A stretch of 64,000 nt of DNA, from assembly GCF_900117415.1 (NCBI RefSeq), contig NZ_FPEI01000006.1, positions 1,116,001 to 1,180,000 of the forward strand, given 5' to 3'. The notes beneath the pieces are model-generated. The model was not told where the DNA came from. It did not search any database and saw only the letters and a program-made list of their open reading frames with translations. This DNA is from Hyphomicrobium sp. CS1BSMeth3. Lineage in GTDB: Bacteria; Pseudomonadota; Alphaproteobacteria; Rhizobiales; Hyphomicrobiaceae. Positions 1 to 64,000 of this stretch are shown here, one piece after another. A program made the translations under genes and the position numbers. Every line of letters starts with the position of its first letter. Position 1 is the stretch's first letter.

Positions 1-145
1 CTTCGGTATCCTCGTGCTGCTGCCAGCGCTTGGCCAGCATGTACTCCTCGTCCGGCTCCAGCATTGGGAACCGACGGATCTCCTCGAGATAGCGGGATAG
101 GCCGGCCGAGCCTGAAGCTACGACCGGCAGTGCTTTGGTCGCCAT
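1..145 (-). CDS. rpoH: RNA polymerase sigma-32 factor RpoH, N-terminal part (cut by window edge)
   Basis: Only the first ~48 codons lie in the window, read leftwards. They encode MATKALPVVASGSAGLSRYL and continue into EIRRFPMLEPDEEYMLAKRW, the region-1.2 sequence typical of alphaproteobacterial heat-shock sigma factors. RpoH directs RNA polymerase to chaperone and protease promoters. Two in-frame ATGs exist, at 151 and 145. A purine-rich AGAGGGA sits about six bases before the 145 start but directly abuts the 151 start, so 145 is preferred. No protein-coding neighbour lies immediately upstream, so it should have its own promoter in 146-464. Identity is clear despite truncation. Confidence 0.88.
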   Translation of the reverse strand, partial: MATKALPVVASGSAGLSRYLEEIRRFPMLEPDEEYMLAKRWQQHEDTE

Positions 146-464
146 AGCCATTCCCTCTCTTCGCGCCACGCTGGCCACTTCAGTCAGTAATGCCGAGCTG
201 CGCGAATAGTTGCCGCGGTGGTCTCAGGTACCCTGTTGGTTCAGTCGCCCGTTCCGCGGAAAAGGTTCATCATGTTGTAATGAGAGTACGCCCGATGGAC
301 CTCCCGCTCCACTACTGAGGCGTGTTCATCACAAGGTATTGAGGGGCGCGTGAACTTGGCCCCCGCGCGTTTGAGCAGAACGCATCAGATCTCTCCAATC
401 CGTCGCTACGGCACTAAAAATTCTCACTATTTCTTATCGAGCTGTCGACAGCTCGGCGCTCGCT
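146..464. other. Intergenic region upstream of rpoH
   Basis: About 320 bases without a convincing gene. It should hold the rpoH promoter(s), read leftwards, and the 3' end of the phosphatase transcript. I could not fix a promoter: neither a good TTGACA/TATAAT pair nor a convincing sigma-32 CTTG element is evident. The clearest structure is the perfect palindrome at 438-455, followed on the minus strand by an AT-rich stretch. Long open frames crossing this region show no recognisable protein family. Confidence 0.5.
438..455. repeat. Perfect 18-bp palindrome CGAGCTGTCGACAGCTCG
   Basis: A perfect inverted repeat ten bases beyond the stop codon of the phosphatase gene and about 290 bases before rpoH. 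It can fold as a 7-bp stem with a TCGA loop. On the minus strand it is followed by an A/T-rich tract but no immediate U-run, so a factor-independent terminator is only possible. A dimeric regulator site for rpoH is the alternative. Confidence 0.45.
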
Positions 465-971
465 TCACGCCTGATCCCGGCGGCACCATGCGGCAAAATC
501 GACCACCCATTGCCGCTGCGCGTCGGTTTCAGGGATCCGCCGCCCTCGCGCTTCGGACACTGCATCAATGGCCGCTTCGGGCTCCGCACCGAGTTGTACG
601 AGGACCGCCGACGCGAACAACGGCGAACGCCCGCGCCCGGCATAACAGTGCACGCCGACAGTGCGTCCAGCCTCGATCTCGCTCACCATTGCTGCGATCA
701 GCGCCCCTGCCGTCTCGATCGATGCGGGCACGCCGAAGTCGTCCGTCGGAAGGTTATGGAACGCGAGCCCCACTTGCTCCGCGACATTGGCCTCCCAGGC
801 GAGGCCGAGGCGGATGGCCTCCTCACCCTGAAGCATGCTGACCAGGACATCGACGCCGGCCTCCCGCAGGGCCTGCATCTGCTGCGGCAGGCCAAATGCG
901 GGGTCGGGCCGCGTGACAACCGCAAGCCCTCCGCGATCGAAGCCACGGACCCAGTAAACCGTCGGCAGCAT
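465..971 (-). CDS. Dual-specificity/tyrosine phosphatase-like protein
   Basis: A 168-residue soluble protein with the cysteine phosphatase P-loop HCYAGRGRS at about residues 108-116: catalytic Cys109 and phosphate-binding Arg115 in a CX5R arrangement. The PTDDFG segment near residues 75-80 can supply the general-acid aspartate. This is the dual-specificity phosphatase fold, which removes phosphate from Tyr/Ser/Thr or small phosphorylated molecules. It starts 16 bases after the old yellow enzyme gene and reads the same way, so the two are probably co-transcribed. The substrate cannot be told from sequence. Confidence 0.8.
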   Translation of the reverse strand: MLPTVYWVRGFDRGGLAVVTRPDPAFGLPQQMQALREAGVDVLVSMLQGEEAIRLGLAWEANVAEQVGLAFHNLPTDDFGVPASIETAGALIAAMVSEIEAGRTVGVHCYAGRGRSPLFASAVLVQLGAEPEAAIDAVSEARGRRIPETDAQRQWVVDFAAWCRRDQA

Positions 972-987
972 GGTGTCTCGTCGTCAG

Positions 988-2112
988 CTACTCTGCCGCT
1001 TTGGCCGCAGGCACATACCGCTTAGCCGGCGACCATGTCTTGAGCGTGGCGCGGGCGTACTGAACCGAGACCGGCACCTCTGCGCCGAGCTTGTAAGCGG
1101 CGTGCCACGCCCAGTGCGGGTCATCGAGGAAGCCCCGCGCGAGCGCCACCATATCCGCCTGCCCGCCGGCGACGATGGCCTCGGCCTGCTCCGCCTCGGT
1201 GATGAGACCCACCGTCATCGTCGGGATCCCCGTCGCCTTCTTGATCGCCTCGGCGAAGGGCACCTGATAGCCCGGCCCGAGCTGGATCTTCTGGTCCGGA
1301 TGATTGCCGCCCGAAGACACATCAATGAAGTCGCAGCCAGCTTCCTTGAGCTTCTGGGCGAAGAAGACCGAGTCCTCGATCTTGAGACCGTCGTCCATCC
1401 AGTCCACGGCCGAGATACGGATGCCGAGCGGCTTGTGCTTCGGCCAGACCTCGCGCATGGCCGCGAAGATCTCGAGCGGCAGGCGAATGCGGTTCTCGCG
1501 GCTGCCGCCGTATTGATCCGTCCGCTTGTTCGAGAGCGGCGAGATGAACTGGTGCAGCAGATAGCCGTGCGCGCCGTGGATCTCGATCAGGTCGAAGCCC
1601 ACACGGTCCGCGCGCTTCGTGGCCTCGACGAATTTCGCCTTGAGCTGCTCGATCTCGGGGAGCGTATAGGCCTCCGGCGTGTGCCAGCCCGGCGCGAAGG
1701 GGATCGCCGACGGCGCTTTGGTCTGCCAGGCGCCTTCCGTGAGCGGATCGGAGTGCGACTTGCTCTCCCACGGGCGCTTGCAGGACGCCTTGCGGCCCGC
1801 GTGGCCGAGCTGGATGCCGATCTTGGCCGTGCCGAAGCGCTTGCAGGATTGAACGACGCGCTTCATCGCCGCCTCGTTCTCGTCATTGGCGAGCGCGGTG
1901 CAGCCGGGCGTGATCCGCCCGATCAGCTCGACACCCGTCGCCTCGACGATCAGCAGACCCGCTCCCGAGTTCGAGAGAGAGCCGAGGTGCAGCATGTGCC
2001 AGTCGTTCATATTGCCGTTGTCGGCCGAGTACTGGCACATGGGCGCGACGACGGCGCGGTTCGCAAGTTCGAGGTCACGGAGCTTGATGGGCGCAAAAAG
2101 CTTGCTGCTCAT
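988..2112 (-). CDS. NADH:flavin oxidoreductase, old yellow enzyme family (YqjM-like)
   Basis: A 374-residue FMN-dependent ene-reductase of TIM-barrel fold, starting MSSKLFAPIKLRDLELANRA. The family signature VVAPMCQYSA follows, carrying the cysteine that tunes FMN in YqjM-type enzymes. HLGSLSNSGAGLLIVEAT, IQLGHAGRKAS, IHGAHGYLLHQFISPLSN (substrate-binding His pair region) and the C-terminal FMN phosphate loop MVALARGFLDDPHWAWHAA are present. Such enzymes reduce activated C=C bonds of enones, nitro compounds or flavin-accessible xenobiotics with NAD(P)H. A purine-rich AGAAGGGA lies about 11 bases before the chosen ATG. Function class is firm; the physiological substrate is unknown. Confidence 0.9.
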   Translation of the reverse strand: MSSKLFAPIKLRDLELANRAVVAPMCQYSADNGNMNDWHMLHLGSLSNSGAGLLIVEATGVELIGRITPGCTALANDENEAAMKRVVQSCKRFGTAKIGIQLGHAGRKASCKRPWESKSHSDPLTEGAWQTKAPSAIPFAPGWHTPEAYTLPEIEQLKAKFVEATKRADRVGFDLIEIHGAHGYLLHQFISPLSNKRTDQYGGSRENRIRLPLEIFAAMREVWPKHKPLGIRISAVDWMDDGLKIEDSVFFAQKLKEAGCDFIDVSSGGNHPDQKIQLGPGYQVPFAEAIKKATGIPTMTVGLITEAEQAEAIVAGGQADMVALARGFLDDPHWAWHAAYKLGAEVPVSVQYARATLKTWSPAKRYVPAAKAAE

Positions 2113-2270
2113 GGGGCGACGTTTCCCTTCTGTCAGGATGGACTGCAGGCCCAGCGGGATGTGCGGGATTGAGGCGGAAAGCCACGGTATTCCGTTCAAT
2201 AGCACGCGCAACGGGGCTGTGGCCACTGCCCCGGCAATATCGGCTCCCCGGCCGCCCTTCCCGTGGTCGC

Positions 2271-2585
2271 CTAGGCGCTCATGACGCCTTCCCGCAGCTC
2301 CCTGCGGACGAAGAAGAGGTTGCGCGCGTAGATCAGGACCCCGAACTGCCCGAGCACGATCACCGGATCCATGCGGTAGACGCCGTAGCAGAAGACGAAG
2401 AGCCCCCCGAAGAACGAGAGGTACCAGAAGAGCTGCGGGACGGTCGAGCGGCCCCGGCGCTCGCTCGCCAGCCACTGCACGATCCAGCGGGCCGAGAACA
2501 TCGCCTGTCCAGCCAGACCGATGCAGAGCCAGGTCAGATCGGCAGCGGAAAGCCCGCCCCACCATGCGACGATTTTGGCGAACAC
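2271..2585 (-). CDS. LAB_N (lipid-A-disaccharide synthase N-terminal-like) membrane protein
   Basis: A 104-residue integral membrane protein with three predicted hydrophobic segments. It matches the stand-alone LAB_N domain in GQAMFSARWIVQWLASERRG, the PQLFWYLSFFGGLF segment and GQFGVLIYARNLFF. Free-standing LAB_N proteins are typically found beside polyprenyl-phosphate glycosyltransferases and are thought to assist lipid-linked sugar handling or translocation, although the exact role is not settled. It begins with GTG at 2585, eight bases after a GAGGAGA ribosome site, and overlaps the 3' end of the GT2 gene by 52 bases. Last gene of the envelope operon. Confidence 0.82.
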   Translation of the reverse strand: MFAKIVAWWGGLSAADLTWLCIGLAGQAMFSARWIVQWLASERRGRSTVPQLFWYLSFFGGLFVFCYGVYRMDPVIVLGQFGVLIYARNLFFVRRELREGVMSA

Positions 2586-3406
2586 GAGCTTGTCTCCTCG
2601 GAGAAGTGGAAATCGTTGGATATGGCGTTCGCCCCCCCGCCCTGGACTTCAGCAATCCTTGGTACGACGGTGCGCGCGCGCAGCCATCTGACGCCGACGA
2701 GATCGTAGATGCCGACGATCGCGCGACGCAGGTTGGTGTATTTCGACTGACCTGCGATGCGCGGCCGGTCGTTGACGGGCAGGTAGGCGACATGGTGCCC
2801 GTACGAGAGGAACAGGGCCGGCAGATAGCGATGCATGCCGGAGAAGCTCGGCAGTGCCAGGAAGGCCTCGCGGTCGAACACCTTGATGCCGCAGCCCGTA
2901 TCCGGGCATTGGTCGGCCAGCACGGCATCCCGGAGCCAGTTGGCGAAGCGCGAGGCGAGCTGCTTCGAGCGCTCCGCACGCCGCGTCGTGCGGATGCCGC
3001 CAACCAGCGAAGGTCCTGGCAGGACACGGACGGCGTGCCCAACCAGAGCGGCGATGTCGGCCGGATCGTTCTGGCCGTCGCCGTCGAGGGTCGCGATAAG
3101 GCCGTAGCGCGCCGCACGGACGCCCGTATGAATTGCAGCGCTCTGGCCGCAGCGCGTTGCGAGCCGGATATAGCGCAGGCGCGGGAAGCCGCCGATGAGC
3201 GCCTTCGCCTCTGCGGCCGTGCCGTCATCGCTCGCATCGTCGACGACGATCACCTCACCGACGAGCTCTTCAGGCACGACGGCGAAGATCTCGCGCACGA
3301 GACGCTCGGGGTTGCCCGCCTCGTTGTAAGCCGGCAGCACGATCGAAATCCGCGTCTCGCCCTGTCGGCGGTGGGCGTGCGTGGGTGTTGTAGCGGCTGC
3401 GTTCAT
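2534..3406 (-). CDS. GT2 glycosyltransferase, dolichyl/undecaprenyl-phosphate sugar synthase-like (DPM1/ArnC type)
   Basis: A 290-residue family 2 transferase. ISIVLPAYNEAGNPERLV opens the GT-A fold, VIVVDDASDDGT binds nucleotide and ATLDGDGQNDP carries the metal-binding DGD. The RFANWLRDAVL...CPDTGCGIKVF and QSKYTNLRRA segments are typical of polyprenyl-phosphate mannose/hexose synthases. It probably loads a sugar from a nucleotide donor onto undecaprenyl phosphate at the inner membrane for use by the GT39 enzyme. The last ~30 residues (from about 262, after a G7 tract) look unlike a conserved tail; one extra G would join this gene in frame to LAB_N (see finding). It overlaps the PAP2 gene by ATGA. 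Confidence 0.85.
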   Translation of the reverse strand: MNAAATTPTHAHRRQGETRISIVLPAYNEAGNPERLVREIFAVVPEELVGEVIVVDDASDDGTAAEAKALIGGFPRLRYIRLATRCGQSAAIHTGVRAARYGLIATLDGDGQNDPADIAALVGHAVRVLPGPSLVGGIRTTRRAERSKQLASRFANWLRDAVLADQCPDTGCGIKVFDREAFLALPSFSGMHRYLPALFLSYGHHVAYLPVNDRPRIAGQSKYTNLRRAIVGIYDLVGVRWLRARTVVPRIAEVQGGGANAISNDFHFSEETSSCSPKSSHGGAGFPLPI

Positions 3407-4200
3407 GAGACGTCCGCGCCGAGGCGCGCCTCCCCTGCTTCCGTCGGACGCGACGGCCGAGTGTGGCGATCAAGTCCGGCCGATCGCGCGTGCCACACAG
3501 CGATGATTGCCAAGTGAAGGATGCCGACGGTCAGGGCCATGAAGACGCCGGCAAAAAGCACGTCGCTGAGAAAATGTGCGCCTTGCATCATGCGCACGAG
3601 GCCTGCCCCGATCCCGAAGACCATGGCGGTGCCGAGCAGCGTCAGCCTGAGCCCGGGCAGCAGCAGGGCCGGGGCGAAGAAGAGCGCGAACATCGAGGAG
3701 GCCTCGCCACTGATGAACGAGCAGTTCCGCTTGCACTCGGTGGCGGGCAGCAGCGGGGGCGTGAACTGCCGTGTGCCGCCGAGCTCCACCACATCGCGCG
3801 GCCGCGCCCGCCCCCAGTTGTCCTTGAAGATCGTGTTCGCGACGAGCCCCGGCCCGACCGCGAGCACGGCAATGAGGAACCAGCAGCGCGCCTGATCGAG
3901 GGCCAGCCAGCGCTTCCGCATGGACACGGCGAGCGCCACCAGCACACCCGCGACGGCGCAACCGATCACGTAAAGGGTAACGAAGAACTGGCGCGGGAGA
4001 TCCACCGCCCAGCCGGCGCACCATCCGCGCGCGCGCTCGGATCCCGCGCAGAAGTTCTGCAGGGCTTCCGACAGCATGAGGTCGATGCCGGGATTGGCGA
4101 GCATGACAAATGCGAGGACCGCGCCGGTCGCGAGCGCCGCCGTCATGAACCTGCGCCTGAAGCGCACTTCCTCAGGAAGTAACGGGTCAACGAGCGACAT
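3403..4200 (-). CDS. PAP2-family membrane phosphatase with altered motif 2
   Basis: A 265-residue protein with about six membrane segments and the acid phosphatase/PAP2 layout. KDNWGRARP at 126-134 is the KX6RP motif, SFISGEAS at 161-168 is motif 2 and R203-X5-H209-X3-D213 is motif 3. Motif 2 normally reads PSGH; here the histidine is replaced by Glu166. The enzyme likely removes phosphate from a lipid such as polyprenyl pyrophosphate, lipid A or phosphatidate. It starts three bases after the GT39 stop with GAGG seven bases before the ATG, so it is translationally coupled. The altered motif recurs, as far as I recall, in related alphaproteobacterial proteins, so activity is not excluded. Confidence 0.83.
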   Translation of the reverse strand: MSLVDPLLPEEVRFRRRFMTAALATGAVLAFVMLANPGIDLMLSEALQNFCAGSERARGWCAGWAVDLPRQFFVTLYVIGCAVAGVLVALAVSMRKRWLALDQARCWFLIAVLAVGPGLVANTIFKDNWGRARPRDVVELGGTRQFTPPLLPATECKRNCSFISGEASSMFALFFAPALLLPGLRLTLLGTAMVFGIGAGLVRMMQGAHFLSDVLFAGVFMALTVGILHLAIIAVWHARSAGLDRHTRPSRPTEAGEARLGADVS

Positions 4201-4203
4201 GCA

Positions 4204-5763
4204 TTACCTCTTGAGAAGACCGTCGAGCACGGCGAGATGGAGCGTCCGGGTCGCGAACGCGCCGGCCGGAACCGACGCCGTGTTGAGCACGACGATGCGG
4301 CTGAACTGACCAGTGATGGCGGGATCGGGCGCGGACTGGGAGACGAGCAGGACGGGCGTCAGCGTTTGCTCGGTGAAAGGGTGGACCAGCTCGAAGTGAT
4401 TGCGCGGTCGCTCGCCGCGCCAGGCAAGGACCTTCAGGGGCAGGGCGCGGCCGTAGTAACCGAGCGCCGCCGCGATCTCGCGGTCGGCCGTGAGGATCGC
4501 GGTCACCGGCTTGCCGTCGAGCTGCGTCTCGTTCGCGAGCCGCCCGACCAGCGCGGCGATCTCGCGGCTTCCGAGCGTTCGCGCGAACGGATCGCCGACG
4601 AACGCGAGGGTGAAGCGACCGGCCTGCCAGGTTGCCGCGGCGAGCGCGAGCGCAACGACCACGTGCAGCACGAGCGAGGTTCTGAGACGCACCCAGGCGC
4701 CGTCACGGATCATGACGGCCGTGACGAGGATGGTCGCGGCGACGTAGGCCGGCGCGGCCCAGTTCGCATGTGCCCGCGACAAGAGGCCCTGGACGGTCAC
4801 CGCGAGGATGATGGGCACGGAGAGGGCGAGGAGCAGCCTGTCGGGAGCGGCGAGCGCACCAAGGCGGCCGCGCGTCTGCCAGAGGAACGTGATCAGAGCG
4901 GCAAAGAGAATGGGCCCGAACACGCCGAATTGAGAGAGCAGGAACTCCGCTGCCTTCCCCGGATGAAGCACGAGCCCCTTCCAGTTGGCGTTCTCACCCG
5001 TGTGCACCACGGTCACGAAGCTGTTCGCACTGTTCCAGGCGACATTCGGCAGGATGAGCGCCACCGCGAGCGCGAGCGCGAGCCAGAGATGGGGCGTGCG
5101 CAGCAGGCGCCGGTGCTCGGGCGCGATGAGGAAGTAGATCGCGATGCACGGCACGAAGTAGGCCATGGCGTACTTCGCATTGAGCCCGAAGCCGATAGCC
5201 GCTCCGAGCAGGAGCGCACTCGCGTAGCTGGGGGCTGACAGGTGGTGCGCGAAAGCTAGGAGGGCGAGTGCCCAGGCCAACAGCAGCGGCACATCCGTGG
5301 AGATGATGCCCGATGAGAGAGAGACCGCGGGGAGCGTCGCGTAGACCAGCGCCGACCAGAATCCGATCTCTTCCGAGTAGAGGCGCCGGGCCGCCAGATA
5401 GATGACGACGGCCGTGGCCAGATGCATCAATGTTGCCGGCAGACGAACGCAGAACTCGCCATCGCCGCAGACCGCCGTGGAAGCCGCGATGATCCAGGCG
5501 ATGAGCGGTGGTTTCGAGTAGTAGCCGGCAGCGGGCGCCTGGGCCCAGGTCCAGTACTGCGCCTCGTCGACGAAGAGGTCGGTGCCGTTAAACGCCAGCG
5601 CTGCCAAGCGAAACACGGCGACAGCCGCAAGAACGAGTGTCAGCAGCAATGCCCAGGATGTGCGGCCGGACCGGTTGCCCGCCCCGGCCGCCGCATCCGG
5701 CGTAATGGACTGTGCTTGACCTCGCTCAGGAGCGAGATCCGTCTCAGTCTGCGACGCCACCAT
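4204..5763 (-). CDS. GT39-family (PMT/ArnT-like) membrane glycosyltransferase
   Basis: About 519 residues: a short hydrophilic N-terminus, then many hydrophobic helices (first at about 35-55). The first periplasmic loop carries FVDEAQYWTW, the acidic motif of ArnT/PMT-type transferases. GYYSKPPLIAWII and GLNAKYAM are further family blocks. These enzymes move a sugar from a polyprenyl-phosphate carrier to lipid A, protein or another acceptor on the periplasmic face. The start at 5763 is chosen because GGGGGG lies nine bases upstream and the longer reading adds an unconserved leader. First gene of the operon GT39-PAP2-GT2-LAB_N; the acceptor is unknown. Confidence 0.85.
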   Translation of the reverse strand: MVASQTETDLAPERGQAQSITPDAAAGAGNRSGRTSWALLLTLVLAAVAVFRLAALAFNGTDLFVDEAQYWTWAQAPAAGYYSKPPLIAWIIAASTAVCGDGEFCVRLPATLMHLATAVVIYLAARRLYSEEIGFWSALVYATLPAVSLSSGIISTDVPLLLAWALALLAFAHHLSAPSYASALLLGAAIGFGLNAKYAMAYFVPCIAIYFLIAPEHRRLLRTPHLWLALALAVALILPNVAWNSANSFVTVVHTGENANWKGLVLHPGKAAEFLLSQFGVFGPILFAALITFLWQTRGRLGALAAPDRLLLALSVPIILAVTVQGLLSRAHANWAAPAYVAATILVTAVMIRDGAWVRLRTSLVLHVVVALALAAATWQAGRFTLAFVGDPFARTLGSREIAALVGRLANETQLDGKPVTAILTADREIAAALGYYGRALPLKVLAWRGERPRNHFELVHPFTEQTLTPVLLVSQSAPDPAITGQFSRIVVLNTASVPAGAFATRTLHLAVLDGLLKR

Positions 5764-5993
5764 TGGAAAGCCCCCCAACCAACGGCGAAACGCTAGCAAG
5801 GGTTTATGACAGATTGGCAACACGCGAGTGTCGGTTCGGTAACACTCCACCGGCCAGCACATATTCGAGCTATGGCCTTGAAAGGTCTTTACATGCGACC
5901 CAGCGCAACTTATGTGCACCCGCAAGTGCGGCGATCTCTGCTGGTTTCCTGCAGCTCGCCCGGTCACAGGTCGACTGGTGGAGGTCCCATGGG
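5764..5993. promoter_or_regulatory. Divergent promoter region between the GT39 operon and the decarboxylase gene
   Basis: 230 bases between two divergent start codons. For the rightward gene a plausible sigma-70 pair is TTTACA (5888-5893), 17 bases, TATGTG (5911-5916). An inverted repeat GAGTGT / ACACTC with a 10-base spacer (5826-5847) could be an operator for either side. A strong ribosome site GGAGG (5980-5984) precedes the decarboxylase ATG by nine bases. No leftward promoter could be assigned confidently. Confidence 0.35.
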
Positions 5994-7187
5994 ATGGAGA
6001 CGTTTCATTCTGCCTCGGCGCTGATTGCAGCCCGTAAGCCCGAGAAGCCCATTATCGGCCTGCGTCCGCACGCCGCGGGTCGCGCAGCGCGATGGTTCCT
6101 TGCGAACTTTCCCGGCGATATCGCCTATGCCTACAAGGCCAACAGCACGCCCTTTCTGATCGGCGCGCTGTACGGCGCCGGAATCCGCCATTTCGACGTC
6201 GCCTCGCTCCCCGAGCTCGAGGATGCGAAGACGATCCCCGACGTGACGTTCCACTTCATGCATCCCGTGAAGTCGCGGCACGCGATCCGGCGCGCGTTCG
6301 CGCTCGGTTGCCGCTCCTTCTCGCTCGACAGCGAGGACGAGCTGAAGAAGATCGTCGAGGAGACCGGCGGCGCGCACGATCTCTCGCTCTGGGTACGCAT
6401 CGCCGTACCGGCCATCAACGCCGTCATCCCGCTCCAGAACAAGTTCGGGATCACGGGCGCGGCGGCCGTGCGCCTGCTGACGAAGACGCGGCAGGTGGCG
6501 AGGTCGCTCGGCATTTCGTTCCACGTCGGCTCGCAGACGCTGGCACCCGAGGCCTATGCCTCGGCGCTTTCGGAGGCGCGCAAGCTCATCACCCGGGCAG
6601 GCGTGGTCATCGACGGCATCGATGTCGGTGGCGGCTTTCCCGCGCGCTATTCGGATGACAGCCAGGCGCCGCTCTCGGACTTCATCCAGGTCATCCGCGA
6701 GAGCTTCGCGACGCTGCCTGTCGCGAGCAACTGCCGCCTCATGTGCGAGCCGGGCCGGGCACTCTCAGCCGAGTCGGAGAGCCTCATCGTCCGCGTCGAC
6801 GCCCGCCGCGGCGGCGATCTCTACATCAACGACGGCAGCTACGGGATGCTGTTCGACGCCGCGCACCTCGGCTTCACGTTCCCCGTGCGCCTGGTCGGCC
6901 GCGAGGTGCGCGACCCGAAGGCGCTCGCGCCCTTTCAGTTCTGGGGGCCGACCTGCGACTCGATCGACCACATGAAGGGCCCCTTCATGCTGCCCGCATC
7001 GATCCGCGAGGGCGACTACATCGAGATCGGCAATACGGGCGCCTATGCCCGCGCCATCGCCGGCAAGTTCAACGGCTATGGCTTCTACGATGAGGTCATC
7101 CTCAAGGACCCGCCGATCTACACCATGTACGGCGACGAGGCGGTTTCTCGCCCCGTCGCGCTCGCCGAAGCGGGCGCAACGGTCTAG
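5994..7187 (+). CDS. Type III PLP-dependent ornithine/lysine decarboxylase
   Basis: A 397-residue decarboxylase of the eukaryotic-ODC (alanine racemase-fold) class. IAYAYKAN at about 44-50 holds the PLP Schiff-base lysine (Lys48). HVGSQT, DGIDVGGGFPARYS and CEPGRALSAES bind cofactor phosphate. GPTCDSIDHM supplies the cysteine and aspartate that complete the dimer active site, and GNTGAYARA closes the fold. It converts ornithine (or lysine) to putrescine (cadaverine) in polyamine synthesis. ATG 5994 follows GGAGG with good spacing; longer upstream readings are dismissed. The family assignment is secure, but ODC versus LDC preference is not. Confidence 0.9.
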   Translation: METFHSASALIAARKPEKPIIGLRPHAAGRAARWFLANFPGDIAYAYKANSTPFLIGALYGAGIRHFDVASLPELEDAKTIPDVTFHFMHPVKSRHAIRRAFALGCRSFSLDSEDELKKIVEETGGAHDLSLWVRIAVPAINAVIPLQNKFGITGAAAVRLLTKTRQVARSLGISFHVGSQTLAPEAYASALSEARKLITRAGVVIDGIDVGGGFPARYSDDSQAPLSDFIQVIRESFATLPVASNCRLMCEPGRALSAESESLIVRVDARRGGDLYINDGSYGMLFDAAHLGFTFPVRLVGREVRDPKALAPFQFWGPTCDSIDHMKGPFMLPASIREGDYIEIGNTGAYARAIAGKFNGYGFYDEVILKDPPIYTMYGDEAVSRPVALAEAGATV

Positions 7188-7202
7188 CCGTGCAGCAGCA
7201 TT

Positions 7203-7233
7203 TGCCGAGGGTGGCGGCTGCGCCCCCTCGGCA
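7203..7233. terminator. Hairpin between convergent genes (possible bidirectional terminator)
   Basis: TGCCGAGGG (7203-7211) pairs perfectly with CCCTCGGCA (7225-7233) around a GC-rich loop. It lies between the stop codons of the decarboxylase and HIT genes. Neither strand shows a real U-run, so it may only slow polymerase or protect 3' ends. Confidence 0.4.
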
Positions 7234-7237
7234 GGCA

Positions 7238-7687
7238 CTATCCGCCGAGGTGTGAGGCCAAGGCCGCCGCGGTCTCGCGAAGCGCCTCGTCACTGGCCCT
7301 AGGCAGGGCGCGGAACGTGAGCTCGGGCTCCACGATATACCGCCGCGACGTGATGTCGGTCTTCTCCACGAGCGGGACGATGTGGGCGTGCGCGTGAGCG
7401 ATGTCTCCGCCCGTGAACATGAAGGCCACCCGCTGCACGCCGTAGATCTGCTTTTGCGCTTTCGCGAGCCGCTGGCCCAATGCCATGATCTCCGAGCAGA
7501 GCTCCAACGGCAGCTCGTCGAAGGTCTCGTAGTGCTCGCGGGGAACGATCTGAACGTGCCCGTCACGGATCGGGCCGATATCGAGAAAGGCGACCAGGCG
7601 CTCATTGCGGAAGACTTCGTGCGCTGGGATCTCCCGCCGCGCTATCCGGCAGAAGAGACACGCGCCGTGTGAATGTTCCTCTTTCAA
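7238..7687 (-). CDS. HIT-family (histidine triad) nucleotide-binding protein
   Basis: A 149-residue protein with CLFCRI near the N-terminus, a zinc-type CXXC, and the histidine triad HAHAHIVP (His98, His100, His102) that forms the nucleotidyl-transfer site. RDGHVQIVPREHYETF is the usual HIT core. Members hydrolyse or transfer AMP from nucleotide conjugates such as adenosine phosphoramidates or Ap4A. It is longer than minimal HINT proteins through its C-terminal tail. It is convergent with the decarboxylase gene and lies 63 bases downstream of the metallo-hydrolase gene reading the same way. Confidence 0.88.
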   Translation of the reverse strand: MKEEHSHGACLFCRIARREIPAHEVFRNERLVAFLDIGPIRDGHVQIVPREHYETFDELPLELCSEIMALGQRLAKAQKQIYGVQRVAFMFTGGDIAHAHAHIVPLVEKTDITSRRYIVEPELTFRALPRASDEALRETAAALASHLGG

Positions 7688-7750
7688 GGTGATACCTTTC
7701 AGGATGTCGTTTGCGAACCGTCGCTGTTGGGGCGGCGTTGAAGGCGCGAA

Positions 7751-8623
7751 CTACGCGCCCTTGAAACTGAAAGCATTGCCGTCGCGAACGACACGTCCGG
7801 CCGTCGGCATAGGGAAGTGCGCCGGCATGACGAGCATGTCGCTGTCGGCGGTGCGATCCAGGAAGGCCCGCCGGTTCTTGGCCGAGAGCGTCATATCCGT
7901 ATCCACGCGGCAGCAGAGATCGGGATAGAGGAGCTGGAGCTGGTGGTGGATGGCGTCGCCGACGAAGATGCCGCGCTTGCCGCCGTTCTCGACGTTGATG
8001 AGCACGAGCCCCGGCGAGTGGCCATGACATGGCTCGAGCCAGATGCCCTTCTCCAGCTCGAAATCGTCGTCGACGAGCACGGCCTGCTCGGCGCGCTTGA
8101 TGGGCAGCACACTGTCTTCGAACGACAGCACGTGCATGTTGTTCCTGTCGCCCTTGGCGTACTCGGCATCCCAGAAGTCGTACTCGCGCTTGGCCATGAT
8201 GTGCTTGGCATTGGGGAAGGTCGGGACCCAGCGGCCATCGAGAAGTTGCGTATTCCAGCCCACATGATCCCAGTGCAGATGCGTGCACATGACGTAGTCG
8301 ACCTGCTCGGGCTTGACGCCGAGCGCCGCAAGGTCCGCGAGGTAGTTCGTCTGGATCATGCTGAAGTCGGCGCGCGCGGGGCGCGGCTTGTTGTTGCCGC
8401 AGCAGGTGTCGATCAGGATCGTATGCCTCGGCGTGCGCACGACGAACGTGTGAAAGCTCATGAGCAGCTTGTCGTCGGCGCTGATGAGCTTGCCGAGACG
8501 GGCCTTGCCATCGGCAAGCTGGGCGTCCGTGCAGGCGGGGAAGAACTCCCGCGCAACAAAGGCGGGGAATTCCAGCTCCACAACACGGTCAATGGCGAAG
8601 TCGCCGATCTGGGCCAGGGTCAT
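7751..8623 (-). CDS. MBL-fold metallo-hydrolase (lactonase-like)
   Basis: A 290-residue metallo-beta-lactamase-fold hydrolase. CTHLHWDHVGWN is the HXHXDH di-metal motif; CHGHSPG, GDAIHH and the late MPAHFPMP supply the remaining histidine and aspartate ligands. The opening IGDFAIDRVVELEFPAF and MSFHTFVVRTPRHTILIDTC match the subgroup that includes quorum-quenching N-acyl-homoserine lactonase-like proteins, though many members have other substrates. A GGAGG-type site precedes ATG 8623. Substrate is unknown; there is no signal peptide, so it should be cytoplasmic. Confidence 0.86.
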   Translation of the reverse strand: MTLAQIGDFAIDRVVELEFPAFVAREFFPACTDAQLADGKARLGKLISADDKLLMSFHTFVVRTPRHTILIDTCCGNNKPRPARADFSMIQTNYLADLAALGVKPEQVDYVMCTHLHWDHVGWNTQLLDGRWVPTFPNAKHIMAKREYDFWDAEYAKGDRNNMHVLSFEDSVLPIKRAEQAVLVDDDFELEKGIWLEPCHGHSPGLVLINVENGGKRGIFVGDAIHHQLQLLYPDLCCRVDTDMTLSAKNRRAFLDRTADSDMLVMPAHFPMPTAGRVVRDGNAFSFKGA

Positions 8624-8771
8624 GCGCCGTCTCCTCCCGGGATCTCGTTGCTGGCCGATCATGGCGTGATGGAAGGCCAGCACGCAAGCCGCATGGGCGA
8701 CATGCGGGTCCCCTATTGCCGCCGGGCTTCTCCGTGACGCACGATGCGGCCAACAAACGGAGGAAATGGCG

Positions 8772-9539
8772 ATGGCCGAACTGGTCCTGAAAGAAATGCG
8801 CGGGCCTGTGCAGATCGTGACGCTCAATCGGCCCGCTGTGCTCAATGCGGTGAGCCCGGAGCTGCGCGCGGCATTCACGGCTGCGATGAAGGAGGCCGAA
8901 GCCGACGCGACCGTGGGCGCCGTCGTCATCACCGGCGCTGGCAAGGCCTTCTCCGCTGGCCAGGACCTCAACGAGACGGCCAACCTCACTATCGATCAGG
9001 TCCGCGGCTGGTGCACGTCCATGCGTGTCATGTACCAGTCCGTGCGCGACCTCTCGAAACCGGCGGTGGCGGCCTGGAACGGCATTGCCGCTGGCGCCGG
9101 CATGCAGATCGGGCTCTGCTGCGATGTGCGCGTCGCACATCCTGCTGCCCGTATCGGTCAGCCCGAGACGCGCGCGGGGCTCGCCAGCATCGTCGGCACA
9201 TATCTCATGGGCCTCTACGTCGGCCATGGGCCCAATCGTGAGCTGTCGCTCTCGGGCGGGCTCGTCGGCGGTGAGCGTGCTCATGCCATCGGCCTCGTCG
9301 ATCATCTCGTGCCGGAGGGCGAGGTGCTGACGAAAGCGCTCGCCATTGCCGAAGACCTGCTGAAGGTCCCGCCCGTTGCCATGCAGCTCACCAAAGAGCG
9401 CTTCCGCACAACCACTCAGCCCGGCTTCGACGACGCGACCGCCGCCGGTGTCCGCTATTCGCTCGAGGCCTACGCGACCGGCGAGCCGCAGCGCATCATG
9501 AAGGGGTTTATTGCCGCGCGTGCCCAGCGCAAGAAGTGA
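8772..9539 (+). CDS. Enoyl-CoA hydratase/isomerase (crotonase) family protein
   Basis: A 255-residue crotonase-fold protein: ITGAGKAFSAGQDLNE forms the first oxyanion-hole region and GIAAGAGMQIGLCCDVRVA the second. QPETRAGLAS sits where catalytic acids often lie: Glu is present at the second position, while the first is not clear. Such enzymes hydrate or isomerise enoyl-CoA thioesters in fatty-acid or aromatic-acid breakdown. Two ATGs (8766, 8772) follow GGAGG (8759-8763); the second has the better eight-base spacing. It diverges from the lactonase-like gene and is convergent with rlmH. Confidence 0.86.
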   Translation: MAELVLKEMRGPVQIVTLNRPAVLNAVSPELRAAFTAAMKEAEADATVGAVVITGAGKAFSAGQDLNETANLTIDQVRGWCTSMRVMYQSVRDLSKPAVAAWNGIAAGAGMQIGLCCDVRVAHPAARIGQPETRAGLASIVGTYLMGLYVGHGPNRELSLSGGLVGGERAHAIGLVDHLVPEGEVLTKALAIAEDLLKVPPVAMQLTKERFRTTTQPGFDDATAAGVRYSLEAYATGEPQRIMKGFIAARAQRKK

Positions 9540-9548
9540 GCGCTGTGA

Positions 9549-10031
9549 TCAGGCCCGGTGATACGGGTGGCCCGAAAGGATGGTGATCGCGCGGTAGACC
9601 TGCTCGACCAGCACCACGCGGGCAAGCCCGTGCGGCAGCGTCATGCGGCCGAGCGAGAGCGTCAGGTGCGCCCCTTTGCCGGTAAGGCTTGCAGGATGGC
9701 CATCGGGCCCGCCGACGAGCAGTGCTGCGGACTTCACGCCCTCGTCCCGCCGCACGCCGAGATACTCGGCGAATTCGGCGCTCGACATCAGGCGCCCGCG
9801 CTCGTCGAGAACGATCCTGAGATCACAATCCGCCGTTGCATGAAGCAGGCGCGCCGCCTCATCGGCCTGTCGCGCGTTGGTCTCTCCCGCCCGGCTCTCG
9901 GGAAGCTCCTCGATGGTGACCGGTGAGATCCCGATCACCTTCCCGCTCGAAACGCGCTTCATGTAGCGGGCAATGATCGCCCGCTCACCGTCATCCTTGA
10001 GACGGCCGATGGCAGCGATGACCAGCCGCAT
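9549..10031 (-). CDS. rlmH: 23S rRNA pseudouridine-1915 N3-methyltransferase RlmH
   Basis: A 160-residue SPOUT-class methyltransferase that methylates pseudouridine 1915 in helix 69 of 23S rRNA using S-adenosylmethionine. LLVGGPDGHP builds the knotted cofactor site, and LSLGRMTLPHGLARVVLVEQ and the C-terminal HPYHR are diagnostic. Length is normal for the family. GGGAGGGG lies about six bases before the ATG. It lies 49 bases downstream of rsfS in the same orientation; the rsfS-rlmH pair is a conserved bacterial arrangement, and both proteins act on the large ribosomal subunit. Confidence 0.96.
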   Translation of the reverse strand: MRLVIAAIGRLKDDGERAIIARYMKRVSSGKVIGISPVTIEELPESRAGETNARQADEAARLLHATADCDLRIVLDERGRLMSSAEFAEYLGVRRDEGVKSAALLVGGPDGHPASLTGKGAHLTLSLGRMTLPHGLARVVLVEQVYRAITILSGHPYHRA

Positions 10032-10080
10032 GGCCGCCCCTCCCAGGATAACGCGCCGCGCCGGCGCCCTCAGCGACAGC

Positions 10081-10491
10081 CTAGTGCGCGACGGGCTCCG
10101 CGCCGCGATCCGCCGACCACATCTTTTCCAGGTTGTAGAAGGCGCGGATCTCAGGCTGGAACACGTGCACGATGATATCGCCCGTGTCGATCAGGACCCA
10201 GTCGCACTGCGGCTGGCCCTCGACGCGCACACGCTCGCAACCGGCATCCTTGAAGGCCTGCAGGATCTGCTCGGCGATCGCGTTGACGTGGCGATCGGAG
10301 CGGCCCGTCGCGATGATCATGAAATCGCCGATCGAGGTCTTGCCCTTGAGATCTATAACGGCGACGTCCTCAGCCTTGGCGTCGTCGAGCCAGTGGACTA
10401 CGCGGTCCAGCAGGGCAGCAGAGTCGCGTCGTTCGGACACGAACTCAGTCGGAGGTGTGCTCGCGCGAGCACCCTCGGGCGTGGTTCTCAT
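10081..10491 (-). CDS. rsfS: Ribosome silencing factor RsfS
   Basis: A 136-residue protein whose core LLDRVVHWLDDAKAEDVAVIDLKG...ADFMIIATGRSDRHV-type sequence (here IGDFMIIATGRSDRHVNA), EGQPQCDWVLIDTGDIIVHVF and FYNLEKMW define RsfS. It binds uL14 on the 50S subunit and prevents joining of subunits when nutrients are limiting. There is an extra N-terminal stretch of about 20 residues before the core, and no good ribosome site before ATG 10491, so the true start may be further in. The upstream nadD/proA neighbours common elsewhere are absent. Confidence 0.93.
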   Translation of the reverse strand: MRTTPEGARASTPPTEFVSERRDSAALLDRVVHWLDDAKAEDVAVIDLKGKTSIGDFMIIATGRSDRHVNAIAEQILQAFKDAGCERVRVEGQPQCDWVLIDTGDIIVHVFQPEIRAFYNLEKMWSADRGAEPVAH

Positions 10492-10680
10492 CGTTTGGTG
10501 AGCGTCCCTTCGTCATCCGACCCTTATGGTCATGCGACCAGGTGGTCTGAAAGTGCCGGGCTCGCTTACAGGATTAAGGCCCCGCACCGCCGGCGAATTC
10601 TGCCGGCACACAAAAGCATATGATGGCGGGCGCCAGATTTACAAGCATCATGCGCACAAAGGCGGCTCTGGCTGATATTT

Positions 10681-10699
10681 CAGGAGGTTATATCTCCTG
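10681..10699. repeat. Inverted repeat CAGGAG-N7-CTCCTG in the rsfS upstream region
   Basis: The 251-base gap 10492-10742 separates rsfS from the GFA gene. Inside it CAGGAG (10681-10686) mirrors CTCCTG (10694-10699) across an AT-rich GTTATAT spacer. It could be an operator in the rsfS-rlmH promoter or a small hairpin in the GFA 3' tail. No U-run follows on the minus strand. Nothing else in the gap stands out. Confidence 0.35.
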
Positions 10700-10742
10700 T
10701 CGCAACCGCCGGACGGCTCGAGGTGGCAAGCCGGCCACACAT

Positions 10743-11165
10743 TCAACCAGTCTGGCAGCCCGCCCGGGGCGGGAGCTCCTCGAATTGCGGCAGGTCGTCC
10801 GTGATATCGAACCAGGGGGCTTTGCTGCCGACAAAGACATGCCGCTCCGGCTTGATGCCCGGATCGTCATCGAGCGGGCCGAGCGGCAGGCCATAGGCGG
10901 ATGAATCGAAATCGAACTTGCTGAGGAGCGCGGTGCCGCACACGCGGCAGAAGCCGCGATGCGTGCCGGGCGAGGACTGGTAATAGGTCACCAGTTCCTC
11001 ACCCTGAATCCACCGGAAGTCCTGGGCTGCGACCCGCGCCCGCGAGCGGAAGGCCGCGCCATGCGCCTTGCGACACGTGGAGCAATGGCAGTTGAGCGCG
11101 CCGGTCAGCGCGCCCGTGATCTCGTAGTGGACACCGCCGCAGAGGCAGCTACCCCGCAATGCCAT
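10743..11165 (-). CDS. GFA (glutathione-dependent formaldehyde-activating-like) zinc-fold protein
   Basis: A 140-residue CENP-V/GFA family protein. CLCGGVHYEI and CHCSTCRKAHGAAF give the first zinc ligands and FCRVCGTALLSK the second CXXC pair, the normal two-zinc GFA pattern. Despite the family name, most members have no demonstrated formaldehyde activity. GGGAGG lies five bases before the ATG. It reads in the same direction as the RraA-like gene 25 bases upstream, suggesting co-transcription. Biological role is unknown. Confidence 0.85.
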   Translation of the reverse strand: MALRGSCLCGGVHYEITGALTGALNCHCSTCRKAHGAAFRSRARVAAQDFRWIQGEELVTYYQSSPGTHRGFCRVCGTALLSKFDFDSSAYGLPLGPLDDDPGIKPERHVFVGSKAPWFDITDDLPQFEELPPRAGCQTG

Positions 11166-11190
11166 TTGGCCTCCCAGCGGGCCGGAAACG

Positions 11191-11919
11191 TCAGCCCTTG
11201 CCCTTCGAGGCCTCGTAGCGCGCCTTGGTCTCGGCGTTCATGGGATAGAGTCCGGGCAGCGCCGCCCCCTTCCCGACCTCGTCCATGATCCAGCCTTCCA
11301 TGCGCTCCTGCTCAGGGCCTTCCTTGAGGATGGTCTCGAGCTGGGCTGCCGGAATGAGCACCGCGCCATCCGCGTCCACGACCACGACATCGCCCGGGAA
11401 GACCGCAACGCCGCCGCACGCAATCGGCTGCTGCCACGCAACGAACGTCAGACGCGCGACCGACGGCGGCGCCGCGCCACCCTGGCACCACACCGGGAGG
11501 CCCGTGCTCAGCACGCCCGAGACGTCACGCACCACGCCGTCCGTGATGAGGCCGGCCACGCCCTTCTTGACCATGCGCGCGCAGAGGATGTCACCGAAGA
11601 TGCCGGCGTCGGTCTCGCCCATGGCATCGGCGACCGCGATGCAGCCCGCCGGCATGGCCTCGATGGCCGCGCGCGTCGAGATCGGCGAGGACCAGGATTC
11701 GGGCGTCGCGAGATCCTCGCGCCAGGGCACGAAGCGCAGCGTGAAGGCGCGGCCGACGATGCGCGGCTGGTCGGGGCGCAGCGGGCGCGTGCCACGCATC
11801 CAGGTGTTCCTGAGGCCCTTCTTGAGCAGGATGGTCGTGATGGTCGCGGTGGTGATCTTGGACAGGGTCGCGACCGCGCTCGCGTCGAGCGTCATGTCGA
11901 CGGCTTTCTCCGTGCTCAT
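11191..11919 (-). CDS. RraA-like / HMG-type aldolase family protein
   Basis: A 242-residue protein of the RraA-like fold. AVADAMGETDAGIFGDILCARMVKKGVAGLITDGVVRD holds the characteristic G-x-R/D-G-x-x-R-D signature (here TDGVVRD). GGVAVFPGDVVVVDADGAVLIP is the conserved C-terminal beta region. The family contains true RNase E inhibitors and also 4-hydroxy-4-methyl-2-oxoglutarate/oxaloacetate aldolases. The extra length over 160-residue RraA and the catabolic neighbours favour the aldolase-like branch. A GGAG-type site precedes ATG 11919. Confidence 0.82.
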   Translation of the reverse strand: MSTEKAVDMTLDASAVATLSKITTATITTILLKKGLRNTWMRGTRPLRPDQPRIVGRAFTLRFVPWREDLATPESWSSPISTRAAIEAMPAGCIAVADAMGETDAGIFGDILCARMVKKGVAGLITDGVVRDVSGVLSTGLPVWCQGGAAPPSVARLTFVAWQQPIACGGVAVFPGDVVVVDADGAVLIPAAQLETILKEGPEQERMEGWIMDEVGKGAALPGLYPMNAETKARYEASKGKG

Positions 11920-12048
11920 TGGGCATCTCCTCGGGTGAACAGTCAGGGATTTTCAGGCCGGCACTTTCCCGGCTGATACGCCCTCGGCAGCCCGGCGTCC
12001 ATGGGAGAGCGTGCCCAATTGGCGCGCATCTCCAATTCCGAGCCGGGC

Positions 12049-12624
12049 TCACAATAGCGCATTGAGCGCCCAGCCCGCGTCCGTCGGGGTGGCGAGATAA
12101 GGCATTCCATGGCGCGACTCAGGTCCCGCCCGCGCCCCGAGCATGTGCTCGTGGATGGCATCGAAGACGCCGCTATGAGCAACGAACAAGAGTCTTTCCT
12201 CCGGGTGCGCGATCATCCATCGAGCAATGACCGGCGGAATGCGTTCGAAGATCTCGGTCCACGGATCGGCATCCGCCGGCAGAACATTCCGCGAGGACTG
12301 ATCCGGCCGCAAACCGTGGCGTTCCTTCACCTCACGGATCACCTGCCCGTCGAAAGCGCCGAAACTGCGCTCGATCAGGCCCCGATCGACATGGAGCGGG
12401 CGCTCCAGGCGCTCCGCGACCACGGCGGCCGTTTTGAGCGCGCGAACGAGCGGGCTCGTGACGATGCGGGTGATCTCCGCGCCGGCCAGCGCTTCCCCGG
12501 CAGCTTTGGCCTGCGCAATCCCCGCCGCATTGAGCGGCACGTCGGCGTGCCCCTGATAGCGGCCTTCGCGGTTCCAATCGGTCTCGCCATGACGCAGGAA
12601 ATAGAAGGGCCGCTTGGGGATCAT
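12049..12624 (-). CDS. Histidine phosphatase family protein (phosphoglycerate mutase-like)
   Basis: A 191-residue protein starting MIPKRPFYFLRHGETDWNRE. The RHGE motif carries the phospho-acceptor histidine. TSPLVRALKTA gives the second arginine, IERSFGAFDG the acidic loop and FVAHSGVFDAI the C-terminal catalytic histidine. Activity is phosphomonoester hydrolysis or mutase; substrates in this branch vary widely. No clear ribosome site precedes the chosen ATG, and an in-frame GTG four codons earlier is possible. The gene diverges from the YqaA-like gene with a 126-base gap. Confidence 0.87.
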   Translation of the reverse strand: MIPKRPFYFLRHGETDWNREGRYQGHADVPLNAAGIAQAKAAGEALAGAEITRIVTSPLVRALKTAAVVAERLERPLHVDRGLIERSFGAFDGQVIREVKERHGLRPDQSSRNVLPADADPWTEIFERIPPVIARWMIAHPEERLLFVAHSGVFDAIHEHMLGARAGPESRHGMPYLATPTDAGWALNALL

Positions 12625-12750
12625 GCGGAGGCTCACGGGACGGAGACGGACGGCATAGGACGGGGACAGGATCCTATCGGATGCTTTGTCGCCTGTCAGG
12701 AAGCCCACCTTCTCGGCTACAGAGAGCCAAACTCCGGGTGGGAACAGACC

Positions 12751-13182
12751 TTGACGTTGGACGCGCTCTGGCCGCTGCTCATCATGCTCGCTTCGGCCTT
12801 TGGCGCGGCGACGCTGCTGGTCTTGCCCTCCGAGGCCATCCTGATCGCTCAGATCAAGGCCGGCCTCGCGCCTGCGTGGGCCATTCTGGTTGCTGCGACC
12901 ATCGGCAATGTCGGCGGATCGGTCTTCAACTGGTGGCTCGGTATTCACGCGCGCCGCTTCGAGGGGCGACGCTGGTTCCCGTTCACGCCGCAGACGATCG
13001 AGGCTGCCAGCGCGCGCTTCCAGCACTGGGGACTGTGGTCGCTGCTCCTTGCGTGGGTCCCGGTGATCGGTGATCCGCTGACATTCATCGCCGGCGTGCT
13101 GCGCGTGCCATTCGCGCTCTTCCTGCCGCTCGTCGCCATCGGAAAGTGCGCGCGCTACGCTGTGCTGGCATTCGGTCTGTAG
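12751..13182 (+). CDS. YqaA-like (DedA/VTT-domain) membrane protein
   Basis: A 143-residue membrane protein with about four hydrophobic segments. The opening LDALWPLLIMLASAFGAATLLVLPSEAIL and LLLAWVPVIGDPLTFIAGVLRV are close in layout to E. coli YqaA, a VTT/DedA relative. Members of the wider family take part in lipid-carrier translocation or membrane homeostasis, but YqaA itself is uncharacterised. A TTG start at 12751 is proposed: no ATG lies upstream in frame, GGGTGGGA precedes it by about nine bases, and the resulting N-terminus matches YqaA. ATG 12784 would cut the first helix. Confidence 0.78.
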   Translation: MTLDALWPLLIMLASAFGAATLLVLPSEAILIAQIKAGLAPAWAILVAATIGNVGGSVFNWWLGIHARRFEGRRWFPFTPQTIEAASARFQHWGLWSLLLAWVPVIGDPLTFIAGVLRVPFALFLPLVAIGKCARYAVLAFGL

Positions 13183-13306
13183 GGATACGGGACCAACTCC
13201 ATAAAAGACGGGGGCTCCGGGGGTGTCCGTCGTGTCGAAGACACGCGCCTCCGGCACGATGCGGAGCGCGAGGCCGCGGCCTCGCTCGCGCCAAAGGCGC
13301 GATACC

Positions 13307-14515
13307 TCACCGCCGCACGCCTCCCCATGGCGCCACGAGCAGGCCGCCGAGCATCATGGCGCCGCCGCCGATCGCGAAGATCAGCACGTGGCTCTGCGTG
13401 AGCTCGTAGATCTGCGGCAGCACAGCGCCGGCAACGACAGCGCCGCCTGCACTCGACAGGATCATGGCGCGCATGAGCCGCGGCATGTGCTGGGCATCGG
13501 CGAGATCGCGCACGCGCGCGGCCATGAGCGCTGAGAGGCCCGGTTGCGCTCCGAAGAGGACAGACGAGAGGAAGAGTACGCCGCTCGCACCGCTCAGGAG
13601 CGGCGCACCGATGCCAAGACCGAGCGTGATGAAAGAGAGCGGCAGCGCCCAGGCCGTGCCGAGCAGCAGCCCCAGCGCGGCCATGGACCATGGGCCGAGC
13701 GCCGAGGCTATGCCGACGATGCTCCAGTGAAGGCCGCCCTCGGCCATGCCAAGCCCGAGCCCGCGCGCAAGGTAGTCCACCCAGTAGAGCGTGTGCGGCA
13801 CGATGGCGATCGAGAAGAAGAAATATCCCGCGAGCAGGAAACGCAGCGGCCATGTCCATGGGGTGGCCGCGCCCAGGCGTGCGGGAGCAGGCGTGCTCGC
13901 AGCCGGCGCCCCCCGCCATCCCCAGATGGCAAGCATCATCGCCGCGAAGCCGCAAGCCGCGAGGCCAAGCCAGGCGGTTGCCAATCCCCGCTCGAGCAGG
14001 CGCGGCACCAGAATGCCCGTCATGAAGATGGCGAGGCCGACGCCGGCAAAGACGAAGCTCGCCGCCACCGGGCGCCATGCGGAAGGCGCCGTCGATGCGA
14101 TCAGCGCCAGCGAGAGCACCATGATGATGCCAGCGGTCAGTCCGACCAGCCCGCGCCAGAAGCCGAGCCAAGCGAAGCCCAGCGGGACAGCCGAGGCCGT
14201 AAGCGCCAGCACGGAGAGGATTGCCACGACCGTCAGCAGGCGAAAGGCGCCCACGCGCACGCTCATCGGCACCGAGATCAGCGCACCCAGCGCGAAGCCC
14301 GCGATATTGATCGCGCCGATGCGGCCGGCTTCGAGAACATTGAGCTGGCCGGACGAGATCAGGGCCGGCACCATCGCGGTGTAGGAAAAGCGCCCGAGGC
14401 CCATGCCGACGAACATGCCGCCCCCGCCGCCGAGCGCCACCCGCCGCCATGCCGGCCAGCCATCCATGCTTGCCTGCCCCTCACGCGGCGGCGAGGCCGC
14501 CGCGGGCTCGCTCAT
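13307..14515 (-). CDS. YbfB/YjiJ-type MFS transporter
   Basis: A 402-residue, roughly 12-helix major facilitator permease beginning MSEPAAASPPREGQASMDGW. GGGGMFVGMGLGRFSYTAMVPAL at about 30-52 is the highly recognisable YbfB/YjiJ opening helix, and LEAGRIGAINIAGFALGAL follows. Substrates for this family are not established. The ATG overlaps the stop codon of the upstream secreted protein gene by four bases (ATGA), so the pair is translationally coupled. The protein ends ...GVRR* at 13307, convergent with the YqaA-like gene. Confidence 0.87.
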   Translation of the reverse strand: MSEPAAASPPREGQASMDGWPAWRRVALGGGGGMFVGMGLGRFSYTAMVPALISSGQLNVLEAGRIGAINIAGFALGALISVPMSVRVGAFRLLTVVAILSVLALTASAVPLGFAWLGFWRGLVGLTAGIIMVLSLALIASTAPSAWRPVAASFVFAGVGLAIFMTGILVPRLLERGLATAWLGLAACGFAAMMLAIWGWRGAPAASTPAPARLGAATPWTWPLRFLLAGYFFFSIAIVPHTLYWVDYLARGLGLGMAEGGLHWSIVGIASALGPWSMAALGLLLGTAWALPLSFITLGLGIGAPLLSGASGVLFLSSVLFGAQPGLSALMAARVRDLADAQHMPRLMRAMILSSAGGAVVAGAVLPQIYELTQSHVLIFAIGGGAMMLGGLLVAPWGGVRR

Positions 14516-15033
14516 CGCGCGAGCTCCCGATCCACCTTCTCGATGAGGTAGGCCCATTTCTGCTTCTGGGCCTCGACCAGGGCTTCCATGCGCGTGCGCA
14601 GACGGGCGAGCGCGGCGCAGTCCGGCGTCGGCGCGGCAGAGCCCTCCGCGCCCATGCGCTCGATGTCGGCGAGCAGCTCGCTCGAAGTCTTGTCGAAGGC
14701 GTCGGTGCGATCGTCCTGCACGATCGGCGCCGCTTCCTTGAGGAACTGGTCGTGCGCCCAGCCGCGCTTGTCCCTGAGTGCCCTGAGCCGGGACTGGAAC
14801 AGCGGCCGGTTCTGGCTGGTGAGATCCCGGAGCGCCGCCGCCGACTGGCCGACGACCGACTCGAAGGCCTGGCGCGTGCAACCGACGTCCTGGCCCGCTG
14901 CAGGCGCCGAGAGGGACAGGATCAATGCCGCTGCGGGCGCGGACGCCGCCACCGCTGCAGCCAAACCCCCACGTATCGCGCGAGCGAGCACCAACTCCGA
15001 GCTTCCTTCCTGGTCGGCCCGCCGGGCCCCCAT
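14512..15033 (-). CDS. Secreted or lipid-anchored protein of unknown function
   Basis: About 173 residues, not recognised. An N-terminal hydrophobic stretch (AAAVAASAPAAALILSLSAP) ends in a signal-peptidase-like AAG-Q site. The mature part is helical and charged, with DVGCTRQAFESVVGQSAAAL and late APTPDCAALARLRTRMEAL contributing one cysteine each, which may form a disulfide. The start is uncertain: ATG 15033 lacks a good ribosome site, whereas GTG 14991 has AAGGAAG about ten bases upstream and gives a cleaner signal peptide. It overlaps the MFS gene by ATGA, so the two products may act together in the envelope. Confidence 0.62.
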   Translation of the reverse strand: MGARRADQEGSSELVLARAIRGGLAAAVAASAPAAALILSLSAPAAGQDVGCTRQAFESVVGQSAAALRDLTSQNRPLFQSRLRALRDKRGWAHDQFLKEAAPIVQDDRTDAFDKTSSELLADIERMGAEGSAAPTPDCAALARLRTRMEALVEAQKQKWAYLIEKVDRELAR

Positions 15034-15131
15034 TATTGCTTGTTTGGCAGGATCAGTAAGATCGCACCCTCTTGCCATCCCCAGGCGACCGCCGCCAGCC
15101 GGACCGGGGGAATTTAGCCGTGTTCCCCGAA

Positions 15132-16760
15132 TCACGGAATACCGGCTGGCCGAGGCTGCCACACACGGCCGGACAAGACGACGGCCAGACCGCATAACAG
15201 CATGAGCGCAAACCAAAGATCTCCGTAGCGAGCATAGCTGGTCGGCGGGATGGCCGCTGGCACGCGCGCGTCGATCACCCCCACCACATCGAGGTCCAGG
15301 CGGTGCAGGACGCGGCCGCGGGCGTCGATGACGGCGGAGATCCCATTATTGGCCACGCGCAGCAGGGGCAATCCCTCCTCGACCGCACGCACACGCGCCT
15401 GATGCAGGTGCTGGCGCGGGCCCGTCGTGTTGCCGAACCACCCGTCATTGGTGACATTCACGAGGAACGACGGGCGTTCCTCACCTTGCACGACGGCACG
15501 CGGGAAGATGGCCTCGTAGCAGATGAGCGGGGCAAAGCTGGCCATGCGTGGCAGCGCCATGAGCGGACGCGGGTTCGGACCGGGGGTGAAGCCTCCGCGC
15601 CGGCGCGTCAGCGGCTCGAGCCCGATGGCATCGAGCAGCGCGTTGAGCGGCAAATATTCGCCGAAGGGTACGAGGTGGATCTTGTCGTATATGGCCACCG
15701 GTTTTGCTCCGGCACCGAAGGCAATCAGGCTGTTGTAGATGCGGCGCGATCCCCCTGGCGCGCTTGCGTCGGGTGGATCGGCGCGCAGGCCACCGGAAAT
15801 GAGATGCGTGCCAGCCGGCAGGGCTTTGCCCAGCTCTTCGAGGGCCGTGGGCGTGTCGAGGGGGAGGAAGGGCATAGCCGCCTCGGGCCAAATCACGAGA
15901 TCGACGCCCTTGGCACCATCCTCAATTCCCGCGGCATTTCGGGACGTCAGCGCGAGGTGCAGATCGAAGATCCGCCGCTGGTGCTGGGACTGCCACTTCT
16001 CGCGCTGGGGCACGCTCGGCTGGACGAATCGGACGCGCGGTCCTTCGGTCGATACCGCTTGGACCGCCGCGAGCTGCCAGTGGCCATAGGCCATGAGTGC
16101 GAAAATCGTTCCGACCGAGATTGCCATGCCGCGCAACGGCGCTCCGTCGGCCCACGCCACGAGCGGCGCCGCGAGCACGAGCACGGCGACGAGGCTCAAT
16201 CCGTAGATGCCGATCAGCCCCGCGGTCTGCATGAGGCTCTCGGGATAGGTGAGCGCATAGCCGATCACGTTCCACGGAAAGCCGGTGAAGACGTGCCCGC
16301 GCAGCCATTCGGCAGCGGCAAGCGCCAGCGCAAGAGCAAGGACGCGCACCAATCCCGGCCGCCACACGAGGGATGCCGCCGCCGCGGCACCCGCCCAGAA
16401 GAGCGCGAGCCCGGCCGGCATGACGGTGACCGCAATGGGGATCAGCGCGGCAAATTTCTCTGCCTCCACGAGGAAGGCTTCCCCGATCCAGAAGAGGCCG
16501 GCAAAGAAATAGCCGAACGCGAACCACCAGCCGATCAGCGCCGCGCGCGCCGTGGGCCTATGGCGCCACGAGACGCCCGCCGGGAGAGCCAGCGCCCCAT
16601 CGATCTGCCAAACGAGCAGTGCGAACGTCACAAACAGCACGGGCCAGATGTGAAACGGCGCCACGGCCAGCACGGAGACGACACCGGCCGAGCACGCCAG
16701 CGCCGCTCGCTGCCATCCCGTGCGTCCCCGCACCCAGTTGGCCAAACGCTCTATGATCAT
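15132..16760 (-). CDS. lnt: Apolipoprotein N-acyltransferase Lnt
   Basis: A 542-residue inner-membrane enzyme that adds the third acyl chain to the N-terminal cysteine of lipoproteins. About six N-terminal helices precede the carbon-nitrogen hydrolase domain. The catalytic triad is visible: Glu in VIWPEAAMPFL, Lys in YDKIHLVPFGEYLP and Cys in LICYEAIFPRA. NVTNDGWFGNTTGPRQHLHQARVRAVE is the conserved catalytic loop. A final membrane helix lies at about 517-533. The gene stands 175 bases downstream of the acyl-CoA ligase gene, separated by a palindromic element. The usual neighbours ybeX (corC) and metK are absent. Confidence 0.95.
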   Translation of the reverse strand: MIIERLANWVRGRTGWQRAALACSAGVVSVLAVAPFHIWPVLFVTFALLVWQIDGALALPAGVSWRHRPTARAALIGWWFAFGYFFAGLFWIGEAFLVEAEKFAALIPIAVTVMPAGLALFWAGAAAAASLVWRPGLVRVLALALALAAAEWLRGHVFTGFPWNVIGYALTYPESLMQTAGLIGIYGLSLVAVLVLAAPLVAWADGAPLRGMAISVGTIFALMAYGHWQLAAVQAVSTEGPRVRFVQPSVPQREKWQSQHQRRIFDLHLALTSRNAAGIEDGAKGVDLVIWPEAAMPFLPLDTPTALEELGKALPAGTHLISGGLRADPPDASAPGGSRRIYNSLIAFGAGAKPVAIYDKIHLVPFGEYLPLNALLDAIGLEPLTRRRGGFTPGPNPRPLMALPRMASFAPLICYEAIFPRAVVQGEERPSFLVNVTNDGWFGNTTGPRQHLHQARVRAVEEGLPLLRVANNGISAVIDARGRVLHRLDLDVVGVIDARVPAAIPPTSYARYGDLWFALMLLCGLAVVLSGRVWQPRPAGIP

Positions 16761-16772
16761 GGGTATTAGTGC

Positions 16773-16939
16773 CTAGTGTCCCGATTCCGCAGTTCGCCAC
16801 ATCTCGATGCTAGCGCCCCGAGCGAACTTCGGAATCAAAAGGGGCACTAGAATCATAAACTTGCTTGTGTGATTCAGATCGAGAAATTCGCTCGATGCCG
16901 TGCCCCGGGAGATGGCGAATTTCTCGATCATCACACTAG
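16773..16939. repeat. 167-bp palindrome-rich element with terminal CTAGTGT/ACACTAG repeats
   Basis: The element fills the gap between the ligase and lnt. Outer ends CTAGTGT (16773-16779) and ACACTAG (16933-16939) are inverted repeats. Inside are three more: 16773-16796 against 16823-16850 (imperfect, about 24-28 bases), GAATCA/TGATTC (16850-16855, 16870-16875), and a perfect 15-base pair 16877-16891 / 16915-16929. The last extends by GTGTGAT/ATCACAC (16867-16873, 16930-16936) with a 3-base bulge. The right end supplies the ligase stop codon. Four GANTC sites lie at 16783, 16832, 16850 and 16871. It may be a small non-autonomous repeat, a regulatory region for lnt, or both. Confidence 0.6.
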
Positions 16940-18465
16940 TCGCGGCTTTCCTCGATGAGCCACGTGCGCAGCTCGGTCTTCAGGATCTTGCCGTAGTTGT
17001 TCTTCGGCAGTGCGGCAACAAAGCGGTAGCCGCGAGGGCGCTTGTAGCGGGCGATATTGTCGAGACAGAGCTGATCGAGGTCCCCCGGCCCTGCCTGAAC
17101 GCCCGGACGCAGGACAATATAAGCGACAACCTCCTCGCCCCAGTCGGCGTGCGGCCGCGACACGACCGCGGTTTCGAGCACGGCGGGGTGCGTCAGCAGG
17201 ACTTCCTCGATCTCGCGCGGATAAATGTTCGAGCCGCCCGAGATGATCATGTCCTTGGAGCGGTCCTTGATGGTGAGGAAACCTTCGGCATCCATGGTGC
17301 CGAGATCACCCGTCCAGAGCCAACCGTCGCGCAGCGCCTTGGCGTTCGCTTCGGGGTTCGCCCAATAGCCTTTCATCACCGCGTCGCTGCGCGTGACGAT
17401 CTCGCCGACCTCACCCCGCGGCACCTCACGGCCCCGATCGTCCACGACCTTGATGGCGCAGCCCGTGCGCGCGATGCCCGTCGAGCCGAGCCGCTCGTCG
17501 TAGCGCGGGTGCTCGCTGTCGGCGTGCATCCATTTCGGCAGGCCCGAGATGGTCATCGGCGACTCGCCCTGACCGAAGAGCTGGTAGAACTTCGGCCCGA
17601 AGACCTCCATGGCGCGCTTGATATCGGCGACGTACATCGGCGCGCCGCCATAGCTGATCGTCTTCAGGTTGCGCGTATCGGCAGAGCCCGCGAGCGGATG
17701 CGTGACGAGACGCGTCACCATGGTCGGCGCGGCGAACATCGCGATGTTCGAGTGCAGCGGCATGGCACGCAGAATGCGCTCCGGCTCGAAAGAGCCTGGA
17801 ATGATGACATTGTGCCCACCCCGCGCCGCGAAGGCGGCCGCCCAGCATCCCGAGCCGTGCGAAAGCGGCGCCGCATGGAAGCACGTATCGCGATGATCGA
17901 TATGGTCGATGTCCGTGCAGTAGGCGTGCGCGCAGAACAGCAGATTGCGGTGCGTGAGCATGGCGCCCTTGGGCCGCCCGGTCGTGCCGCTCGTGTAGAA
18001 GAGCCACGCTTCATCATCGATCGTCACCGGGCTCTCGCTGATGGCTTCACCGGCAAGCAGCGCCGCATGATCCCGCGAGCCCGTCTCGATGATCAGCGGC
18101 AGTGAGACGCCCCCCGGCAGCTCGGCAAGCTGGGATAGTTTGTCGGGCGTGATGAGGCACAGCTTCGCGCCTGAGTTCTCGAGGATCCACTGGAGCTCCT
18201 TGGCATGGAGCTTCGCGTTGATCGGCACGACCGCAAGGCCCGCCCGCCAGGCGCCGAACATGAGCGGCAGGTATTCGAGGCAGTTCTCCATCCAGAGGCC
18301 TACCCGGTCGCCAGCCCTGAGGCCGTGGCGAGCGCGGAGCGCGCCCGCAATTCGCGCGACTTGGTCCTCGAACGCGGCATAGGAGAGTGTGCGCCCCTCC
18401 TCCGATATTGCGGGGCGATCGGGCTGGTATTCCGCCACGCGCTGCAATGTGTAAGACAGGTTCAT
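16936..18465 (-). CDS. AMP-forming acyl-CoA synthetase (fatty-acid/aryl-CoA ligase)
   Basis: A 509-residue member of the ANL superfamily. LFYTSGTTGRPKGAMLTH is the ATP P-loop, YQLFGQGESPM the adenine/substrate motif and DGWLWTGDLG holds the ribose-binding Asp. KDRSKDMIISGGSNIYPREIEEVL is the hinge, and PKNNYGKILKTEL carries the catalytic C-terminal lysine. It activates a carboxylic acid to the acyl-AMP and then to the CoA thioester in the cytoplasm. Size and lack of membrane segment fit medium/long-chain or aryl acid ligases; the acid is unknown. The stop codon lies inside the palindromic element, so the 3' end may have been altered by its arrival. Confidence 0.9.
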   Translation of the reverse strand: MNLSYTLQRVAEYQPDRPAISEEGRTLSYAAFEDQVARIAGALRARHGLRAGDRVGLWMENCLEYLPLMFGAWRAGLAVVPINAKLHAKELQWILENSGAKLCLITPDKLSQLAELPGGVSLPLIIETGSRDHAALLAGEAISESPVTIDDEAWLFYTSGTTGRPKGAMLTHRNLLFCAHAYCTDIDHIDHRDTCFHAAPLSHGSGCWAAAFAARGGHNVIIPGSFEPERILRAMPLHSNIAMFAAPTMVTRLVTHPLAGSADTRNLKTISYGGAPMYVADIKRAMEVFGPKFYQLFGQGESPMTISGLPKWMHADSEHPRYDERLGSTGIARTGCAIKVVDDRGREVPRGEVGEIVTRSDAVMKGYWANPEANAKALRDGWLWTGDLGTMDAEGFLTIKDRSKDMIISGGSNIYPREIEEVLLTHPAVLETAVVSRPHADWGEEVVAYIVLRPGVQAGPGDLDQLCLDNIARYKRPRGYRFVAALPKNNYGKILKTELRTWLIEESRD

Positions 18466-18588
18466 GCCGCCTCCCTCGCCCGTGCCCGGGCAATCCGGGC
18501 GCCCTACATTACGGGCTTCGGGGGCGGGCGCCAGTGGGCAAGGCGCGGCAAAATCAATCGAGGCGGAGGCGCGCGGCTCTGCCCCGTG

Positions 18589-20532
18589 CTAGGCGGCAGC
18601 TTCAATCTTGTTCTTGAGCTGCAATTCCTCGCCCTTCAGCAACGGCCCGATCTCGTGAGCCGGCCGCGGTCGGCTGAACAGGAACCCTTGTCCCTCGGTG
18701 CAATTGACCGAGCGAACGGCCTCCAACTGCTCGTGCGTCTCGATGCCTTCCACAGTCAAATCCATGCCGAGGCCGTTGGCGAGCATGGCCACCGCCCGCA
18801 CGATCTCGTACGAGCTCGGATCCGTGATGATATTCTTGATGAAGCAGGGATCGATCTTGAGGCGATCGAACTCGAACTTCTGCAGATAGCTCAAGGACGC
18901 ATAGCCCGTCCCGAAGTCGTCCATCGCGATGCTTACGCCCAGCTCCCGCAGGCTTCGCAGCACGTTGAGGGTCTCCGCCGTGCTTTCGAGAACTGCGGTC
19001 TCGGTAACCTCGATCTCAAGGCGCCGCGGTGGCAGGTCGGACGCGACAAGCGCGCTGACGATCATTTCCAGCGCCCGGTGGTGACGCAACTGCACCGCCG
19101 ACATGTTGACCGAAACACGCATCTCCTCCGGCCAGCCCGCCGCAATCGCGCACGCTTGCCTGAGCGTCCATTCGCCGATGGCATTTATGAGCCCGGTCCG
19201 TTCGGCGAGCGGGATGAAGTCCGCGGGCGAGATGAGGCCCTTGATAGGATGATGCCAGCGCAGAAGAGCTTCGCAGCCCGTGACCTTGCAGCGCTCGAGA
19301 TCGACGAACGGCTGAAAGAACAGCTCGAGCTCGCCGTTTGCGACGGCCCGCTGCAGATCTCGCTCCATGGTGTGCTCTTCGAGGAGCCGTTCTTCCATCT
19401 CCGGCTCGAAGAACTCACAGAGCCCGCGCCCTTTCCCCTTGGCTCGGTACAAGGCGAGATCGGAATTGCGCATGATCTGATCCACGAGATGCCCGTCCCG
19501 CGGAAAGAGCGCAATGCCGATGCTGACCCCGATCGTGATCGGCTGACCATCGATCTCGTAAGGCTGACTGATGGCCTCGACAATGCGCTGGGCCATCGCG
19601 GCGGCATCTGCCGGATGAGAAAGCGCGCTCTGGACGATCGCGAACTCGTCGCCCCCCATCCGCGCGATCACGTCGCTTTCTCTTGCCGCGCCCCTGAGGC
19701 GGCTGGTCACGCCTTGGAGGAGCTTGTCGCCGGCTTCGTGACCGAGCGTATCGTTCACGTACTTGAAGCGGTCGAGATCGAGGAGATGGACTGCAACGAG
19801 CTCATTCTGCCGCGCACGCGACAAGGCCTGATCCAAAGTGTCGTTGAAAAGCACCCGATTGGGCAAGCCGGTCAGCGCGTCATGGCGCGCCATGAAAGCG
19901 ATCCTCTCATGGACGCGGTATCGCTCGGTCACATCCTTATGAGTCGAAACCCACCCGCCGCTCGCCAGCGGCTCCCGTGACATTGCGAACCAGCGCCCGT
20001 CGCTGAGCTGCTCGATGGAGGACGCTCTTTCCTTGGCGAGGCCCAGAAGCTCCCGGCGGTACGCCTCGGGAGAGCCGAACGCGTAGATCCCGCGCAGGAT
20101 GCGCGCCTCCACGATCTGGCCAAGCGGGGTTCCCGGCAGCACATCGTCGAGCGACAGGCCGTACATGTGCGCGTAGCGCGCATTGCACACGATGAGCCGC
20201 TGCTGCGCGTCGAACATCGCCAGGCCATGCTGCATGTTCTGCAAGGCCGCGTTGAACTGCTCATTGCGGACACGTAGCTGATCGGCGGATTTCTTCATCG
20301 CCTTTTCCGCGAGATCGCGGGCCAGGACGTAGGGCCGCACTACCCAGAAGAAGATCACGGGCGCGCAAATGAGCACGAGCAGCGCGGCATCGATGAGCGA
20401 CATCGCCCACTGCGAAACCGGCAATGTGGTCGCCACTACCGCTACCGGTATTTCGATCGCCAGTACGACAGCAGCAATGCGGGCCACCAGAATGAGGTCA
20501 TCCCCGCGAAGCCATCCGAGACCCTTGAGCAT
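18589..20532 (-). CDS. PAS-GGDEF-EAL c-di-GMP turnover protein, membrane anchored
   Basis: A 647-residue protein with two N-terminal membrane helices (about 15-37 and 43-68), a PAS-like sensor at about 95-205 (LQNMQHGLAMFDAQQRLIVCN), a diguanylate cyclase domain with intact MGGDEF (293-297) and a phosphodiesterase domain with EALLRW, NMSAVQLRH and DDFGTGYAS. Both catalytic cores look complete, so net making or breaking of c-di-GMP cannot be predicted. It probably sits in the inner membrane with both output domains in the cytoplasm. A PilZ-type protein gene lies just upstream in the same orientation, 239 bases away. Confidence 0.92.
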   Translation of the reverse strand: MLKGLGWLRGDDLILVARIAAVVLAIEIPVAVVATTLPVSQWAMSLIDAALLVLICAPVIFFWVVRPYVLARDLAEKAMKKSADQLRVRNEQFNAALQNMQHGLAMFDAQQRLIVCNARYAHMYGLSLDDVLPGTPLGQIVEARILRGIYAFGSPEAYRRELLGLAKERASSIEQLSDGRWFAMSREPLASGGWVSTHKDVTERYRVHERIAFMARHDALTGLPNRVLFNDTLDQALSRARQNELVAVHLLDLDRFKYVNDTLGHEAGDKLLQGVTSRLRGAARESDVIARMGGDEFAIVQSALSHPADAAAMAQRIVEAISQPYEIDGQPITIGVSIGIALFPRDGHLVDQIMRNSDLALYRAKGKGRGLCEFFEPEMEERLLEEHTMERDLQRAVANGELELFFQPFVDLERCKVTGCEALLRWHHPIKGLISPADFIPLAERTGLINAIGEWTLRQACAIAAGWPEEMRVSVNMSAVQLRHHRALEMIVSALVASDLPPRRLEIEVTETAVLESTAETLNVLRSLRELGVSIAMDDFGTGYASLSYLQKFEFDRLKIDPCFIKNIITDPSSYEIVRAVAMLANGLGMDLTVEGIETHEQLEAVRSVNCTEGQGFLFSRPRPAHEIGPLLKGEELQLKNKIEAAA

Positions 20533-20771
20533 GAGCTAGTGACCTTGTCTGAGCTTTGAAGAAACTGCTCACGTCGCCTATTCGCAAATTGTCAGGACCG
20601 CTCGGGCGGGCTCAAGCGCGAGCACGCTCGACCGACAACACATTCCCAACTCGGCGCCGCGCCTTTTCGGGAAATTGACACCAGTTCGTGCCGCTGTGCC
20701 GGATCTCGCCACACCTCAGTGGCCCGCGAAAAAAGGGCGTGGCGCGAGGTGCCGCGCTCGAGTGTCCTGGA

Positions 20772-21164
20772 TCATGCCGGCCGCTTTCGCCTCAGCGTCG
20801 GCGCCGTCTGGGGCCCGAGAGGGTTGACGATTTGCTTGCGCCTCGTCGCCGTTCTTGCCGGCGGCTGAAGGAATTGGACTCCGATGTCCTTGTCCTTGCG
20901 CCATGCGACCTCACAGGCCGCCTCCAAGCCGTCCATCTCGATGATGAGATCGAAGTGATGGGGGACGTGCACGACGGTATCGCAGCGCAGATGGGCTCCC
21001 GCATCGGTCAGGTCCCGCACCTGACATGGAACCGTCGATTGATGATTTCTGAAAGCGATGATCCCCGTCATGAGAACCCGACGTCGGCTGAGGCGCCTTT
21101 TGCTGTCCTGCGCCTGCCTGAGTTGCTCTTTGGACATGATATCCTGCAACTGGTGGTTGTTCAT
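20772..21164 (-). CDS. PilZ domain protein (probable c-di-GMP receptor)
   Basis: A small soluble protein of about 130 residues. RRLSRRRVLMTG provides the RXXXR c-di-GMP-binding motif and CQVRDLTDAGAHLRC the D-x-S/T-x-x-G segment, here DLTDAG. CEVAWRKDKDIGVQFL is the closing beta-barrel. It lacks any other domain, so it likely acts as an adaptor. The start is uncertain: ATG 21164 has little ribosome site, ATG 21137 has AGGA only four bases away, and a longer frame reaches 21218. The region has lower GC than its surroundings. Co-localisation with the GGDEF-EAL gene suggests a signalling pair. Confidence 0.78.
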   Translation of the reverse strand: MNNHQLQDIMSKEQLRQAQDSKRRLSRRRVLMTGIIAFRNHQSTVPCQVRDLTDAGAHLRCDTVVHVPHHFDLIIEMDGLEAACEVAWRKDKDIGVQFLQPPARTATRRKQIVNPLGPQTAPTLRRKRPA

Positions 21165-21366
21165 AATTGATCTTGCTACCATGAGAAACTTAACAAGAGC
21201 TACTTCTCGAAGCGCCATGCTGCGAGCGTGGCCGACATGAACTATTAGGCTAGTGTGCTATGGCCGCCCGAGATCGCGAGAGCGCCGTCGGTGAACTGGA
21301 ACGGCGGGATGGCGGCACACGGGCCGGGCCAAGGCCGCGCGCAAATGCAAACAAATTGAAAGTTCG

Positions 21367-22050
21367 ATGCGACTTGTCATTTTCGACTGCGACGGAACCC
21401 TGATCGACAGTCAGCACGCCATCTACGGGAGCATGTCCCAGGCATTCGGCGCCCTCGGGCTGCCGGCGCCTTCGCGCACCGACGTGCTCGGCATCGTGGG
21501 CCTGTCGCTGCCCGAGGCCCTCGCGGTCCTGGCCCCCAGGGAGAGCGAGGCCGTGCGCCGCGAGCTCATTGATGCCTACAGAAATGGCTTTGTGGGTGTC
21601 CGGGCCCGGCCCGATCATCAGGAAGCGCTGTACGACGGCATTTCGGCGACGGTGGCGGCGCTCGCCTCCCGCCCGGACATCGTCCTTGGCATCGCGACCG
21701 GAAAATCCAAGCGCGGCGTTGCTCGCCTGCTTGCGCAAGAAGGCTGGGAGGACCATTTCCTGACCATCCAGACCGCTGATGACCACCCCTCCAAGCCGCA
21801 TCCGTCGATGCTCCTGCAGGCCATGGCCGAGACCGGCGCAGCGCCCCATGAAGCCATCATGATCGGCGACACGACGTACGACATGGAGATGGCGCTGAAT
21901 GCCGGCGTGGGCGCAATTGGCGTTTCTTGGGGCTATCACGCGAGCGAGCGCCTGAGAGGCGCGGGCGCCCATGCGATCGTCGAGAAAGGCTTGCATCTCT
22001 TGGATGCCATCGAACTGCAGCTCGCGGCCCAGCAGGAGGCCGCATCATGA
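21367..22050 (+). CDS. HAD-IA family phosphatase (Gph-like)
   Basis: A 227-residue haloacid dehalogenase-type hydrolase. Motif I is FDCDGTLIDS with the nucleophilic aspartate, motif II falls in LGIATGKSK, motif III lysine in PSKPHPSM and motif IV in MIGDTTYDMEMAL. Similar proteins dephosphorylate small sugar phosphates such as phosphoglycolate. The stop overlaps the next ATG (ATGA, 22047-22050), so it is coupled to the ATP12 gene. In many alphaproteobacteria this pair follows an rluC-type pseudouridine synthase, which is absent here. A weak GAAAG precedes the start. Confidence 0.9.
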   Translation: MRLVIFDCDGTLIDSQHAIYGSMSQAFGALGLPAPSRTDVLGIVGLSLPEALAVLAPRESEAVRRELIDAYRNGFVGVRARPDHQEALYDGISATVAALASRPDIVLGIATGKSKRGVARLLAQEGWEDHFLTIQTADDHPSKPHPSMLLQAMAETGAAPHEAIMIGDTTYDMEMALNAGVGAIGVSWGYHASERLRGAGAHAIVEKGLHLLDAIELQLAAQQEAAS

Positions 22051-22817
22051 GCGATAATACGAGCGGCAAACCCGATCCCGTCGAGCTCGCGCGCACCGGA
22101 CAGGTGCGTCAGTTGCCCAAGCGCTTCTATCGCGAGGCGACGGTCGCACCACGCGGCGGGGGCTACGCCGTGCATCTCGATGGCCGGCCGCTTCGCACAC
22201 CGGGCAAACTCGTCCTCGTCCTGCCGACGTCCGCGATGGCCGAAGCCATTGCCGAGGAGTGGGCCACGCAGGGCGAGCACATCGATCCTTTGACCATGCC
22301 GCTCACCCGCCTCGCCAACAGCGTCCGCGATCAGGTCGAGGGGCGCGAGGAAGCCGTGCGCTCGGACATCGTGAAGTACGCCGGCAGCGACCTTCTCTGC
22401 TATCGCGCCGATGGCCCCGCGGGGCTGGTGGACGCCCAGGCCGCCGCCTGGGATCCCGTGCTCTCCTGGCTGCGCGAGGCGCACGGCGCCGACCTTGCTG
22501 TTTGCGCCGGGCTCATGCCGGTGGATCAGTCCGCGGCCTCGCGCGCTGCCATCGAGCGCGCTGTGGCACCGCTCGAGCCCTTCCGACTTGCTTCGGCGCA
22601 TGTGATGACGACGCTGCTCGGCTCGGTCGCATTGATGCTGGCCACGCTCTCGGGGCGCCTCACGCCGGACGATGCGTGGCGTGCCGCACACGTGGATGAG
22701 TCCTGGCAGATCGCGCAGTGGGGCACGGATGCCGAAGCGGCGCGGCGCCACGAAAACCGGAAGTCGGAATTCCTTGCCGCCGTCCGCTTGAGCCGGCTAC
22801 GGGACGATGCGAGCTGA
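22047..22817 (+). CDS. ATP12-family F1-ATPase assembly chaperone
   Basis: A 256-residue protein of the ATP12 family. In mitochondria ATP12 holds the alpha subunit during F1 assembly, and alphaproteobacterial homologues are presumed to do the same in the cytoplasm. Conserved blocks are PKRFYREATVAPRGGGYAVHLDGRPLRTP, EEWATQGEHIDPLTMPLTRLANS, DLLCYRADGPAGLVDAQAAAWDPVLSW and the C-terminal HVDESWQIAQWGTDAEA. The start ATG overlaps the HAD stop codon. It is convergent with the SDHAF4-like gene 27 bases later. Identification is strong; function here is by homology only. Confidence 0.92.
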   Translation: MSDNTSGKPDPVELARTGQVRQLPKRFYREATVAPRGGGYAVHLDGRPLRTPGKLVLVLPTSAMAEAIAEEWATQGEHIDPLTMPLTRLANSVRDQVEGREEAVRSDIVKYAGSDLLCYRADGPAGLVDAQAAAWDPVLSWLREAHGADLAVCAGLMPVDQSAASRAAIERAVAPLEPFRLASAHVMTTLLGSVALMLATLSGRLTPDDAWRAAHVDESWQIAQWGTDAEAARRHENRKSEFLAAVRLSRLRDDAS

Positions 22818-22844
22818 GGGACCTCGGCACCACGGCGGCGCGCC

Positions 22845-23066
22845 TCAGAAGTCCGAGATGATGCCGCCCTTTTCCCAGTCACCGTAGCGCGCGGGATCGG
22901 GGCCGGGCTGGCCGCCCTTTTCGGCCGGTGCCTCGCGGGCCTCGGCATCGCGCTGCCGGCGGCGCTCTTCGGCTTCGGCCAATGCGCGCTGAGCTTCGGG
23001 GCTCAGAGGCCGCTTCGGCGCCTCGGGAGCCGCCTCCGGTGCGTTCGGGGTTTCTTTGGTGGTCAC
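22845..23066 (-). CDS. DUF1674 protein, SDHAF4-like succinate dehydrogenase assembly factor
   Basis: A short, proline- and charge-rich protein ending PDPARYGDWEKGGIISDF, the diagnostic DUF1674/SDHAF4 C-terminus. In mitochondria SDHAF4 binds flavinylated SdhA and promotes its union with SdhB. Three starts are possible: GTG 23111, ATG 23099 and GTG 23066. The last has AGGAAG five to six bases upstream and gives the 73-residue length and VTTKETP N-terminus usual for the family. It diverges from htpX with about 115 bases between. See finding on mitochondrial-type factors. Confidence 0.85.
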   Translation of the reverse strand: MTTKETPNAPEAAPEAPKRPLSPEAQRALAEAEERRRQRDAEAREAPAEKGGQPGPDPARYGDWEKGGIISDF

Positions 23067-23182
23067 TTCGGCTTCCTGACTGCCTGTTCCATCTGGCATT
23101 TCGGGCAACACTTACCATATAGCATGTGCATGTTCCGCCACCCCGATTTGAGCCTGGGCCGACGGAAATCAAGGAGTGCTCG

Positions 23183-24136
23183 ATGTCATACGCCAAGACC
23201 GCAATGCTGCTTGCCCTGCTGACCGCGATTTTCGTGGCCATTGGCGGGCTGGCCGGCGGTCAGACCGGCATGGTGATCGCGTTCGTGATCGCCCTCGGCA
23301 TGAACGCCTTCAGCCTCTGGCGGTCGGACAAGATGGTGCTCCGGATGCACGAGGCCGAGGAGGTCGACGAGCGCTCGGCGCCTGAATACTACAATCTCGT
23401 GCGAGAGCTCGCCGCGCGCGCCGAGTTGCCCATGCCGAAGGTCTATGTGTTGCATAACCCGCAGCCCAATGCCTTCGCGACCGGGCGCAATCCGCAGAAC
23501 GCCGCCGTTGCGGCCACCACCGGCCTCCTCGAGACGCTGAGCCACGAGGAAGTTGCCGGCGTGATGGCGCACGAGCTGGCCCACATCAAGAACCGCGACA
23601 CGCTGATCATGACCATTGCCGCGACCATCGGCGGCGCCATCTCCATGCTCGCGCAGTGGCTGCAGTTCCATGCCCTCTTCGGCGGCAACCGCAACAACAG
23701 CGGCGGCGCCGGCATTCTCGCGACACTCGCCGCGATCATCCTCGCGCCCATGGCCGCCATGCTCGTGCAGATGGCCATCAGCCGCTCGCGCGAGTACCAG
23801 GCCGACCGGCTCGGCGCGCACATCTGCGGCAACCCGCTGTGGCTCTCCTCGGCGCTCTATAAAATCGCCGGCATGGCCCAGCGCATCGAGAACCCCTCGG
23901 CCGAGGCTGCGCCTGCAACCGCGCACATCTTCATCATCAACCCGCTCTCGGGTCGCGGCATCGACAATTTCTTCTCGACGCACCCGAACACCGAGAACCG
24001 CGTCGCCGAGCTCGAGGCGCTTGCCCGCGAGATGGGCGTCACGAGCTATCGCAGCGCGCCGACGCCAACGGCGTCGCCCTCGGCTGGCCCGTGGAGTGGT
24101 GGCGCGCCCTCGGGCGGCCGTGGCCCCTGGGGTTGA
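23183..24136 (+). CDS. htpX: Membrane zinc metalloprotease HtpX
   Basis: A 317-residue inner-membrane M48 protease involved in quality control of membrane proteins. Two N-terminal helices (about 5-20, 27-45), the zinc site [13 protein letters not shown] (HEXXH), two central helices and the third ligand in [13 protein letters not shown] are all visible. [25 protein letters not shown] is the conserved C-terminal block, followed by a low-complexity Ser/Gly/Pro tail. AAGGAG lies six bases before ATG 23183; the longer in-frame extension upstream is unconserved. The RsmB-family gene begins ten bases downstream, implying an operon. Confidence 0.95.
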
Positions 24137-24146
24137 GGGCTGACAC

Positions 24147-25610
24147 TTGAACCGCGACCGCACGAAGGCGCCGCCCAAGCGCCGCTACCGCAAACCGGAC
24201 ACGCAGACAGCCATCCGGCCGGATCAACCCCGCTCGCGCAGCCCGCATGACAAGAAGGAGCGCAAGCCGGCGGCTCCGCCACCAGCGGCGGGGCTCGAAG
24301 CGCGCGTGATGGCCGTCGATATTCTCGACAACGTGCTCGGGCGCGGCAAGACGCTCGACGAGGCGCTCGGCGCCACGCAGTCCGGCGCGCGCCAGCGTGA
24401 GCTGCCGGCACGCGATCGGGCCTTCGCGCGCCTCCTGGCCACGACAGTGCTGCGCGATCGCGGGCGCCTCTCGACGGTGCTCGGCCGTTTTCTGGAGCGA
24501 CCGCTGCCGCGTGAGGCACGCCGCGCCGAGTTGATCCTGCTGAGCGGCGCAGCCCAACTCCTGCTGCTCGGCACGCCGGGTCACGCCGCCATCTATCTCG
24601 CGGTGGAACAGGCGCAGCGCGATCCGAAGGCCGAGCGCTTTCACAAGCTCACGAACGCCGTCCTGCGCAAGGTCGCAGACCAGGGCCCGAAGATCCTGCC
24701 GACGCTCGATCCGGTCACCACCGACGTGCCCGAGTGGCTGCTCGCGCGGTGGTCGCGGACGTATGGAGAGGAAGCTGCGCGGCGCATTGCCGAAGCGAGC
24801 CTGCACGAGGCCGCTCTCGATGTGACGCTCAAATCTCCATCAGAAGCCGCCATCTGGGCCGAGCGCCTTAAAGGCACCGTGCTGCCGACCGGGACGATCC
24901 GCCTCGAGGAGCACGGCCCGGTCGAGGAGCTATCCGGCTTTGCCGAAGGCGCCTGGTGGGTGCAGGACGCCGCCGCAAGTCTTCCCGCGCGCCTCCTCGG
25001 TGACGTTGCCGGCAAGCGCGTCGCCGATCTCTGCGCGGCGCCGGGCGGCAAGACGGCGCAGCTCGCGAGCCTCGGCGCGCGCGTAACGGCCGTCGATCAT
25101 TCGGTTCCGCGCCTCAAGCGGCTCGATGCAAACATGCAGCGTCTCGCCCTCGCGGATCGCGTCACGACTATTCAGGCCGACATTCTGGACTGGCGCGCGC
25201 CCGAGCGCTTCGATGCCGTGCTGCTCGATGCCCCCTGCTCGGCAACGGGCACAATCCGCCGTCATCCCGATCTGCTGCACCTCAAGACTTCGGCCGACGT
25301 CGAGCGGCTCGGCAAGTTGCAGGCGCGCTTTCTCACGGCCGCTGCCGCGATGGTCGCACCGGGTGGTACGCTCGTCTACTGCACGTGCTCGCTGGAGCCC
25401 GAGGAAGGCGAGCAGCAGATCGCGCAGTTCCTTGTCGAGAACGCGGACTTCGCGCGCGCGCCCATAGCGGCGGCCGATGTTGGCGGCGTCCCCGAATGGG
25501 TCACGCCGCTCGGCGACCTGCGTACGCTGCCCTCTCATCTGCAGCTCGAAGCGCCCTATAAGTCGGGCATGGACGGCTTCTATGCGGCGCGCCTCGTGCG
25601 CAAGGCTTGA
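24147..25610 (+). CDS. RsmB/NOP-family RNA 5-methylcytosine methyltransferase
   Basis: A 487-residue, two-domain protein. A basic N-terminus (about 1-45) leads into a NusB-like helical domain (about 50-190), then a class I methyltransferase. DLCAAPGGKTAQLASLGARVTAVD binds S-adenosylmethionine, LLDAPCSATGTIRRHPD contains the release cysteine and YCTCSLEPEEGE the catalytic TC cysteine. This matches RsmB, which methylates C967 of 16S rRNA, though related enzymes use other RNAs. The start is TTG at 24147, eight bases after GAGGG. It converges on recG with only three bases between stops. Confidence 0.9.
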   Translation: MNRDRTKAPPKRRYRKPDTQTAIRPDQPRSRSPHDKKERKPAAPPPAAGLEARVMAVDILDNVLGRGKTLDEALGATQSGARQRELPARDRAFARLLATTVLRDRGRLSTVLGRFLERPLPREARRAELILLSGAAQLLLLGTPGHAAIYLAVEQAQRDPKAERFHKLTNAVLRKVADQGPKILPTLDPVTTDVPEWLLARWSRTYGEEAARRIAEASLHEAALDVTLKSPSEAAIWAERLKGTVLPTGTIRLEEHGPVEELSGFAEGAWWVQDAAASLPARLLGDVAGKRVADLCAAPGGKTAQLASLGARVTAVDHSVPRLKRLDANMQRLALADRVTTIQADILDWRAPERFDAVLLDAPCSATGTIRRHPDLLHLKTSADVERLGKLQARFLTAAAAMVAPGGTLVYCTCSLEPEEGEQQIAQFLVENADFARAPIAAADVGGVPEWVTPLGDLRTLPSHLQLEAPYKSGMDGFYAARLVRKA

Positions 25611-25613
25611 GCT

Positions 25614-27731
25614 TCAGGCCGCATGAAAGAGGCGCACGGCCTCGTCGCACTCGAAGAGATAGAGCAGCGTTCGGATCGCGGCACCACGTGGGCTCGTGAG
25701 CCTGGGATCGCGCTGGAGGAGCAACGTCGCATCATCGCGTGCTGCGGCGAGCAGCTCCGGGAAGCCCGGAACCTCGGCCACGCGGAATTCCGGTGCACCG
25801 CTCTGACGCGCGCCAAGCACCTCGCCGCCGCCGCGCAGCTCCAGATCCTTCTCGGCAATGAGAAAGCCGTCCTCGGTCGATCGCATCATTTCGAGGCGGG
25901 CCTGCGCGGTCTCGCCGAGCGGCCCCTTGTAGAGAAGAATGCAATAGGACTGCCGCGCGCCACGCCCGACGCGCCCGCGCAACTGATGGAGCTGCGCGAG
26001 GCCGAAACGCTCGGCGTGCTCGATGACCATGATCGAGGCATTGGGCACGTTCACGCCGACCTCGATCACCGTCGTCGCCACGAGCACCGAAAGCTGCCCG
26101 GACGAGAACGCCGCCATCGTCTCGTCTTTGGATGTGCCGGACATGGCGCCGTGCAGAAGGCCGACTTTCCCAGGCCCCAGCACTTGCGTGAGGTGCGCCG
26201 CTCGTGCCTCCGCAGCCGCCAGCTCGGAGGTCTCGGTGCTCTCGATGAGCGGGCACACCCAGTAGATCTGCGCGCCCTCGTTCACGGCGCGCTTCAGCCC
26301 GTCGACGATCTCCTCGATGCGCTCGACATTGGCGAGCCGCGTATCCACGGGTTTGCGGCCTGCGGGCTTCTCCGTAAGACGCGAGACATCGAGATCGCCG
26401 TAGTGCGTCATGAGCAGCGTGCGCGGGATCGGCGTCGCGGTCATCACGAGCACATCCGTGCCGCCATCGCGCCCCTTGGCCTGTAGCGCGAGCCGCTGAT
26501 GCACGCCGAAGCGATGCTGCTCGTCGATCACCGCGAAGGCGAGATCGTGGAACACGACATCGTCCTGAAAGAGCGCGTGCGTGCCGATCAGGATTTCGAT
26601 CTCGCCGGCTGCGAGGCGTTCGAGCAGCTCACGCCGCGGCTTGCCCTTCTCGCGACCCGTGAGCAAACCCACGCGCAGGCCCGAGGCCGTGGCGAGCGGC
26701 TCGATGGTTTCCAGATGCTGGCGCGCGAGCACTTCCGTCGGCGCCATGAGGGCGGCCTGCGATCCGGCCTCGACCGCGATGGCCATGGCCATGAGCGCGA
26801 CCACCGTCTTGCCGGAGCCGACATCGCCCTGCAGGAGGCGCAGCATCCGGTGCGGCGCCGACATGTCCTTGGCAATATCGACAATGGCCTTCTGCTGCGA
26901 GGCCGTGAGCGCAAAGGGCAGCGCCGCCGCAATGCGCGTGCGAATAGCGCCATCGCCGATGGTCTGGCGCCCGGGTCGCGCCTTGAGGCTCTGGCGCACG
27001 AGGCCGAGTGCGATCTGGCCGGCGAGCAGTTCGTCATAGGCGAGCCGCTGCCACGGCGCGCCGCCCGGCGAGACATCGCCGGCGTCCGCGGGCCGATGCA
27101 GCCGCGCCAGAGCCTCGCTCACAGTCGGCCACTGCTTCTTGGCGAGCCATTCGTTCTCCTGCCACTCGGGGAAGGCGGGCAGACGGTCCATAGCCTGGCG
27201 TAGTGCCTTGCCGAGCACCTTGCCCGAGAGCCCGGCCGTCAATGGATAGACCGGCTCCAGCAAGGGCAGGTCGTCACGTGCCTCGGGGGCGACGATGTAG
27301 TCCGGATGCGTCATCTGCACCCGGTCGTTGTAGTGCTCGATGCGTCCCGAGATGAACCGCACCGATCCCACCGGGAGCTGCCGCTCGATGAAGCTGCGAT
27401 CAGCATGGAAGAACACGAGGTCGATCTGGCCCGTATCATCCTCGCAGGCGACCTTGTAGGGCGCCTTGTTGTTGCCGCGCGGGCTCGGCCGATGCTTCAG
27501 CACGCGCACTTCGAGCGTCGCGATGGTCCCTGGAACGGCCATCGCGATGGTCGGCGCCGCCCGGCGGTCGATCACGCCCGTCGGCAGGTGCCAGAGCAAA
27601 TCGACGACCCGTGGCGCCGCGATCCCCGGCGGCAGGCGGACAGCCTTCTTGAGCAGCGTCTCCAGCCGCGGCCCGACGCCGGTCAGGCCACGGGCCGAGC
27701 CAAACAGGGGTGCGAGCTGATCTGGTCGCAT
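25614..27731 (-). CDS. recG: ATP-dependent DNA helicase RecG
   Basis: A 705-residue branch-migration helicase that remodels stalled replication forks. The N-terminal wedge/OB domain (about 60-190) precedes the helicase core: Walker A in LLQGDVGSGKTVVAL, DEQH box in VIDEQHRFGVHQ, motif III VMTATPIPRTLLM and motif VI QLHQLRGRVGRG. The C-terminus ELRGGGEVLGARQSG is RecG-specific. Length is standard. It is transcribed away from sdhE-mfd, an arrangement (recG, sdhE, mfd) commonly seen in alphaproteobacteria. Confidence 0.96.
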   Translation of the reverse strand: MRPDQLAPLFGSARGLTGVGPRLETLLKKAVRLPPGIAAPRVVDLLWHLPTGVIDRRAAPTIAMAVPGTIATLEVRVLKHRPSPRGNNKAPYKVACEDDTGQIDLVFFHADRSFIERQLPVGSVRFISGRIEHYNDRVQMTHPDYIVAPEARDDLPLLEPVYPLTAGLSGKVLGKALRQAMDRLPAFPEWQENEWLAKKQWPTVSEALARLHRPADAGDVSPGGAPWQRLAYDELLAGQIALGLVRQSLKARPGRQTIGDGAIRTRIAAALPFALTASQQKAIVDIAKDMSAPHRMLRLLQGDVGSGKTVVALMAMAIAVEAGSQAALMAPTEVLARQHLETIEPLATASGLRVGLLTGREKGKPRRELLERLAAGEIEILIGTHALFQDDVVFHDLAFAVIDEQHRFGVHQRLALQAKGRDGGTDVLVMTATPIPRTLLMTHYGDLDVSRLTEKPAGRKPVDTRLANVERIEEIVDGLKRAVNEGAQIYWVCPLIESTETSELAAAEARAAHLTQVLGPGKVGLLHGAMSGTSKDETMAAFSSGQLSVLVATTVIEVGVNVPNASIMVIEHAERFGLAQLHQLRGRVGRGARQSYCILLYKGPLGETAQARLEMMRSTEDGFLIAEKDLELRGGGEVLGARQSGAPEFRVAEVPGFPELLAAARDDATLLLQRDPRLTSPRGAAIRTLLYLFECDEAVRLFHAA

Positions 27732-27780
27732 GCGCTCTCGTCGGCTGCCGGCTGCTCAATCTGGTCATGGCAGGTGCCCC

Positions 27781-27809
27781 TTGGACGGGGCCGCCTAAAG
27801 GGCTATATC
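27781..27809 (+). promoter_or_regulatory. Candidate sigma-70 promoter for sdhE (-mfd)
   Basis: TTGGAC (27781-27786), a 17-base spacer and TATATC (27804-27809) form a good -35/-10 pair reading towards sdhE, leaving a leader of about 155 bases. The -10 hexamer lies within a small inverted repeat GGGCT-N7-AGCCC (27800-27816), which may bind a regulator or form a hairpin at the 5' end. The rest of the recG-sdhE gap (27732-27973) shows nothing else clear. Confidence 0.45.
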
Positions 27810-27973
27810 ACAGCCCGTGATCGTCCGGTGGCCCTGGGCCTCGGATGGTCCAAACGATCCACCGGACCTGCCGCCTTCGGGCGTGCGGGCGGGATTGGAT
27901 TCCGCAGGGTCGATGATCTGCCGCATGACCGGGGGATCGACGCCGGCCGCGCCGGACGAGGAGCGCACTTCCA

Positions 27974-28246
27974 ATGACACCAGACGAAACGCGCCGCCGC
28001 CGCGCGCTCTACCGCGCCCAGCATCGCGGCACCAAGGAAATGGACTTCCTCCTCGGTCGCTACGCGGAGGCCAAGCTCGCGGGCATGGCGGGGGGAGACC
28101 TCACGGCCTTCGAGGAGCTGCTCGCGCTCCCTGATCCCCAGCTCCAGAGCTGGCTCATGCTCGGCCAGACCTTCGAGGGCAGTGCGCTCGCAGACCTGCT
28201 CCGCGACATCCAGCACTTTCACGGCATCGGCGCGCGCGCGCAATAA
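27974..28246 (+). CDS. sdhE: SdhE/SDHAF2 family FAD assembly factor
   Basis: A 90-residue protein of the DUF339/SdhE family. RGTKEMD at residues 18-24 holds the RGXXE motif that contacts the flavoprotein SdhA; DLLLGRYAE-type sequence (here DFLLGRYAEAKLA), FEELLALPDPQLQSWLM and LLRDIQHFH complete the five-helix fold. It helps attach FAD covalently to SdhA (and FrdA). The gene ends nine bases before the mfd start and is probably co-transcribed with it, as in many alphaproteobacteria. Confidence 0.93.
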   Translation: MTPDETRRRRALYRAQHRGTKEMDFLLGRYAEAKLAGMAGGDLTAFEELLALPDPQLQSWLMLGQTFEGSALADLLRDIQHFHGIGARAQ

Positions 28247-28255
28247 TCAGTATCC

Positions 28256-31200
28256 ATGGCCCAGACTCAGACCGCCAAGCAGCCCGCACCAGCTCCCGCC
28301 ATTCTGCCCGGCGAGGAGATCATCCTCGGTGCGCCCGACGGCTATGACGCCGCCGTTCTCGCGCGCCTCGCCGACGAGGCGAGCGCCGTCCATGGCGCGC
28401 CGCAGACGTTGCTGCATGTCGCTGCCGACGACCGCCGCCTCGAACAGCTCGAAACAGGCCTCGCGTTCTTTGCCCCCAAGACGCGCATCATCACCATTCC
28501 CGCCTGGGACACCGTTCCCTACGACCGTGTCGGTCCCGAGCCTGAAATCGTCGCACGCCGCATTGCCGGGCTTGCGCGGCTCGTCGCCGGCACCTCCAAA
28601 ACGCCGACCATCGTCCTCACGACGGCGAACGCCATCCTGCAGCGCGTACCGCCGCGTGATTTCCTGCGCCGCGCGCTCCGCCCCATGGCGCCCGGCCAGC
28701 GCGTCGACCGCACACGCCTCATCGAGCGCCTGACGCGCGCCGGTTATGTGCGCGTCGGGACCGTCATGGAGCCGGGCGAGTTCGCCGTGCGCGGCAGCCT
28801 CGTCGATCTCTTCCCGCCAGGCCGCACAACGCCCGTGCGTCTCGATTTCTTCGGCGACACCATCGAGAGCATCAAGGCCTTCGATCCCGAGACCCAGCGC
28901 ACGGGAAAGATCGTCCAGAAGCTCGTGCTCATGCCGGTGAGCGAGATCGCCTACGGCCCCGATGCCGAGAGCCGCTTCCGCCAGGGCTATGTCGCAGCTT
29001 TCGGCGCCGTGAAAGGTGACGACCCGCTCTATGAGGCGATCAGCTCGGGCCAGCGCTATCCCGGCATGGAGCACTGGCTCGCGCTCTTCCATGAGCACAT
29101 GGAGACGCTGTTCGACTACGCGCCGGATGCGCTGCTCAGCTTCGATCCCATGATGGACGAGACGGTCGCCGATCGCCTCGAGCAGATCCGCGATCACTAC
29201 GAGGCGCGCGTGAACGGCCTCGAGACGACGGCCTTCGGCGCTGCGCCCTACAAGCCGCTCCCGCCAGATCGCACATACTTGAGCGACGGCGAATGGCGCG
29301 GCGTGCTCAAGAAGCGCTTCCTGCTGCGCTTCTCAGCGTTCGGCGCGACTCCTGCCGAGGACGCGCGCCAGCGTGATTTCGGCGGTCGGCCGGGGCGCAC
29401 GTTCGCGACCGAGCGCAACAGCGAAGGCGTGAATGTCTTCGATGCCGTGATCGCGCATGTGAAAGCGATGCAAGCGAGCGGCAAGCGCATCGTCCTCGCC
29501 GCCTGGACGATGGGTGCCGGCGAACGCCTCGCGAACCTTCTTACCGAGCGCGGTCTCGCGAAACCCACGCGCATCGCCAATCTCGCCGAAGGCCTCGTTC
29601 TGCCGCAGGCGACGCCGCTGCTCGCGACCCTCGGGCTCGAGCGCGGTTTCGAGACGCCCGACCTCGCCGTCATTGCCGAGCAGGACATTCTCGGCGACCG
29701 CCTGATCCGCCCGAAAAAGCGCTCGCGCCGCGCCGCCGATGTCATCACCGAGGCGACGAGCCTCACGGCCGGCGATCTCGTCGTGCATTCCGATCACGGC
29801 ATCGGCCGCTTCATGGGCCTCAAGACCATCGAGGCACTGGGCGCGCCCTATGACTGCCTCGAGATCGACTATGCCGGCGGCGACAAGCTCTATCTGCCGG
29901 TCCAGAACATCGAGCTGCTGTCGCGCTACGGCTCGGACGAGACGAACGCGCAGCTCGACCGCCTCGGCGGCGTCGGCTGGCAGACGCGCAAGGCCAAGCT
30001 CCGTCAGCGCCTCCGCGAGATCGCTGGCGAGCTGATCAAGGTCGCAGCCCTCCGCCAGCTCAAGACGGCGCCCGTGCTCGAGGCGCCCGAAGGCGCCTAT
30101 GCCGAGTTCGTGACGCGCTTTCCGCACCAGGAAACCGAGGATCAGGCCCAAAGCATCGATGCCGTGCTCGGCGACCTCACCTCGGGCCGTCCCATGGATC
30201 GGCTCGTGTGCGGCGACGTCGGTTTCGGCAAGACGGAAGTCGGCCTGCGCGCGGCGTTCATTGCCGCGATGGCCGGTTTGCAGGTCGCCGTCGTCGTGCC
30301 GACGACTCTCCTCGCGCGCCAGCACTACAAGACCTTCGTCGAGCGCTTCAAAGGCCTGCCCATCCGCATTGGCCGCGCCTCGCGCCTCGTCAGCCCGAAG
30401 GAGCTGGCGGAGGTGAAAGCCGGCCTCAAGGACGGCACCATCGACATCGTCGTCGGCACGCACGCGCTGCTCGGCAAGCAGATCCAGTTTGCCCGTCTCG
30501 GCCTGCTCATCGTCGACGAGGAGCAGCACTTCGGCGTCGGCCACAAGGAGCGCCTGAAGCAGCTCAAGGAGGACGTCCACGTTCTCACGCTCACGGCAAC
30601 GCCGATCCCGCGCACGCTCCAGCTCGCGCTCTCGGGCGTGCGCGAGCTCTCACTCATCACCACGCCGCCGATCGATCGCCTCGCCGTGCGCACGTACATC
30701 TCGCCCTTCGATCCGATCATCATCCGCGAGGCACTGCGCCGCGAGCGCCACCGCGGTGGACAGTCCTTCTACGTCGTGCCGCGTATTGCCGACCTCGACG
30801 ACGTCGCCGAATTCCTCACCGAGGAGGTGCCGGAGCTGCGCGTCGTGCGCGCGCACGGGCAGCTCTCGCCTTCGCAGCTCGAAGACGTGATGAGCGCGTT
30901 CTACGACGGGCAGTACGATGTGCTGCTCTCGACGGCGATCGTGGAATCCGGCCTCGACATCCCGAATGCCAACACGCTGATCGTGCACCGCGCGGACATG
31001 TTCGGCCTCGCCCAGCTCTATCAGCTCCGCGGCCGCGTCGGGCGCTCCAAGACCCGCGCCTACGCCTACCTCACGACGCCGCCCGGCAAGCGCCTCACCG
31101 AGGGCGCCGAGAAGCGGCTCAAGGTCCTCCACTCGCTCGATACGCTGGGCGCCGGCTTCTCGCTCGCCTCGCACGACCTCGACATTCGCGGCGCCGGCAA

Positions 31201-31777
31201 CCTGCTCGGCGACGAGCAGTCCGGCCATATTCGCGAGGTCGGCTTCGAGTTGTATCAGTCCATGCTCGAGGAGGCGATCGAGGCCATCCGCGGCGGCGAC
31301 CTCGGCGATATCGACGAGCAGTGGAGCCCGCAGATCACGCTCGGCACCCCCATGCTGCTGCCCGAGGGATACGTCGCCGACCTGCAGGTGCGCCTCGGCC
31401 TCTACCGTCGCCTCGCCACGCTCAAAACGCGCGAGGAGATCGACGCTTTTGCCGATGAGCTGATCGACCGCTTCGGGCCCCTCCCCGACGAGGTCGAGCA
31501 TCTCCTGGATGTCATGGAGATCAAGGCGCTCTGCCGCCGCGCCGGCATTGCCGAGATCGATGCCGGACCGAAGGGGGCCTCGATCCTTTTCCGCAAGGGC
31601 CAGTTCGCCAATGCGCAAGGCCTCGTCGCCTTCATCCAGGCGTCAAGAGGACTGCTTAGGCTCATGCCGGATCAGAAGCTCGTCTTCAAGGCGGACTGGG
31701 AGGCTCCGGCCGCCCGGCTCAAAGGCGTGCGCGGGCTCGTGCAGGAGCTGGCGAAGGTCGCGGAGAGTGGCCAATAA
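28256..31777 (+). CDS. mfd: Transcription-repair coupling factor Mfd
   Basis: A 1173-residue translocase that removes RNA polymerase stalled at DNA damage and recruits UvrA. In order: UvrB-like N-terminal module (about 1-400), CarD-like RNA polymerase-interacting domain (about 495-560, LTAGDLVVHSDHGIGRFMGL), helicase core with CGDVGFGKTEVGLRAAFIA, DEEQHFGVGHKE, LTATPIPRTLQLA and QLRGRVGRSKTRAYAY, then the TRCF autoinhibitory domain (about 1010-1110). Length is typical. It starts nine bases after sdhE. Confidence 0.97.
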   Translation: MAQTQTAKQPAPAPAILPGEEIILGAPDGYDAAVLARLADEASAVHGAPQTLLHVAADDRRLEQLETGLAFFAPKTRIITIPAWDTVPYDRVGPEPEIVARRIAGLARLVAGTSKTPTIVLTTANAILQRVPPRDFLRRALRPMAPGQRVDRTRLIERLTRAGYVRVGTVMEPGEFAVRGSLVDLFPPGRTTPVRLDFFGDTIESIKAFDPETQRTGKIVQKLVLMPVSEIAYGPDAESRFRQGYVAAFGAVKGDDPLYEAISSGQRYPGMEHWLALFHEHMETLFDYAPDALLSFDPMMDETVADRLEQIRDHYEARVNGLETTAFGAAPYKPLPPDRTYLSDGEWRGVLKKRFLLRFSAFGATPAEDARQRDFGGRPGRTFATERNSEGVNVFDAVIAHVKAMQASGKRIVLAAWTMGAGERLANLLTERGLAKPTRIANLAEGLVLPQATPLLATLGLERGFETPDLAVIAEQDILGDRLIRPKKRSRRAADVITEATSLTAGDLVVHSDHGIGRFMGLKTIEALGAPYDCLEIDYAGGDKLYLPVQNIELLSRYGSDETNAQLDRLGGVGWQTRKAKLRQRLREIAGELIKVAALRQLKTAPVLEAPEGAYAEFVTRFPHQETEDQAQSIDAVLGDLTSGRPMDRLVCGDVGFGKTEVGLRAAFIAAMAGLQVAVVVPTTLLARQHYKTFVERFKGLPIRIGRASRLVSPKELAEVKAGLKDGTIDIVVGTHALLGKQIQFARLGLLIVDEEQHFGVGHKERLKQLKEDVHVLTLTATPIPRTLQLALSGVRELSLITTPPIDRLAVRTYISPFDPIIIREALRRERHRGGQSFYVVPRIADLDDVAEFLTEEVPELRVVRAHGQLSPSQLEDVMSAFYDGQYDVLLSTAIVESGLDIPNANTLIVHRADMFGLAQLYQLRGRVGRSKTRAYAYLTTPPGKRLTEGAEKRLKVLHSLDTLGAGFSLASHDLDIRGAGNLLGDEQSGHIREVGFELYQSMLEEAIEAIRGGDLGDIDEQWSPQITLGTPMLLPEGYVADLQVRLGLYRRLATLKTREEIDAFADELIDRFGPLPDEVEHLLDVMEIKALCRRAGIAEIDAGPKGASILFRKGQFANAQGLVAFIQASRGLLRLMPDQKLVFKADWEAPAARLKGVRGLVQELAKVAESGQ

Positions 31778-31869
31778 GGCAACCCCACAGTTTCTCGCGG
31801 CCGCGGGATTGACTTGCACTGCGCGCGCGGGCTCCCTGCTCGTCCTTGGGTCCAGCAGGGAGAGCGGCC

Positions 31870-32115
31870 ATGGCTTTCATTACTGCCGATGTGGTGCCGA
31901 GCGACGACGAGGAACAGCCCTTCAAAGTCGTCTTCATGCGCGGTGACGAGATCATCGCGGAGTGGCTTGTCGAGTCGCAGGAAGAGGGCGAGGAGCAGCT
32001 CCTCGAAGCCGTCCGCGAGCTCGGCGAGGACGACGATGATGACGACGACAAAGATGACGACGATGATGAGGAGGACGAAGACGACGAGGATGATGACGAC
32101 GACAAGAAGCGCTAG
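31870..32115 (+). CDS. Small protein with poly-acidic C-terminal tail, function unknown
   Basis: An 81-residue protein. The first ~50 residues (MAFITADVVPSDDEEQPFKV, then VFMRGDEIIAEWLVESQEEG) look like a compact beta-alpha unit. The last ~30 residues are almost only Asp and Glu, ending KKR, making the protein extremely acidic. AGGGAGAG lies six bases before the ATG and a strong terminator follows the gene, so it is expressed rather than a chance frame. I do not recognise a family. Acidic tails occur in DNA mimics, histone-chaperone-like and metal- or ribosome-binding proteins; none can be chosen here. It lies between mfd and a solitary nuoF. Confidence 0.72.
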   Translation: MAFITADVVPSDDEEQPFKVVFMRGDEIIAEWLVESQEEGEEQLLEAVRELGEDDDDDDDKDDDDDEEDEDDEDDDDDKKR

Positions 32116-32149
32116 AGCTTCCTCTCCTCGATCACACGTCGAATGATTT

Positions 32150-32177
32150 GCGGGCGCTCACGCGCCCGCTTTCGTTT
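32150..32177 (+). terminator. Rho-independent terminator after the acidic-tail gene
   Basis: GCGGGCGC (32150-32157), loop TCAC, GCGCCCGC (32162-32169): a perfect 8-bp GC stem followed by TTTCGTTT. It lies 35 bases after the stop codon and reads rightwards, ending the sdhE-mfd-acidic protein transcript(s). Confidence 0.8.
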
Positions 32178-32202
32178 CAGAAGATCCGACCGGAAGCGGC
32201 GA

Positions 32203-33489
32203 TTACTCCGCCGCCACCGCGAGGCCGCGCTTCCGGTCCTTGATGCGCTGCTCGATCACGGGACGGAAGTTACGCAGGAGGCCCTGCACGGGCCATGCCG
32301 CCGCGTCACCCAGCGCACAGATGGTGTGGCCCTCGACCTGCTTCGAGACGTCGAACAGCAGGTCGATCTCCTCGAGCTCCGCGTCGCCGCGCTCCATGCG
32401 CTCGAGCACGCGCCACATCCAGCCCGTCCCCTCGCGGCAGGGCGTGCACTGGCCGCAGCTCTCGTGCTTGTAGAAGTAGGCAATGCGGCGGATGGCGGCG
32501 ATGATGTCCGTCGACTTGTCCATGACGATGATGGCCGCCGTGCCGAGGCCGCTCTTGAGCTTCGACAGGCTGTCGAAGTCCATGGTCAGGTCGTCACACA
32601 TCTCTTTCGGCAGGCAGGGCATGGACGAGCCGCCCGGGATCACGGCGAGCAGATTGTCCCAGCCCCCGCGGACGCCGCCCGCGTGTTTTTCCAGCAGCTC
32701 GCGCAGCGGAATGCCCATCTCCTCCTCGACCACGCACGGCCGCTCGACGTGGCCGGAGATCTGGAAGAGCTTGGTGCCGGTGTTGTTCGGCTTGCCGAGC
32801 GCGGAGAACCACGTCGCGCCGCGGCGCAGGATGGTCGGCACGACCGCAATGGACTCGACGTTGTTGACGGTCGTCGGGGCACCGTAGAGGCCCGAGTTCG
32901 CCGGGAACGGGGGCTTCAGGCGCGGCTGGCCCTTCTTGCCCTCGAGACTTTCGAGCAGCGCCGTCTCCTCGCCGCAGATGTAGGCACCCGCGCCGTGGTG
33001 GACGTAGCAGTCGAAATCCCAGCCGTGGATGTTGTCCTTGCCGATGAGCTTCGCCGCATAGGCCTCGTCGATCGCCGCCTGCAGGTGCTCGCGCTCGCGA
33101 ATGAACTCGCCGCGCACGTAGATGTAGCAGGCGTGCGCACGCATGGCGAAGGAGGCGACGAGGCAGCCCTCGACCAGCAGGTGCGGGTCGTGGCGCATGA
33201 TCTCGCGGTCCTTGCAGGAGCCGGGCTCCGACTCGTCCGCGTTCACGACAAGATAGGAAGGCCGCGGATCGTTCTTCGGCATGAACGACCACTTGAGGCC
33301 CGTCGGGAAGCCGGCGCCGCCGCGCCCGCGCAGACCCGAGGCCTTGACCTCGTTGATGATGCCGTCCTGGCCGAGGTCGATCAGGGCCTTGGTATTGTCC
33401 CAGGCGCCGCGGGACCGCGCGCCGGCGAGGCGCCAGTCATGGAAGCCATAGAGGTTCGTGAAGATGCGGTCCTTGTCAGCGAGCATCAT
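32203..33489 (-). CDS. nuoF: NADH-quinone oxidoreductase subunit F (NuoF), solitary gene
   Basis: A 428-residue flavoprotein subunit of respiratory complex [18 protein letters not shown] and [32 protein letters not shown] bind FMN and [18 protein letters not shown] with the later HTICALGD supplies the four cysteines of the N3 [4Fe-4S] cluster. Sequence looks fully functional and of normal length. What is odd is the context: nuoE and nuoG do not flank it; the neighbours are a small acidic protein and dusA. It could be the only copy, relocated from the nuo operon, or a second copy. Confidence 0.95.
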
Positions 33490-33612
33490 GTCCCCTTGGG
33501 TCTTCGGGCCGTCTGTGGGCGCATGGCCCCGGAATCTGGACCCGTTCTAGCAGCCCGCACGCTGCAGGGCGAGGGCTGATCTGCCGCAGCGCTCTGCGGT
33601 TCTGGCCCGCGT

Positions 33613-34635
33613 TTACTCGGCGGCGGCGGGCAAATCCCGCCCTTCCACAAGCGCCAAAGCCGCCCGTACGAGATCCCCGCCCGCCGTGGCCCGCGGCCCC
33701 TGCTCGGAAAGCAGCCGGCGGAAGGCGCGTGCCCGCGGCTGACCGTGGTACAGCCCAAGAATATGCCGGAGAACATTGTAGGGCCGGCCACCCTTCGCCA
33801 CATGGCGCTCGATGTACGGGATGAGCGTGCGCAGGACGTCGCCGCGGCTGATCTCGGGGCGATCACTGCCGAACAAACGGCGATCCACCTCGGCCAGAAT
33901 GTAGGGCGTATGGTACGCAGCCCGCCCCAGCATCACGCCGTCGAAAGTCTGCAGATGATGCTCCGCCTCGTCGATCGAGCCGATGCCGCCATTGAGAACG
34001 ATCGTCAGCTCGGGCCGCCGCGCCTTGAGCCGCGCGACGCGGCCATAGTCGAGCGGCGGGACCTCCCGATTCTCCTTGGGCGAGAGGCCCTTCAGCCAGG
34101 CCTTGCGGGCGTGCACGATGAACGTGTCACAGCCGGCCTCTGCCACGGTGTCGATGAAGCGGTCGAGATCGGCCTCGCTGTCCTGATCGTCGATCCCGAT
34201 CCGGCACTTCACGGTCACGGGTACGCGCACCACCGCCCGCATGGCCGCGACGCAGGCAGCGACCAGCTCGGGCTCAGCCATCAGGCAGGCACCGAAGCTG
34301 CCGACCTGCACCCGATCGGAGGGGCAGCCGACATTCAGGTTGATCTCGTCATAGCCCCAGGCCTCGCCGATCTTCGCCGCCTCGGCGAGCCCAGCCGGAT
34401 CCGAGCCCCCGAGTTGCAGGGCGATCGCGTGCTCGCTCGGATCGAAGCCGAGCAACTGCTCCCGCTTGCCGTGGATGACGGCGGGCACCGTCACCATCTC
34501 GGTATAGAGCCGCGCCTGCGCCGACAGCAGACGGTGGGCGAAGCGGCAATGCCGGTCCGTCCAGTCCATCATGGGGGCAATGCAGAAGCGGTGCGCCTGG
34601 GCCTTCATGGCGCCCATATCGGCCAAGAACGCCAT
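33613..34635 (-). CDS. dusA: tRNA-dihydrouridine synthase DusA
   Basis: A 340-residue FMN enzyme that reduces U20/20a in tRNA D-loops. FCIAPMMDWTDRHCRFAHRLLS opens the barrel and LQLGGSDPAGLAEAAKIGEAWGYDEINLNVGCPSDRVQ contains the catalytic cysteine. FIVHARKAWLKGLSPKENREVPPLDY is the DusA-specific block, and MLGRAAYHTPYILAEVD follows. Starts at 34635, 34617 or 34608 are all possible because none has a good ribosome site; homologues usually begin a few residues before HRFCIAPM. It diverges from the PEP-mutase-family gene. Confidence 0.93.
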   Translation of the reverse strand: MAFLADMGAMKAQAHRFCIAPMMDWTDRHCRFAHRLLSAQARLYTEMVTVPAVIHGKREQLLGFDPSEHAIALQLGGSDPAGLAEAAKIGEAWGYDEINLNVGCPSDRVQVGSFGACLMAEPELVAACVAAMRAVVRVPVTVKCRIGIDDQDSEADLDRFIDTVAEAGCDTFIVHARKAWLKGLSPKENREVPPLDYGRVARLKARRPELTIVLNGGIGSIDEAEHHLQTFDGVMLGRAAYHTPYILAEVDRRLFGSDRPEISRGDVLRTLIPYIERHVAKGGRPYNVLRHILGLYHGQPRARAFRRLLSEQGPRATAGGDLVRAALALVEGRDLPAAAE

Positions 34636-34724
34636 TTCGGCAAGCCCGCACGCCCCTATACGCTCATGTAGTGGTATCCATCGAGGCCTGGAACCGATGC
34701 CTCGCCAGGAAGGCTGCACCTGAA

Positions 34725-35573
34725 ATGAGAACCAATCGCACTGCCGCCGCACTCGCCGAAGCCCTCGCAGGTCCCGGTGCCCTGGTCCTCCCCGGCGCCT
34801 ATGATCCCTTGAGCGCCAAGCTCGTCGAGGAAGCCGGGTTCGGCGCCGTCTATGTCGGCAGCTACGCGGCCGCTGCGGCGGGCTATGGCCTTCCCGATGT
34901 CGGCGCCCTCACGCTCGATGAGATCGTTCGCCATACTAAGGCGGTCGTCGATGCCGTCCGCGTCCCGGTTGTCGCGGATGCCGAGGACGGCTTCTTCGAG
35001 CCCGGCAATATCTGGCGCACGGTCGATGCCTTCGAGCGCGCCGGCGTGGCTGCCATCCACATCGAGGATCATGCGGGCGGAAAGCACACGACACTGCCGC
35101 AGAAGCTCATCCCGCTCGACGCGATGAAGCACAAGCTGCGCGCGGCACTCGATGCGCGACGCTCGAAGGAGCTGGCCATCGTCGCACGCACGGATGCCAT
35201 CTGGGCCACCAGGAACCTCGATGAGGCGATCGTGCGTCTCAAGGCATTCGAAGATGTCGGCGTCGACTATCTCTTTCCGACCGGCGCCACGCCCGAGATG
35301 CTCCGCCACATCCGCACGCACGTGCGCACGAAGATCATTACGATCAATCTAGCGAGCGTTCCTGATCCATCAGACTGGGATGGCGCTGCCGATCTCGTCA
35401 TCGATTATGGCTTCTGTCTGAGGGCAGCGACGAAGGCTCTCAAGGACAGTTTGAAGCTCGCCAAACAGCGCAAGCCCGAGGCATTCGGACCAGCCCACCT
35501 CGAAAGCGAACCCGATTTCGAGGCGCGGCTCGGTTATGCCGATTTCACCCGCCGCGCGGAGAAGTATCAGTAG
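34725..35573 (+). CDS. Isocitrate lyase/PEP mutase superfamily enzyme
   Basis: A 282-residue TIM-barrel protein of the PEP mutase/isocitrate lyase superfamily. LPGAYDPLSAKLVEEAGFGAVYVGSYAAAA is the usual opening. VVADAEDGF supplies Mg-binding acids and AIHIEDHAGGKHT the following glutamate. The lyase loop KRCGH/KKCGH with the catalytic cysteine of true isocitrate and methylisocitrate lyases is missing (GGKHT stands there), so it is more likely a C-C or C-P bond enzyme of another type, such as an oxaloacetate decarboxylase/hydrolase relative. ATG 34725 is favoured over an upstream GTG. It is five bases from the next gene. Confidence 0.84.
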   Translation: MRTNRTAAALAEALAGPGALVLPGAYDPLSAKLVEEAGFGAVYVGSYAAAAAGYGLPDVGALTLDEIVRHTKAVVDAVRVPVVADAEDGFFEPGNIWRTVDAFERAGVAAIHIEDHAGGKHTTLPQKLIPLDAMKHKLRAALDARRSKELAIVARTDAIWATRNLDEAIVRLKAFEDVGVDYLFPTGATPEMLRHIRTHVRTKIITINLASVPDPSDWDGAADLVIDYGFCLRAATKALKDSLKLAKQRKPEAFGPAHLESEPDFEARLGYADFTRRAEKYQ

Positions 35574-35578
35574 CCGTC

Positions 35579-36376
35579 ATGCCATTTCCACCCGAGCGCA
35601 TCGTCTGTCTGACAGAGGAGACCGTCGAGACCCTCTATCTCATCGGCGAGGAGGCGCGCATCGTCGGCGTCTCGGGCTATGCCGTACGGCCGGCACGCGT
35701 GCGTCGGGAAAAGCCGCGCGTGTCCGCCTTCATCAGCGCGGACATCCCCAAGATCCTCGCCCTCAAGCCTGATCTGGTCCTGACCTTCTCCGACCTCCAG
35801 GCGGACATCGTCGCGAGCCTGATCCGTGAAGGTATCGCCGTCCACGCCTTCAACCAGCGCACAGTGGCTGGCATCCTCGACATGATCCGCCTCCTCGCAG
35901 CCATGGTCGGTGCTGCGGACAAGGGCGAGGATCTTGCAGCAGGGCTCGAAGCCCGCCTCGACACGATCGCGCGCGAAGCCGCCCGGCTGCCACGCCGCCC
36001 GCGGGTCTACTTCGAGGAATGGAACGAGCCGATGATCAGCGGCATCGGCTGGGTCTCCGAGTTGATCGGTATTGCCGGCGGCATCGACATCTTCGGCGAC
36101 CTCTCGAAGCGCAAATCCGCCAATGACCGTATCGTCACGCCGGACGCTGTGATCGCCGCCGCCCCCGACATCATCCTCGGCTCTTGGTGCGGCAAGAAAT
36201 TCCGCCCCGAGCAGGTCTGTGTGCGGCCGGGCTTCGACACCATTCCAGCCGTGCGCAGCAACGCACTGCACGAAATCAAGTCGCCCATCATCCTTCAACC
36301 GGGTCCCGCAGCCTTGACCGACGGCCTCGACGCCATCGTCAACCATGTCCATGCATGGGCGCTCGAGCCCCGCTAG
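35579..36376 (+). CDS. Cobalamin/siderophore-type substrate-binding domain protein without signal peptide
   Basis: A 265-residue protein with the periplasmic-binding fold of BtuF/FhuD-type proteins (PF01497): PERIVCLTEETVETLYLIGEEARIVGVSGYAV, ISADIPKILALKPDLVLTF, VHAFNQRTVAGILDMIRLLAAMVGA and a late IILQPGPAALTDGLD. BtuF relatives bind corrinoids for ABC import. Unlike them, this protein starts straight at the domain and has no signal peptide or lipobox, so it should be cytoplasmic unless exported otherwise. No permease or ATPase gene is adjacent. It is tightly coupled to the PEP-mutase-family gene (five-base gap). Confidence 0.8.
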   Translation: MPFPPERIVCLTEETVETLYLIGEEARIVGVSGYAVRPARVRREKPRVSAFISADIPKILALKPDLVLTFSDLQADIVASLIREGIAVHAFNQRTVAGILDMIRLLAAMVGAADKGEDLAAGLEARLDTIAREAARLPRRPRVYFEEWNEPMISGIGWVSELIGIAGGIDIFGDLSKRKSANDRIVTPDAVIAAAPDIILGSWCGKKFRPEQVCVRPGFDTIPAVRSNALHEIKSPIILQPGPAALTDGLDAIVNHVHAWALEPR

Positions 36377-36387
36377 ACCGGGCAATC

Positions 36388-36416
36388 TTGTCGAATGCGG
36401 GCTAAATATCTATTTT
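36388..36416 (+). promoter_or_regulatory. Candidate promoter for the methyltransferase gene
   Basis: TTGTCG (36388-36393), 17 bases, TATTTT (36411-36416), in a locally AT-rich stretch unlike the surrounding DNA. It would give a leader of about 55 bases to the ATG at 36478. Assigned by eye only. Confidence 0.35.
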
Positions 36417-36477
36417 GGGCAATCATACCTCTTCATTGTTTCCACATTTCGGATGGTGGCGGCGTCAGGAGTTTCCT

Positions 36478-37293
36478 ATGCCAGAGCCAGACCTTTATCT
36501 TCTTGGGCGCAGCACGGCCGAAGAAACCCGTCTTCAACGACAAATTGCCGACCTCGCGCCAGCCTCGGACGCTCAGTTCGACCGGATCGGCATCAAACCG
36601 GGCGAGCGCATCGTCGACATCGGATGTGGACCAGGGGGTGCCCTGCATTTGCTCGGCAAGCGCGTCGGGCCGTCAGGCTCGGTGCTGGGCATCGAGCGAA
36701 GCCCGCACTTCGTCGAGCTTGCCCGCACATTCGTCGCAAGCCACGCCCTGAACCACGTCGAGGTGCGGGAGGGCGACGCCTATTCGACCGGGCTGCCGCG
36801 CGCCTCCTTTGACGGCGCGCATATGCGCCTCGTGCTGGTCAATGTCCCGAGCCCGGACCGCATCATGCACGAGATGGTCTCACTCGTACGGCCCGGCGGA
36901 TGGATTGCCTGCTTCGAAGCGGACTACGTCGCTCATCTTTGCGACCCGCCTATCGCGGCATGGTCGCGCCTGCTCGACGCCTATACGACCTATTCGGCGG
37001 CGCGCGGCATCGACTTGTTCATTGGCCGGCGTCTGCATCGTCTTCTGCGCACGGCCGGCGTCGAGGATATTCGGACCGATGCGGTGATCCACGTCTATCC
37101 GCCGGGGCACGATCGTCGGCCCATCCTCTACGACTTCATCAGTAACGTCGCCGATCAGCTCATCGACGGTGAGTATATCGAGCGGACTGTTCTCGAGAAT
37201 GACATGTCGGAATTGGCCACGCACCTCGCCAATCCAGGCGTGCTGGTGACATCGCACGTGTACTATCGGGCAATCGGGCGCGTGCCCCACTGA
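36478..37293 (+). CDS. Class I SAM-dependent methyltransferase
   Basis: A 271-residue methyltransferase. ERIVDIGCGPGGALHLLGKRV is motif I that binds S-adenosylmethionine, GSVLGIERSPHFVELA gives the acidic ribose contact, EGDAYSTGLPRASFDGAHMRLVLVNVPSP are motifs II-III, and VRPGGWIACFEAD follows. This UbiE/Cyp-type fold acts on small molecules; the acceptor is not evident. AGGAG is seven bases before ATG 36478. It is preceded by an AT-rich promoter-like stretch and is convergent with the next gene, so it is probably a single-gene transcript. Confidence 0.86.
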   Translation: MPEPDLYLLGRSTAEETRLQRQIADLAPASDAQFDRIGIKPGERIVDIGCGPGGALHLLGKRVGPSGSVLGIERSPHFVELARTFVASHALNHVEVREGDAYSTGLPRASFDGAHMRLVLVNVPSPDRIMHEMVSLVRPGGWIACFEADYVAHLCDPPIAAWSRLLDAYTTYSAARGIDLFIGRRLHRLLRTAGVEDIRTDAVIHVYPPGHDRRPILYDFISNVADQLIDGEYIERTVLENDMSELATHLANPGVLVTSHVYYRAIGRVPH

Positions 37294-37310
37294 TCGCGGC
37301 ATACGTGCCC

Positions 37311-37336
37311 GGCGGCGAATGCTCTCATCCGCCGCC
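37311..37336. terminator. Hairpin between convergent genes
   Basis: GGCGGCG (37311-37317) pairs with CGCCGCC (37330-37336) across a 12-base loop, lying between the stop codons of the methyltransferase and the small protein gene. There is no U-run, so it is a weak terminator candidate for either direction. Confidence 0.35.
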
Positions 37337-37347
37337 AGGTTCACTTG

Positions 37348-37668
37348 CTAAGCAGCAGCTCGCACGGGAGCTTTGCGGCGCGCCTGCTCGGCAATGCTCC
37401 CTGCCCGCTCGGCTTCCTCGATCTCGGCTTCGGCAATGGCCTTAGCCAGGGCAGCGTGAAGCGCCTTGGCTGCATCGAGCGTCAACTCGACGGCCGCGCG
37501 CGCACCCGGCGGCAGCTCCGTATTGATGAAGTCGAGCGTTATGACGTCTCCCGCCAGCGCGTGGCGCGCATGATCGTAGGCGACGACCGAGTGCGTCACC
37601 TCGAACCATTCGCCATCGGCTTTCGCCATGCCCTCTGCGGGCGCGATTTCGACGATCGATGTGCACAT
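37348..37668 (-). CDS. Small conserved protein (DUF6295-like), function unknown
   Basis: A 106-residue soluble protein opening MCTSIVEIAPAEGMAKADGE, then WFEVTHSVVAYDHARHALAGDVITLDFINTELPPGARAAVEL. The small beta-rich module with WF..T, YDH and LDFIN resembles the group called DUF6295, although I cannot confirm this. An alanine-rich helix (about 65-106) closes it. It lies five bases downstream of the dienelactone hydrolase gene, reading the same way, so the two form a likely operon. A helper or unrelated passenger role for the hydrolase cannot be distinguished. Confidence 0.62.
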   Translation of the reverse strand: MCTSIVEIAPAEGMAKADGEWFEVTHSVVAYDHARHALAGDVITLDFINTELPPGARAAVELTLDAAKALHAALAKAIAEAEIEEAERAGSIAEQARRKAPVRAAA

Positions 37669-37673
37669 GATGC

Positions 37674-38420
37674 CTACCTCGCGAGATGCTTGCCGAAGAA
37701 CGCGAAGACCTTCTTCCAGCCGTCGAGCGCCTGATCCACGCGATAGAGCGGCCGGTGATAATAGAAGATGCCGTGGCCGGCGCCGTCATAGCGGTGGAAC
37801 TCGTAGTCCTTGCCGTGCTTCTTGAGCTCGGCCTCGTGCTGGTCCACCTGCTCGGGGCTCGGCGCGCGATCCTCGTTGCCGAAGATGCCGAGCAGCGGGC
37901 AGGAAAGATCCTTGGTGAGGTCGATCGGCGCAACCGGCGTCTTGTCGTTGAGATCCTCCTTGGGCATGACCACGCGCCCGCCCCAGAGATCGACGCAGGC
38001 ATCCACATCCTTCTTCTGGCACGCGTAGAGGAAGGCGTGCCGTCCGCCCGAGCAGGAGCCGAAGACACCGACCTTGCCATTGTGGCCCGGCTGCGCCCGC
38101 ATCCATTTCACAGCGGCCTCGGTGTCGCCCACGACCTGCGCGTCCGGCACGCCGCCCTCAGCGCGCACTTTCGCTGCGACATCGTCCGGGTCGCCCTGGC
38201 CATTGCGCTCGTAGAGGTTCGCGCAGATGGCGAGATAGCCGTAGTGCGCGAACTTGCGCGTCATCTCGATGTAGAGCTCGCTCCATCCCGGAAGATGATG
38301 CACGAGCACGACGCCGGGAAACGGCCCCGGTCCCGATGGGCGCGCTGTGTAGGCCGAGATCTCGTCGCCTTTGTCGCCCTTGAGCTTGATGAGCTCCACG
38401 GTCATGCCGCGGTATGGCAT
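37674..38420 (-). CDS. Dienelactone hydrolase family protein
   Basis: A 248-residue alpha/beta hydrolase. VVLVHHLPGWSELYIEMTRKFAHYGYLAI is the typical DLH opening, and VGVFGSCSGGRHAFLYACQ has cysteine as nucleophile in the GXCXGG elbow. GIFGNEDRAPSPEQV supplies the aspartate and YDGAGHGIFYYHR the histidine. Family members hydrolyse dienelactone in chloro-aromatic breakdown, but many act on other lactones or esters. AAGGAGG seven bases before ATG 38420 fixes the start; a longer frame upstream is dismissed. No other aromatic-degradation genes adjoin it. Confidence 0.88.
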   Translation of the reverse strand: MPYRGMTVELIKLKGDKGDEISAYTARPSGPGPFPGVVLVHHLPGWSELYIEMTRKFAHYGYLAICANLYERNGQGDPDDVAAKVRAEGGVPDAQVVGDTEAAVKWMRAQPGHNGKVGVFGSCSGGRHAFLYACQKKDVDACVDLWGGRVVMPKEDLNDKTPVAPIDLTKDLSCPLLGIFGNEDRAPSPEQVDQHEAELKKHGKDYEFHRYDGAGHGIFYYHRPLYRVDQALDGWKKVFAFFGKHLAR

Positions 38421-38505
38421 TCGGCTTCCTCCTTGCTTTGGCTCTCCCGCCTGATGGCTCGGGCGGATGTTAGTTTGCCGAGTGCAAGGACGCCAGCCCA
38501 CCCAC

Positions 38506-39942
38506 CTAGTGCGCGACTGCGCTGACGGTCTCACCGACCTCGGGCATATATCCACGCGCCGTGAGCAGGTGGAAGCGCGTCACGAGCAGGACGGCATAAA
38601 CGATGATGCCCGCTGTCAGCCCGATCCACACGCCGATCGCGCCAAGTCCCATCTGGAAGCCGAGCCACCAGCAGCCCGTGAATCCGATCACCCAGAAGCT
38701 AAGCGTCGCAAAGAGGAGCGGCACGCGCGTGTCGTTGAGGCCCCGCAATGCGCCTGCCGCTACCGTCTGCAGGCCATCGGTAATGAAGAAGAACATGCCG
38801 ACCAGCAGCAGCGTCGCCGTCAACTCGAAAGTGGCCGCGGTCTCCGGCGTTTGCGCGCCGAGAAAGAGGACCGGCAGCACATCGCGCGCCAGCGCCACAA
38901 GGCTCGTCATGATCGCCATGAAAGCCGCGCCCAGCGCCAGCGCCGCAAATCCTGCCCGCCGCGAGGCTGCCGCGTCTCGCCGGCCAACGGCATGGCCGAC
39001 GCGGACCGTCGCGGCAATGGAAATGCCGAACGGCACCATGAACAGCACGGCGGCGATCTGCAGGGCGATCTGATGCGCAGCGAGCGCCGTCGTGCTGATC
39101 GTCCCCATGAGCAGCGCTGCCGCCGCGAACACGCCGAACTCGAGGAGATAAGCCCCCGAGATGGGCAGACCGACAACGAGCAGCTTGCGGAAGAGCGGAC
39201 CGTCGAAACGCCAGAAGCGCCCGAGAACGTGATACTTCCTGAAAGGCCGCTGCGTCACGCAGACGACCAGCGCGACCACGCACATGGCGATGTTGACGAA
39301 TGTCGTCGCGATGCCGGCGCCGAGCAGGTCCAGGCGCGGCAATCCGAACTCACCGTAGATGAGCGCCCACGCGAGGACGAAGTTCGCAGGGATGGCGACA
39401 AGCGTGATCCAGAGCGCGGGCTCGGGCCGGTTCACTGCCCCCATGAAACCGCGAATGGCCATGAAGATCCATGCGGGGATGAGACACCAGCCGAGGCCCA
39501 GGAGGTAGCGGCCCGCGAGCGCGGCACTCTCCGGCGTCTGGCCGAGAGCCTGCAGGATCTCCACGCCCCAGAATTGGAGCGCCGTGAGCGGCACGCCGGC
39601 GAGCACCGACGCCCACATGCCGACACGCAGCGCGCGCCGGACGCCTCTGGGATCACGCGCACCAAAAGCTTGCGCGGCGAGCGGCGCCACCGCGGCGACC
39701 AACCCCATGCCGAGCGTGAATGCCGCAAAGAGGACCGTGTGCGCGAGCGCCGCTGCTGCGACGACGTTCGCACCGAGCCGACCGAGCAGCATGAGATCGG
39801 TCGTCATCATGGCGATCTGGCCGAGCTGCGTCAGCGCAATAGGCGTCGCGAGCCGGACCGTATCGGTCAGCTCAGTGCGCCAAAGACTGATGCCGGGCGT
39901 GGGGGACGCGCCCGCCGGATACGTTCGATCATGTGAGGACAT
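38506..39942 (-). CDS. MATE-family multidrug efflux transporter (NorM-like)
   Basis: A 478-residue membrane protein with about twelve helices in two halves. Helix one region RLATPIALTQLGQIAMMTTDLMLLGRLG, then GLVAAVAPLAAQAFGARD and the second-half counterpart MVPFGISIAATVRVGHAVGRRD are the two repeats of the MATE signature. It should export cationic drugs or metabolites using a Na+ or H+ gradient. The gene ends 85 bases before the dienelactone hydrolase start. No regulator gene adjoins it. Confidence 0.9.
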   Translation of the reverse strand: MSSHDRTYPAGASPTPGISLWRTELTDTVRLATPIALTQLGQIAMMTTDLMLLGRLGANVVAAAALAHTVLFAAFTLGMGLVAAVAPLAAQAFGARDPRGVRRALRVGMWASVLAGVPLTALQFWGVEILQALGQTPESAALAGRYLLGLGWCLIPAWIFMAIRGFMGAVNRPEPALWITLVAIPANFVLAWALIYGEFGLPRLDLLGAGIATTFVNIAMCVVALVVCVTQRPFRKYHVLGRFWRFDGPLFRKLLVVGLPISGAYLLEFGVFAAAALLMGTISTTALAAHQIALQIAAVLFMVPFGISIAATVRVGHAVGRRDAAASRRAGFAALALGAAFMAIMTSLVALARDVLPVLFLGAQTPETAATFELTATLLLVGMFFFITDGLQTVAAGALRGLNDTRVPLLFATLSFWVIGFTGCWWLGFQMGLGAIGVWIGLTAGIIVYAVLLVTRFHLLTARGYMPEVGETVSAVAH

Positions 39943-40117
39943 GGCGCCTTTTTAGGCAGCTTCGCCGGGATTGGAAGTGCGAAGTGGCCAGATCGCGAAA
40001 GCGTGAGCGCGACGTTGCGGTAAAAGCTCAGTCGTCATCCCACGCGCGGCGCTTGCGCACGGTCGGGATCGTTGGAAGATTGTGCACCCAACCGAGATGA
40101 TTGGAGAGCGCGGAAAA

Positions 40118-40660
40118 ATGACCGACATCAGACGTATCATCACGCTGCGGGACGTCATCCTGAGCGAGATGGGCCGCCCACTGGCGAACCCCATCACCCG
40201 GGCCATTGGCTTGGCGGTCATTACAAATCCGTTCGCGGGCAAATTCTCGGAAGACCTCAGCGCTCTCTTCCCCGTTGGGCGCGCCATCGGCGAAAGGCTC
40301 TCCGGCGATCTGCGCGCCCTGCTCGGCGGTCCGGCCGTCGCTTACGGCAAGGCCGCGCTCGTCGGCATCAACGGAGAGAAGGAGCATGGTGGGGCGTGCA
40401 TTCATCCCATGCTCGGACGTCCCATGCGCGAGGCAATAGGCGGAGGGAAGGCGGTCATCCCGTCGAATGTCAAAGTGGCCGCTGTCGGAGCGAGCCTCGA
40501 CGTCCCCATCGGACACAAGGACGATGTCTGGTCATTCGATCATTTCGACACGGTGACCGTATCCGTCGACGACGCGCCGCGTGCCGACGAGATCGTCATT
40601 GCGCTGGTCTTCGCCGATGGCGGCCGGCCACTGCCCCGATGCGGCAAAGGTCCTGTCTGA
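40118..40660 (+). CDS. DUF1185 (amino-acid synthesis family) protein
   Basis: A 180-residue soluble protein of the family labelled AA_synth/DUF1185: VILSEMGRPLANPITRAIGLAVITNPFAGKFSEDLSALF, GPAVAYGKAALVGINGEKEHGGACIHPMLGRPMREAIGGGKAVIPS and VPIGHKDDVWSFDHFDTVTVSVDDAPRADEIVIALVFADGGRPLPR are its conserved blocks. Biochemical activity is not known to me despite the name. GGAGAG lies nine bases before ATG 40118; the upstream ATG at 40082 has none. It converges on the MmgE/PrpD gene with 15 bases between stops. Confidence 0.82.
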   Translation: MTDIRRIITLRDVILSEMGRPLANPITRAIGLAVITNPFAGKFSEDLSALFPVGRAIGERLSGDLRALLGGPAVAYGKAALVGINGEKEHGGACIHPMLGRPMREAIGGGKAVIPSNVKVAAVGASLDVPIGHKDDVWSFDHFDTVTVSVDDAPRADEIVIALVFADGGRPLPRCGKGPV

Positions 40661-40675
40661 GCCATCACCTGACCA

Positions 40676-42091
40676 TTAGCTATCGTCGTGCGTGCGCACG
40701 CGGCGGCTGACGATCTCGCACAGCTCGCGCACGTGATCTGCCGTCTCGAGTGCCTCCACCAGCGCGACAAGACGATCGCGATCCTGATCGCTCAGCAGGC
40801 CGTGCACGTTGCCTGAGAATTTCCGTCGGACCTCCTCCTGCCCGACATCGCTGTCGGCACTACCGCGGCGGTAAAGGATCTCGTGCTCGAACGTGCGCCC
40901 GTCCGTCGTCGTCACTTTCATGCGGCAGGCATGGCGGAAGCGATGTCCCATGGCCTCGAGTTCCGCGTCCTCGCGAATGGTGATCCGCGGGATGAAGGCG
41001 AGTAGCGCGGGATCCTGCATACGCTGCGCCGTGTAGTCCGCAACAGTCACATCGCCGCCGGTCGCCATGGCGGCGAGACCATAGAACATGTTCATCTGTG
41101 CGGCCGTGACGCCGGCATCGCGATAGGTCCAGGCCGTGTGCACGAACGTCATGTGCCCGCAGCCGACATCGACCGCGCGAATGTCGCTCGCGATCAGCTT
41201 GTGTGTCGTCATGATGTGGCGCAGGGCATCGAGGGACGTATGGATGCTCGTCACGTTGGGATAAAGCTTGAAGCCGACGCGCTGCGTCTCCCACACGCTC
41301 CCGAGGCCCTCGGTGAGCCGCTTCACGTTCGGCTCGCGCGAGTACGAGCTGAGAAATCCGCCGTAGCCCGCTTCGACCACGTCCGAGATCCCCGTGAAGC
41401 CGCGCTTCGCGAGCTCCGCAGCATAAACGCCGCCCTCGGCCGCGCGCCCGGCGTGCAGGCGCTTGACCATGGCCCCCTCTTGGGCCGCCATGAGCCCCGC
41501 CGCCATCGAACCGCCAATGCCGAGCGCATTCTGCATCGCACGAGCATCGAGCCCAAGCAGCCGTCCCGCAGTGGCAGCCGCGACGAATGCCCCGCTCGTC
41601 CCTTGTGGGTGAAAGCCGTTGAGAAAGAGCTTCGTCGTCGCTGCATTGCCGATACGTGTCCCGACTTCGCAGCCCGCCACGATTGCCGTCAGCAGATCCC
41701 GCCCGCTGACCTCCGGGTGTCCCTCCGCGTAGCCGATCACGATCGGCGTCGTCAGCGAGTTCGGATGGACGACGGACTCCGTGTGGATGTCGTCCATCTC
41801 GAAAGCGTGCCCGGCCGTGGCATTGGCGAGTGCCGCCTGCGACCACGAGGTCTTGTGGCGCGTGGCGAACAGCGATGCTACCGGCTTCGCTTCTTGCGTG
41901 CGCACCAGATCCTGCACGTGCCGCGTCCATGGCAGCGTTGCGCCATAAAGGCAGACGCCGATGCCATCGAGCAGGCTCAGCCTCACGCGCGCGATGACCG
42001 CGGCAGGGATCTGCTCATAGGTCAGCCCGCTCGCAAAGGTTGCCAGGTCGGCCGTAGCGTTCTGCTGCAGCGGAGGTAGTGACGCGCTCAT
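40676..42091 (-). CDS. MmgE/PrpD family protein
   Basis: A 471-residue protein of the family that includes 2-methylcitrate dehydratase (PrpD), iminodisuccinate epimerase and cis-aconitate decarboxylase. LLDGIGVCLYGATLPWTRHV, ANATAGHAFEMDDIHTESVVHPNSLTTPIVIGYAEG, GFHPQGTSGAFVAAATAGRLLGLD and GFKLYPNVTSIHTSLDAL are the family landmarks. Reaction here is undetermined: there is no prpB/prpC beside it. It reads leftwards, 36 bases downstream of the haloacid dehalogenase gene, suggesting joint transcription. Confidence 0.87.
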   Translation of the reverse strand: MSASLPPLQQNATADLATFASGLTYEQIPAAVIARVRLSLLDGIGVCLYGATLPWTRHVQDLVRTQEAKPVASLFATRHKTSWSQAALANATAGHAFEMDDIHTESVVHPNSLTTPIVIGYAEGHPEVSGRDLLTAIVAGCEVGTRIGNAATTKLFLNGFHPQGTSGAFVAAATAGRLLGLDARAMQNALGIGGSMAAGLMAAQEGAMVKRLHAGRAAEGGVYAAELAKRGFTGISDVVEAGYGGFLSSYSREPNVKRLTEGLGSVWETQRVGFKLYPNVTSIHTSLDALRHIMTTHKLIASDIRAVDVGCGHMTFVHTAWTYRDAGVTAAQMNMFYGLAAMATGGDVTVADYTAQRMQDPALLAFIPRITIREDAELEAMGHRFRHACRMKVTTTDGRTFEHEILYRRGSADSDVGQEEVRRKFSGNVHGLLSDQDRDRLVALVEALETADHVRELCEIVSRRVRTHDDS

Positions 42092-42127
42092 GAGGGTTTC
42101 CTTGCCCGATTGCCGGCCTTCGCCCGC

Positions 42128-42781
42128 CTATGTCTCGACAAGTCCAAGGAGAGATTGAATGTCATTGAAGACATAGTCCGGCCGCGGGACAGAGTCGTCG
42201 AGCGGCACGCTACGGCGATTGATCCAGGCAATGGTCAATCCCTTAGGCTTGCCACCCACCAGGTCGGTGAACTGTGACTGACCCGAGTGCAGGATATCGC
42301 TCTTTGGAATGCCCGCGTTGTCGATAAGGTACTGAAAAAGAGTGCCGTCAGGCTTGTATCCCCCGGCCCGCTCGGCCGTACATACGAGATCGAACGATCG
42401 GCTGAGAGGCGTGAGCGCGAGAAGATCATCATCGATGTTCGATACGACGGCGAGCTTGTAACGGCCAGCAAGTCGCTCCAGCGTCGGCAGAACGTCATCA
42501 TACAGGAAGAAGCTGCTGAAGGCATCGAAGTAGTAGTCAATAAGGTTTGGATCTCCTCGAATGCCGTGTCTGGCGAATGCATCGGAGAGAGAGGTCCTGC
42601 AAATCTCCCGATAGGACCGATACGGCTCCCAATACTGCTCGATGTTCCGGTGTTCCCAGAACTCCCAGAATTCCTTGGTATCGACACCTCGCGCGCCCGT
42701 CGCGTCCAGAATTCTCTGGAAGGCGCCATAGGAGCTGTCGCGGACGCTGATAAGCGTCCCGAACACATCGAACGACATCAT
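42128..42781 (-). CDS. HAD hydrolase, haloacid dehalogenase type II-like
   Basis: About 217 residues. MMSFDVFGTLISVRDSSYGAF is motif I of type II haloacid dehalogenases (nucleophilic Asp), KLAVVSNIDDDLL is motif II, GYKPDGTLFQYLI has the lysine of motif III and the C-terminal PDYVFNDIQSLLGLV follows. Motif IV appears as SQFTDLVGGKPKGL. Activity could be 2-haloacid dehalogenation or phosphate removal. A start at 42820 adds 13 residues; neither has a good ribosome site. Base composition is visibly less GC-rich than both neighbours, consistent with recent acquisition. Confidence 0.78.
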   Translation of the reverse strand: MMSFDVFGTLISVRDSSYGAFQRILDATGARGVDTKEFWEFWEHRNIEQYWEPYRSYREICRTSLSDAFARHGIRGDPNLIDYYFDAFSSFFLYDDVLPTLERLAGRYKLAVVSNIDDDLLALTPLSRSFDLVCTAERAGGYKPDGTLFQYLIDNAGIPKSDILHSGQSQFTDLVGGKPKGLTIAWINRRSVPLDDSVPRPDYVFNDIQSLLGLVET

Positions 42782-42952
42782 CTTGGGGACGAGGCGCCCG
42801 TCTTCCCTCTTCCGAACCATGGGTGAAAACCGTATCGTTGGAGAGATGCAGCCAACTTCGACGCTCCGCAGTTGACTGCACCTCGGCAAGGGTTGCGACG
42901 ACTGTACAGCACCACCATTGATCCCAACGCCCATTCTTTGCGGGATTCATCC

Positions 42953-44131
42953 ATGCAGAACCGTTGGACCGTACTGGCGCTGCTGTTCACGGTGCGCCTC
43001 GCCATGGCCTTCCAGTTCCAGGCCGCCGGCGCAGTTTCTCCGGCTTTCATGAATACGTACGGTGTCGCTCTTGCCGATATCGGGCTCCTGATCAGCATCT
43101 ATCTCGCGCCGGGCATCCTGTTCGCGGTACCCGGCGGCGAAATCGGACGACGCTTCGGCGACAAATCCGTTGTGTTGTTCGGGCTTGCCCTGATGATCGC
43201 GGGCGGGCTCGTCATGGCCATGGCCACGAGCTGGCACGGGCAGCTTGCGGGGCGGCTCCTCGCAGGTATCGGCGGCGTGCTCATCAACGTGCTGATGTCG
43301 AAGATGGTCACCGACTGGTTTGCGGGAAAGGAGATCGCGACAGCCATGGCGATCTTCGTGAATTCATGGCCTGCCGGTATCGCCATCGCGTTGATGGTCC
43401 TGCCGGTTGTTGCGGCCGCGGGCGGCGTCGTCGCGGTCGCGGCCACGACGGCGGTGCTTGCGCTTATCGGGCTGATCCTGCTCGCCGCGCTCTATCAGGC
43501 GCCAACCGATCAAAGGATGGCAGCCGGCGCCGCGAGCACGTGGCCGGAAGGGAACGCGCTCAGGGCGGTGCTCGCGGCCGGTTGCATATGGGGGCTCTAC
43601 AATGCCGCCCTCGGGATGGTTTTCGGATACGGCACGGCCCTCCTCACCGAGCGCGGTTGGAGCCTCACGACCGCGGGCTCAGCGACGAGCCTGGTTCTCT
43701 GGCTGGTTGCGCTGTCGGTTCCCCTCGGCGGCTTCATTGCCGATCGCACCGGGCGACCGAGGGAGGTCATGCTCGCGGGTTTCGCGCTCTTCGCCTTGGC
43801 CCTTTTCGCAGGCGCGCGCGCGGACGCTGTTGTCTTGGCGTTCGTCATGCTCGGTCTCGTGTCGGGTCTTCCGGCTGGCCCCATCATGAGCTTGCCCAGC
43901 CGCGTCCTGGCCGCGAGCACCCGTGCAACGGGCATGGGTCTCTATTTCTCGATGTTCTACGTGACGGTCGTGTTGGCGCCCATCCTCGCTGGGCGCCTCG
44001 CTGAGTTCGCCGGCACGGCGCGAGCGACCTTCGACCTCGGCGTTGCAATGCTGCTCGGCTGCATGGCCCTGGTCTGGTGCTTCGATCGTCTCGCCATGCG
44101 TCACAACATGGAGCAGGCAACGACCGCATGA
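42953..44131 (+). CDS. MFS transporter
   Basis: A 392-residue, about twelve-helix major facilitator permease. FQAAGAVSPAFMNTYGVALADIGLLISIYLAPGILFAVPGGEIGRRFGDK contains the loop 2-3 motif G-x-x-x-R-x-x-D-K typical of MFS. The second half has PLGGFIADRTGRPREVM as its counterpart. The nitrate/cyanate-type opening suggests an organic-acid or small-anion substrate, but this is a guess. It diverges from the HAD gene with about 130-170 bases between, and converges on the CobW gene. Confidence 0.85.
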   Translation: MQNRWTVLALLFTVRLAMAFQFQAAGAVSPAFMNTYGVALADIGLLISIYLAPGILFAVPGGEIGRRFGDKSVVLFGLALMIAGGLVMAMATSWHGQLAGRLLAGIGGVLINVLMSKMVTDWFAGKEIATAMAIFVNSWPAGIAIALMVLPVVAAAGGVVAVAATTAVLALIGLILLAALYQAPTDQRMAAGAASTWPEGNALRAVLAAGCIWGLYNAALGMVFGYGTALLTERGWSLTTAGSATSLVLWLVALSVPLGGFIADRTGRPREVMLAGFALFALALFAGARADAVVLAFVMLGLVSGLPAGPIMSLPSRVLAASTRATGMGLYFSMFYVTVVLAPILAGRLAEFAGTARATFDLGVAMLLGCMALVWCFDRLAMRHNMEQATTA

Positions 44132-44155
44132 GCGGTCCTCGCCGCAGCCTCTTTA

Positions 44156-45421
44156 TCACTCAGGCTCATGACCGCCTCCCCATTTTGGAAACGGATCAGG
44201 AAGCTGCCGCCACGCCCCGGTATCGACATGCCCGGTCTGAGGCAGAGAGAGCAAACAATGATCGAGTGAGGCGCGGATCGCGGCCTCGTCCATGTCCCGC
44301 GTCCCGATGAACACGATCTCCTGCTTGCGATCGCCGAACGGCTCGCTCCAGCGGCGCCGGATCATGGCAACGTGATCCGGGTCCTGCGGCCAACGCGCCT
44401 TCGGCACGGCAGCCCACCAAAGTCCCGCAGCATTGTGGCGGACCAGCGCACCGGCCATGCTCACCTCGCCGCACCATTCCGGTCGCGTCGCCACCCAGAA
44501 GAAGCCCTTGGCGCGCACGACATTGGGCCACGTGCGGTTGAAGAAGGCGTGCAGCTTGGCTGGTTCAAAAGGTGCGCGCGCCCGATAGACGAAACTGCGG
44601 ATGCCGTATTCTTCGGTCTCCGGCACATGGTCTTTGAAGCCGTTGAGTTCCTTGAACCAGAGCGGATGACGATGAGCATTCTCGAAATCGAAGCGGCCTG
44701 TGTCGAGAATCTCCTTCAACGGCGCTCGACCCTCCGTGGTCTCGACAATACGCGCACTCGCATTGAGCGAGCGGACAATCATACGCGCCGCCTCGATCTG
44801 CTGCGGCGTGGCGACATCCAGCTTGTTGAGAACCACGACGTCCGCGAACTCGATCTGCTCGACGAGAAGGTTCACGAGCGGACGGTGATCTCCCTCACCG
44901 AGGGACTGGCCACGATCCGCGAGGAAATCCGTCGAGGCATAGTCTTGCAGGATGTTGGCCGCATCGACGACTGTCACCATGGTGTCGAGGCGCGCGACGT
45001 CGCCGAGGCTCACGCCACTCTCGTCACGAAAATCGAAGGTCGCCGCGACCGGCAGCGGCTCGGAGATGCCCGTCGATTCGATCAGTAGGTAATCGAACTT
45101 TCCCTGCTCGGCCAGGCGACGCACTTCATCGAGCAGATCGTCCCGCAGCGTGCAGCAGATGCAGCCGTTGGACATCTCGACGAGCGCCTCGTCGGTTCGC
45201 GAGAGATTGGCGCCGCCATCGCGCACCAGATCGGCGTCGATGTTCACCTCGCTCATGTCGTTGACGATCACCGCGACCTTCCGGCCCTCGCGATTGTTCA
45301 GCACATGATTGAGCAGCGTCGTCTTGCCGGCCCCCAGAAATCCGGACAGCACCGTGACAGGTAATCGGCCGTCCGGTCGCCCCTTCTGGCGCGCCAGATG
45401 CTGCATAAGTTGCTGATCCAT
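44156..45421 (-). CDS. CobW/ZigA-type GTP-dependent zinc metallochaperone
   Basis: A 421-residue COG0523 G3E GTPase. LSGFLGAGKTTLLNHVLNNREG is the P-loop (about 25-46), IVNDMSEVNIDADL the switch region, NGCICCTLRDDLLDE the CXCC zinc site and LNKLDVA the NKXD guanine motif. The CobW C-terminal domain spans about 275-400. ZigA-type members supply zinc to client enzymes when zinc is scarce. ATG 45421 is chosen because GGGAGA precedes it by about ten bases; a longer start at 45445 has no site. A Zur-like operator lies just upstream, supporting a zinc role. Confidence 0.88.
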   Translation of the reverse strand: MDQQLMQHLARQKGRPDGRLPVTVLSGFLGAGKTTLLNHVLNNREGRKVAVIVNDMSEVNIDADLVRDGGANLSRTDEALVEMSNGCICCTLRDDLLDEVRRLAEQGKFDYLLIESTGISEPLPVAATFDFRDESGVSLGDVARLDTMVTVVDAANILQDYASTDFLADRGQSLGEGDHRPLVNLLVEQIEFADVVVLNKLDVATPQQIEAARMIVRSLNASARIVETTEGRAPLKEILDTGRFDFENAHRHPLWFKELNGFKDHVPETEEYGIRSFVYRARAPFEPAKLHAFFNRTWPNVVRAKGFFWVATRPEWCGEVSMAGALVRHNAAGLWWAAVPKARWPQDPDHVAMIRRRWSEPFGDRKQEIVFIGTRDMDEAAIRASLDHCLLSLPQTGHVDTGAWRQLPDPFPKWGGGHEPE

Positions 45422-45455
45422 AGTTATTTTGTCTCCCGTGCCCATCTCATTATAT

Positions 45456-45476
45456 AACGTTATACTATTACATAAC
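45456..45476. promoter_or_regulatory. Zur-like zinc operator over the cobW promoter
   Basis: GTTATA-C-TATTAC (45459-45471) matches the core of Gram-negative Zur boxes (GTTATA-N-TATAAC) with one mismatch. It overlaps a second palindrome TATAACGTTATA (45453-45464), and on the minus strand a perfect TATAAT lies nearby (about 45450-45455), so bound repressor would block the cobW promoter. It may also affect the divergent SDR gene. Confidence 0.65.
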
Positions 45477-45585
45477 GGCCGTCGAGTTTGGAATGCGTCG
45501 GGGTTCCGACGATGTCAGGGTTGTTCAGGGTCAGATCGCCGTGCAGTCTTGCGCCAAGCACAAACGACGGGCGGAGGACGCGCAC

Positions 45586-46398
45586 ATGCCGGAAATGGGC
45601 CTCAAGGACAAAGTCGCCATCGTGACGGGCGCGGGCTCCCGCGCGCCGGGCATCGGCAACGGCCGCGCGGCGGCCATCCTGCTCGCCCGCGAAGGCTGCA
45701 AGGTCGCGCTGCTGGACGCGACCAAGGAGCTCGGCGACGCGACCAAGGAGATGATCGATGCCGAGGGCGGCACGTCCATGGTCGTGGTCGGCAATGTCGC
45801 CGATCAGACCTCGTGCGCGGCCGCGGTGAAGTCGGTCGTCGATGCCTGGGGGCGCGTCGACGTTCTCGTCAACAACGTCGGCATCGGCGGGCCCATGGGC
45901 AATGCGGTCGACACCAATGCCGAGGCCTGGGACATGGCCATGCGCATCAACGTCACCTCGATGATGCTCATGGCCAAGTACGCCATTCCCGAGATGCGCA
46001 AGCAGGGCGGCGGCTCGATCATCAACATTTCATCGATCGATGGCCTGAAGGGCGGCAACCCGAGCCTCTTTTATTCGGCCTCGAAAGGCGCTGTCGTGAA
46101 TATGACGCGCTCGATGGCGGCTCATCATGGTCCTGAAGGCATCCGCGTGAACTGCATCGCGCCGGGGTACGTCTACACGCCCATGGTCTTTTCCGGCGGC
46201 ATGACGCCGGAGCTGCGCGATGCACGCCGCAAGAACACGCTGCTGCAGACCGAAGGCACGGGCTGGGATATCGGCAGTGGCGTGGTCTATCTCGCCTCCG
46301 AGCAGGCGCGCTGGGTGTCCGGCATCATCCTCTCGATCGATGCGGGCTCCATGGCCGGAACGGTCGGCAACACCACGCCCGTCAAGGCCTTCGACTGA
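45586..46398 (+). CDS. Short-chain dehydrogenase/reductase (SDR)
   Basis: A 270-residue classical SDR. GLKDKVAIVTGAGSRAPGIGNGRAAAILLAREG is the NAD(P)-binding TGXXXGXG region with a small insertion (SRAP) between glycines. NNVGIGG, INISSIDG (catalytic Ser) and YSASKGAVVNMTRSMA (catalytic Tyr and Lys) follow, then WVSGIILSIDAGSMAG. It oxidises or reduces an alcohol/ketone; the substrate is unknown. GGAGG lies eight bases before ATG 45586. The neighbour downstream is an enolase-superfamily dehydratase, suggesting a sugar-acid or similar pathway. Confidence 0.88.
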   Translation: MPEMGLKDKVAIVTGAGSRAPGIGNGRAAAILLAREGCKVALLDATKELGDATKEMIDAEGGTSMVVVGNVADQTSCAAAVKSVVDAWGRVDVLVNNVGIGGPMGNAVDTNAEAWDMAMRINVTSMMLMAKYAIPEMRKQGGGSIINISSIDGLKGGNPSLFYSASKGAVVNMTRSMAAHHGPEGIRVNCIAPGYVYTPMVFSGGMTPELRDARRKNTLLQTEGTGWDIGSGVVYLASEQARWVSGIILSIDAGSMAGTVGNTTPVKAFD

Positions 46399-46413
46399 GC
46401 CTGCATGGCTCAG
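46395..46413 (+). terminator. Hairpin over the SDR stop codon
   Basis: CTGAGCC (46395-46401), loop TGCAT, GGCTCAG (46407-46413): a perfect 7-bp stem that includes the SDR stop codon, followed by GGCGCGCTTTCT. It may attenuate reading into the enolase-superfamily gene 59 bases downstream; the U-run is short. Confidence 0.3.
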
Positions 46414-46471
46414 GGCGCGCTTTCTGGTCTAAGCTCGCGCCAACGACACAACGAGATTTTGGAGGACGCTG

Positions 46472-47689
46472 ATGGCCGCCACGAAAGTTGCCAAGCTCGA
46501 AACGCTTTCCTGTGACGCCGGCTGGCGTAACTACCACTTCGTCAAGATCACGACGGATACGGGCATCGTCGGCTGGAGCGAGTTCGACGAAGGCTTCGGC
46601 GCTCCGGGGCTCAGCGCCGCGATCCAGCGCATGGCGCCGCGCGTCGTCGGCCAGGATGCTCATGACCACGAGCGCATCTACCAGGAGCTCTACGCGATCA
46701 CGCGCCCCGCGGCCGGCGGTGTCGTGGCCCTCGCGCTCGGCGCGATCGAGAATGCCTTGCTCGATGCCAAAGCCAAGAGCCTCGGCGTTCCCTGCTACGA
46801 GCTACTCGGCGGCAAGATCCGCGACCGCATTCGCGTGTACTGGTCGCACTGCGCCACATGGCGGATCAATCACCCGAGCTACTACAAGCCCGCGATCACC
46901 GACCTCGACGGCGTGAAGAGCATCGGCCGCGAGGTGCGTGAGAAGGGCTTCACGGCCTGCAAGACGAACATCTTCCTGTATGAGGGCCAGAAGAACCCGA
47001 AGGGCTATCGCCCCGGCTTCGGCTCACCGAACCAGCCTGATCTCAATGTCGAACGGAATGTGCTGCGCAATCTGCGCGTGCATCTGGAAGCGCTGCGCGA
47101 CGGCGTCGGCCCCGATGTCGATATCCTTCTCGACCTGAACTTCAACGCCAAGACCGAGGGCTATCTCAAGATCCTGCGCGAGATCGCCGATCTCGACATG
47201 TTCTGGATCGAGATCGACAGCTATAGCCCGGAAGCGCTCGGCTATATCCGCCGCCAGAGCCCGCACCCGATCTCATCCTGCGAGACGCTGCTCGGTGTGC
47301 GCGAATTCCTGCCCTATTTCCGCGAGCAGGCCATGGACGTCGCGATCATCGACACGCCGTGGAATGGTGTGTGGCAGTCCATGAAGATCGCCAATCTCGC
47401 CGAAGCGCACGAGGTGAACGTGGCGCCGCACAACTTCTATGGCCATCTCTGCACGATGATGAATGCGCACTTCTCGGCATGCGTGCCGAACCTGCGCATC
47501 ATGGAGACGGACATCGATCGCCTCGCCTGGGATCACGAGCTCTTCACGCATGTTCCCGAGTTCAAGGACGGGCACCTCATCCTGCCGGATCGCCCCGGCT
47601 GGGGCACGGAACCGAACGAGGCGGGCCTCGCAGCCCATCCACCCAAGAACAATGCCGGGTTGCTCAACTACGGCACTCAGAAGAAGTGA
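46472..47689 (+). CDS. Mandelate racemase/muconate lactonizing enzyme (enolase superfamily)
   Basis: A 405-residue enolase-superfamily enzyme. N-terminal capping domain (about 1-115), then the barrel: CKTNIFLYEG (general-base lysine region), LLDLNFNAK (first metal Asp), FWIEIDSYSPEA (Glu), ISSCETLLG (Glu) and VAPHNFYGHLCTMMNAHF (His). The His-bearing end and size resemble sugar-acid dehydratases such as galactonate or related dehydratases. TTTGGAGGAC precedes the ATG. It probably follows the SDR in one pathway, giving oxidation then dehydration, but the substrate is not determinable. Confidence 0.88.
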   Translation: MAATKVAKLETLSCDAGWRNYHFVKITTDTGIVGWSEFDEGFGAPGLSAAIQRMAPRVVGQDAHDHERIYQELYAITRPAAGGVVALALGAIENALLDAKAKSLGVPCYELLGGKIRDRIRVYWSHCATWRINHPSYYKPAITDLDGVKSIGREVREKGFTACKTNIFLYEGQKNPKGYRPGFGSPNQPDLNVERNVLRNLRVHLEALRDGVGPDVDILLDLNFNAKTEGYLKILREIADLDMFWIEIDSYSPEALGYIRRQSPHPISSCETLLGVREFLPYFREQAMDVAIIDTPWNGVWQSMKIANLAEAHEVNVAPHNFYGHLCTMMNAHFSACVPNLRIMETDIDRLAWDHELFTHVPEFKDGHLILPDRPGWGTEPNEAGLAAHPPKNNAGLLNYGTQKK

Positions 47690-47698
47690 GGCGCCGCC

Positions 47699-48427
47699 TC
47701 AGGCCGCATCATGGAAGATGATGCCGAGCGTGTGACGGCGCCCGCTCAGCACTTCACTCACGCCATGGCGGAGGTTCACGCGGTACGTGCCGCGTGTACC
47801 CCGCACCGGGCGATGGTGGACAGCGAACACGACGGCGTCGCCCTGCGTGAGGGGAGCGACGGACGCGCGAGACTGCATGCGCGGGCGCTGCTCGGTGATC
47901 ACGAACTCACCGCCCGCGAAATCGCGCCCCGGTGCCGAGAGCAGGATCGCCACCTGCAGCGGGAAGACGTGCGCTCCGTAGAGATCCTGGTGCAGGCAGT
48001 TGTAGTCGCCCGCGGCGTACTGCAGGAGCAATGGCGTTGGACGTGTCTGCCCGGCAGCGTGGCAGCGCTTCAGGAAAGCCGCGTGCTCCACCGGGAAGCT
48101 CTCCTCAATCCCCATATCCGCATTCCAGCGATTGGCGATCTCAGCGAGGTGCGGATAAAGCGACGCCCGCAGCTCCGCGATCAGATCGGGCAGCGGATAA
48201 GCAAAGTACTTGTACTCGCCACGCCCGAAGCCGTGCCGCGCCATGTGGATATGGCTGCGGAAGCGGCTGTCGTCGGGATACATGGCCGCGACCGTGCGGC
48301 ACTGCTCTGGCGCCAGCAGGTGCGGGAGGACGGCGAAGCCCCGCGCATCGAGGCTTTCGCCGACGGCTGCCCAGTCGATCGCCGGCGCGGACGCAGGGCG
48401 CCGCTCGGCAGCAAGAACCTTGCTCAC
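47699..48427 (-). CDS. 2-oxoglutarate/Fe(II)-dependent oxygenase coupled to ada
   Basis: A 242-residue non-haem iron oxygenase. LHQDLYG gives the HXD pair (His146, Asp148), RVNLRHGVSEV the third iron ligand His221 and SGRRHTLGIIFHDA the arginine that holds 2-oxoglutarate. AILLSAPGRDFAGGEFVITEQRP is the jelly-roll core. It is not a classical AlkB but could hydroxylate alkyl damage, protein or a metabolite. The ATG overlaps the ada stop (ATGA), so it is translationally coupled to the alkylation-response gene and presumably induced with it. Confidence 0.86.
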   Translation of the reverse strand: MSKVLAAERRPASAPAIDWAAVGESLDARGFAVLPHLLAPEQCRTVAAMYPDDSRFRSHIHMARHGFGRGEYKYFAYPLPDLIAELRASLYPHLAEIANRWNADMGIEESFPVEHAAFLKRCHAAGQTRPTPLLLQYAAGDYNCLHQDLYGAHVFPLQVAILLSAPGRDFAGGEFVITEQRPRMQSRASVAPLTQGDAVVFAVHHRPVRGTRGTYRVNLRHGVSEVLSGRRHTLGIIFHDAA

Positions 48428-49533
48428 GACCGGCTCTCCCGCGCCAGCAGCTTCTGCTTGCGCTCGACGCCCCAGCGATAGCCCGAGAGCCCACCGTCAT
48501 TGCGCACGACACGGTGGCAAGGAATGGCCACGGCAATGCGGTTGGCCGCACAGGCCGCCGCCACCGCGCGCACCGCCTTGGGCAGACCAATCCGCTCGGC
48601 GAGCTCGGAATAGCTGACGGTAGTGCCCGCGGGGATCTCGCGCAGCGCCTGCCACACGCGATGCTGGAAGGCCGTGCCGCGCACATCGAGCGGCAGGTCG
48701 AATGTGGCTCCCGGCGCCTCGATGAGCGCGATCGCCTTGGCGACCACATCTTCGAACTGACGATCGCCGCCGATCAGCTCGGCCTTCGGAAAGCGCTCTT
48801 CGAGATCGCGGACCAGGGCCTCGGGATCATCGCCGAGCAGGATTGCCGCGATGCCCTTGGCACTCGCCGCCACCAGGATAGCGCCGAGGGAGGTTTTGCC
48901 GACGGCAAAGCGCAGTTGCATGTCCTTGCCGCCCGTACGAAACGTCGTCGGTGTCATGCCTAGAACCTCATCGGCATTGGCATAGAAACGGCCGCTGGAG
49001 TTGAACCCGGCCTCGTGAATGGCTTCGGTCACGCTCGTTCTCCTTTTGAGATTGTCGCGCACGCGCTTCTGGCGGTGGGCGATCGCATAGGCCTTCGGCG
49101 TCAGGCCCGTCACAGTCTTGAACACGCGATGGAAGTGATAGGGGCTGAGACCCATCGAGGCAGCGAGCGCGTCAAGCGTCGGCGGCTCCTCGGCAGCCTC
49201 GATCAGGCGGCACGCCTCGGCCACCATGCGCGCGTGCTCGGCATCGAGCGACAGCGCATTGGGCTTGCAGCGCTTGCAGGGACGGAAGCCTGCCGCCTCT
49301 GCCGCCGCACACGAGGTATGGAACGCTATGTTCTCGCGCCGCGCGAGACGTGAGGGGCACGAGGGGCGGCAGTAGATGCCGGTCGTCGCCACGGAATAGA
49401 CGAACGTTCCGTCCGCAGCCTTGTCCCGCGCCGCCACTGCCGCATAGTAGCGGTCTTGGTCGCGGGCGGCCGGACGGCCGGTCTTGGACGGCGTGTGCCT
49501 CGTGGCCATTTTCGTGTGCTTTCTCGTTTCCAT
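48424..49533 (-). CDS. ada: Bifunctional Ada: alkylation-response activator and O6-methylguanine-DNA methyltransferase
   Basis: A 369-residue protein with all Ada parts. A zinc domain has Cys55, Cys59 (TGIYCRPSCPSR) and Cys86, Cys89 (FRPCKRCKP); the first cysteine takes methyl groups from phosphotriesters and switches on activation. An AraC-type helix-turn-helix pair (about 105-200, PYHFHRVFKTVTGLTPKAYA) and a C-terminal methyltransferase with acceptor Cys339 in IPCHRVV follow. It repairs O6-methylguanine and activates repair genes. ATG 49509 is an alternative start. The overlapping oxygenase gene downstream suggests an adaptive-response operon. Confidence 0.94.
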   Translation of the reverse strand: METRKHTKMATRHTPSKTGRPAARDQDRYYAAVAARDKAADGTFVYSVATTGIYCRPSCPSRLARRENIAFHTSCAAAEAAGFRPCKRCKPNALSLDAEHARMVAEACRLIEAAEEPPTLDALAASMGLSPYHFHRVFKTVTGLTPKAYAIAHRQKRVRDNLKRRTSVTEAIHEAGFNSSGRFYANADEVLGMTPTTFRTGGKDMQLRFAVGKTSLGAILVAASAKGIAAILLGDDPEALVRDLEERFPKAELIGGDRQFEDVVAKAIALIEAPGATFDLPLDVRGTAFQHRVWQALREIPAGTTVSYSELAERIGLPKAVRAVAAACAANRIAVAIPCHRVVRNDGGLSGYRWGVERKQKLLARESRS

Positions 49534-49727
49534 GCCTGAGAAGATAGGCGCCGCGGCCCCTCCCTGCACTCCGATCCTTGCTTTCAAATCAAAATTGCTG
49601 GGCCTGCCCATCCCAAGCCCGGCGCCCAGTGGCCGGGACCAACGTTCTGGGGGATTGACCGCGGGCCCTTTCGGGCTGCCAATGGGCCGGGGCTCCCGGC
49701 ACTGCTCTTTCCTGCGGATTGACGACC

Positions 49728-50543
49728 ATGCTTTGCTGCATCAGGCGCTGTGCAATCGCAGTGCTTCTTCTGCTGCTTCCCCTCGCCTCTGCGAGGGCCC
49801 AGGAAGCGAGCCTTGTCTCAGTCCAGACCCCTCGCGGCGCCAAGCAGGCATTCATCCTGATCAAACCGCAGAAGCCGGTGGCCGCGGTGATCCTGTTCGC
49901 GGGTGGTCACGGCGCGCTGCGCCTGACGAGCGCCTCGTCCATGGGCTGGGGCGCGCAGAACTTCGTGGTGCGGACACGCGACAAGTTTGCGCGCCAGGGC
50001 TTCATGGTTGCCGTTGCCGATGCCCCTTCCGACTATCAGAGTGCGCGCGGCATGAACGCCATCTTCCGCATGAGCAGCGGACACACGAACGACATCGGGG
50101 CGATCGTCAGCTATCTCAAGAAGCAGGCCAACGTGCCGGTCTGGCTGGTGGGCACGAGCATGGGCACCTTCTCCGCCGCGAACGGCGGCATCGGCCTCAA
50201 GAATATCGATGGGATCGTTCTGACATCGACGATCACGCGCGCGGATCCGAATTGGAGCATCCGCCAAAGCCACCCTCACGGCGTAGCCAGCATGCGGCTT
50301 TCCGCCCTCACCGTGCCGACGCTGATCCTTTCGCATCGTAATGACGGCTGCGCCATCACCCCGGCATCGGATACGCCGAAGCTGACCAGGGCGCTCACCA
50401 AGTCCCGCAAAGTCGATGTCGTGCTGCTCGACGGCGGCAACGCGCCGAAGTCGGAGCCTTGCCAAGCCCTGGCTCAACACGGGTTCTACGGCATCGAGGA
50501 TCAGGCCGTCGCGCGCATCGCCCAGTTCATCAAGAGCAACTGA
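49728..50543 (+). CDS. Exported alpha/beta hydrolase of unknown substrate
   Basis: A 271-residue protein with a clear signal peptide (MLCCIRRCAIAVLLLLLPLA then SARAQ) cleaved around residue 25. The mature part is an alpha/beta hydrolase: AVILFAGGHGALRL near the oxyanion loop, WLVGTSMGTFSAAN with the nucleophilic serine, LILSHRNDGCAITP near the acid and a late QHGFYGIED for the histidine. Two cysteines (DGCAI, EPCQA) may form a disulfide. ATG 49728 is chosen over TTG 49719. Diverges from ada; it is periplasmic and may be an esterase or lipase-like enzyme. Confidence 0.82.
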   Translation: MLCCIRRCAIAVLLLLLPLASARAQEASLVSVQTPRGAKQAFILIKPQKPVAAVILFAGGHGALRLTSASSMGWGAQNFVVRTRDKFARQGFMVAVADAPSDYQSARGMNAIFRMSSGHTNDIGAIVSYLKKQANVPVWLVGTSMGTFSAANGGIGLKNIDGIVLTSTITRADPNWSIRQSHPHGVASMRLSALTVPTLILSHRNDGCAITPASDTPKLTRALTKSRKVDVVLLDGGNAPKSEPCQALAQHGFYGIEDQAVARIAQFIKSN

Positions 50544-50558
50544 GCAACCCGCGCCGCC

Positions 50559-51581
50559 TCACTTCCTGAGCAGCGCCGCGCCAGCACCCAGCGCACGCAG
50601 CTTGCCGGCTGCGACCGCGCGCGGCAGGGGCGCCATGCCGCAATTCGTACAGCCCTGGATGCGCTCGGCATCGGCGTGCTTCAGCGCCTGCCGGAGCGTG
50701 CCCGCGACCTCCTCCGGCGTCTCGATCTTGCTCGTTGCCACGTCGATGGCGCCGACCAGGATCGTCTTGTCGGAGAGATGCGAGATGAGCGAAATAGGCA
50801 CCTTGGAGCCCGCACATTCGAGCGAGACCTGCTGAATCTTGGAGCGGTTCAGCGCTGGGAAAATCTCCTCGTACTGGCGCCACTCGCCGCCGAGGGTCTC
50901 CTTCCATTTGACATTGGCCTCGATGCCGTAGCCATAGCAGATGTGGACGGCCGTCGTGCACTTGAGGCCTTCTGCAGCGGCCTCCAGCGCCGCAATGCCC
51001 CAATCCTTGACGTCATTCATGAAGACATTGAAGGCCGGCTCGTCGAACTGGATGACGTCGGCGCCCAACGCCTCGAGCTCGCGTGCCTCTGCATTGAGCG
51101 CCTTGGCAAAGGCCATGGCCATGTCGGCGCGGCGGCCGTAGTGCGCATCCGCGATCGTGTCGCAGATGGTCATCGGGCCCGGCAGCGTGAACTTCATCTG
51201 TCGCTTGGTATTGGCGCGCACGAAGCGCACGTCCTCGCTGTGCACGGCCCTCTTGCGCGTGATTGGACCCGTCACCGTCGGCACCTCGACGACATAGCGG
51301 TTGTCGCGAATGCCCATCTGGGTCTTCTTCTGCCAGTCGATGCCGCTCACGTGCTCGAGAAAGCCGTGCACGAAGTGAATGCGGAACTGCTCGCCATCCG
51401 AGACGATGTCGATGCCGGCATCCTCCTGCAGCTTGAGCCACACGAGAACGGCGTCCTCCTGCGCGCGGCGGAGCGCCTCGCCCTCGTAGCGCCAAGCCGC
51501 CCAGAGCTTCTCCGGCTCGGCAAGCCAGGCGGGCTTCGGTAGGCTGCCTGCGATCGTCGTCGGAAACAGTGTTTGTGCCAT
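50559..51581 (-). CDS. Core-size cobalamin-independent methionine synthase (MetE C-terminal domain protein)
   Basis: A 340-residue protein that covers only the catalytic barrel of MetE; the N-terminal half of standard 750-residue MetE is absent. TTIAGSLPKPAWL, SDGEQFRIHFVHGFLEHV, PGPMTICDTIAD and VIQFDEPAFNVFM are family blocks. HICYG (His, Cys) and IQGCTNCGMAPLPRA (Cys) provide the zinc site. Such core enzymes use a methyl donor other than, or not limited to, polyglutamyl 5-methyl-tetrahydrofolate, for example methylcobalamin. It is convergent with the hydrolase gene. Function is inferred from the intact zinc site. Confidence 0.86.
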   Translation of the reverse strand: MAQTLFPTTIAGSLPKPAWLAEPEKLWAAWRYEGEALRRAQEDAVLVWLKLQEDAGIDIVSDGEQFRIHFVHGFLEHVSGIDWQKKTQMGIRDNRYVVEVPTVTGPITRKRAVHSEDVRFVRANTKRQMKFTLPGPMTICDTIADAHYGRRADMAMAFAKALNAEARELEALGADVIQFDEPAFNVFMNDVKDWGIAALEAAAEGLKCTTAVHICYGYGIEANVKWKETLGGEWRQYEEIFPALNRSKIQQVSLECAGSKVPISLISHLSDKTILVGAIDVATSKIETPEEVAGTLRQALKHADAERIQGCTNCGMAPLPRAVAAGKLRALGAGAALLRK

Positions 51582-51681
51582 GGCGCTTTCCTCCCGGAAC
51601 CTTCTTACCGGCGCGCATTTTTTGTGAAGCCGCGCGCTCGTGGTGGAGCCGGACCCTAAAGAGGCCCGTAGTCAAGACAGC

Positions 51682-52407
51682 TCACAATCCGTTGATCCGC
51701 ATCAGTGCATCGAAGTGCTTCTGAGCCTGGAAATCAATGAACTGCATATACTGGCGCGCCGTCTCCTTGACCTGATCCTCGGGCATGATCTGCAGAGGCC
51801 GTCCCGTGGACATTGCGAGCACCTGCTGCTTCGCCGCGCGCTCCAGATAATAGAGGTCATCGAAGGCAAAGGCGATCGATGGGCCGCCGATCGATATGCC
51901 GTGATGGGCGAGGAAGAAGATGTCGGCCGTCGGGTTGCCCTTCTGCGCCTCGGCAATGCGCTTGCCTTCGCTCTCATCGAGGGCAATGCCGCCGAACGAC
52001 TGATAAGCAATGCGGCCGTAATAGCGGGCTGCCGTCTGGTGCGCCATTTCGAGGCGGCCGCCCTGCACCATGGTGAGCGATGTCGCCCAGGGCATGTGCA
52101 CGTGCAGAATGCACTGGTGACGCGGATTGGCACGATGCCCTTGCACGTGGATATGGCGCGCCGTGGCCTCGACTTCGCCATCGCCCTCGATGACGTGGCC
52201 ATGCCCGTCGATGAGCAGCAGGTGCTCGGGCCGCATCTCCGACCAGTGCACGCCGTACGGATTGATCAAGTAGCGTTCCTGAGGCCCCGGCACGACCACG
52301 GAGAAATGATTGCAGATGCCCTCGGAGTAACCGAACTTTTCTGCAAGGCGGAGGGCGGCGGCAAGCTCGCGGCGCAGGTGCAGTTCAGAGGTCGGGGAAA
52401 TGGGCAT
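51682..52407 (-). CDS. Class II aldolase/adducin family protein
   Basis: A 241-residue zinc aldolase-fold protein. RLAEKFGYSEGICNHFSVVVPG binds substrate phosphate or carboxylate, ILHVHMPWATSLT provides the HXH zinc pair and FLAHHGISIGG the third histidine. The family includes fuculose- and ribulose-phosphate aldolases/epimerases and decarboxylases; absence of a clear phosphate-binding consensus suggests a non-phosphorylated substrate. It lies 100 bases upstream of the MetE-core gene in the same orientation, with no obvious functional link. Confidence 0.84.
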   Translation of the reverse strand: MPISPTSELHLRRELAAALRLAEKFGYSEGICNHFSVVVPGPQERYLINPYGVHWSEMRPEHLLLIDGHGHVIEGDGEVEATARHIHVQGHRANPRHQCILHVHMPWATSLTMVQGGRLEMAHQTAARYYGRIAYQSFGGIALDESEGKRIAEAQKGNPTADIFFLAHHGISIGGPSIAFAFDDLYYLERAAKQQVLAMSTGRPLQIMPEDQVKETARQYMQFIDFQAQKHFDALMRINGL

Positions 52408-52597
52408 TCGGAACCTCGATCATCGGGGAATAGCTGAACCCCGAGGATAGGAAGGATATGCCGCCCTGCCAAGCTGTGCCGGGCCTGGCCATCGTGGGCG
52501 TGGAGCGCTTGACCGCTACAGCCGTTCGAAGGCAGGTTCAGCGGGAGCGGCACCCTGAGGGAGCGCTGCACCATCGGCGCATCGGAGGGGGAGGCCA

Positions 52598-53080
52598 ATG
52601 CCCGCCTGGTTCGAGATATTCACACTGGTCACGGCCACGACGGGTGCCGGCCTCGTCGGCGGTATTTTCTTTGCCTTCTCGAATTTCGTGATGAAAGCGC
52701 TTGGCGAGCTCGATGCCGCCCAGGGTGCCGACGCCATGCAGCGTATCAATGTGACGGTGCTGAACCCGCTGTTTTTCGCGCTCTTCTTCGGCACAGGCTT
52801 CATTGCGCTGATCGCCGGCATCACGACACCCGATCCGTGGAGCTCTCCGGGCGCCATGCTGAGCCGCATCGGCGCCGCGCTCTATTTGTTCGGCACGCTC
52901 GGGATCACCATCGTGTTCAACGTGCCCCTGAACGAGAAGCTCGCCAGAACCAAGCTGAGCGATCCCGATCTCGCTCAGACATGGACGGACTACTTTGCCG
53001 CCTGGATGTGGTGGAACCACGTGCGCACGATCGCAGCACTGCTCGCGACGATCTGCTTCGCGCTGGCAATTGCGCTCTAG
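52598..53080 (+). CDS. DUF1772 (anthrone oxygenase-like) membrane protein
   Basis: A 160-residue membrane protein with four hydrophobic segments, TTGAGLVGGIFFAFSNFVMKAL, PLFFALFFGTGFIALIAGI, GAALYLFGTLGITIVFNVPLNEKLA and VRTIAALLATICFALAIAL, and a central WTDYFAAWMWWNHVRT. This is the DUF1772 pattern; fungal relatives oxidise anthrones, but bacterial members are uncharacterised. GGGGAGG is about five bases before the ATG. It is convergent with copA, one base between stops. The 190-base gap before it shows no gene. Confidence 0.8.
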   Translation: MPAWFEIFTLVTATTGAGLVGGIFFAFSNFVMKALGELDAAQGADAMQRINVTVLNPLFFALFFGTGFIALIAGITTPDPWSSPGAMLSRIGAALYLFGTLGITIVFNVPLNEKLARTKLSDPDLAQTWTDYFAAWMWWNHVRTIAALLATICFALAIAL

Positions 53081-53081
53081 C

Positions 53082-55469
<2,388 letters not shown>

Positions 55470-55506
55470 GATGCCTTCTGCCTCGTTTGATCGGTGACGG
55501 CGGATA

Positions 55507-55563
55507 TACCCCTCACCGGTATCCTTCGATTGACAGATATACCCCCGTCGGGTATTCGTCAAG
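55507..55563. promoter_or_regulatory. CsoR operators and face-to-face promoters of copA and csoR
   Basis: Two TACCC-type palindromes: TACCCCTCACCGGTA (55507-55521) and the near-perfect TACCCCCGTCGGGTA (55540-55554), 33 bases apart. The second lies exactly in the 17-base spacer of a rightward promoter, TTGACA (55530-55535) to TATTCG (55553-55558), and also in the 17-base spacer of a leftward promoter, TTGACG (complement of 55557-55562) to TATCTG (complement of 55534-55539). One bound CsoR tetramer would shut both; the first box lies in the copA leader. Confidence 0.75.
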
Positions 55564-55564
55564 C

Positions 55565-55840
55565 ATGAGCCATGATGCCAAATCGTCCCGTCTCAAGCGC
55601 CTCAACCGGATTGAAGGTCAGGTGCGGGGCCTCGCCCGCATGGTCGAGGAGGACCGCTACTGCATCGACATCGTCACGCAGATCGCGGCGGTGCGCGCCG
55701 CGCTTCGGCGCGTCGAGGAGTCCGTGCTGCGCGATCACATCGACCATTGCGTCCGCCATGCCATTGCCAGCGGCAACAAGGCCGAGCAGGAGCAGAAGGT
55801 CGCCGAGCTCATGGAAGTGCTCAGCCGATCGGATCGCTGA
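55565..55840 (+). CDS. csoR: Copper-sensing repressor CsoR (CsoR/RcnR family)
   Basis: A 91-residue all-helical repressor. [36 protein letters not shown] is the family core. Metal ligands Cys33, His58 and Cys62 match the Cys-His-Cys pattern of copper sensors with identical spacing (25 and 4) to the M. tuberculosis protein, distinguishing it from RcnR (nickel/cobalt). Cu(I) binding releases DNA. The ATG lies only about seven bases beyond the proposed -10 element and has no ribosome site, so the mRNA may be leaderless. It heads an operon with the DUF411 gene. Confidence 0.92.
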
Positions 55841-55876
55841 CCCTGGCCATCCGGCCCCCACTCAGTGAGGCCCCAC

Positions 55877-56356
55877 ATGACATCGCTCATTCGAGCCTTC
55901 TCGCGCCGTTCTGCCCTCGGTCTCCTCGCCGGTCTGGCCGCTGGCCATGCGACGCCCATCCGAGCCGAGGCCGCGCCTGCGCTCGATGTGTTCAAGGACC
56001 CGAACTGCGGCTGCTGCGGGGGATGGATTGCGCACCTGATGCACCACGGCTTCATCGCACGCGCCACAGACACTTCAGACATGACGGCCATCAAAGCGCG
56101 TCTCGGCATCCCCGATGCGCTCGCCTCATGCCACACGGCGCAACTCGGCAACTATGTCATCGAGGGACATGTTCCTGCACACGCGATCAAACGACTTCTT
56201 GCAGAAAAGCCCGACGCGCTCGGCCTCGCAGTGCCCGGGATGCCCATTGGCTCTCCGGGCATGGAAGGCGGCAAGCCGGAAACCTACGACGTGATCCTGT
56301 TCGGCAAGGGCGGACAGTCGCGCTTCGGTCGCTATCTCGGTGATCGGCCCGTCTGA
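55877..56356 (+). CDS. DUF411 copper-resistance protein (CopG-like), exported
   Basis: A 159-residue protein with a twin-arginine-like signal (FSRRSALGLLAGLAAG, residues 8-23) and a thioredoxin-like DUF411 domain. DPNCGCCGGW (Cys44, Cys46, Cys47) and ASCHTAQLGNYVIEGHVPAHAIKRLL form the copper site known from CopG of Pseudomonas and Vibrio, which is proposed to handle Cu(I)/Cu(II) redox in the periplasm. GPGMPIGSPGMEGG-type sequence (here VPGMPIGSPGMEGGKPE) supplies methionines. It lies 36 bases behind csoR, giving a coherent copper locus with copA. GTG 55865 is a less likely start. Confidence 0.86.
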   Translation: MTSLIRAFSRRSALGLLAGLAAGHATPIRAEAAPALDVFKDPNCGCCGGWIAHLMHHGFIARATDTSDMTAIKARLGIPDALASCHTAQLGNYVIEGHVPAHAIKRLLAEKPDALGLAVPGMPIGSPGMEGGKPETYDVILFGKGGQSRFGRYLGDRPV

Positions 56357-56380
56357 TACGCACGCGAAGGGGAACGAACG

Positions 56381-56938
56381 ATGCCACCCATCAGCTTTCC
56401 CTACCGCGCGAGCGTCATCAGACGCAGTCTCTGGGTGAATGCCGCCTTTGTGGCGCTTGGCCTTCTCTATTTCGTAGTCGCACGGCCGCTCAAATGGCAC
56501 TTCGTCGATGTTGCCATGCTGCTCGGCCTCGTCTTCTATGCCGCGCGCGCTCTCTATGATGTCGTGCGGCTGATGCGGCCCATGCCCGCCATCGTCATGA
56601 GCGACGATGGTCTTCGCGATCCGGCGCTTGGTGATGCCCTGATCCCCTGGAACGCGATCAAGGAGATCCGCGTCGGCCGTATGCGCGGCCTCGGGCAGTT
56701 GTTCCTCATCGCCGACTCCCAGCGCCTGTCCGCCAGCCCCGGCGGCCCGACGCTTCGGTTCGCCAACTGGGTGCGTGGTGCTCGTGCCGGCCAGCAGGGC
56801 GCCGATTTCGTGCTCCCCATGTCGCCAACGATCGCGCTCGAAGCCGGAACCGACGACCTGATCGCCGCCATTCGCGCGCGCCCGCTGAGCGCTGCCCTCG
56901 AAATCTCCGACGCCGACGCTACCCCGGCAGGTACGTGA
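56381..56938 (+). CDS. Membrane protein of unknown function downstream of the copper genes
   Basis: A 185-residue protein with two membrane helices (about 18-34 and 42-57) followed by a soluble domain: MPAIVMSDDGLRDPALGDALIPWNAIKEIRVGRMRGLGQLFLI. The DDGL...PW..I.EI pattern resembles PH-like small membrane proteins such as STM3941-type families, but I cannot assign it firmly. Twenty-four bases separate it from the DUF411 stop, so it is likely the third gene of the csoR operon, though a copper role is only by position. AGGGGAACGAACG precedes the ATG. Confidence 0.7.
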   Translation: MPPISFPYRASVIRRSLWVNAAFVALGLLYFVVARPLKWHFVDVAMLLGLVFYAARALYDVVRLMRPMPAIVMSDDGLRDPALGDALIPWNAIKEIRVGRMRGLGQLFLIADSQRLSASPGGPTLRFANWVRGARAGQQGADFVLPMSPTIALEAGTDDLIAAIRARPLSAALEISDADATPAGT

Positions 56939-57025
56939 CCTTCGCCAGTAAGAGCGTTGCCATGCTCATGCCACGCGGCAAGCCTAATCCTGCGGGCAGC
57001 GACAGTCCGCCCACGGGAGGACTTG

Positions 57026-59827
57026 ATGTGGCAGGGATGCGTGGGACTACTGACGGCGCTCATGATCGCGCTCGGAGCGATCATGCCGGCGCGCGCTCAG
57101 CAGCCCGAGAGCGAATTCGCCGAACACTTCGCGCGTTGGCAGCAGGTCCAGGACAACGAGCAGCGTATCGCGCTGGGTGAGGCCTTGCTCGCCCGCGCAG
57201 CATCGCTCGAGCCATGGCCGCTGGCTGCAGGGCGCGAGCACGTGCGCGCCGAGTTGCAGTTCGGCGTCGCGAGCGCCTATGTCAACCGACCGACGGGGGT
57301 ACGAGCGGACAACATCGAGAGCGCCATCTCTCACTTCGAGTCCGCGCTGCCGGCCTGGACATTCGAGCGCGATCCGCAGAACTGGGCCACGCTCAGAAAC
57401 AATCTCGGCATTGCCTACTGGGCACGCATCCGCGGCGAGCGCGCAGACAACCAAGAGCGCGCCATCGCGCATTTCGAATCCGCACTTCGCGTCTTCACGC
57501 GCACCACAGCCCCCCAGGAATGGGCACGGCTGCAGAACAACCTCGCGGTCGTGTACCAGAGCCGCATCCGCGGCACGGCAGCCGACAACCTCGAAGCCGC
57601 CATCGCACACACCGAGGCCGCATTGAGCGTGTTCACGCGCGAGGCCGCGCCGATGTTCTGGGCCATGGCACAAAACAACCTCGGCTCGATCTATCGCAAT
57701 CGCATCGGCGGCACGCGCACCGAGAACCACGACAGGGCCATCGGCCATCTCCTGGCCGCCCTCGGTATCTTCACGCGCGAAAGCGTGCCCAAGGAGTGGG
57801 CCTCGGCACATTACAACCTCGCGTCCATCTACCTCGTGCGTGCCGGCGGCGAGCGCGCCGATAACCAGGAGCAGGCGATCAGCCACCTCGATGCCGCACT
57901 CACGGTCTTCACGCGCAGCGGATTTCCCATGGAGTGGGGGCGCGCGCAGAGCGCGCTCGGCAATGCCTATTCGGGGCGCATTCGCGGCCTCCCTGGCATC
58001 AACCGCGAACTCGCGATCGCCGCCTACGAGGCCGCCCTTTCCGTATTCACGCGCGACGCCTTTCCGCGCGAGCATCTGCGCACGGGCCGCGCGCTCGGCC
58101 ATGTCCTCCTTCAGGCCGGCAACTGGCAGGAGGCAAGCTCTGTCCACACGAGTGCGCGCGAAGCCTTCCTTCTTCTGTTCGGTCAGGGGTTCGATGAAGT
58201 GGAGGCGCGCTCCCTTATTGCGGATGCGGGCCCGCTGTTCGCTGAAGCCGCCCTTGGTGCCGTCGAGCGCGGCGCTCCCGAAGCTGCCGTTGCGCTCGCC
58301 GACGAAGGACGCGCGCATCTGCTGGCCGTATCGCTGCGGCTGCAGTCGCTGGAACTTTCCGCAGAGAACCGTACTCGCCTCGAGATGCTGCGCGCATCGA
58401 TCAGGAATGCTCAGAGCACCCTCGAGGCTGCAAGCGCCACCGAGCGCGCCGCCGCGATCGAGCATCTGGCCGGGCTACGCCGCGAGCTCCTCAAGCTCGT
58501 ATCGGCGAGCGGCACGAATGAGGATCGCAGCGGAATGGTGCTCGCGGAGGCGCGCCGGATCACCGCCGAAGGCGGCGCGGTCGCCATCCCCGTCGTCACG
58601 GCCCTCGGTGGTCGGCTCATTGTAATGACAGGCGGCGGTGGCGGAAGTTTCGAAGCCATCGACCTGCCCGAGCTGACACCCGAGCGTCTCTCCGTGCTGC
58701 TTGCCGGGCCCGATGGCACGACGGGCGCCGGTTGGGTCGGTGCCTACTTCGCCAACTACTTCGAGGGCGAGGAGAAGGAAAAGCGCTGGCCACAATGGCT
58801 GGCAGCGATCGATGATCTCGGGCCGGACCTCTGGCGCCTCTTCGCAGGCGAGCTCGACGCAACGCTCAAGGCGCAGGGCGTGAAGCCCGGTGCGCAACTC
58901 GTCTGGATACCTTCGGGCTGGCTCGGCGCGCTGCCCCTCGGCCTCGCTCAGGATCCAGTCAGCAAGCGACGCCTTGCCGACGACTATGAGATCACCGTCG
59001 CGCCAAGCCTTGCCGCACTGGCAGCTTCGCGCGAGCGCGCAGCGACGGCCGACACCGCGACACTCGCGGCCGTGATCAATCCGACGGGCGACCTGCCCGG
59101 CTCGGAGATGGAGGGCGCGCTCGTCGCCGCACGTTTTGCGGAAACCTCGCGCACGATCCTCTTAGGGAACACTGCCACCCTCGATGCCACACTCGACGCG
59201 CTCAAAGGGCGCACGCACTGGCACTTTGCCTCGCACGGCACGTTCTCATGGTCCGACGTTCGCCAGTCGGCCCTCATCATGCATGACTTCGCGCGGCTGA
59301 GCGTTGGCCGCCTGCTCGAGGCGGACGGGCTCGGCAAACCCCGGCTCGTCGTGCTTTCGGCCTGCGAGACGGGGCTCTCGGAGATCACGAACAATCCCGA
59401 CGAATTCATCGGTCTCCCCGGCTCCTTCATGACGCTCGGTGCGGCGGGAGTTCTCGGCACCTTGTGGCCGGTCTCGGATGCGGCGACGGCACTGCTCATA
59501 GCCCGCTTCTACGAGTTGCATATCGACGAGCGGCTGCGTCCCGCGACGGCGCTGCACCGGGCACAATCCTGGCTCAGGCAAGCGACGAATGCCGAACTCA
59601 CGGCGTACGTCGAGGATGCCGCCAAGGCGGAGCGGATCACCCGCCGCCAAGCCGGTGAGATTGCCCGGAGCCTGAGCCCGGAAACTCTGAAGCGCGGGCG
59701 CAATCGCTCAGCCATCGAATGGCCCGCGCGCAGCGATGGCCAAAAGGAAGCCGCTGATCCCACGGCGGTCGCCCGTCCGTTCGCACATCCCTATTTCTGG
59801 GGCGGTTTCGTCCATACCGGACACTGA
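57026..59827 (+). CDS. Exported CHAT-domain cysteine protease with TPR-like repeats
   Basis: A 933-residue protein. Residues 1-24 are a signal peptide (GLLTALMIALGAIMPARAQQ). Residues 94-323 are five consecutive 46-residue helical repeats plus a partial sixth (see repeat feature); about 325-560 is a helical linker. The CHAT caspase-like domain spans about 610-930, with the catalytic dyad in HFASHG (His737) and LSACETG (Cys780). CHAT proteins cleave specific partners, usually as cytosolic effectors; export to the periplasm is the striking point. GGGAGG lies five bases before the ATG. Function unknown; neighbours give no obvious substrate. Confidence 0.88.
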   Translation: MWQGCVGLLTALMIALGAIMPARAQQPESEFAEHFARWQQVQDNEQRIALGEALLARAASLEPWPLAAGREHVRAELQFGVASAYVNRPTGVRADNIESAISHFESALPAWTFERDPQNWATLRNNLGIAYWARIRGERADNQERAIAHFESALRVFTRTTAPQEWARLQNNLAVVYQSRIRGTAADNLEAAIAHTEAALSVFTREAAPMFWAMAQNNLGSIYRNRIGGTRTENHDRAIGHLLAALGIFTRESVPKEWASAHYNLASIYLVRAGGERADNQEQAISHLDAALTVFTRSGFPMEWGRAQSALGNAYSGRIRGLPGINRELAIAAYEAALSVFTRDAFPREHLRTGRALGHVLLQAGNWQEASSVHTSAREAFLLLFGQGFDEVEARSLIADAGPLFAEAALGAVERGAPEAAVALADEGRAHLLAVSLRLQSLELSAENRTRLEMLRASIRNAQSTLEAASATERAAAIEHLAGLRRELLKLVSASGTNEDRSGMVLAEARRITAEGGAVAIPVVTALGGRLIVMTGGGGGSFEAIDLPELTPERLSVLLAGPDGTTGAGWVGAYFANYFEGEEKEKRWPQWLAAIDDLGPDLWRLFAGELDATLKAQGVKPGAQLVWIPSGWLGALPLGLAQDPVSKRRLADDYEITVAPSLAALAASRERAATADTATLAAVINPTGDLPGSEMEGALVAARFAETSRTILLGNTATLDATLDALKGRTHWHFASHGTFSWSDVRQSALIMHDFARLSVGRLLEADGLGKPRLVVLSACETGLSEITNNPDEFIGLPGSFMTLGAAGVLGTLWPVSDAATALLIARFYELHIDERLRPATALHRAQSWLRQATNAELTAYVEDAAKAERITRRQAGEIARSLSPETLKRGRNRSAIEWPARSDGQKEAADPTAVARPFAHPYFWGGFVHTGH
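57305..57994 (+). repeat. Five 138-base repeats encoding 46-residue TPR-like units
   Basis: Inside the CHAT gene, five units of exactly 46 codons (138 bases) start at 57305, 57443, 57581, 57719 and 57857. Each follows the pattern ADN-x-E-x-AI-x-H, AAL-x-VFTR, P-x-EWA, QNNL-x-x-Y, RI-x-G; a partial sixth runs to about 58060. The protein pattern is conserved but the DNA has diverged, so the duplication is old. Confidence 0.8.
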
Positions 59828-59955
59828 TTGCGACGCGCGCGCAGCCATCAACTGGCAGGCATGTCGGCAAGGTCCCTTGCCTTGAGGCGCTCCTTGGTCG
59901 AGCATTGCCGGGAAAGCCTGCCCAGCAGACGTCTCCAGAAAACGGGAGTGCCTCC

Positions 59956-61086
59956 GTGTCATCATCCGCCTATACGCCCCCGCCCGACGGCTCCAGCTGG
60001 GACGCCATCGCTCCCGCCGCAGGCGGCTTCAATGCCGAGAAGCTCGAAGCGGCCATCGCCTGGGCCGAGGCCTCCGAGAGCCCGTGGCCGCGCTCGCTCT
60101 ACTATCCCGATGGCCGCTATGTCGGGAACGTCGAGTGGAACGAGAGCGGACCGTGGAGCGAGATTGCCGGCATCGTGCGCCCGCGCGGTGGTCCGGCCGG
60201 CATGATCCTCAAGGGCGGCCGCATTGTTGCCGAATGGGGCGATACGCGGCGCGCCGACGTCACTTTCAGCGTCGCGAAGAGCTATCTGTCGATGCTCGCC
60301 GGCATCGCCATCGGCGACGGCCTCATCGGCAGCGTCGACGACCGCGTCGGCGCGACCGTGAAGACGGGTCACTTCGACGGGCCGCACAACGGCCTCATCA
60401 CATGGCGGCATCTGCTCACGCAGTCCTCCGAGTGGGACGGCGTGCTGTGGGAGAAGTCCGATCAGGTCGATCACTTCCGCCAGGTCGGCGGCGCGGAGAA
60501 CAACAAGCGCAAAGGCGAGCTGCGCCAGCGCCAGACGCCCGGCACGTATTACGAGTACAACGATGTGCGCGTGAACGTGCTCGCCTTTGCGCTGCTGCAG
60601 CGCTTCGGCCGGCCGCTCCCCGACGTGCTGCGCGAGCGCATCATGGACCCGATCGGCGCGTCGAAGGATTGGGAGTGGCACGGCTACTCGACGTCGTGGA
60701 CAGAGGTCGCCGGCAAGCGCGTGCAGTCCGTCTCGGGCGGCAGCCATTGGGGCGGTGGCCTTTTCATCCCGACACGCGATCACGCGCGCGTCGGCCTCCT
60801 CGTCGCCAGCAACGGGCGCTGGGGCAGCCGCCAGCTCCTTCCCGAAGGCTGGATGGCGCAGTCGCTCGAGCCTTCCGCGACGAACGACGGCTACGGCTTC
60901 CTCTGGTGGCTGAACCGCGGCGGGCGCAACTATCCAAGCGCTCCGGCCGATAGCTGGTTCGCCCTCGGCGCCGGCACGAACCTGATCTGGGTTGCGCCCT
61001 CTCAGGATCTCGTCGCTGTCGTGCGCTGGATCGACAAGGCCAAGGCCGACGGCTTCTTCAAGCGGCTCATGGCCGCCGCCGCGTAG
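59956..61086 (+). CDS. Serine hydrolase of the beta-lactamase/class C-like family
   Basis: A 376-residue penicillin-binding-like hydrolase. TFSVAKSYLSMLAGIAIGDGLI has the SXXK motif with nucleophilic serine, YYEYNDVRVNVLAFALLQ the YXN motif, and SWFALGAGTNLIWV stands at the third box where KTG is usual in true beta-lactamases. Substrates range from esters to peptidoglycan-like amides. GTG 59956 is chosen since GGGAG is seven bases upstream; a TTG start at 59905 lacks a site. No clear signal peptide with this start. It lies 128 bases after the CHAT gene, perhaps as an independent unit. Confidence 0.85.
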   Translation: MSSSAYTPPPDGSSWDAIAPAAGGFNAEKLEAAIAWAEASESPWPRSLYYPDGRYVGNVEWNESGPWSEIAGIVRPRGGPAGMILKGGRIVAEWGDTRRADVTFSVAKSYLSMLAGIAIGDGLIGSVDDRVGATVKTGHFDGPHNGLITWRHLLTQSSEWDGVLWEKSDQVDHFRQVGGAENNKRKGELRQRQTPGTYYEYNDVRVNVLAFALLQRFGRPLPDVLRERIMDPIGASKDWEWHGYSTSWTEVAGKRVQSVSGGSHWGGGLFIPTRDHARVGLLVASNGRWGSRQLLPEGWMAQSLEPSATNDGYGFLWWLNRGGRNYPSAPADSWFALGAGTNLIWVAPSQDLVAVVRWIDKAKADGFFKRLMAAAA

Positions 61087-61111
61087 AGGATCGCCAACGA
61101 GGAGGACCATC

Positions 61112-61498
61112 ATGCAGAAGACCGCCGATGAGCCCGTCACGCTCGAGCGCGTTCGTGAAATCGGCGCGGCATTCGCCCGCCGCGACGTGGATGCGATCGT
61201 CGACTGCTTTGCCGAGGACGGCGAGTTCCGCAATGCCAAGGGCCCCGATGTGTGGGGCCAGTCGTACAAGGGCAAGGAGCAGATCCGCAGCTACTTCGTC
61301 CCCCTGTTCGCCAACAGCCCGGATGTCCGCTGGGAGCACACGGCCGAATACGTCGTCGGCAATCGCGCGGTCACGGAATGGCTCCGCACGGCGACGCTCC
61401 CCAATGGCCAGAAGCAGGAATGGCTCGGCTGTGATCTCTACACGTTCCGCGGCGACAAGATCGTGCGCAAGGACACCTACATCAAGGTCGTCGCCTGA
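61112..61498 (+). CDS. SnoaL/NTF2-like small protein
   Basis: A 128-residue protein of the NTF2-like fold: IGAAFARRDVDAIVDCFAEDGEFRN, KGKEQIRSYFVPLFA, NRAVTEWLRTATLPNGQKQEWLGCDLYTFRGDKIVRKDTYIKV. Members are isomerases, cyclases or ligand-binding proteins with a cone-shaped cavity. GAGGAGG lies before the ATG. It starts 25 bases after the serine hydrolase and is likely co-transcribed; it converges on the SDR gene. The substrate is unknown. Confidence 0.83.
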   Translation: MQKTADEPVTLERVREIGAAFARRDVDAIVDCFAEDGEFRNAKGPDVWGQSYKGKEQIRSYFVPLFANSPDVRWEHTAEYVVGNRAVTEWLRTATLPNGQKQEWLGCDLYTFRGDKIVRKDTYIKVVA

Positions 61499-61508
61499 GG
61501 CAGGGGCT

Positions 61509-62288
61509 TCAGTCCGGGATGAGGCCGCCATCCACGTTGAAGGACTGGCCGCTGACGTTTCGTGCGCGCGCCGAGGCGAGGAAAACGATCATGTCGGCGA
61601 TGTCCTCGGGCTCATTGGGCCGGCGCAGCGGGACGCTGGCAACAGCGCGCGCCTCGACGACCTCGATGCTGAGGCCCTCGGTCTCGGACATGACTTTCAC
61701 AATCTGCTCGTAGAGCGCCGTCCGCACGATGCCGGGGCAGACAGAGTTGACATTGATGTTGTGCGGCCCAAGCTGCTGGGCGGCCGTCTTGGTCAGGCTG
61801 ATGACCGCGCCCTTGCTCGCGGCATAGATCGCGTTCGATGTGCCTGGAAAGCCCTTGCCCGCCACCGAGGCGATATTGATGATGCGGCCGCTGCGGCGCG
61901 GGATCATCTCGCGCGCGACGCGCTGCAGGCAGAAGAAGACGCCCTTGGCGTTCACGCGATGAATGCGGTCCCAATCCTCCTCCGTGAGGTCCATGATGTA
62001 GGCGCGCCGCGTGACGCCCGCATTGTTGACCAGCGTATCGATGCGCCCGAAGGCCGCCACGCTCTCGGCGATCATGCGGTCGATCTCCGCGACACTGCCG
62101 AGGTCGGCGCGGATCGCGAGCGTGCGCCGGCCCTTGGCCTTCACGGCCGCCGCCGTCTCCTCGAGCGTGCGCTCGTTGATATCGACGACCACGACATCGG
62201 CTCCCGCATCTGCGAGCGCCAGCGCCGCAGCCTTGCCAATGCCCTGACCTGCGCCCGTCACGATGACGACCTGATCGCTGAGATCCAT
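61509..62288 (-). CDS. Short-chain dehydrogenase/reductase (SDR)
   Basis: A 259-residue classical SDR. VVIVTGAGQGIGKAAALALADAGADVVVVDINE is the TGXXXGXG NAD-binding fold with an acidic residue favouring NAD(H). NNAGV, INIASVAGKG (catalytic Ser) and YAASKGAVISLTKTAAQ (Tyr, Lys) follow, then NVSGQSFNVDGGLIPD. GGGAGGGA before ATG 62288 fixes the start. It diverges from the PEP-mutase-family gene with a 222-base gap in which nothing else is clear. Possible role in hydroxy-acid or sugar oxidation. Confidence 0.9.
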   Translation of the reverse strand: MDLSDQVVIVTGAGQGIGKAAALALADAGADVVVVDINERTLEETAAAVKAKGRRTLAIRADLGSVAEIDRMIAESVAAFGRIDTLVNNAGVTRRAYIMDLTEEDWDRIHRVNAKGVFFCLQRVAREMIPRRSGRIINIASVAGKGFPGTSNAIYAASKGAVISLTKTAAQQLGPHNINVNSVCPGIVRTALYEQIVKVMSETEGLSIEVVEARAVASVPLRRPNEPEDIADMIVFLASARARNVSGQSFNVDGGLIPD

Positions 62289-62510
62289 TTCTCCCTCCCT
62301 TGATTGCAGTCCGGTGGGCCTGAGGGGCCTCTGCCGCATACTGACATCCTCGCGGCTCGCCGACCATATGCCGGCGTCATCCCGCGGGGCTCATGCCAGC
62401 CGCGCAGAGTTCCCCCTTGCCGGTGCGCCGCCCGCGCGGCAACAATCCACGCACCAGCCGCCATCCATCCGCGAGCCCATGTCCGGCTCATCTACCGAAA
62501 GCGATCCCAT

Positions 62511-63371
62511 ATGAACGCACCCGCCCGTATGCGCGCCCTCCTTGCCAAGCCCGACTTCGTGGTCATGCCCGCCGTCTGGGACGGCCTCACGGCCAAGCTC
62601 GCCTTCGGGGCGGGCTTCGAGACCGCGTTTCTTTCGGGCTCCTGCGTCGCGGCGAGCCGACTTGGCGGCCCCGATCTCGATCTCATCACGTTCGCGGAGA
62701 TGTTCGACTCCTTCAACATGGTGCGCGGCGCCGCGCCCGATCTTCTCGTCCTCGCCGACGGCGATCACGGCTATGGCAATGCCATGAACGTGCAGCGCAC
62801 CGTGCGCGCCTATGGCCGTGCCGGTGCAGCCGCGATCCTGATCGAGGACAAGATCACGCCCCGTGCGCTCACTTCCGCCGGCAAGCCCTGCCTGCCGCGC
62901 GAGGAGGCGCGCATGAAGGTCCGTGCCGCCGTGCAGGCAGCGAAAGAGTCCGGCATCCTGATCATGGCGCGTACCGACTGCCGGCCGACGGCGGGCATCG
63001 AGGAGGCCGTGGCGCGCATCGAGATGTTCGTCGAGGAAGGCGCGGACATTCTCTTCCTGGACTCGCCAGCCGACGAGGCCGAAATCCGCCGTGCGGTCGC
63101 GGCAGCAGCCGGACGGCCATCGTTCGCCGTGCTCTCACCGGGCGCACCGCGCGAGACGCCCAATCAAAAGCGTGCGGCCGAGCTCGGCTTCAAGATCGGT
63201 ACGTATCCAACGGCAATGCTCTCGCCGGCTGCGGCCGGCATGAAGGCCGGCCTCGCCGCTCTCAAGGAGGGAAAAGCCGAGGCCGCGAGCGCCCTTCCGC
63301 CGCCCGAGCTGCGCGCGACGCTCGGCTATCAGGACTACGAGGCCCATGCCAAGCAGTTCATCGTAGGCTGA
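62511..63371 (+). CDS. Isocitrate lyase/PEP mutase superfamily enzyme (oxaloacetate decarboxylase-like)
   Basis: A 286-residue barrel protein. MPAVWDGLTAKLAFGAGFETAFLSGSCVAASRLGGPDLDLITFAEM opens it. VLADGDHGYGNAMNVQRTVRAYGRAGAAAILIEDKITP holds the acidic Mg ligands and follows the DXDXGYGN pattern of PA4872-type oxaloacetate decarboxylases. SPGAPRETPNQKRAAELGFKIGTYPTAML and LGYQDYEAHAKQFI complete it. No lyase cysteine loop. ATG 62511 has a weak ribosome site, and upstream frames are unconserved. It is the second superfamily member in the window. The VOC gene follows after 78 bases. Confidence 0.86.
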   Translation: MNAPARMRALLAKPDFVVMPAVWDGLTAKLAFGAGFETAFLSGSCVAASRLGGPDLDLITFAEMFDSFNMVRGAAPDLLVLADGDHGYGNAMNVQRTVRAYGRAGAAAILIEDKITPRALTSAGKPCLPREEARMKVRAAVQAAKESGILIMARTDCRPTAGIEEAVARIEMFVEEGADILFLDSPADEAEIRRAVAAAAGRPSFAVLSPGAPRETPNQKRAAELGFKIGTYPTAMLSPAAAGMKAGLAALKEGKAEAASALPPPELRATLGYQDYEAHAKQFIVG

Positions 63372-63449
63372 AGCACGCAGACAACGGGGCACAACAAGCG
63401 GCCCCCGTGCGCCGTACTTGAGGAAGACCAACCAAAGGAGAGTGACCGC

Positions 63450-63827
63450 ATGTTCTCACACGTCATGCTCGGTGCCGATAACGTCGACGCATCCAAGAAG
63501 TTCTACGATGCCGTCCTCGGTGTTCTCGGGGTACCGGAGGGCAAAGCCGACCCCAAGGGGCGCATCTTCTATCGCACCAAGACGGGCGTGTTCGGCCTGA
63601 GCAAACCGATCGACGGCAAGGCGGCGAGCCACGCCAATGGCGGCACTGTCGGTTTCGCCTGCGACAGCCCGGAAAAGGTCAAGGCCTTCCACGATGCGGG
63701 CGTGGCGAATGGCGGCACGAGCATCGAGGACCCGCCCGGCTGGCGCGAAATGGGCCCGGCCAAGCTCTATCTCGCGTACCTGCGCGATCCCTACGGCAAC
63801 AAGATCTGCGCGCTGCATCGCGGCTGA
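63450..63827 (+). CDS. VOC (glyoxalase/bleomycin resistance-like) family protein
   Basis: A 125-residue single VOC module: MFSHVMLGADNVDASKKFYDAVLGVLG starts with the metal-ligand histidine, GGTVGFACDSPEKVKAFHDAGVANGG is the second beta-alpha unit and YLAYLRDPYGNKICALHRG the typical end. Such proteins form dimers and act as lyases, dioxygenases or binding proteins. AAAGGAGAG precedes the ATG by eight bases. A strong terminator follows immediately, so this gene closes the transcript that may start with the PEP-mutase-family enzyme. Confidence 0.87.
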   Translation: MFSHVMLGADNVDASKKFYDAVLGVLGVPEGKADPKGRIFYRTKTGVFGLSKPIDGKAASHANGGTVGFACDSPEKVKAFHDAGVANGGTSIEDPPGWREMGPAKLYLAYLRDPYGNKICALHRG

Positions 63828-63852
63828 TCGGCACCGCGCGGAACCGCGTCAT

Positions 63853-63885
63853 GGCGCTCAGGCTTGCCTGGGCGCCTTTTCTTTT
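63853..63885 (+). terminator. Rho-independent terminator after the VOC gene
   Basis: GGCGCTCAGG (63853-63862), loop CTTG, CCTGGGCGCC (63867-63876), one G-T wobble, followed by TTTTCTTTT. It reads rightwards 25 bases past the VOC stop codon and is the clearest intrinsic terminator in the window. Confidence 0.88.
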
Positions 63886-63911
63886 GTCGCGGGGTGGGCC
63901 TGATCGCCACG

Positions 63912-64000
63912 CTAGGCGGGATTGTCGAGGTTCAGCTCGTTCGTATTCTCGTCGTAGCCGAACAATTCGGCGTAGCGACCCCAGGAAATGACGGCGCGCA
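63912..64000 (-). CDS. ABC transporter ATP-binding protein, C-terminal end (cut by window edge)
   Basis: Only the last 28 codons, read leftwards, are present: RAVISWGRYAELFGYDENTN and then ELNLDNPA before the stop at 63912. The WGRYAELFGYD pattern is the C-terminal AAA-associated domain of nitrate/sulfonate/taurine-type ABC ATPases. The domain often senses or regulates transport. The rest lies beyond the right edge. Identity is likely but based on a short piece. Confidence 0.7.
   Translation of the reverse strand, partial: RAVISWGRYAELFGYDENTNELNLDNPA

Follow-up and report, generated by a model that had tools for sequence, protein, structure and literature searches.

What is the block of inverted repeats that separates lnt from the gene of an AMP-binding ligase in Hyphomicrobium sp. 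CS1BSMeth3, by what means did it arrive there, and do the four GANTC sites that it carries have any bearing on the expression of lnt? We addressed these questions in assembly GCF_900117415.1 (6.02 Mb, six contigs), where the locus lies on contig NZ_FPEI01000006.1, here called C2, between positions 1,116,001 and 1,180,000; this whole stretch of 64,000 nt is referred to as the window, and positions such as 16773 are window coordinates. Judged from sequence comparison, the block is best read as an old copy of a MITE that would have been moved by an IS630-type transposase and whose family is now fossil in this genome, a reading to which we give a probability of about 0.93.

Architecture of the element at the lnt locus

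The features of the locus are listed with their strand, where one applies, and the evidence for each.

16773..16939, + strand: putative MITE copy, 167 bp including both CTAG (dispersed copies, loss of similarity in the flanks, empty sites)
16773..16797, + strand: left terminal inverted repeat, CTAGTGTCCCGATTCCGCAGTTCGC (resembles the 3'-side end of the IS630 partners)
16915..16939, - strand: right terminal inverted repeat, reading inward, CTAGTGTGATGATCGAGAAATTCGC (resembles the 5'-side end of the IS630 partners)
16773..16776: putative left CTAG target copy (single CTAG at the empty sites of other loci; CTAA or TTAA in three relatives at this one)
16936..16939: putative right CTAG target copy, its TAG being the ligase stop codon
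16773..16850, + strand: hairpin 1 (complementarity, RNA fold, covariation over 62 copies)
16851..16863: 13-base spacer between the hairpins (40-copy alignment)
16864..16939, + strand: hairpin 2 (complementarity, fold, alignment, covariation)
16783..16787: GANTC site 1, GATTC, left arm of hairpin 1
16832..16836: GANTC site 2, GAATC, right arm of hairpin 1
16850..16854: GANTC site 3, GAATC, foot of hairpin 1 and spacer
16871..16875: GANTC site 4, GATTC, left arm of hairpin 2
15132..16760, - strand: lnt, apolipoprotein N-acyltransferase (PF20154 2.4e-24, PF00795 5.6e-24), its start 12 bases from the element
16936..18465, - strand: AMP-binding ligase (PF00501 2e-82, PF13193 3.6e-18), its stop codon, 16936-16938, in the right CTAG

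The preliminary description had seen a gap built of inverted repeats between CTAGTGT and ACACTAG, and this construction holds, as the element runs from CTAGTGT at 16773 to ACACTAG at 16939 and, of its 167 bases, 154 belong to the two hairpins. The figure of 167 bases is right for the element and wrong for the gap, which measures 175 bases between the reading frames (16761-16935). The arms of hairpin 1 (16783-16797 and 16822-16836) are 93% complementary and those of hairpin 2 (16877-16891 and 16915-16929) 100% complementary; as + strand RNA the element folds at -79.5 kcal/mol (z -8.9, with none of 200 shuffles equally stable), and as - strand DNA its fold has a z of -8.2. This copy departs from its family at two places, the left terminal inverted repeat having GCAG for the GAAG of the consensus and the left foot of hairpin 2 being CTTG, not CTAG. 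No Rfam family exceeded its gathering score in the window (best sub-threshold E 0.48), and a consensus scan of 16600-17100 found neither a terminator-like nor a sigma-70-promoter-like site.

A dispersed and modular family

The genome-wide search for dispersed copies that had been proposed at the outset places the 167-mer in a large family. BLAST against its own genome returned 144 candidates, 40 of which were scored, all 40 being near full length, and end-pattern searches with up to three mismatches found 95 left arms and 107 right arms where a reversed control pattern found none. As a few of the 107 right-arm sites are not among the 109 loci fetched, the copy count is a lower bound: at least 89 distinct full-length copies (150 or more of the 167 bases in one piece) were recovered, 45 in plus and 44 in minus orientation, on five of the six contigs. 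In the alignment of 40 copies similarity drops sharply at the CTAG on both sides, and the flanks are unrelated. The family is thus short, at 167 bp, abundant, with 89 full-length copies, and free of a transposase gene, as is an IS630-associated MITE. Pairwise identity averages 0.82 and reaches 0.958 in the closest pair, no two copies being identical, which argues against a recent burst, as expected where no transposase is present.

Lone arm sites marked 34 odd loci, which comprise fragments, fusions, inversions and ordinary copies, and among which no transposase-bearing element was seen. One-hairpin forms of about 73-123 bases lie at L078, L079, L080, L086, L088, L098, L100 and L101 (the count is not exhaustive), the hairpins are inverted relative to each other at L074 and L097, and the family is modular, as a third type of hairpin with the same CTAGTGT/ACACTAG feet replaces hairpin 1 at L076:1501-1667 and L081:1501-1667. 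These rearrangements, together with the CTAGTGT/ACACTAG-like feet that bound both hairpins, would suit a composite origin, compatible with the IS630 reading, in which two one-hairpin MITEs inserted side by side and were later mobile as one; yet the two-hairpin form is by far the commonest (89 full-length copies against some eight one-hairpin forms among the 34 odd loci) and the one-hairpin forms look like fusions of two arms, so that we entertain such an origin tentatively, at rather less than even odds. At a further locus in this genome (L072, about 1570-1650, C2 near 2439090) half an element adjoins a different palindromic repeat, CTAAAGCAAC.../...GTTGCTTTAG, which may represent another small mobile family sitting within this one.

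Empty sites and the choice of target

Comparison of the ligase 3' end with that of relatives, which had also been called for, found ligase and lnt adjacent and the element absent in the three congeners G001, G002 and G003; in G004 the sole match is at another ligase locus. Where CS1BSMeth3 reads CTAG-element-CTAG, CTAA stands in G002 and G003 and TTAA in G001, so that none of the three displays the exact pre-insertion site of the lnt locus. The ligase ends at the same place in these three genomes as in CS1BSMeth3, with TAG in G002 and G003 and TAA in G001. It was literally correct that the right end of the element provides the ligase stop, which lies within the CTAG; since ligases without the element end likewise, however, the insertion struck the stop codon itself and left the gene untruncated. 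The three empty sites further suggest that the insertion apparently occurred after this species split from its congeners.

At other loci we compared the junctions of 10 flank pairs, out of a larger number found. C5_639928 is filled in G001 and empty in G004, where exactly one CTAG stands in a clean junction (GTATG-CTAG-GCC); C3_942987 is empty in G004 and C1_55595 in G003, each readable and with one CTAG; at C3_718402, likewise empty in G004, CTGG stands in its place; and at C1_53246, C1_507554, C2_1404416, C2_2436112 and C5_180428 the junction is too diverged for reading. One CTAG in the three readable empty sites and a CTAG-like sequence at both ends of filled ones is the pattern of a TA target duplication, which, CTAG being palindromic, is indistinguishable from a duplication of CTAG. 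Insertion sites differ among species.

Where 78 CTAG would be expected, the window has 21, of which four belong to the element. The TAG of a neighbouring gene lies within a terminal CTAG in 22 of the 89 elements. The window and the loci fetched from this genome also hold 116 CTAG that belong to no element, of which 30 are at stop codons, 64 intergenic and 22 coding, so that elements and free sites are at stop codons in like proportion (25% vs 26%). None of the 89 elements lies inside a called gene, although in three cases a gene end reaches into the element, by 9, 18 and 77 bases; the median distance from element to the 3' end of the neighbouring gene is 7 bases. Gene contexts came from a purpose-written codon-usage caller that set the lnt start at 16673 instead of 16760, and distances to 5' ends are therefore rough. 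The presence of the ligase stop in the target CTAG follows from the scarcity of CTAG and its frequent overlap with TAG stops, and target choice plus the loss of harmful insertions would explain the positions of the elements. The family thereby offers an example of a transposon using stop codons as harmless landing sites. In L226, L344 and L345 the stop codon of the IS630 transposase is itself the TAG of the terminal CTAG.

IS630 partners in relatives

Relatives carry IS630-family elements of 1.17 kb whose ends match those of the 167-mer. In G006 (L226:158-2505) two identical copies of 1176 bp each, CTAGs included, stand in direct tandem with one CTAG common to both, and their transposase has DDE_3 and helix-turn-helix domains (NCBIfam transpos_IS630, NF033545, 8.4e-86). 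The terminal inverted repeats of the MITE family are shared with this autonomous element, which matches the family consensus at 22/25 bases on its 3' side (left end) and 20/25 on its 5' side (right end). Seven partner ISs entered the end comparison, from G006, G029 and G003 and from alphaproteobacterial plasmids, those of Rhodovastum, Roseomonas, Komagataeibacter and Bradyrhizobium. The left end is matched at 20-21/25 by G029, G003, Roseomonas, Komagataeibacter and Bradyrhizobium and at 18/25 by Rhodovastum, the right end at 18-20/25 by partners other than G006 and G003. Set against 300 shuffles (best 17/25, mean 13.4), the better end of each partner, 20-22/25 in all seven, lies above the shuffle maximum; the poorer end reaches 18-20/25 in six of seven, while the right end of G003, at 16/25, is within the null. 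Five of the seven have the polarity of ends of the MITE; in the exceptions, G003 and Rhodovastum, both ends are of one type. End matches of 14 and 16 came from two IS630 at a greater distance (50% and 41% identical). The interior of the MITE is common to none of the ISs examined.

Contig 59 of G013 holds a decayed IS, 61% identical and with two stops, which was not among the seven and one end of which matches consensus bases 1-22 at 91%. At six G009 loci an IS end matches at 22-23/25. Several of the G009 contigs (L235, L237, L243-L246) end inside the same IS630 end, which suggests that G009 has many near-identical, possibly active IS630 copies. On contig 56 of G013 a weak element match adjoins one IS630 gene, whose ends were scanned for a 7-base motif only.

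In the genome of CS1BSMeth3 itself (G000) a DDE_3 (IS630) profile search found no match, the same search being positive in three of 14 control genomes, and a search for the partner transposase found none either. A partner IS in the same genome is usual for active MITEs and is not required of old copies; here it is absent, and within the genus G003 has one, with a transposase 66% identical in protein. As this genome lacks the partner transposase, the link between MITE and IS630 rests on the ends found in relatives, and the mover of the family was most likely an IS630-type transposase that the genome no longer carries. The suggestion that the block resembles a small non-autonomous mobile element is borne out by the 89 dispersed copies, the empty sites and the matching ends of these IS630 elements.

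Distribution of the family

At E<=0.001 the element has a match in 19 of 60 genomes, its own included: all four congeners searched, 13 of 31 other genomes of its taxonomic family (nine below 1e-10 and four weakly) and, with one weak match, one of 24 genomes elsewhere in the order. An initial impression of similar sequences in related genomes has thus been substantiated. Among 199 genomes drawn from the order (seven from the same family, with at most four candidates scored per genome), matches at E<=1e-8 were confined to CS1BSMeth3 and G011, of the same family. A 22-base core occurs, among the matches listed, on contigs of Hyphomicrobium, Filomicrobium insigne and Hyphomicrobiaceae MAGs, and on some contigs labelled Hyphomonadaceae, Devosia or Brevundimonas. 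The taxonomic family concerned is probably the Hyphomicrobiaceae.

Carriage by phages was rejected, the 22-base core being absent from the viral contigs searched, as was carriage by plasmids, the element having no match in 72,556 plasmids.

Alternative explanations

The hairpins might owe their persistence to the host, which would have recruited them as RNA elements of many transcripts: selection would retain them as sites for RNase, as stabilisers or as attenuators, and mobility would belong to their past. Pairing holds in 97.4% of the cells across 62 copies, and double changes affect 20 of 48 stem pairs, where shuffles average 3.0, none of 500 reaches 20, and slid pairings give 5-9. In 11 orthologous comparisons at the ten loci filled in this and another genome, both partners have changed in 14 of 527 pair cells, and 13 of the 14 are still paired, against 3.35 double changes of any kind expected under independent change, from which it follows that pairing was partly restored after insertion. 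Element identity in these comparisons is 0.77-0.96 and exceeds that of both flanks in four of 11, as at C2_919708 (L027) vs L044 (element 0.96, flanks 0.88 and 0.80) and C3_1264757 (L261) vs L297 (0.95 against 0.86 and 0.75), which simple neglect would not predict. The proximity of neighbouring 3' ends would also suit an RNA role, as would the precedent of Correia elements, described in PMC10969869 as RNase III substrates. Yet the same 11 comparisons hold 43 pair-breaking single changes, insertion sites vary between species, the lnt locus has no terminator-like, promoter-like or Rfam-matching sequence in the regions scanned, and L027 lost, and L089 gained, exactly a 3-base bulge in such a way that the arms became mirror images, which suits template-switch correction. 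The title of PMC8794818 states that template switching can create and maintain hairpins. We consider a host-recruited RNA element unlikely, and take these repeats as a warning that strong stem covariation in them need not imply functional RNA; with its 89 copies, some dated by orthology, the family lends itself to testing whether palindromes can stay paired through template switching alone.

Four GANTC sites within 93 bases (starts 16783, 16832, 16850 and 16871) had prompted the suggestion that the element makes lnt expression follow the cell cycle through CcrM. The cluster itself is genuine: the window has 50 GANTC where dinucleotide shuffles predict 324, which means that the motif is avoided there, and four of the 50 are in the 167-mer (Poisson P about 8e-6 at the window's own rate, about 0.01 at that of the shuffles). 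Such depletion, with relative intergenic enrichment, is usual in Alphaproteobacteria outside the Rickettsiales according to PMC3973325. The genome also encodes CcrM (PDB 6pbd match, 1.9e-155; RAMA domain), and site 4 is well kept, in 38/40 copies of this genome, 7/8 of congeners and 12/14 of other genera. All four sites together, however, are kept in 18/40, 4/8 and 3/14 of the same sets, and GANTC columns of the stems are on average less conserved than other stem columns (0.950 vs 0.975 in this genome, 0.877 vs 0.955 in other genera). Sites 1 and 2 pair mutually and are therefore not independent. Over 89 copies the 16 columns that define GANTC vary at 0.090 and the four free N columns at 0.031, and at sites 1-3 this looks like erosion rather than upkeep. 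Since G001-G003 have no element upstream of lnt, and hence no conserved promoter GANTC, and no sigma-70-like promoter was found in the scanned region, a CcrM-dependent regulatory element for lnt has in our judgement next to no likelihood. The 89 full-length copies carry 240 GANTC sites in all, perhaps 5% of the genome total as extrapolated from the window. The GANTC of the left repeat, lying within the putative transposase-binding end, might have had another use, in that CcrM methylation could have timed transposition of IS630 and MITE to the cell cycle, as Dam sites time that of IS10; of the seven partner ISs, six have a GANTC in their 3'-side end, which in one case is GAGTC and not GATTC, and one has it in the 5'-side end. 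We think this improbable; if true, hemimethylation solely after fork passage would give the timing, and GANTC erosion in old copies would reflect host avoidance of surplus sites once immobile. Finally, the union of two hairpins in each unit, the large number of copies, their extragenic position and one-hairpin derivatives such as L078, L080, L086 and L100 recall REPINs, doublets of inverted REP hairpins moved as single-stranded DNA by a Y1 (RAYT) transposase. Against this stand hairpins of 76-78 nt, a duplicated CTAG target, ends that match a DDE (IS630) element, and a Y1_Tnp search with 0 matches in this genome and positive results in five of 14 controls; REP/RAYT identity was rejected on that empty search, and we attach almost no probability to a REPIN-type origin.

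A model for the origin of the lnt copy

We propose the following model for an IS630-type MITE at this locus. The transposase would have recognised the two ends of about 25 bases and excised the element, a biochemistry taken over from work on IS630 relatives, and the element would have been joined into the TA of a CTAG with duplication of the TA, giving the CTAG...CTAG that most copies read. The duplication would regenerate TAG at a gene end, so that an insertion there would leave the gene undestroyed, and insertions in coding CTAG would have been purged. With no transposase found in this genome, the copies would then have drifted into a fossil family, for which both the empty IS630 and Y1 searches and the lack of any two identical copies argue. 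The copy at the lnt locus would have landed in the ligase stop codon, 12 bases upstream of lnt. Since insertion, pairing of the arms has in part been maintained; template switching that repairs the nearly perfect palindromes as they are replicated would account for this most economically, the alternative being selection on RNA structure. This model would explain about ninety otherwise puzzling hairpins in this genome, and many in related genera, and supplies a candidate enzyme for them.

Comparison with known systems

The family is best read as an old IS630-type MITE, apparently inactive in this genome and ordinary in kind; its notable features are the double hairpin, the targeting of CTAG and stop codons, and the covariation. 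We did not find it described in the literature searched, a body that most subscription papers lie outside. REPINs are likewise extragenic, non-autonomous doublets of hairpin-forming repeats, as set out in PMC3116915. Unlike them, the MITE has a duplicated CTAG target and DDE-type ends, and its genome has no Y1/RAYT match.

Likened by description, Bru-RS of Brucella and RIME of Rhizobium are, as is the MITE, alphaproteobacterial intergenic palindromes in tens of copies, RIME being an intergenic palindromic repeat of Rhizobium present in such numbers. Bru-RS is given as 103-105 bp and 35-40 copies in PMC2267715.

Correia/NEMIS of Neisseria and RUP of Streptococcus pneumoniae, MITEs associated with IS630/Tc1/mariner, resemble the 167-mer in their length of about 100-200 bp, high copy number and position between genes. 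Their ends are of about 25 bases, they duplicate TA, and an IS630-type transposase mobilises them. Correia is reported at 204 bp and more than 120 copies (PMC10969869), and RUP is tabulated among such intergenic repeats in PMC2267715. Compared by description, the 167-mer differs from both in having two full hairpins per unit and in inserting mostly in CTAG.

IS630 and ISY100 share with the 167-mer insertion at TA with TA duplication and are autonomous, whereas the 167-mer has no transposase gene. For ISY100, PMC2170065 documents insertion at TA, which is duplicated, ends of 24 bp and two helix-turn-helix motifs in the binding domain, and the title of Tenzen and Ohtsubo 1991, cited there, names a preference for TA in 5'-CTAG-3'. 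The partner IS630 elements, on the plasmids of Roseomonas, Komagataeibacter, Bradyrhizobium and Rhodovastum and in G003, G006 and G029, differ from the MITE in their interior and in possessing a transposase gene, and have the CTAGTGT-type ends of the MITE, with variant 5' ends in Roseomonas (CTAGTAT) and G029 (CTAGTGG).
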